A stretch of 20,347 nucleotides of DNA from an uncultured Gemmatimonadota bacterium (GTDB lineage: Bacteria; Gemmatimonadota; Gemmatimonadetes; Gemmatimonadales; Gemmatimonadaceae), in the NCBI GenBank assembly GCA_946480295.1, contig CAMLIT010000083.1, forward strand, positions 1 to 20,347, in the 5' to 3' direction. Made by a program: the position numbers and the translations under genes. This document shows, in pieces, positions 1 through 20,347 of the stretch (its first letter is position 1; every line of letters starts with the position of its first letter). A model generated the notes under the pieces. It had not been told where the DNA came from. It saw only the letters and a program-made list of their open reading frames with translations, and did no database searches.

Positions 1-708
1 GAGCGCGTCCCACAGCGGCAGCAGGTCGGGCGCGGTCCGCTCGACCGCCGCGCGCTGCCGCGCGACGGTGCCCGCGTCGCCGCGCGCGATCGGTCCCGTG
101 AGCGCCGCCCCGGCGCCGAGCCGGACCCAGTTCTCCACCGACGCGCGGACGAGCGGCGCGAGCTGCTCGCGCGTCACTCCCGCCTCGCGCGCGAGCCGCT
201 CCGCGGCGCCCTCGAGGGCGACGAGGTAGTTCGACGCGACCGACGCCGCGGCGTGGTAGACGTCGCGGCACTCGTCAGGCACCGCGAGCGGCGTCATGCC
301 GAGCGAGTCGGCGAGGGCGGCCGCGATCCCGAGCGCGCGCGGCGTGCTGCCGGCGATCGCGCAGGCGGCGCCGGCGAACGCCGCGTCGGCGCCGCTCACG
401 GCGAGGAGCGGGTGCATCGAGAAGCGTTCGTGCGGCTCCAGCGGCGCGAGCGTTGTCGCGCCGGAGCAGTGGCCGACGAGGCGCCCCGGACGGATCGTCC
501 GCGCCGCGTCGGCGATCGCGTCGTCGGGCACGGCGAGGAGCACGATGTCCGCGTCGGCGCCGTCGACGCCGCGGCCGAGCGGGCCGGCGACGGCGAGGCC
601 GCGCTCGCGCAGCGCGCGCGCGAGGGCCGTGCCGAGCCGTCCGCGGCCGACCACGTCCAGGCGCACGCCACTCAGGGGCTCGCGTTCAATGGTGTCCGCC
701 ACGCCCAT
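1..708 (-). CDS. Rossmann-like/DUF2520 oxidoreductase-like protein (3' end beyond window)
   Basis: The reading frame stays open from the ATG at 708 to the window edge (236 codons), so the carboxyl end, perhaps 50 residues, is missing. An amino-terminal Rossmann dinucleotide-binding fold is indicated by a beta strand followed by GRGRLG at residues 21-26. The stretch DIVLLAVPDDAIADAA then resembles the second part of F420/NADP-type and pyrroline-5-carboxylate reductase folds. Further on, HCSGATTL, FSMHPLLA and YHAAASVASNYLVAL match what I know of the DUF2520 helical domain. The family is annotated as a putative NAD(P)-binding oxidoreductase; its substrate is unknown. In many genomes it lies near pantothenate genes, but no such neighbour is visible here. 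The gene is divergent from the TonB-plug gene at 862. No strong Shine-Dalgarno precedes the ATG. Confidence 0.85.
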   Translation of the reverse strand, partial: MGVADTIEREPLSGVRLDVVGRGRLGTALARALRERGLAVAGPLGRGVDGADADIVLLAVPDDAIADAARTIRPGRLVGHCSGATTLAPLEPHERFSMHPLLAVSGADAAFAGAACAIAGSTPRALGIAAALADSLGMTPLAVPDECRDVYHAAASVASNYLVALEGAAERLAREAGVTREQLAPLVRASVENWVRLGAGAALTGPIARGDAGTVARQRAAVERTAPDLLPLWDAL

Positions 709-760
709 AAGCTAGCCGCTCGTGCCCGCCTGGGACGACGCGGCCCGGCCGGAATTCGTG

Positions 761-790
761 TTGAGGGAACGCATACCCCGGACATAGGTT
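761..790 (+). promoter_or_regulatory. Putative sigma70-type promoter for the TonB-plug gene
   Basis: TTGAGG at 761-766 is followed after 18 bp by TAGGTT at 785-790, an acceptable -35/-10 pair in an otherwise very GC-rich divergent gap. It would give a leader of about 65 nt before the ATG at 862. This rests on motif resemblance only. Confidence 0.35.
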
Positions 791-820
791 ATGAATAGCG
801 TCTCCCACAAGACCGGACAC

Positions 821-840
821 GGCCGGCAGCGAAGCCGGCC
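821..840 (+). other. Small hairpin in the 5' leader of the TonB-plug gene
   Basis: GGCCGGC (821-827) and GCCGGCC (834-840) form a perfect 7-bp stem with a 6-nt loop. It lies about 20 nt before the start codon. It could affect translation, but it has no U tract and may be chance in GC-rich DNA. Confidence 0.3.
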
Positions 841-861
841 ACGTCACCTGGAATCCAATCG

Positions 862-2367
862 ATGCCTCTTTCCAACCGCATCGCGGCCTCGCTGACCGCG
901 TCCATGCGTGCTGCCGCGATCCTGCCAGCCCTGCTGCTCTTCGGCCACGTCGGCACCGCCTCCGCCCAGGCGACCACGAAGCCGAGCGCGCCGCCGGCCG
1001 CGCAGACCGCCGGCCAGCCTGCCGCGGCCAGCGCGTTCGTCACCATCAAGGGCACGGTCCTCGACAGCATCCACGGGACCGCGCTGTCGGGTGCCCTGGT
1101 CCGGGTGGACTCCAGCGGCCGGGAGCACCTCACCGATGCCAGCGGCGTCTATGAGATCGACAGCGTGCCCCCGGGTCCGCACCGGCTCATCGTCATCCAC
1201 CCGCTGCTGGACACGCTCGGCGTCTCGCTCGTGACGCCGGTGCTGACGTTCGCCCCCGGCGAGGTGCGCGAGATCGACCTCGCCGTGCCCACCTCCGAGC
1301 GGCTCGTCGGCCTGTTCTGCGCGCCGGCGTGGCGCGCCCGCGGACCGGCGGCGCTCATCGGCTTCGTCCGCGACGCCGACACCGAGGCGCCGGCGACGGG
1401 CGCGAAGGTCTCTCTGCTCTGGTACGAGTCGGATCCGCTCGGCCTCACGAAGACGCCGCGCGTGCGCGAGGCGACGCCGGGACCGGATGGCCATTACCGG
1501 ATCTGCGGCCTGCCGGCGACGATGAGCGGCAAGGTCCAGGTCTTCCGCGGCGGGATCAGCTCGGGCGAGGTTCCGGTCGAGGTGAAGGACGGCTTCCTCG
1601 CGCTGCGCAGCATGAGCGTGGCCTCCGCGGCGAACGTGCAGATCGCGAAGGGGAAGCCCGACTCCACGGGGAAGCCGGCCCCGAAGATCGTGCGCGGCAA
1701 GGCGCGGGTCTCCGGACGCATCCTCAACAAGGCCGGCCAGCCGGTGGTCGGCGCGCGCGTGAGCATCGAGGGGATCGCGGCGGCGGCGATCACGAAGTCG
1801 AACGGCGACTTCACCCTCGACAGCCTGCCGTCGGGGACGCAGACGCTCGAGGTGCGCAAGCTCGGCTACTCCGTCACCGAGCACCCGGTGGAGCTCTCCG
1901 CGGCGACCCCGCAGCGCGTCACCATCCACATGTCCGATTTCGTTCCGACCCTCGAGACGGTGCGCGTCGAGGCGCGCCGCGACAAGAATCTGTTCGACGT
2001 GGGATTCACGGAGCGGCAGAAGACGGGGATGGGCTACTACCTCACGCGCGACAAGCTGAACACGAACGCCCTTCGCCTCACGGACGCGCTGCGCACGATC
2101 CCCGGCATCAGCATCCAGCAGGACGCGAGCGGCCAGAGCTACGTGACGTCGTCGCGCGGCCCGGGCGGGTGCGTCAACATCTTCGTGGACGGCTCCCCGT
2201 GGCCGCAGATGAACCCGGGCGATCTCGACTCCTTCGTCCGGGCGGACGAGCTGGGAGCGATCGAGTCCTACAGCCCGTCGACGGTGCCGGCGCAGTTCAC
2301 GACCGCGGGGACGAGCAGCTGCCAGACGCTCGTCATCTGGACGGAGCGGCGCCTCGAGCGCAAGTGA
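862..2367 (+). CDS. Secreted carboxypeptidase-regulatory/TonB-plug protein without a beta barrel
   Basis: This 501-residue protein starts with a signal peptide (hydrophobic core about 18-30, likely cleavage after ASA near residue 35). Three beta-sandwich units of the CarboxypepD_reg type follow at about 60-140, 162-245 and 280-356. The first and third carry the G-x-V/I-x-D/N…G-x-P/A-L/V-x-GA-x-V core and a G-x-F/Y-x-L/I-DS-L/V-P turn. Residues about 370-495 look like a TonB-receptor plug: LTDALRTIPGISIQ, then a GGCVNIFVDG segment and an end in AGTSSCQTLVIWT. The roughly 500-700-residue outer-membrane barrel of a real receptor is absent and the gene simply stops. It probably acts in the periplasm or at the outer membrane; its partner and substrate are unknown. 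The start at 862 gives the longer signal peptide; the ATG at 904 is an alternative. Neither has a clear Shine-Dalgarno. Confidence 0.85.
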   Translation: MPLSNRIAASLTASMRAAAILPALLLFGHVGTASAQATTKPSAPPAAQTAGQPAAASAFVTIKGTVLDSIHGTALSGALVRVDSSGREHLTDASGVYEIDSVPPGPHRLIVIHPLLDTLGVSLVTPVLTFAPGEVREIDLAVPTSERLVGLFCAPAWRARGPAALIGFVRDADTEAPATGAKVSLLWYESDPLGLTKTPRVREATPGPDGHYRICGLPATMSGKVQVFRGGISSGEVPVEVKDGFLALRSMSVASAANVQIAKGKPDSTGKPAPKIVRGKARVSGRILNKAGQPVVGARVSIEGIAAAAITKSNGDFTLDSLPSGTQTLEVRKLGYSVTEHPVELSAATPQRVTIHMSDFVPTLETVRVEARRDKNLFDVGFTERQKTGMGYYLTRDKLNTNALRLTDALRTIPGISIQQDASGQSYVTSSRGPGGCVNIFVDGSPWPQMNPGDLDSFVRADELGAIESYSPSTVPAQFTTAGTSSCQTLVIWTERRLERK

Positions 2368-2371
2368 TACC

Positions 2372-2376
2372 GGAGG
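2372..2376 (+). promoter_or_regulatory. Ribosome binding site deciding the GTG start at 2384
   Basis: GGAGG lies 7 nt before GTG 2384 and only 5 nt after the stop codon of the TonB-plug gene. It supports a GTG start for the zinc-finger protein and co-transcription with the upstream gene. Confidence 0.6.
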
Positions 2377-2383
2377 CCGCGTC

Positions 2384-2614
2384 GTGGTCCGTCCCTTCCG
2401 CGTGTTCCAGCAGACCGAGATGGCGACGGAGTGCGACGCGTGCGGCCGTCGCTTCGATCTCGTGACGGGCGGGGTGTGCGTGCAGTGCCGGCGCGTGCTG
2501 TGCGCCGCGCACCTGCACGGCTCCTTCCTGCGGCGGCTGCTCGTGGACCTCGGCGCCGCGCCGCGGTGCGTGCAGTGCCGGGCGGGGGTGGCCGTGAAGC
2601 CGCCCTCGCCGTGA
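2384..2614 (+). CDS. Small zinc-finger protein with an eight-ligand cross-brace pattern
   Basis: This 76-residue protein has cysteines and a histidine spaced C17-x2-C20, C32-x2-C35, C40-x2-H43 and C62-x2-C65, enough for two zinc ions. The first six ligands, with phenylalanine and leucine between them, resemble an AN1-type finger; the full set of eight resembles RING/FYVE-type cross-brace fingers. The amino end (about 1-14) is outside the finger and there is no signal peptide, so it should be cytoplasmic. It starts with GTG behind a good GGAGG and lies 16 nt after the TonB-plug gene, so the two probably share a transcript. Codon use is strongly G/C at the third position, as expected of a real gene here. 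Its target is unknown; DNA, RNA or protein binding are all possible. Confidence 0.7.
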   Translation: MVRPFRVFQQTEMATECDACGRRFDLVTGGVCVQCRRVLCAAHLHGSFLRRLLVDLGAAPRCVQCRAGVAVKPPSP

Positions 2615-2624
2615 CCGGTCGCGA

Positions 2625-2849
2625 CTAGTCCTCGTACCGCTCGCCGCGCCGGAGCTCCTCCGCCTCGGCGAGCGTCGGCTCGCCCACCTCGTCGAGGTGC
2701 GTGCCCGCGCGCTCGCGCGTCCGGGTCTGCTGCTCCTGGCTCGAGCCGTAGCTGTTCACCGTCGCGTCCTGGGCCCGGTAGTCGCGCCCGCGGATCTCCT
2801 TCTCGTCGCCCTCGCTCCGGCCGAGGTGTTCCTTCTGGCGTTCGCTCAT
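2625..2849 (-). CDS. Small hydrophilic protein of unknown function
   Basis: The ATG at 2849 is preceded by GAGGG about 7 nt upstream, which is why I prefer it to the in-frame start near 3047. The 74-residue product is almost entirely charged or polar (many Glu, Arg, Gln, Asp), with no hydrophobic core, no signal peptide and no cysteine. Such a composition suggests an intrinsically disordered or stress-type protein, but I recognise no family. It is transcribed away from ybjQ, and the 126-bp gap between them holds the ybjQ promoter. The frame could be chance in GC-rich DNA; the ribosome binding site and its clean position in the gap argue for a gene. Confidence 0.5.
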   Translation of the reverse strand: MSERQKEHLGRSEGDEKEIRGRDYRAQDATVNSYGSSQEQQTRTRERAGTHLDEVGEPTLAEAEELRRGERYED

Positions 2850-2920
2850 CGGCGCCCTCGCTGCTGGTGTCGGACAGGTGGTTCGGATCGCGGATGCGCG
2901 CTCGCAACATGCGCACCAAT

Positions 2921-2949
2921 TTGTCCCGGGAAGACGCGGGACCGATAAT
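2921..2949 (+). promoter_or_regulatory. Putative sigma70-type promoter for the YbjQ-family gene
   Basis: TTGTCC (2921-2926), 17 bp, then GATAAT (2944-2949) is the best vegetative promoter match seen in the window. The expected start of transcription is about 20 nt before ATG 2976. Confidence 0.55.
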
Positions 2950-2975
2950 GCAGCCGACCCCAACCGAGAGCGCCC

Positions 2976-3341
2976 ATGCCAGAATCCGCCGGGACCCAGT
3001 TCCTGACCACCACGGCCAACAGCCTCGAGGGCTACCGGATCATGCACACCTTCGGCGTCGTGCGCGGGATCAAGGTCCGCTCGCGCTCGATCGTCGGGAA
3101 CATTGGCGTGAAGTTCCAGCAGATCTTCGGCGGCGACATCACCCTCCTCACCTCGTTATGCGAGCACGCGCGGGCGGACGCGTTCGAGCTGGCGGTGAGC
3201 AACGCGGCGGCGCTCGGCGCCAACGCCCTCGTCGCCGTCCGCTACGACGCCACCGAGGTGATGTCGGGTGTCTCGGAGGTGCTGTGCTACGGCACGGCGG
3301 TGCGCGTCGCGCCGGACCGCGGGGCTACAGCAGCGCCTTGA
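2976..3341 (+). CDS. YbjQ/UPF0145 family protein
   Basis: This 121-residue protein matches the YbjQ (UPF0145, 'putative heavy-metal-binding') family in order. [21 protein letters not shown] corresponds to the family's amino-terminal strand and GVV-x-G turn, with [16 protein letters not shown] after it. The helix holds the [15 protein letters not shown] motif, and the protein ends in the conserved Y-GTAVRV strand. The fold forms homo-oligomers; the metal-binding label is weakly supported and the cellular role is not known. There is no signal peptide. A good promoter lies just upstream, and a GAGAG-like sequence precedes the ATG. The last 17 bp overlap the tail of the convergent dehydratase gene, so its final residues (about 113-121) are probably not structurally important. 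Confidence 0.85.
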
Positions 3342-4275
3342 GCGCGGCGAGGTCCACGTTGCCGCCGCTGACGATGCTCACGACGCGGCTCCCGCGCTCG
3401 AGGGGGAGCCGCCCGGCGAGCACCGCGGCGGTGGCGGCGGCGCCGGCGCCTTCGGCGAGCAGCTTGGCCGAGGCGAGCAGGTCGCGCATGGCGGCGACGA
3501 TCTCGTCGTCGGAGACGAGGACGACGTCGTCCACGTAGCTGCGAACGACGCGGAAGGGGAGCTCGCCCGCCATCGGCGCGGCGAGACCATCCGCCACCGT
3601 CTGCACCCGGTCGAGGTGCACGGGATGACCCTCGTCGAGGCTCCGGCGCATCGCCGGCGCGCCGGTGGGCTCGACGCCGAAGATGCGGACGTTGGGCCTG
3701 GCCTGGCGCACGGCGGTGGCCACGCCGGCGATGAGCCCACCCCCGCCGATCGGCACCACCACGGCGTTCACGTCCGGGAGCTGCTCGAGGATCTCGAGCC
3801 CCACCGTGCCCGCGCCGGCGCAGACGTCGGCATCGTCGAAGGGGTGCACGAACTCCATCCCCCGGCTCTGCGCGAGCTCCTGCGCGTGGGCGAACGCCTC
3901 CACGCTCGACGCGCCGTGCAGGACGACCTCCGCTCCGTACCCGCGGCTGGCGTCGACCTTCGCCCGCGACGCCGACTCGGGCATGACGACGGTGCAGCGG
4001 ACGCCCGCGGCGCGCGACGCCCAGGCCAGCGCCTGGGCATGATTGCCGGCCGAGACGGTGATGACCCCGCGCGCACGCGCCGCCGGATCGAGGCAGGCGA
4101 GCTTGTTCAGCGCTCCGCGCACCTTGAACGAGCCGGTCTTCTGCTGCGACTCGCACTTGAGGAAGAGATGTATGCCGGCGCGCTCGCCGAGGCGCGTCGC
4201 GCTCAGGAGCGGCGTGAGGTGGACGTGGCCGGCGACGCGCTCGTGCGCGAGTCGAACCGTGTCGAGACTGAGCAT
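3325..4275 (-). CDS. PLP-dependent threonine/serine dehydratase (or serine racemase)
   Basis: This 316-residue enzyme belongs to fold-type II PLP enzymes. Visible signatures are [10 protein letters not shown] with the Schiff-base lysine K51, SAGNHAQ (75-81) for substrate carboxylate binding, the GGGG-L phosphate loop at 177-181, E275 in EGAGAAA, and SGGN at 303-306, where serine contacts the cofactor ring nitrogen. The expected reaction is deamination of L-threonine to 2-oxobutanoate, or of serine to pyruvate. The length fits the catabolic/serine-racemase type: the ACT-like regulatory domain of biosynthetic IlvA is absent, so feedback control by isoleucine is unlikely. At 151-158 the family's AGQG is AGAG. 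The start follows the family's usual amino end (S-L-D-x-V-R-x-A). The 3' end overlaps ybjQ by 17 bp. Confidence 0.88.
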
Positions 4276-4348
4276 CCGGAAGATCGTCTGGCGGATCCGG
4301 CCGGCGGAAACGTCACGGCCGCCGAGCCGTCTTTACCGAGGTCGCCGT

Positions 4349-4357
4349 AGCATATCA
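4349..4357 (-). promoter_or_regulatory. Possible extended -10 element for the dehydratase gene
   Basis: On the minus strand TGATATGCT reads as an extended -10 (TGn plus TATGCT) about 75 nt before the ATG at 4275. No convincing -35 is present. It sits in the short divergent gap shared with the small membrane protein gene. Confidence 0.3.
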
Positions 4358-4393
4358 CAACCGCGCCGTTCGTCCACCCCGACAGCAGCCCTC

Positions 4394-4636
4394 GTGAGCC
4401 CGCGGTTCCGCCCCGGTCGCGTCGTCCGTTCCACGCTCGCCCTCCTCGCGTTCATCTTCCTGCCGTACGCCTGCTGGTCCCTCTGGACGAGCTGGCGGCG
4501 GTACTGGCCGAACGCCCTGGGCCTCGCCATCGTGTCCGTGGTCTTCCTCCGGCTCGCGACCGATCGCCGTCCCGGCTCGTGGATCTCGGTCGTCGACGAC
4601 ATCGGCGGCCCCGCGAACCCGGACGCTCCCGACTGA
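4394..4636 (+). CDS. Small membrane protein of unknown function
   Basis: This 80-residue reading frame from GTG 4394 has a basic amino end, one hydrophobic segment at about 14-31 (LALLAFIFLPYACWSLW) and a second at about 41-54 (LGLAIVSVVFLRL), with a polar acidic tail. The Arg-Arg-Tyr loop between them suggests a two-helix hairpin in the inner membrane. No clear ribosome binding site is present and other in-frame starts exist upstream, inside the divergent dehydratase gene, so the start is uncertain. The stop is 17 bp before the propeller-protein gene, which suggests one transcript. I recognise no family. Confidence 0.5.
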   Translation: MSPRFRPGRVVRSTLALLAFIFLPYACWSLWTSWRRYWPNALGLAIVSVVFLRLATDRRPGSWISVVDDIGGPANPDAPD

Positions 4637-4653
4637 CCCCTCGCCCGCCCGCC

Positions 4654-5730
4654 ATGCGCCTCGTCCTCCCCATCACCGCCGCCTGCTGCTTCATCTCCGC
4701 CACCGCCGCCGCCCAGTGGCTGCCGCAGCGGAGCGGCACGACGGCGGAGCTGCGCGGCCTGAGCGTGGTCGACGGGAGCGTCGCCTGGGCGAGCGGCACG
4801 CACGGCCAGGTGCTGCACACGACCGACGGCGGACGGCACTGGACGGTGGACAGCGTGCCGGGCGCCGGCGCGCTCGACTTCCGCGACGTGCAGGGCGCGA
4901 GCGCCCGCTCGGCGTGGGCGATGAGCTCCGGCGACGCCGACAAGGCACAGGCCTGGATCTATCACACCACGAGCGGCGGCGCGCGCTGGACGCCGCAGTA
5001 CACGACGCGCATGGCGGGCGTCTTCCTCGACGCCATCGCGTTCTGGGACGCCAGGCACGGGATCGCGATGGGCGACCCGGTGGGCGGGCGCTTCTTCCTG
5101 CTCGAGACGAGCGACGGCGGCCGGAGCTGGACCCGCATCCCGCCCGATCGGATTCCGCCGTCGCTGCCGGGCGAGGCGGCGTTCGCGGCGAGCGGGACCT
5201 GCCTCGCCGTCCAGGGGAGCGGCGATGTGTGGATCGCGACGGGCGGCGGGCCGAAGGCGCGCGTCTTCCGCTCCACGAACCGCGGCCGGACGTGGACGGT
5301 GGCGGACGTGCCGGTGCAGGCGGGCGACGCCTCGACGGGGCTGTTCTCCGTCGCCTTCCGCGACGCGCGCCACGGGGTCGCCGTCGGGGGCGACTACCGC
5401 AGGCCAAACGAGCCGACGGCGAACGTGGCGGTGACGTACGACGGCGGCCGGAGCTGGCGGCGCGCGCGCACGATGCCGACCGGCTACATGTCCGCGGTGG
5501 CGTACGTCCCCGGGACGCGCGCGACCTTCGTCGCCGTCGGCCTCGCCGGCACCGCGCTCTCCACCGACGACGGGAGCACGTGGACGATGATGGACTCGGT
5601 GCCGTACAACAGCGTCGCGTTTGGCCGCTCGGGCGCGGGGTGGGCCGCGGGTCCGCGCGGCCGCATCGCGAAGTGGGTCGGCGCGCGCGGGTCTGTCCGG
5701 CACCAGACAGATATTCACTCCCATTTCTGA
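4654..5730 (+). CDS. Secreted Ycf48/BNR-repeat beta-propeller protein
   Basis: This 358-residue protein has a signal peptide (about 1-20, ending TAAAQ) and repeated Asp-box/BNR motifs. Examples are TTDGGRHWT, TTSGGARWT, TSDGGRSWT, STNRGRTWT, TYDGGRSWR and STDDGSTWT, spaced roughly 40-60 residues apart as blades of a propeller. The second half of each unit often has D-A-R-H-G-x-A-x-G (residues about 130-140 and 235-245), as in photosystem II assembly factor Ycf48-like proteins. Non-photosynthetic bacteria carry many of these, often annotated 'oxidoreductase' or 'glycosyl hydrolase' without evidence. It probably binds a protein or carbohydrate partner outside the cytoplasmic membrane. The ATG at 4654 was chosen because it begins the signal peptide. 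It follows the small membrane protein gene by 17 bp. Confidence 0.85.
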   Translation: MRLVLPITAACCFISATAAAQWLPQRSGTTAELRGLSVVDGSVAWASGTHGQVLHTTDGGRHWTVDSVPGAGALDFRDVQGASARSAWAMSSGDADKAQAWIYHTTSGGARWTPQYTTRMAGVFLDAIAFWDARHGIAMGDPVGGRFFLLETSDGGRSWTRIPPDRIPPSLPGEAAFAASGTCLAVQGSGDVWIATGGGPKARVFRSTNRGRTWTVADVPVQAGDASTGLFSVAFRDARHGVAVGGDYRRPNEPTANVAVTYDGGRSWRRARTMPTGYMSAVAYVPGTRATFVAVGLAGTALSTDDGSTWTMMDSVPYNSVAFGRSGAGWAAGPRGRIAKWVGARGSVRHQTDIHSHF

Positions 5731-5870
5731 TGCGCGCCGCGCTGCCTGACGCTGCCTAGCGAGATACCCTCTGGCGTGATACGGCTGATCACATAGCTTT
5801 CCCGTGGGCGGTGGGGATCACGGGTGACGCAGCGACCCACGCGCGAGTCCATGCTCGCGACGTCAAGACC

Positions 5871-5876
5871 AAGGAG
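5871..5876 (+). promoter_or_regulatory. Strong ribosome binding site for the AP2-like gene
   Basis: AAGGAG lies 5 nt before ATG 5882. It is one of the few textbook Shine-Dalgarno sites in the window and fixes the start. The preceding 140 bp after the propeller gene hold no gene that I can see. Confidence 0.65.
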
Positions 5877-5881
5877 ACTCG

Positions 5882-6160
5882 ATGCCCCGGCCAACGCGGC
5901 GCGGACTACCCCCCGGAATCAGCCGGATCGATCACGAAGGCAGTCGGACGCACGGCTACTTCGTTCGGGTAGGCTACCGGAAGACGGCGCGCGGATGGCG
6001 GCCCCGCGCCAGCGCGTTCTTCGGCGATGCGTCGCATGGCGGCAAGCCATCGGCGCTGAAGGCGGCGGAGCGGTGGTTGAAGAAGACGCGCAAGGAGCTC
6101 GACGGCGCGAAGAAGCCGGCGAAGTCGGCGACGAAGAAGTCGGCGGGCAGCCGCGCCTGA
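5882..6160 (+). CDS. AP2/ERF-like DNA-binding protein with a histone H1-like tail
   Basis: This 92-residue basic protein has two parts. Residues about 11-72 resemble the AP2 DNA-binding fold found in bacteria and phages: a G-I-S-R-I opening strand, GYFVRV, then W-R-x-R-A-x-A-F-F-GDASHGGKPSALKAAERW, where the last part forms the helix packed on the sheet. Residues about 73-92 are a low-complexity Lys/Ala/Ser tail with KKPAK and KKSAG repeats, like histone H1 carboxyl tails. This suggests non-specific or auxiliary DNA binding, perhaps nucleoid-associated. Free AP2 proteins in bacteria are often linked to homing endonucleases or integrases, but no nuclease motif is present here. Translation should be efficient given the upstream AAGGAG, and a strong terminator follows at 6216. 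Confidence 0.7.
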   Translation: MPRPTRRGLPPGISRIDHEGSRTHGYFVRVGYRKTARGWRPRASAFFGDASHGGKPSALKAAERWLKKTRKELDGAKKPAKSATKKSAGSRA

Positions 6161-6215
6161 GCGCGAGCGCTTCGTCCCGAAGCACGCACGCGCGAGACCG
6201 CGGGACGGAAAAGAG

Positions 6216-6260
6216 AGAAGCCCCTCAGGTGCGGCACGCCGCAGCCTGAGGGGCTTCTTC
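6216..6260. terminator. Strong Rho-independent terminator, probably bidirectional
   Basis: A 14-bp perfect stem (6216-6229 with 6245-6258) continues, after one bulged G at 6244, into five more pairs (6230-6234 with 6239-6243) closed by a CACG loop. The plus-strand tail is CTTCTTCC. On the minus strand the hairpin is followed by TCTCTTTT, so it can also stop transcription coming from the right. It closes the AP2-like gene 55 bp after its stop. Confidence 0.85.
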
Positions 6261-6402
6261 CGCTGGCGGGATTCGATCGGTTGGTTCGACGCCACGGCGT
6301 GCGTGGCCTGATCGACTTCCCTATCCCTTGTCGTACGGTCCCGACGCAGGTGCTCCGGGTTACCTCGGAGCGGTTCGATTGTGACCAGCGACCCCACAAT
6401 CG

Positions 6403-6428
6403 CTTGCCGTCGTCGAACCGACGGCAAG
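6403..6428. other. 10-bp stem-loop in the intergenic region
   Basis: CTTGCCGTCG (6403-6412) pairs perfectly with CGACGGCAAG (6419-6428) around the loop TCGAAC. No run of T follows on either strand, so it is not a standard intrinsic terminator. It is the strongest of the three successive hairpins here. Confidence 0.5.
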
Positions 6429-6534
6429 GTGCCTTCCGACAGCGTCCCGTCGGCCGGCGTCACGTCCGGGGTGTTGACCGTGTTGCCCGAACGCGGGAGC
6501 AATGTTCGCCCGCGCGCTCGATCCGTCAATCGAG

Positions 6535-6552
6535 AAAATTTCCCGAACCGGG
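6535..6552 (-). terminator. Possible weak terminator of the DUF4382 gene
   Basis: On the minus strand, about 10 nt after the stop, a short CCCG-GTT-CGGG hairpin is followed by AAATTTTC. The stem is only 4 bp, so it is weak; the stronger bidirectional terminator at 6216-6260 may be the real end point. Confidence 0.25.
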
Positions 6553-6561
6553 CAGCCTCGA

Positions 6562-7191
6562 CTACTGCACCGTCGCCGTGATCACCGGCTTGAACAGCAG
6601 CCCGTTCTGCCCGAGCGAGTTGCCGCGCATGACGAAGCTGCTGTCGACCTTGAAGTCCACCAGCACCTTCGTCGTGTCGTTCGCGCGCACCACGAGCGGC
6701 GACGCGAGGTTCACCTTCAGCCCGGAGCGCGACGCGCTCGGGAAGCTCACGTTCGGCGACGAGCTGTTCGTGAGCACGGTGCCGTCGTTCAGCGTCACGC
6801 TCGATCGCGACGGATCGATCACGAGGCGGAAGCCGCTGTAGCTGCCGGCGGCGAGCGCCGTGTCGCCGAGCGCCTTGCTGATCCCGTTCTGCAGCGCGAG
6901 CAGGTCGATCCCGACGTTGGGCGTGGCCACGGTGATCCAGCCGCCGGTGCCGGCGCTGTCGTCCGTGGCGCCCTGCGCGGCGGTCGTGGAATCGGCGGCG
7001 GCCTGGCGGGCGTCCACGCGCACGACGAACACGTCGACGCTGCGCACGGAGTCGGATGGGAAGGGTGCATCGGTGAGGCGGACGGCCATCACGCCGGTGC
7101 CGCTCGCCGTGGCGGCGTTGTCGCTGCCGCACGCGGCGAGCGCGCAGCTCAACGCCGCAGCGCCGAGGATGGCGATGGGACGAACGTACAT
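6562..7191 (-). CDS. DUF4382 domain lipoprotein
   Basis: This 209-residue protein carries a lipoprotein signal peptide with lipobox LAAC, the acylated cysteine being residue 21 from the chosen start. The mature part begins G-x-M-A-V-R-L-T-D-A-P and contains VRSVDVFVVRVDA, W-I-T-V…IDLLALQNG, and A-G-S-Y-S-G-F-R-L-V-I-D. These are the hallmarks of DUF4382, a beta-sandwich domain common in secreted proteins of Bacteroidetes, Gemmatimonadota and archaea. It ends in strands with the motif GLLFKPVITATVQ. The function is unknown; it is probably anchored in the outer or inner membrane facing the periplasm. Two ATGs stand in tandem (7194 and 7191). The second is better spaced (4 nt) from AGGAGG, so I start there. 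Confidence 0.85.
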   Translation of the reverse strand: MYVRPIAILGAAALSCALAACGSDNAATASGTGVMAVRLTDAPFPSDSVRSVDVFVVRVDARQAAADSTTAAQGATDDSAGTGGWITVATPNVGIDLLALQNGISKALGDTALAAGSYSGFRLVIDPSRSSVTLNDGTVLTNSSSPNVSFPSASRSGLKVNLASPLVVRANDTTKVLVDFKVDSSFVMRGNSLGQNGLLFKPVITATVQ

Positions 7192-7195
7192 CATT

Positions 7196-7201
7196 CCTCC
7201 T
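7196..7201 (-). promoter_or_regulatory. Ribosome binding site choosing between tandem ATGs
   Basis: AGGAGG on the minus strand is 1 nt from the ATG at 7194 but 4 nt from the ATG at 7191. Spacing favours 7191 as the real start of the DUF4382 lipoprotein. Confidence 0.65.
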
Positions 7202-7302
7202 GGGTGAGATCGAACGGCCGCGAGGACCGCAGCAACCGTTCCGCATACCGGTGACGACGCGCACGCGCGGCGCGTGATCCCGTGTGCTCGAGCCGGCGCG
7301 CG

Positions 7303-7335
7303 CTCAGCGCGTTCTCAGCGCGTTCTCAGCGCGCG
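7303..7335. repeat. 11-bp tandem repeat, nearly three copies
   Basis: CTCAGCGCGTT is repeated exactly at 7303-7313 and 7314-7324, and a third copy at 7325-7335 ends in CG instead of TT. It lies across the stop codon of the small frame at 7326-7487 and provides TGA triplets at 11-bp spacing on the minus strand. Confidence 0.8.
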
Positions 7336-7487
7336 AGCAGCGCGGCGGCGGTCATGGCGACACCGGCGAGCAGCGACCAGAGGGCGACGCGCACCGCCTG
7401 GATCCGCGCCTGACGACGCTCGGCGCTCGACAGTCCGTCGGGCGGCCCGAGCTCGGCCTCGCGCTCACCGAGCGCGGCGAGGACGAC
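7326..7487 (-). CDS. Possible small membrane-tail frame directly after an in-frame TGA
   Basis: Directly after the TGA that ends the 7488-7703 gene, the same frame stays open for 53 further codons with strong G/C third-position bias. It encodes a hydrophilic stretch rich in Glu and Arg and then a hydrophobic helix (VALWSLLAGVAMTAAALLA). There is no ATG, GTG or TTG before the basic helix; a CTG at 7433 or a GTG inside the helix are the only initiation options. It could be a separate mini-protein with a rare start, a tail lost from the upstream protein through a nonsense change, or a chance frame. I recognise no homologue. Confidence 0.3.
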   Translation of the reverse strand, partial: VVLAALGEREAELGPPDGLSSAERRQARIQAVRVALWSLLAGVAMTAAALLAR

Positions 7488-7703
7488 TCAGGTCTTCTCG
7501 CGCGCCTGGAACCAGCCGAGCGCGGCGAGGGTGAAGGGGACGAGGAGGACGAGGAACGCCGCGGTCGGCGCCTGACGAGCGCGCAGGAGGAGGAGCGCGG
7601 CGATCCCGACGACGAGCCAGACGACGCCGCCGATCGCGCGCCGGCGGCGCCCGCGCGCGCCGATGTTCGGCACGCACGCCGGCCCGGCCGCCGCTCCCGT
7701 CAC
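7488..7703 (-). CDS. Small two-helix membrane protein coupled to the O-antigen ligase gene
   Basis: GTG 7703 overlaps the TGA of the ligase gene as GTGA, the usual sign of translational coupling. The 71-residue product has a short head with C-V-P-N-I-G and a basic RGRRRR patch, then two hydrophobic segments (about 26-41, VVWLVVGIAALLLL; and about 48-66, AAFLVLLVPFTLAALGWF) joined by a short basic loop, and a charged tail ending AREKT. By the positive-inside rule the basic patch should be cytoplasmic. I recall similar short P-N-I-G proteins, but no name or function. Its position suggests a role beside surface-polysaccharide polymerisation. Confidence 0.6.
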   Translation of the reverse strand: MTGAAAGPACVPNIGARGRRRRAIGGVVWLVVGIAALLLLRARQAPTAAFLVLLVPFTLAALGWFQAREKT

Positions 7704-9310
7704 CGCGTGCGCACCCGCTCGCCGCACGCGGCGAGGAGCTGTCGCGGCTCCGGCGCGTGCGGGAAGAGCCCGTGCGCGCGGCGCGCGTGCGGGCGCGAGC
7801 GCGTGCAGCTGCCGCGCGACAGGTACGACTGCGCGAGGCGCACCTGCATGCGGTAGTCTCCCGGGTCGAGCAGCGACGCCTCCTCGAGCGTGGACAGGCG
7901 CGTCGCGTGGCTGTACAGGCGCATGGCGCCCATCTGCAGCCCGCTGTGCAGCACGGCGAGCGCGCCGAGCGTGCAGAGGACGATCGGCGCCCACTCGCGC
8001 GGGCCGCCCGCCACCGCCACCGGCGTCGCCTTCTTCGGCTCGGCGAGCGCACCGAAGAGCGTCCACGCGATCAGCGACGGCGCCGCGAGGAGGAGCACCG
8101 CGTCGAAGGCGCCGACCACGATCGTCGCGACCAGCGTCCCCCACAGCGTGAGGCCGCGGAAGAGCTGCTCGGGCGTGTACCCCCGCTTGACCTGCAGCAG
8201 CGCGTCCACGAGCAGCCCGAGGAGCAGGAGGACGAGCGCGGCGAAGGCGGGCACGCCGCGCTCGGCGAGGAACGCCATCATGTCGCTGCTCGGCCACGGG
8301 TTCGCCGTCATCCCCTCGCTGTCGAGCGACGGGTCGTTGCGCGACGCGTAGCGCGGATAGACGACCGACCAGTTCCCGGGGCCCACGCCGAGCAGCGGGT
8401 GCGCCTCGGTCATGTGCAGGGAGTTGGTGTACTGGATGAGCCGACCGTGCCCGCTTCCCTCCTTGTAGTTCACGACGCCGCGCACCGACTCGAGGTACGG
8501 CGACTCGCTGCGCCACTCGAGGGTGTTGGGGAGGAAGACGGCGAGCAGCACCGAGACGGCGGAGACGATGGCGACGAGCAGCGCGCGCCGGCCGACCCCC
8601 TGGCCGCGCCACCGCGAGCGCAGCATCAGCGCGAGCAGCGCCACCGGGCCGAGCGACACCGCCACGGCGAGCCACGCCGCGCGGCTGCGCGAGAGCACGA
8701 GCGCGGCCGACACGACGCCGATCTCGATCGCGCCGAACAGCGCGCCGACGCCGCGCCGCGCCGTCAGCGCGCAGTACAGCAGCACGGGGAGCCCGATCGC
8801 GCAGACGTGCGCGACGAAGTTCCGGTTGCCGAAGGTGCCGCCGGGCGCGCGATTGAGGCTGAAGTACGGCGACGCGACGCCGTAGGTCTGGAGGAGCGCC
8901 GTCACGGCGCCGATCGTGGCGGCGAACCCCGCGGCGAGGAGCACCGAGCGCGTGAGACCGTAGCGGCCGAGCGCCCGGCCGACCCAGAACAGCGCGGCGC
9001 CCGAGAGCGTGACGGCGAGCGCCCGTCCGGCGAGCCACCAGTTCGTGGCGAAGAGCGCGGAGACGCCGCTGAGCACCAGGTACGCGGCGAGGAGGAAGTC
9101 CAGGGGCGCGAGCGCGAGCCGCTTCCGGCCGACGAGGCAGGCGAGCGCCGCGATCAGCGCCGTGGCATGCAGCGCGAGCTCCTTCGGGACGAAGAACCGG
9201 TCGAGGTCGAACGCCTTGTATGGGAGGGCGACGAGGACGACGGCCAGCGCGCCGAGCTGCACGACTCGGAGTGCGACGCGGTCGCCGCGGGGCGGGGTGG
9301 CGGGCGACAT
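7700..9310 (-). CDS. O-antigen ligase/Wzy-type polysaccharide membrane protein
   Basis: This 536-residue integral membrane protein has about 11-12 hydrophobic segments from residue 15 to about 465. A large loop between them holds SGHGRLIQYTNSLHM and then HPLLGVGPGNW, the signature of the Wzy_C/WaaL superfamily, at about residues 290-330. Such proteins transfer or polymerise undecaprenyl-linked sugar chains, or glycosylate pilins, on the outer face of the cytoplasmic membrane. The tail (about 475-536) is soluble with a TPR-like stretch (LDPGDYRMQVRLAQSYL), as in other long members. The ATG at 9310 was preferred to one 33 codons upstream because the extra residues are polar and unlike a membrane start. 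It is followed by the coupled gene at 7703; no glycosyltransferase genes are nearby, so the substrate is unknown. Confidence 0.85.
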   Translation of the reverse strand: MSPATPPRGDRVALRVVQLGALAVVLVALPYKAFDLDRFFVPKELALHATALIAALACLVGRKRLALAPLDFLLAAYLVLSGVSALFATNWWLAGRALAVTLSGAALFWVGRALGRYGLTRSVLLAAGFAATIGAVTALLQTYGVASPYFSLNRAPGGTFGNRNFVAHVCAIGLPVLLYCALTARRGVGALFGAIEIGVVSAALVLSRSRAAWLAVAVSLGPVALLALMLRSRWRGQGVGRRALLVAIVSAVSVLLAVFLPNTLEWRSESPYLESVRGVVNYKEGSGHGRLIQYTNSLHMTEAHPLLGVGPGNWSVVYPRYASRNDPSLDSEGMTANPWPSSDMMAFLAERGVPAFAALVLLLLGLLVDALLQVKRGYTPEQLFRGLTLWGTLVATIVVGAFDAVLLLAAPSLIAWTLFGALAEPKKATPVAVAGGPREWAPIVLCTLGALAVLHSGLQMGAMRLYSHATRLSTLEEASLLDPGDYRMQVRLAQSYLSRGSCTRSRPHARRAHGLFPHAPEPRQLLAACGERVRTR

Positions 9311-9368
9311 GGGTGGCTGAATGAAAGCGTCGCCCCCGTTCCCGCGCCAGCCTTGCCCCGCGCGCGAC

Positions 9369-9402
9369 TTGGAACTTCCCGTGTCCGCCGCTAGTCTATG
9401 AT
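9369..9402 (+). promoter_or_regulatory. Putative promoter of the DUF411 gene
   Basis: TTGGAA (9369-9374) with TAGTCT (9392-9397) at 17 bp is one possible pair. The overlapping TATGAT (9397-9402) is a better -10 but has only a poor -35 (TTCCCG, 15 bp). Either would start transcription about 20 nt before ATG 9427. Confidence 0.4.
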
Positions 9403-9426
9403 CCGACACCCCTTCCCGGATGCGCC

Positions 9427-9882
9427 ATGTATTCCCGTCGCGAATGGCTCCGCCTCTCGCTCACCGGTGCCGCTGCCGCTCTCGTCACCCGTTCGACGCC
9501 GGCGCTCGCCCTTCCCGCGGCGCAGATCACGGTGTACAAGAGTCCCACCTGCGGCTGTTGCAAGAAGTGGGTCGAACACCTGCGGAAGAACGGCTTCACG
9601 GTCGCCGTCCGGGACATGAATGACCTGAGCGAGATCAAGGCCTCGCTCGGCGTCCCGCAGGCGCTGCAGTCCTGCCACACCGCGGTCCTCGGCGGCTACG
9701 TGATCGAGGGGCACGTGCCGGCGGACGTCATCCGGAAGCTCCAGAAGGAGCGGCCGAAGATCGCCGGGCTCGCGGTGCCCGGGATGCCGAACGATGCGCC
9801 GGGGATGGACGGCGCCGGGAACGGCTACCAGGTCATCGCCTTCGACCGGAACGGCAAGACGAGCGTCTACGCGAGCCGTTGA
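9427..9882 (+). CDS. Tat-exported DUF411 metal-binding protein
   Basis: This 151-residue protein begins S-R-R-E-W-L-R-L, a twin-arginine motif, followed by a hydrophobic Ala-rich stretch and a likely cleavage site near residue 28-32. The mature domain matches DUF411: VYKSPTCGCCKKWVEHLRKNGF with C42, C44 and C45, then SCHTA (C83-H84), GGYVIEGHVPADVI (H96), and the Pro-rich GLAVPGMPNDAPGM loop. These Cys, His and Met residues are a likely copper or other soft-metal site; the family is found near copper-resistance and oxidase genes. The end is beta-rich (Y-Q-V-I-A-F-D-R-N-G). It is first in a two-gene unit, its TGA overlapping the TTG start of the next gene. Its exact role (chaperone, scavenger or sensor) is not established. 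Confidence 0.88.
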   Translation: MYSRREWLRLSLTGAAAALVTRSTPALALPAAQITVYKSPTCGCCKKWVEHLRKNGFTVAVRDMNDLSEIKASLGVPQALQSCHTAVLGGYVIEGHVPADVIRKLQKERPKIAGLAVPGMPNDAPGMDGAGNGYQVIAFDRNGKTSVYASR

Positions 9883-10802
9883 CGTCGCGCGGTCGGCGCC
9901 TTCGCGCTGGAATCACGGGCCTCGCCACCCTCGCCGCGCTCGCGGCCTGCGGTGACGGGGGCCGCGTCCTCACCGGGCCGCCGCCCGGGCCCTCCAGCCC
10001 CGCCTTCCCGGGGTTCGACATCGCCGTCTACCCCGGCGACGCCACCATGCAGGCGTGGCTGCCGCCAGCGACGCCGTACCGCTGGGTCGGGTTCTACCTC
10101 GCCGCGCCCTGCCACCGCGACACCTCGTTTCACGGCAAGCGCCCCGTCCTCTACGCGATGGGCTGGGGGACCGCCGCGATCTACGTGGGCCAGCAGACCT
10201 GGGAGGGCGTTCCCGACGTCGCGTCGCTCGTGCGGGCGCTCGCCGAAGCGCTCCTCGAGTCGGGGCTGACGCCGGCGAGCGTGCCGAGCGAGGCGACCAC
10301 GGTCACCTGCTCGCGGACCCTGCTCTCGGCGGCGCAGGGGAGCAGCGAGGCCGCCGACGCGGTCGCGCAGGCGGCCGGCGAGGGCTTCCCGCCGGGCAGC
10401 GCCGTCTTCCTCGACGTCGAGTACATGAGCACGATCACGCAGCCGATGCTCGACTACTTCGGCGCGTGGATCGCCGGCGTGCTGGCGGACGGCCGCTACC
10501 GCCCCGCCGTGTACTGCGCCAGGTCGAACGCGGAGGCGCTGCACGCGGCCGCGCAGGCGGCGTACGCGGCGCGGAAGGCGCCGGGGGCGCCGGACTTCTG
10601 GATCGAGAGCACCACCGGCTTCGATCTCCAGCGCAGCCGGCCGGCGGACGTCGGCTACGACTTCGCCCGCGTGTGGCAGGGGGTGCTCGACGCGCCGCGC
10701 ACCCATGCGGGCATCACCCTCACGGTGGACGAGGACGTGGCGGCGAGCAGCTCCCCGTCCGATCCCTCGGGGGCGCAGGCCGCCCTCGTCCCGCCGCGGT
10801 AG
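9879..10802 (+). CDS. Lipoprotein with Rv2525c-like glycoside-hydrolase fold (DUF1906)
   Basis: The gene starts with TTG overlapping the DUF411 stop codon as TTGA, so it is likely to be translationally coupled. The 307-residue product has a lipoprotein signal with lipobox LAAC (Cys24) and a Gly/Pro linker. A domain from about residue 45 follows, starting G-F-D-I-A-V-Y-P-G and then YRWVGFYLAAPC, GKRPVLYAMGWGTAAIYVGQQ, and FLDVEY near residue 185. The central V-D/F-x-Y and Y-C-A-R-S strands fit a TIM-barrel glycoside-hydrolase-like fold, as in Mycobacterium Rv2525c. The acidic residues of FLDVEY correspond to where GH25-like catalysis would occur. A cell-wall or carbohydrate substrate is inferred, not shown. 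The in-frame context and lipobox support this start, although TTG is rare. Confidence 0.8.
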   Translation: MTSRGRRLRAGITGLATLAALAACGDGGRVLTGPPPGPSSPAFPGFDIAVYPGDATMQAWLPPATPYRWVGFYLAAPCHRDTSFHGKRPVLYAMGWGTAAIYVGQQTWEGVPDVASLVRALAEALLESGLTPASVPSEATTVTCSRTLLSAAQGSSEAADAVAQAAGEGFPPGSAVFLDVEYMSTITQPMLDYFGAWIAGVLADGRYRPAVYCARSNAEALHAAAQAAYAARKAPGAPDFWIESTTGFDLQRSRPADVGYDFARVWQGVLDAPRTHAGITLTVDEDVAASSSPSDPSGAQAALVPPR

Positions 10803-10941
10803 CGAGGCGCACGGCGCCCTTCTTGCCCCGCGATGGTGGATTTCGTGGCCACCACCAGCGGCCTCGGGGGTAGCACCGGAGCGGCGGCGCAGGCACCATT
10901 ACGCCGCCAGCGCACGAATTCTTCTCCAGCACTTCGAACCC

Positions 10942-12915
10942 ATGCACACTTCGTCCCGTACGTTCCTCGCGATCGTGGCGCTCGCCGCGACCGCGCGCCT
11001 CGCGTCGGCCCAGGGGAGGCAGTCGCGCACGTCCACGCCGGACTCCGACCAGGCCGTGGGCGACACGTCGATGTTCGCCCCCCTCCAGATCTTCCCGGCG
11101 CCAAACGAGTTCCGCATGGCGTCCGGCGCCCCCGGGCCGCGGTACTTCCAGCAGCGCGCCGACTACGACATCAAGGCCACGCTGGACACGGGCACGAAGA
11201 TGCTGCGCGGCGAGTACACGCTGCGCTACACGAACAACTCGCCCGACACGCTCACCTTCATCTGGATGCAGGTCGAGCAGAACGCGTTCACGAACAACTC
11301 GCTCAACTCCTTCGTCTTCCCGCCGGAATCGCGCTTCGGCGCGCGCGGGTTCGAGGGGGGCGACGTCATCGACCGCTTCGAGGAGGTGCCGGCGGGGCGC
11401 TCCGGGCGCGGCACGGCGCTCAAGATGCGCACCGAGGGGACGGTGATGAAGGTGGACCTGGCCGAGCCCCTCGCCCCGGGGAAGACCGCCACCTTCGACG
11501 TCGCCTGGCACTTCCTCATCCCCGAGCACGGCGCCGACCGCATGGGGCGGGACGGCCCGCTGTTCGAGCTCGCGCAGTGGTACCCGCGCGTCTGCGTGTA
11601 CGACGACGTGCGCGGCTGGAACACCGAGCCGTACCTCGGCCAGGGCGAGTTCTACCTCGAGTACGGCGACTTCGCCTACGAGGTCACCGTGCCCGCGGGG
11701 TACATCGTCGCCGGCACCGGGACGCTGGACAACGCGCGCGACGTGCTGACGTCGACGGAGATCGCGCGGCTCGGCCAGGCGGCGAAGTCCGCCACGCCGG
11801 TGCACATCGTCACCCTCGCCGAGATCCAGAGCGGCGCGGCGCGGCCGCGGCGGACGGGCACCATGACCTGGAAGTTCCACGCGCACAACGTGCGCGACGT
11901 GGCGTGGGCCGCCTCCCCCGAGTACCTGTGGGACGCGTCGAGCTGGAACGGGATCCTCGCCCAGGCCTACTACCGGCCGAGCGCCATCGACCCGTGGAGC
12001 GACGCGGCCGACGAGGCGCGCATGTCGATCATGGAGTACTCCGAGCGCTGGTTCCCGTACCCGTATCCGCAGATCTCCGCCGTCGAGGGACCGATCAGCG
12101 GGATGGAGTACCCGATGCTCGCGATGGAGGCGAAGAGCCAGGACAAGTACGACCTGTACAACGTCGTGACGCACGAGATCGGGCACAACTGGTTCCCGAT
12201 GATCGTCGGCTCGAACGAGCGCACGCACTTCTGGCAGGACGAGGGCTTCAACACCTTCATCAACACCTTCTCCGAGGCGCGGCGCTACCCGGAGCGCGGG
12301 AACCAGCTCCAGCGCGCGGCGCAGCAGCGGCAGGAGATCGAGCAGGTGCAGGACGCGAACGTCGACCTGCCGATCGACATCCCCGCCGACCGCATCGATC
12401 CCCGGCTCCTCGGCGCGATCGAGTACGACAAGCCGAGCGTGGGGCTCCAGCTCCTGCGGCAGGAGATCCTCGGCCCCGCGGCGTTCGACGACGCCTTCCG
12501 CACGTACATCAAGCGGTGGGCGTTCAAGCACCCGACGCCGGCCGACTTCTTCCGCACGATGAACGACGTGAGCGGGAAGCAGCTCGACTGGTTCTGGCGC
12601 GAGTGGTTCGAGGAATCGGTGAAGTTCGACCAGGCGGTGGACACCGTGGCGACGAAGCAGGAGGGGGACACGCTCTTCGTCGGCGTCGCGTACGGGAACC
12701 GTGCGCCCGGGATCGAGCCGATCCGCGCCCGCTTCACCTTCTCCGACGGGTCGACGCAGGAGTACGACTACCCGGCGATGGTCTGGAGCACGAACACCCG
12801 CCGCTACATCCGCGAGTACGCGTTCGCCGGGAAGCGGCTGACGAAGATCGAGCTCGACCCGGACCACCGTCTGATGGACGACGATCGGGGGAATAACTCG
12901 TACACGGTGAGGTAG
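10942..12915 (+). CDS. Secreted M1-family zinc metallopeptidase
   Basis: This 657-residue protein begins with a signal peptide (about 1-24, ending ASAQ) and a disordered Ser/Thr-rich linker. The amino-terminal beta-saddle holds WMQVEQNAFTNN. The catalytic domain has GMEYP (387-391), the variant of the aminopeptidase G-x-M-E-N motif, followed by HEIGHNW with H411, E412, H415 and then E434 in WQDEGF. This is HExxH-x18-E, the standard M1 zinc site. The carboxyl part (ISVE-like helical and beta segments to 657) is as in M1 proteins of 600-700 residues. It probably removes amino-terminal residues from peptides in the periplasm. The long linker and GMEYP type are usual in Bacteroidota and Gemmatimonadota. 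It stands alone after a 139-bp gap with no obvious promoter or Shine-Dalgarno. Confidence 0.93.
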   Translation: MHTSSRTFLAIVALAATARLASAQGRQSRTSTPDSDQAVGDTSMFAPLQIFPAPNEFRMASGAPGPRYFQQRADYDIKATLDTGTKMLRGEYTLRYTNNSPDTLTFIWMQVEQNAFTNNSLNSFVFPPESRFGARGFEGGDVIDRFEEVPAGRSGRGTALKMRTEGTVMKVDLAEPLAPGKTATFDVAWHFLIPEHGADRMGRDGPLFELAQWYPRVCVYDDVRGWNTEPYLGQGEFYLEYGDFAYEVTVPAGYIVAGTGTLDNARDVLTSTEIARLGQAAKSATPVHIVTLAEIQSGAARPRRTGTMTWKFHAHNVRDVAWAASPEYLWDASSWNGILAQAYYRPSAIDPWSDAADEARMSIMEYSERWFPYPYPQISAVEGPISGMEYPMLAMEAKSQDKYDLYNVVTHEIGHNWFPMIVGSNERTHFWQDEGFNTFINTFSEARRYPERGNQLQRAAQQRQEIEQVQDANVDLPIDIPADRIDPRLLGAIEYDKPSVGLQLLRQEILGPAAFDDAFRTYIKRWAFKHPTPADFFRTMNDVSGKQLDWFWREWFEESVKFDQAVDTVATKQEGDTLFVGVAYGNRAPGIEPIRARFTFSDGSTQEYDYPAMVWSTNTRRYIREYAFAGKRLTKIELDPDHRLMDDDRGNNSYTVR

Positions 12916-12916
12916 G

Positions 12917-13070
12917 GGGGCGAGGGGCGAGCGGCGAGGGAGCTCGCTAGTGAGTCAGGAACCAGGAACTAGTCACGCCGTCACTAGTTCCTAGTTCCTA
13001 GTTCCTAGTTCCTACTTCCTAGTTCCTGGTTCCTGGTTCCTGGTTCCTGTTGTTGCTCGCCCCTCGCCCC
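12917..13070. repeat. Nested inverted repeat around a 7-bp microsatellite
   Basis: The outer arms are GGGGCGAGGGGCGAGC (12917-12932) and its perfect reverse complement at 13055-13070, 16 of 16. The inner arm CAGGAACCAGGAACTAG (12956-12972) has a perfect 17-bp complement at 13019-13035, and AGGAACTAGT (12964-12973) also pairs with 12983-12992 around a 9-nt loop. All lie between the M1 peptidase and ppk genes, with no coding content. The element can fold into alternative hairpins. Confidence 0.8.
12985..13047. repeat. Microsatellite of nine 7-bp units
   Basis: Units run TAGTTCC four times, TACTTCC once, TAGTTCC once, then TGGTTCC three times, without spacers. The block is visibly AT-richer than its surroundings. 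Such 7-bp arrays change length by slippage. This one ends about 50 bp before the ppk start. Confidence 0.9.
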
Positions 13071-13098
13071 TCGACCCTCCCCCCTGTAAGTTCGCCGC

Positions 13099-15912
13099 AT
13101 GCGGTACCCGGACCTCCGCTGCGACGTGTTCTCGATGGAGCAACTGCTCGAGCTCGTGGACGCGCCGCTGCCGGGGGGAGCCGGTGGACGGCGGCAGCCG
13201 CGGGCCGGGCGCGCGCTCTTCCGCGACCTGCACCTCGACACCGCGGACGACGCGCTGCGCCGCCGCGGCGTATCGCTCCGACTGCGGATCGGCGCCGACG
13301 ACCGGCGGCGGCTGATCCTCTCCATCGCCGATCCTCGCGAGCGCGACGCCGGCGGCGCAGGCGAGTGCCACGACTCGGCCGTGCGATCGGCGGACGCCAT
13401 GGCCGCGCTGCGCGAGCCGACGGCGGTGGGGCGGCGGCTGCGCGCGCTCGTGGATCCCGAGCGGCTCGAGCTGCGCGCCGACCTCGAGGTCGAGCGGTAT
13501 GTGCGCGTCGCCCGCCGCGACTGGCTGGGACGGGCCGCGCTCGTCGTGCTCTACGAGCAGGTGACGGTGCGCCGCGAGCGCGCGACGCGCAGCTTCCAGC
13601 AGATCAGGATCCGGCCGGTGCACGCGGCGACCGCGGAAGCGGAGGCGCTCGCGCAGGCGTACGAACGGGAGCACGGGCTGCGTCGGACGAGCGCGGACAC
13701 GCGCACGCGCGCCGACCTGCTCCTCAAGTGGATGGAGACCGAGGGGAGCTTCGCCGGCGTCTCGCGCGACTGGCCCGTCGCCGCGCTGGTCGCCCCGCGC
13801 GCCGCGGGCGAGTCGGCCGACGCGCCGCCCTTCCTGAACAGCGAGCTGAGTCTCGTCGAGTTCAACGCGCGCGTGCTCGCGATGGCGGAGGACGCGACGC
13901 TGCCGCTCGGCGAGCGGCTGCGCTTCCTCGCCATCGTCAGCGCCAACCTCGACGAGTTCTTCGGCGTCCGCGTCGCCGGGCTGCGCGACGCGACGCGCGA
14001 GCTGCTCGAGGAGCAGAGCGAGGAGGCGCTGTCGCGGCAGTCGCAGCTCGCGCTCGTCGCCAGCCGCGTGGCGACGCTGGTCGCGCGCCAGTACCGCTGC
14101 CATCGCGAGTGCATCGCCCTCCTCGCCGCGGCCGGCGTGCGGGTGCGCGCGTGGGCCGAGCTGGACGAACGCCAGCGCGAGCTGCTGCGGGCGCACTTCC
14201 GCGACGAGGTCTACCCCGCCCTGACGCCACTCGCCATGACCCTCGCGCCGGGACACCCCTTCCCCCGGCCGCCGCACCTGTCGCTGTCGCTGGCCGTCGT
14301 GCTGCTCGATCGGCATGGCGGCGCGCCGCGCCTCGCCTGCATCGAGCTGCCGCGCGAGCTGCCGCGGATCGTCCCCGTCTCCGGCGGCGGCGACGTCGTC
14401 CTCGTCGAGGAGCTGGTGCGGGCGAATCTCGACGTGCTCTACCCCGCGTCGCGCATCGAACAGGCGCACGTCTATCGCGCCACGCGCGGCGCCGACCTCG
14501 CCCTCGACGAGGACGCGGCGGACGACCTCCGCGACGCGGTGGACGAGGCGACGCGGCAGCGGTGGGGGAACGCGGTGGTGCGCGTCGAGGTGGAGCGCGC
14601 GATGCCCCTCGTCATCCGCGACCTGGTGCTCGCCGAGCTGCGCGCCGACGCACCGCCCGGCACCCTCCCGCTCTCGCACGCGGACCTGTACGAGATCGAC
14701 GGGCCGCTCGACCTGCGGCACGTCGCGGCGCTCCCCGTGCCGCGCGCGCTGGCGTGCCGCGAGCTCGCGAGCCCCGGGCGCGGCGACGGCGAGCCGCTGT
14801 GGGCGGCGATCCGCGCGCACGACCTGCTGCTCCACCATCCGTTCGATCCCTTCGCGGACACGGTGCAGCGCTTCTTCGCCGACGCAGCGCGGGATCCCGA
14901 CGTCGTGTCGATCAAGACGACCCTCTACCGCACCGGCGACGACTCGCCGGTGGTGGACGCGCTGCGCGACGCGGCGGCGCGCGGGAAGCAGGTCGCGGCC
15001 TTCGTCGAGCTGAAGGCGCGCTTCGACGAGGAGCGCAACGTCGCGTCGACGCGGGCGATCGAGGAGGCCGGCGGGCGGGTCGTCTACGGGCTCGTCGGCC
15101 TGAAGAACCACGCCAAGGTCACGCTCGTCGCGCGGCGCGAGGAGGGGCGGCTCCGGCGGTATGTGCACGTGGGCACCGGCAACTACAACGCGCTCACCGC
15201 CCGGCAGTACACGGACCTGAGCCTCTTCTCGGCGGACGAGGGGCTCGCCGAGGACGTGTCCCGCTTCTTCAACGCGCTGACGGGGACCTCGCGGCCGCCG
15301 GAGCGTCTCGAGCACGGGGCGCTCGTCGCGCCGACGCAGCTCCTGCCGGAGATCCTCGAGCGGATCGAGCGCGAGGCGGGGCACGCGCGCGCCGGCCGGC
15401 CGGCGGGGATCCGGCTCAAGTTGAACGGGCTCTCCCACCCCGAGGTGATCCGGGCGCTCTACGCCGCGTCACGGGCGGGGGTGCCCGTGGACCTCGTCGT
15501 GCGCGGCGTGTGCACGCTGCGCCCCGGCGTCCCCGGGCTCTCGGCGGGGATCCGCGTCGTGGGGATCGTCGGGCGGCTCCTCGAGCACTCGCGCATCTAC
15601 CACTTCGTCAACGGCGGCGAGGCCGAGTACCTGATCGGCTCCGCCGACCTGCGCCCGCGCAACCTGCGCCGGCGGATCGAGCTGCTCGCCCCGGTGCGCG
15701 ACGCGCGCGGCCGGGCGCTGCTCTACCGGCTCCTCGACCTCTACCTCGCCGACCCCACCGCGTGGGAGCTCCAGCCGGGCGGCGAGTACGTGCAGCGGCA
15801 CGGCGACGGGCCGTCCACGCAGGAGCGGCTGCTGCGCGAGGCGGCGCGGCCGCTCAGCGCCCCAGGCACCGGTCCACGATCTCCCGCTTCGCCGCTCGCG
15901 GATCGTCGATGA
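13099..15912 (+). CDS. ppk1: Polyphosphate kinase 1 with an amino-terminal CYTH-like extension
   Basis: The 937-residue protein is longer than the usual 690-730 for PPK1. Residues about 245-915 are a full PPK1: FLNSELSLVEFNARVL and FLAIVSANLDEFFGVRVAGL (amino domain), then HHPFDPFADTVQRF and SIKTTLYRT. Next come LKNHAK with His671, equivalent to the autophosphorylated His435 of E. coli, YVHVGTGNYN, and EHSRIYHF with the second active histidine (H830). It should make polyphosphate from ATP reversibly, in the cytoplasm. Residues 1-244 are extra. LHLDTADDALRRRGVSLRLRI and ALVVLYEQVTVRR…SFQQIRIR look like a CYTH/triphosphate-tunnel domain, but the acidic metal ligands (amino ExExK, carboxyl ExE) are not visible, so it may be inactive. 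The last 19 codons overlap the convergent CotH-like gene. No clear Shine-Dalgarno precedes the ATG. Confidence 0.9.
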   Translation: MRYPDLRCDVFSMEQLLELVDAPLPGGAGGRRQPRAGRALFRDLHLDTADDALRRRGVSLRLRIGADDRRRLILSIADPRERDAGGAGECHDSAVRSADAMAALREPTAVGRRLRALVDPERLELRADLEVERYVRVARRDWLGRAALVVLYEQVTVRRERATRSFQQIRIRPVHAATAEAEALAQAYEREHGLRRTSADTRTRADLLLKWMETEGSFAGVSRDWPVAALVAPRAAGESADAPPFLNSELSLVEFNARVLAMAEDATLPLGERLRFLAIVSANLDEFFGVRVAGLRDATRELLEEQSEEALSRQSQLALVASRVATLVARQYRCHRECIALLAAAGVRVRAWAELDERQRELLRAHFRDEVYPALTPLAMTLAPGHPFPRPPHLSLSLAVVLLDRHGGAPRLACIELPRELPRIVPVSGGGDVVLVEELVRANLDVLYPASRIEQAHVYRATRGADLALDEDAADDLRDAVDEATRQRWGNAVVRVEVERAMPLVIRDLVLAELRADAPPGTLPLSHADLYEIDGPLDLRHVAALPVPRALACRELASPGRGDGEPLWAAIRAHDLLLHHPFDPFADTVQRFFADAARDPDVVSIKTTLYRTGDDSPVVDALRDAAARGKQVAAFVELKARFDEERNVASTRAIEEAGGRVVYGLVGLKNHAKVTLVARREEGRLRRYVHVGTGNYNALTARQYTDLSLFSADEGLAEDVSRFFNALTGTSRPPERLEHGALVAPTQLLPEILERIEREAGHARAGRPAGIRLKLNGLSHPEVIRALYAASRAGVPVDLVVRGVCTLRPGVPGLSAGIRVVGIVGRLLEHSRIYHFVNGGEAEYLIGSADLRPRNLRRRIELLAPVRDARGRALLYRLLDLYLADPTAWELQPGGEYVQRHGDGPSTQERLLREAARPLSAPGTGPRSPASPLADRR

Positions 15913-16993
15913 CGCGGTAGAAGTCGTCGAAGTACTCGAGCGTGCCGCGCACGCGGTCCGGCGCGAGCAGCCTGCCGAGCGAGTCGGCGTACAGCGCGTA
16001 GATCGCCTGCTTCCTCTGGTCGAAGAGGGCGAACGCCTTCGGGAAGTACTCGTCAGGCACGCAGTAGCCCCGGTACAGCCGGTCGCGGACGGTGCGGATC
16101 GACAGCCGCGGGTCCACCGTCGCGTAGCGCGCGTCCACCGCGCCGCTGAAGTCGAAGTCGTGCGCGACGCCGTAGTAGCTCGTGACGCGCTGCAGGAGCT
16201 CCACGTTGTGGAGCGCGGCGACGGAGAAATCCGTGTTGCCGATCAGGTACTGGAACACGCCGAGCACGGCATCGTTCGTCGGATCGAGGTCGCCGGGCTG
16301 CGCCCCCTGCTGCTTGACGACCATCGCCGCGTTGCGGTCGGCCAGCGCGTCGACGTCCTCGAGCAGGAAGGCGTAGCGCGTGGCGAAGGGCTTCGTGCTC
16401 CCGCTGTCGACGTAGCTCACGCGCGCGAGGCGCACGCGGTGGCTCATCGGGGTGAGGAGGTTGTACACGCGGTAGAGCTGGAACTCCTCGAGGAGGTACT
16501 GCTCGTACTCGTCGTTGTCGCGGCAGTGGACGACGAGCTTGAGGTTCTCCTGCTTCGCGAACGCCGTGTGCTTCACGTCGTCGCGGTCGAAGTGGAGGCG
16601 GAGGGGCGGGAGGTCGCAGTTGTGGCGGCGCCAGATGCCGCGCGAGCGCACCTCGACGGGAACGTCCACCGCGGCGCCGTCCTCGCCGACGTACGTCAGC
16701 CGCGCCCAGTGGTAGGGCGGCGTGTCCGGCCGGTCGCGCCTGATCCGCCCGTAGTTGGCGGTGAGCGTGAAGTGGAGGATGCCGTCCTGCCTGAAGAGCG
16801 GCGCCGGCGTCAGCCCGGCGGTGTCGCCGCGCTGCGCCCGCTCGATCTGCTTCTGCGCCTTCTGTGCGCGCTTCGCCGCCCTGGCGGCCTTCGCGGAATC
16901 GGTCCCCTGCTGCTTCGCCTGGGCCGACGACGCCGCGGGCGCGGCCGCGGCGAGCAGGAGGGCGGCGAGCAGCAGGCGGGGCGTGCGGTGCAT
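15854..16993 (-). CDS. Secreted CotH-like protein (kinase-like fold)
   Basis: This 379-residue protein has a signal peptide (about 1-25, ending SSAQ) and an Ala/Lys/Gln-rich helical stretch (about 32-57) likely to form a coiled coil. The body resembles CotH-type kinases: VPVEVRSRGIWRR-x-N-C, then KHTAFAKQENLKLVVHCRD with LLEEFQLYRVYNLLT. Next come RYAFLLEDVDAL, LIGNTDFSVAALHN (a D…HN catalytic-loop-like pair) and VAHDFDFSG (a metal-binding DxD-like segment). CotH proteins in Bacillus and Mucorales phosphorylate or decorate surface proteins; here the target is unknown. GGAGG lies 4 nt before the ATG. It lies 33 bp after the DUF4956 gene in one operon and overlaps ppk1 tail-to-tail by 59 bp. 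The CotH assignment is by pattern and needs a profile search. Confidence 0.65.
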   Translation of the reverse strand: MHRTPRLLLAALLLAAAAPAASSAQAKQQGTDSAKAARAAKRAQKAQKQIERAQRGDTAGLTPAPLFRQDGILHFTLTANYGRIRRDRPDTPPYHWARLTYVGEDGAAVDVPVEVRSRGIWRRHNCDLPPLRLHFDRDDVKHTAFAKQENLKLVVHCRDNDEYEQYLLEEFQLYRVYNLLTPMSHRVRLARVSYVDSGSTKPFATRYAFLLEDVDALADRNAAMVVKQQGAQPGDLDPTNDAVLGVFQYLIGNTDFSVAALHNVELLQRVTSYYGVAHDFDFSGAVDARYATVDPRLSIRTVRDRLYRGYCVPDEYFPKAFALFDQRKQAIYALYADSLGRLLAPDRVRGTLEYFDDFYRVIDDPRAAKREIVDRCLGR

Positions 16994-17026
16994 GGATCCT
17001 CCCCGATGGTGAGGAGTGGACGCTCG

Positions 17027-18064
17027 TCAGGCGATCTCGACGCCGACGACGTCGGGACCGCCGTGCGAGCGCACCGTCTCGAGCAGCTCCTCGGGCGGCT
17101 TCGTCTTCTTGAGGAAGACGGTGTACTCGACGACGTGGGTGCCGTCGGGCTCGTGCACGACACCGCCGTAGCGCCAGCGCTTCAGCAGGTCGTCGAAGAG
17201 CGGCTCGACCGCGGTACGCGAGCCCTGGACATCGTAGGTGCGCACGCGCAGCAGCGCCTCGCGCCGCCCCTCCCGATCCGGCTCCTCGGGGTTGTTGCGG
17301 CGCATCCGCCGCCAGGCGCGATCGGCGATCGCGCCGAGCTGCTCCTGGCTCATCTTGTCGAACACCTCCTGGTCCAGCCGCGCCACGAACGTCCCCGTGC
17401 GGCTCAGCGCCTCCAGCGCGCGCTGCTTCCGCCGCTCGGCCATGAGCCCCTCGAGGTGCGCGGGCGTGCGCCCGAAGTCCGTGTACCAGAGCAGGAGCAC
17501 CACGGTGTTGAAGATGACCGAGATCACGAACGCCACCGGCACCTCCACGGCGGCGGCGAGCCCGATCGCCGTCGCGAGGAAGATGTACACGGCGTCCTTG
17601 CTGTCCTCGAGGGTGTTGCGGAAGCGGACGGCGGCGACGATCCCGGCGAGGCCGAAGGCGAGGGCGACGCTGTACTTCACGAGCACGACGACGCCGGCGA
17701 CGGCGATCGGAAGCACCATCAGCGTCTGCACGACCGACTGCTGGTAGCCGCGCTTCGCCCGGGTGAGGATGTACACCCACGCCACCGGCAGCGAGAGGAG
17801 GGCCGAGCTGATCATCGCCAGCGCGACCGTGATGGCAAGCGTCGCCTGGTCCATCGGCGGCCCCGCCGCCTTCTCCAGCGCCTTGCCCCCGGCCGGCCCC
17901 GCGCCGACGAGGGCGTCGAGCGCGGTCTGCGGGATGGCCTGGGCGTGCGGGAGGCTGGTCCAGAGGAGCCGCGCGAGCAGCGCCAGCGCCGCGTAGTAGA
18001 CCACGACGCGGACCACGACGTTCCTCGCGAGCGCGTTCGTCAGCCGGGCACTGCGCCAGAACAC
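17027..18064 (-). CDS. DUF4956 integral membrane protein
   Basis: This 345-residue protein starts with GTG behind GGAGG (6 nt spacing). It has a transmembrane segment near 18-38 and a core of three or four more segments (about 75-195). The core contains SLPVAWVYILTRAKRGYQQSVVQT, ALAFGLAGIVAAVRFRNTLEDSKDAVYIFLATAIGLAAAV and FNTVVLLLWYTDFGR. These are the hallmarks of DUF4956. The rest (about 205-345) is a soluble cytoplasmic domain ending in an ACT-like beta/alpha pattern (VVEYTVFLKK…VRSHGGPDVVGVEIA). In many bacteria this family is encoded beside VTC-type polyphosphate polymerases and CotH proteins. Here CotH follows at 33 bp, and a polyphosphate kinase lies just beyond it. Its role is not established; transport or channelling of polyphosphate or its substrate is a guess. 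Confidence 0.88.
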   Translation of the reverse strand: MFWRSARLTNALARNVVVRVVVYYAALALLARLLWTSLPHAQAIPQTALDALVGAGPAGGKALEKAAGPPMDQATLAITVALAMISSALLSLPVAWVYILTRAKRGYQQSVVQTLMVLPIAVAGVVVLVKYSVALAFGLAGIVAAVRFRNTLEDSKDAVYIFLATAIGLAAAVEVPVAFVISVIFNTVVLLLWYTDFGRTPAHLEGLMAERRKQRALEALSRTGTFVARLDQEVFDKMSQEQLGAIADRAWRRMRRNNPEEPDREGRREALLRVRTYDVQGSRTAVEPLFDDLLKRWRYGGVVHEPDGTHVVEYTVFLKKTKPPEELLETVRSHGGPDVVGVEIA

Positions 18065-18091
18065 ACCGGACCTCCGGAGGTGGATACGGTC

Positions 18092-18120
18092 AATATCCGC
18101 CCCCGGCCGTGCCCGCGAAA
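18092..18120 (-). promoter_or_regulatory. Tentative promoter of the DUF4956-CotH operon
   Basis: On the minus strand TTTCGC (18115-18120) and GATATT (18092-18097) are 17 bp apart, in the 94-bp gap after the oxidase operon terminator. Between it and the GTG lies the palindrome CCTCCGGAGG (18071-18080), which contains the ribosome binding site. Motif quality is modest. Confidence 0.25.
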
Positions 18121-18122
18121 GG

Positions 18123-18158
18123 GCGGAGCGCGAGCGGCCGCCGCCGCTCGCGCTCCGC
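18123..18158 (-). terminator. Rho-independent terminator of the oxidase operon
   Basis: A perfect 15-bp stem, GCGGAGCGCGAGCGG (18123-18137) with its complement at 18144-18158, encloses a 6-nt loop. It starts at the base next to the cytochrome c stop codon (18159-18161). On the minus strand a short TTT tract follows. It separates the oxidase operon from the DUF4956 operon, both on the minus strand. Confidence 0.75.
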
Positions 18159-18563
18159 TCAGTGGATCGAGTACAGGTACGCCGCGATGTCCCGCGCCTG
18201 CCCCTCCGGCACGCCGAGATTCGGCATCGCGGTGCCCGGCTCGATCGCCTGCGGGACCTCGATCCACCGGATGAGGAAGTCCGGCGTGTTCGGCACCTCC
18301 CCGGCGATGTACGTCCGCCTGCTCCAGAAGTAGAGGGGCGGCCCCACCGTGCCCTTCGCCGTCGACACGCCGGGGATGGTGTGGCACGACCCGCAGCCGA
18401 AGGTCTCGATCGCGACCTTGCCGCGCGCCGCGTCCCCGCCCGGGACGGTGTACTGCGGCTCGCGCCCCGCCGCCTCGTTGCATGCCGCCGGCACGACCAT
18501 CGCCAGCGCCGCCAGCATCGGCAGCACGCACTCGCGCAGCCGCCCTCTCACGCTTCCCCGCAT
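18159..18563 (-). CDS. Lipoprotein cytochrome c (class I), oxidase-associated
   Basis: This 134-residue protein has a lipoprotein signal with lipobox PAAC (Cys28). Its single haem site is CGSCH at 57-61, and the second axial ligand is probably Met113 in GTAMPNLGV. Around it are GPPLYFWSRRTYIAGEVPNTPDFLIRWI and a carboxyl helix (DIAAYLYSIH), as in small class I cytochromes c. Lipid-anchored to the outer face of the membrane, it would pass electrons to the terminal oxidase encoded just upstream. Good ribosome site: GGGAGG 4 nt before the ATG. It is the last gene of the operon, 22 bp after the preceding one, with a strong terminator directly behind. In other oxidases a cytochrome c domain is fused to subunit II; no subunit II is within this window. 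Confidence 0.9.
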   Translation of the reverse strand: MRGSVRGRLRECVLPMLAALAMVVPAACNEAAGREPQYTVPGGDAARGKVAIETFGCGSCHTIPGVSTAKGTVGPPLYFWSRRTYIAGEVPNTPDFLIRWIEVPQAIEPGTAMPNLGVPEGQARDIAAYLYSIH

Positions 18564-18585
18564 GGAGCCTCCCTGGTGCCCGCGA

Positions 18586-19038
18586 TCAACTGAGTATGCA
18601 TACCGGCAGAGTCACGATCGGCAGCGCGTTCATCAGCACCCCGTAGATGAAGATGCCGCTCACGAGGAGCCCGGCGACCGCCATGAAGCGCGCCCGCCCC
18701 TCGCCCACCTCGGCGACCTCGCGATGCTCGCCCTCGTGGCCGTGGCGGGTGACCGACCACGAGTGCAGGGCCGTGAACAGGGCGGCGACGGCGACGACGA
18801 GGCACAGCACGCTCACGGCGATCGCGACCGCGCGCACCCCGCCGAAGCTCGACGAGGCCACCGGCGTATCGTTCGGATAGCAGAAGTGCGCGACGAGCGC
18901 GTAGTCCACGATGAGCTGGATCGCCCAGACGACCGGCCCGCCGAAGATGCCGAACCAGAGCTTCCAGAGGGGAACGAGGCCACGTCGGGGCGCGGCGTGT
19001 CCCGGCATCCCCGGGTGCTCGAAGATCCTGGCGGTCAT
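18586..19038 (-). CDS. Small membrane protein of the cytochrome oxidase operon
   Basis: The ATG at 19038 overlaps the TGA of the subunit III gene as ATGA, showing coupled translation. The 150-residue product has hydrophobic segments at about 30-50 (LWFGIFGGPVVWAIQLIVDYALVAHF), 70-93 (VAIAVSVLCLVVAVAALFTAL) and 118-148 (MAVAGLLVSGIFIYGVLMNALPIVTLPVCI), separated by a His/Glu-rich loop (HGHEGEHREVAEVGE). The length and position fit an accessory or assembly protein in place of the small subunit IV, but I do not recognise the family. The His/Glu loop could bind metal, which would suit an assembly role; that is a guess. Confidence 0.75.
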   Translation of the reverse strand: MTARIFEHPGMPGHAAPRRGLVPLWKLWFGIFGGPVVWAIQLIVDYALVAHFCYPNDTPVASSSFGGVRAVAIAVSVLCLVVAVAALFTALHSWSVTRHGHEGEHREVAEVGEGRARFMAVAGLLVSGIFIYGVLMNALPIVTLPVCILS

Positions 19039-19637
19039 GAGAACCGGGGGGTGATGTAGAGGGAGAAGAAGACGACCAGCCACACCGCGTCGACGAAGTG
19101 CCAGTACATCGCGGCGTTCGTCACCGCGAGGTGTCGGTCGGCGTCGAACCAGCCACGCCACGCCCAGACCTGCACGACCACGTTGATGATCAGCCCGACC
19201 AGCACGTGCGCGCCGTGGAAGCCGGTGATCGTGAAGAACAGGCCGCCATAGGCGTTGGACTGCGGCGAGAACGCCTTGTGGCTGTACTCGATCCCCTGGA
19301 TCACGAGGAAGACGACGCCGAGGATCAGCGTGAGGAGCATGCCGAGGCGGAGGCGAAGCTGGCTGCCGACGCGGATCCCCCGCTCCGCCCACCACATCGT
19401 CCCGCTGCTGACGATCAGGATGACCGTGTTGGGGAGCGACAGCTTCAGGTCGGGCGGGCCGCCGGGCGGGTAGGGCCCGGTGGTCATCGACCCGACGTAG
19501 TAGTACGCGAACAGGAAGTACGCGAAGAGCATCGCCTCGGTGGTGATGATGAGCAGCATCACCACCCAGCCGGGATTGCTCCGCTGCGCCGGGTTGATCG
19601 GAAGGTCGTAGGGGGTGGGGTTCGCCGCGGTCGCCAT
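19035..19637 (-). CDS. ctaE: Cytochrome c oxidase subunit III, short form
   Basis: This 200-residue integral membrane protein has about five transmembrane segments, starting with WVVMLLIITTEAMLFAYFLFAYYY, which holds the subunit III glutamate. Further motifs are SLPNTVILIVSSGTMWWAE, LGVVFLVIQGIEY, FFTITGFHGAHVLVGL with the typical G-F-H-x-x-H-V, and AAMYWHFVDAVWLVVFFSLYI. This matches the haem-copper oxidase subunit III family, in the form lacking the first two helices of the seven-helix type. Subunit III stabilises the catalytic subunit and the proton uptake path. It follows the subunit I gene by only 3 bp and overlaps the next gene by 4 bp, so all four genes form one operon. Confidence 0.95.
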   Translation of the reverse strand: MATAANPTPYDLPINPAQRSNPGWVVMLLIITTEAMLFAYFLFAYYYVGSMTTGPYPPGGPPDLKLSLPNTVILIVSSGTMWWAERGIRVGSQLRLRLGMLLTLILGVVFLVIQGIEYSHKAFSPQSNAYGGLFFTITGFHGAHVLVGLIINVVVQVWAWRGWFDADRHLAVTNAAMYWHFVDAVWLVVFFSLYITPRFS

Positions 19638-19640
19638 GGG

Positions 19641-20347
19641 TCAGGCCCTCACGGAAGGTCCAGGCTCGTGACTGGGCATGAACCAGCCCACGATGGTCAC
19701 GAAGAGCGCGATCGCCCCGACGATGCCGAGCCAGAGCAGTCCCGTCAGCAGCCCGTAGCAGAGCACGAGCACCGACAGCGCCAGGAAGAAGGGCCAGACG
19801 GTGTCCTCCGGCATGCGCAGGACCTCGTTCGGCTCGGCGTCCAGCGGCGTGGTGCCGAAGGTGTCGCGCCCGTGGTCGAGCATCGGGCCGTCGAGCACGG
19901 TGCGCCCGGTGCCCTCCGGCATCCGGTCCTCCCATAGGGGATGGCGGCTGCCGACGATCGGGATGCGGGCGAAGTTGTACGGCGGCGGCGGCGAGGGCAT
20001 GGCCCACTCCAGCGTCGGCGCGTCCCACGGGTTGGGGCCGGCCTCCTCGCCGAACGCGAGGCTCCAGAAGAAGTTGACGATGAAGACGACGATGCCTAAC
20101 GCGAAGACGAAGGCGCCGATCGTCACCCACATGTTCTGCCACCCCCAGCCGAGCCCCGACGCGTACGTGTAGATGCGCCGCGGCATCCCGAGCAGCCCCA
20201 GCGTGTGCATGGGAAAGAAGCCGACGCCGAAGCCGAGGAACATCAGCCAGAAGTTCAGCTTCCCCAATCCCTCGTTCAGCAGGCGGCCCGTCATCTTCGG
20301 CAGCCAGTAGTAGAAGCCGGCCATCACGGCGAAGACGTTGATGCCGA
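19641..20347 (-). CDS. ctaD: Cytochrome c oxidase subunit I, carboxyl part (5' end beyond window)
   Basis: The frame is open to the window edge, leaving 234 residues. GFYYWLPKMTGR, FWLMFLGFGVGFFPMHTLGLLGMPRRIYTY and W-Q-N-M-W-V-T-I-GAFVFALGIVVFIVNF match the last helices of haem-copper oxidase subunit I. The haem and copper ligands are outside the window, so their presence cannot be checked. After the twelfth helix come a polar Pro-rich loop (TLEWAMPSPPPPYNFARIP, typical) and an extra tail. This tail has about two more hydrophobic segments (VWPFFLALSVLVLCYGLLTGLLWLGIVGAIALFVTIVGWFM), as known in the extended subunit I of caa3-type oxidases. It is translated just before subunit III (3-bp gap). 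Confidence 0.94.
   Translation of the reverse strand, partial: GINVFAVMAGFYYWLPKMTGRLLNEGLGKLNFWLMFLGFGVGFFPMHTLGLLGMPRRIYTYASGLGWGWQNMWVTIGAFVFALGIVVFIVNFFWSLAFGEEAGPNPWDAPTLEWAMPSPPPPYNFARIPIVGSRHPLWEDRMPEGTGRTVLDGPMLDHGRDTFGTTPLDAEPNEVLRMPEDTVWPFFLALSVLVLCYGLLTGLLWLGIVGAIALFVTIVGWFMPSHEPGPSVRA

Follow-up and report, generated by a model that had tools for sequence, protein, structure and literature searches.

The window, by which we mean the whole stretch of 20,347 nucleotides analysed here, encodes a polyphosphate kinase 1 (PPK1) that is fused behind a CYTH/triphosphate-tunnel (TTM) domain predicted to be non-catalytic, a combination that places two unrelated polyphosphate-related folds in one chain and belongs to a single PPK1 clade. 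The fusion and its gene neighbourhood suggest a dedicated route for polyphosphate (polyP) synthesis and hand-over. No description of a CYTH-PPK1 fusion was found in the literature searched, the coverage of which excluded preprints and most subscription papers.

A PPK1 with an N-terminal extension

The fusion gene (13099..15912, + strand) is one open reading frame of 937 aa. Pfam analysis placed the four PPK1 domains (N, middle, C1, and C2) in the expected order at aa 245-903 (13831..15807, +), in line with the invariant columns and with an alignment to the solved PPK1 structure 1xdo, while aa 216-244 (13744..13830, +) form a linker that, by comparison with relatives, marks the site of an additional domain in long-form members. 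The protein scored above the curated cut-offs of both TIGR03705 (664.9 bits, cut-off 465.85) and NF003921 (724.1 bits, cut-off 701). H671 and H830 pair with conserved histidines in the 1xdo alignment, are invariant in 22 of 22 sequences of a first alignment and have counterparts in all 37 sequences of a second. These two residues are the catalytic histidines of PPK1, and the enzyme of the window, judging by its sequence, keeps its catalytic residues.

The N-terminal extension is present in all 21 homologues from the first search, which range from 901 to 1073 aa and carry both parts in one frame. The view that the fusion is an artefact of a mis-set start or a one-off assembly join retains practically no weight, as it is contradicted by these 21 homologues, by 58 rows of a second search, and by strong matches in 78 genomes, with 74 of the 82 strong rows lying in open frames of at least 900 aa. 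The first-pass annotation of this DNA had read the gene as an extension and a full-length PPK1 in one chain, and the single frame with its four PPK1 domains bears this out. It had also allowed for a family-wide start near residue 240 that would leave the extension untranslated; the extension is instead translated throughout the family. A search for the same fusion among relatives had been proposed there too, and strong matches were obtained in 78 genomes of one phylum.

The N-terminal domain is a predicted tunnel that has lost metal ligands

Structure prediction for aa 1-215 (13099..13743, +) gave a tunnel fold (pLDDT 93.7, pTM 0.87), and the model matched CYTH structures (Foldseek and VIA). 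Against PF01928 (CYTH) the window protein alone scored 13.5 bits, below the cut-off of 23.2, whereas its relative P0014 reached 26.7 bits; at permissive limits the profile was matched by 21 of 21 relatives in alignment A1 and by 37 of 37 in alignment A4. The Pfam search returned no VTC (PF09359) row for the tunnel domain. Much of the domain sequence is variable, with identity to the window dropping to 31% among relatives. A chance resemblance to CYTH is ruled out by the predicted fold, the structure matches, and the Pfam matches of relatives, and aa 1-215 are accordingly modelled as a CYTH/TTM tunnel.

Escherichia coli ygiF served as the reference for residue numbering. Metal site 1 of ygiF is completed by E160, a residue reported to be invariant among the TTMs characterised, whereas metal site 2 is made up of E4, E6, and E162, and R56 is catalytic (PMC4641920). 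For the column counts, 77 sequences were aligned and one was removed because its N-terminus was too short, which left 76 family members with the window among them; totals are smaller where columns are gapped. The counterparts of E158/E160/E162 in the window are Q168-x-R170-x-R172 (13600..13614, +). The E160 column, which corresponds to the site-1 metal glutamate shared with Vtc4, is acidic in none of the 76 sequences, and the E162 column is acidic in none and basic in 57. The E6 and E4 columns are acidic in 14/71 and 27/71, respectively; the E-x-E-x-K motif is absent from the window, which has Y3-x-D5-x-R7 instead, and the K8 column is basic in 70/72. R61-x-R63 (13279..13287, +), the counterparts of R56 and R58, are arginines in 75 and 76 of the 76 sequences. 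Taken together, sequence and predicted fold describe a tunnel that has lost metal ligands of both sites and retains the phosphate-contacting arginines.

The closest non-fused relative found is a stand-alone CYTH protein of 208 aa (L017:1480-2106, - strand, genome G171). It falls outside the fused family and has both E-x-E-x-K and E-x-E-x-E intact, which supports the column mapping as well as a loss of the ligands inside the fused lineage. A CYTH- or tunnel-like fold in front of PPK1 and the replacement of its acidic ligands (QIR for E-x-E) had both been put forward in the first-pass annotation, and both hold. That annotation would have given way to a predicted fold other than a barrel, and the fold obtained is a tunnel; it would equally have given way had no significant CYTH or VTC match been found, and relatives do match CYTH significantly, though the window alone does not. 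None of the three refuting outcomes named there occurred.

Most fused relatives carry a third domain

A third domain, absent from the window, is present in 59 of the 77 family members. The predicted structure of one long-form member shows a Nudix fold in this domain, with the regulators AraR and NrtR among its structural matches. The domain had no Pfam match, and the strict Nudix box, in its generally known pattern, was found in 0 of the 59 long forms. Most fused relatives are therefore predicted to carry a Nudix fold devoid of the Nudix box, and the long form joins three domains in one chain.

Distribution and descent of the fused enzymes

Those homologues that carry an organism name belong to Gemmatimonadales or Gemmatimonadaceae, and on this ground the window is assigned to the Gemmatimonadota. 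The fused enzyme belongs to one bacterial group, probably this phylum. Gemmatimonas aurantiaca, a member of this phylum, is said to be a cultured polyphosphate accumulator. When 395 genomes of one phylum were searched with the CYTH profile, 82 matched at 1e-5, and 78 were left after four (G444, G448, G537, and G664; E >1e-6, frames of 523-618 aa) had been dropped. This phylum is taken to be the Gemmatimonadota because P0071 (Gemmatimonadales) and locus L028 of this set share 76% identity across 709 aa. PPK1 is present in 314 of the 395 genomes. At least two PPK1 matches were counted in 49 of the 78 fused genomes (G534 and G659, both among the 49, have two CYTH matches), so that the fused enzyme is frequently accompanied by a second PPK1.

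In a quick tree of 70 PPK1 domains, calculated without bootstrap, the 42 fused rows form one clade (SH-aLRT 99), separate from 22 ordinary PPK1s, eight of which come from fusion-carrying genomes, and from six outside rows. The fused PPK1s are a specialised PPK1 lineage that commonly occurs beside another PPK1. At L096 and L097, an ordinary PPK1 and a fused CYTH-PPK1 are located on one contig with a few kb between them.

Searches outside the main set were also evaluated. Relatives of G004 (385 genomes) gave three matches at 1e-10, with fused-length frames in G385 and G114 and the stand-alone protein in G171. CYTH match rows numbered 5 in Eisenbacteria (47 genomes), 6 in Planctomycetes (199), and 10 in Pseudomonadota (200), the best E being 9.8e-11, and no PPK1 was seen beside CYTH in the flanks of about 1.5 kb of 15 of these 21 rows, at first-look limits that distant cases may escape. 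A search with the N-terminal alignment yielded 86 matches; the nine inspected by eye were truncated or frame-shifted pieces of fused genes (P0160 being chimaeric), and no stand-alone member of the same subfamily was among these nine.

The gene cluster at fused loci

Two genes on the opposite strand converge on the fusion gene in the window. The nearer one (15854..16993, -) overlaps it tail to tail by 59 bp and encodes a 379-aa protein with a signal-peptide-like start, as judged by eye, whose homologues adjoin CYTH-PPK1 or DUF4956 in relatives. It gave no Pfam, NCBIfam, or PDB match, and a CotH label, based on likeness by eye, was discarded for want of support from these three sources. The second gene (17027..18064, -) encodes a hydrophobic, putative membrane protein of 345 aa that matches DUF4956 (PF16316, E 8e-13, over the cut-off). 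In its convergent arrangement the window differs from most relatives, where DUF4956 (16 of 17 fused loci) and the envelope-type gene (18 of 19) share the strand of the fusion gene, and short gaps or overlaps separate the cluster genes, for example in L080 and L094.

Twenty fused loci were taken from the 82 strong rows and picked for long contigs, and 20 ordinary PPK1 loci were picked likewise among the PPK1 rows listed, six of them from fusion-carrying genomes (G420, G593, G639, G671, G674, and G700). With tblastn queries taken from the window and from fused loci, which favour fused loci for distant matches, DUF4956 was detected at 17 of the 20 fused loci, an Omp85-bearing protein at 14, a homologue of the 379-aa protein at five, either of these two envelope-type proteins at 19 (at L095, the exception, the gene stands at a contig end), and a metallophosphoesterase at seven, compared with 0 of the 20 ordinary loci in each case. 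The identical queries still match loci in fusion-free genomes. The Omp85-bearing proteins (L085:8696-11260, - strand, and relatives) are about 870 aa long and combine an N-terminal domain with the conserved GDWDRH...RDRDQAF and a C-terminal Omp85-family barrel; the Omp85 domain exceeded the Pfam cut-off in two of three members tested, and no relationship to the 379-aa protein was detectable. In 57 of the 78 fused genomes, no more than 7 kb separate DUF4956 from the CYTH match (median 3460 bp), while in the other 21 it is farther away on the same contig (2), on another contig (12), or not found (7). Fused PPK1 loci are tied to DUF4956 and an envelope-type protein, and the window has both.

Other features of the window were recorded alongside. 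Just upstream of the fusion gene, the 7-bp unit CTAGTTC is repeated in 9.3 copies (12984-13048), flanked by shorter 7-bp arrays (12917-12940 and 13056-13085), and a near-palindrome was noted by eye at about 12964-12992. Upstream of DUF4956, frames at 18159-20345 (-) resemble, by eye, cytochrome c and cytochrome oxidase subunits. A 501-aa protein at 862-2367 (+) has carboxypeptidase-regulatory domains and a TonB plug, with no barrel listed.

DUF4956 beyond the fusion

DUF4956 was found in 71 of the 78 fused genomes versus 42 of 78 fusion-free ones, the latter being the first 78 of 236 genomes that have PPK1 but no fusion. VTC occurs in three of these 156 genomes, and all three genes adjoin DUF4956 (G536:C18, G478:C2, and G392:C71); VTC and DUF4956 matches also fall in the same three of 14 control genomes. 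The expected pairing of DUF4956 with VTC in fusion-free genomes failed, as VTC was present in 2/78 only. DUF4956 is found near CYTH-PPK1 as well as VTC and hence accompanies tunnel-fold domains in two polymerase settings. Gram-positive pel clusters are reported to hold a contiguous set of CotH, a poly-phosphate polymerase, and DUF4956 (PMC7112168).

Twenty DUF4956 loci, covering 20 of the 42 fusion-free genomes with DUF4956, were inspected further. An envelope-type homologue is present in 17 (379-aa type in 13, Omp85 type in four), and neither CYTH nor PPK1 was found in the 12 kb around these 20 loci. The remaining three comprise a VTC locus (L130) and two loci with a predicted protein kinase gene (PF00069; L136 and L141). 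A further family, N2, is located near DUF4956 in eight of the 20, and the member tested (L134:7454-9073, -) matches PF01663, type I phosphodiesterase.

Possible roles of the tunnel domain

The CYTH domain may act as a binding or regulatory module. We infer that, most likely, the tunnel holds or guides polyP and couples PPK1 to DUF4956; chains may then cross the membrane. Spelled out, and given about an even chance by us, a non-phosphatase tunnel would hold polyP or phosphate by binding the nascent chain or its end, would in this way keep PPK1 processive, and would couple the enzyme to the DUF4956 protein encoded next door, with participation of the secreted or outer-membrane protein of the same cluster. 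Such a module would resemble the tunnel subunits of yeast VTC, except that polymerisation would fall to PPK1 instead of the tunnel domain. Yeast VTC is described as coupling synthesis to translocation, with a positive belt leading from the tunnel exit (PMC9911596), and in Vtc4 the place of the acidic patch of TTM3 is reported to be taken by basic residues that lead polyP away (PMC4641920). Several observations point against the coupling model: DUF4956 and an envelope-type gene occur without CYTH-PPK1 at the 17 fusion-free loci mentioned above, DUF4956 itself is present in 42 of 78 fusion-free genomes, it is missing from the 7 kb around the CYTH match in 21 of the 78 fused genomes, the two neighbouring genes of the window are on the strand opposite to the fusion gene, ygiF K69, which contacts the substrate, has a basic counterpart in no more than 11/76 sequences, and the E83 column is acidic in 65/75. 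Besides, the binding of polyP granules by CYTH-CHAD proteins is attributed to CHAD alone (PMC10892726), and a CYTH domain therefore need not bind polyP.

It is credible, albeit unlikely, that the dead tunnel is an allosteric sensor, which would bind a small phosphate ligand (tripolyphosphate or a nucleoside tri- or tetraphosphate) and switch PPK1, the Nudix-fold domain of the long forms being a second nucleotide sensor. Nudix folds can act as sensors. Both accessory folds lack catalytic motifs and keep the binding fold, and the AraR and NrtR matches fit this proposal as well, but it leaves the DUF4956 and envelope-type neighbourhood unexplained. Rather unlikely, in our estimation, is a full bacterial counterpart of VTC, in which the dead tunnel would hand the polyP made by PPK1 to a DUF4956 channel and from there to the secreted protein or Omp85 barrel, so that polyP would become periplasmic or reach the cell surface.

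An improbable alternative regards the domain as a structural scaffold for oligomerisation or docking, its tunnel being a relic. The lost metal ligands and the variable sequence would agree with this, yet two arginines stay nearly invariant in 76 sequences that diverge so widely from the window. We are still more doubtful of a tunnel that remains a phosphohydrolase and trims the PPK1 product, the metal being bound from another strand through acidic residues at positions 128 and 132, next to E130. An E or D occupies position 132 in 75/76 sequences, and position 128 is acidic in most (a count in which the fragmentary long forms P0067 and P0069 are listed in both groups), the column of D153 (ygiF D143) is acidic in 76/76, and that of position 168 (ygiF E158; Q168 in the window itself) is glutamate in 60/76. 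Against this, neither the site-1 glutamate, reported as invariant among the TTMs characterised (PMC4641920), nor a site-2 glutamate (ygiF E162) is kept as an acidic residue in any of the 76.

Comparison with known systems

The fusion shares all four domains, the catalytic histidines, and the TIGR03705 match with known PPK1s (1xdo and 2o8r), but differs from them in its N-terminal pseudo-CYTH domain and in forming a clade apart from the ordinary PPK1s drawn from these genomes. The CYTH-CHAD inorganic triphosphatase ygiF (5a60) has E4, E6, E160, and E162, of which E160 and E162 are missing from the window family, and its partner domain is CHAD instead of PPK1. Long-form relatives appear to share the fold of Nudix hydrolases, not their box. 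The cluster and the Gram-positive pel accessory genes both combine DUF4956 with a polyP polymerase and one more protein; the text consulted on pel does not call that polymerase a PPK1 (PMC7112168), and the 379-aa protein of the window is like CotH by eye only. The cluster ties the fused PPK1 to DUF4956, whose other polymerase neighbour in this analysis is VTC, and DUF4956 gains a functional lead. Compared with yeast VTC, with its polymerase Vtc4 and tunnel subunits Vtc2/Vtc3, the window lacks a VTC profile row and the metal glutamate and employs PPK1 as the polymerase; it nonetheless offers a concrete candidate for a bacterial coupling of polyphosphate synthesis to the membrane of the kind described for yeast VTC (PMC9911596).
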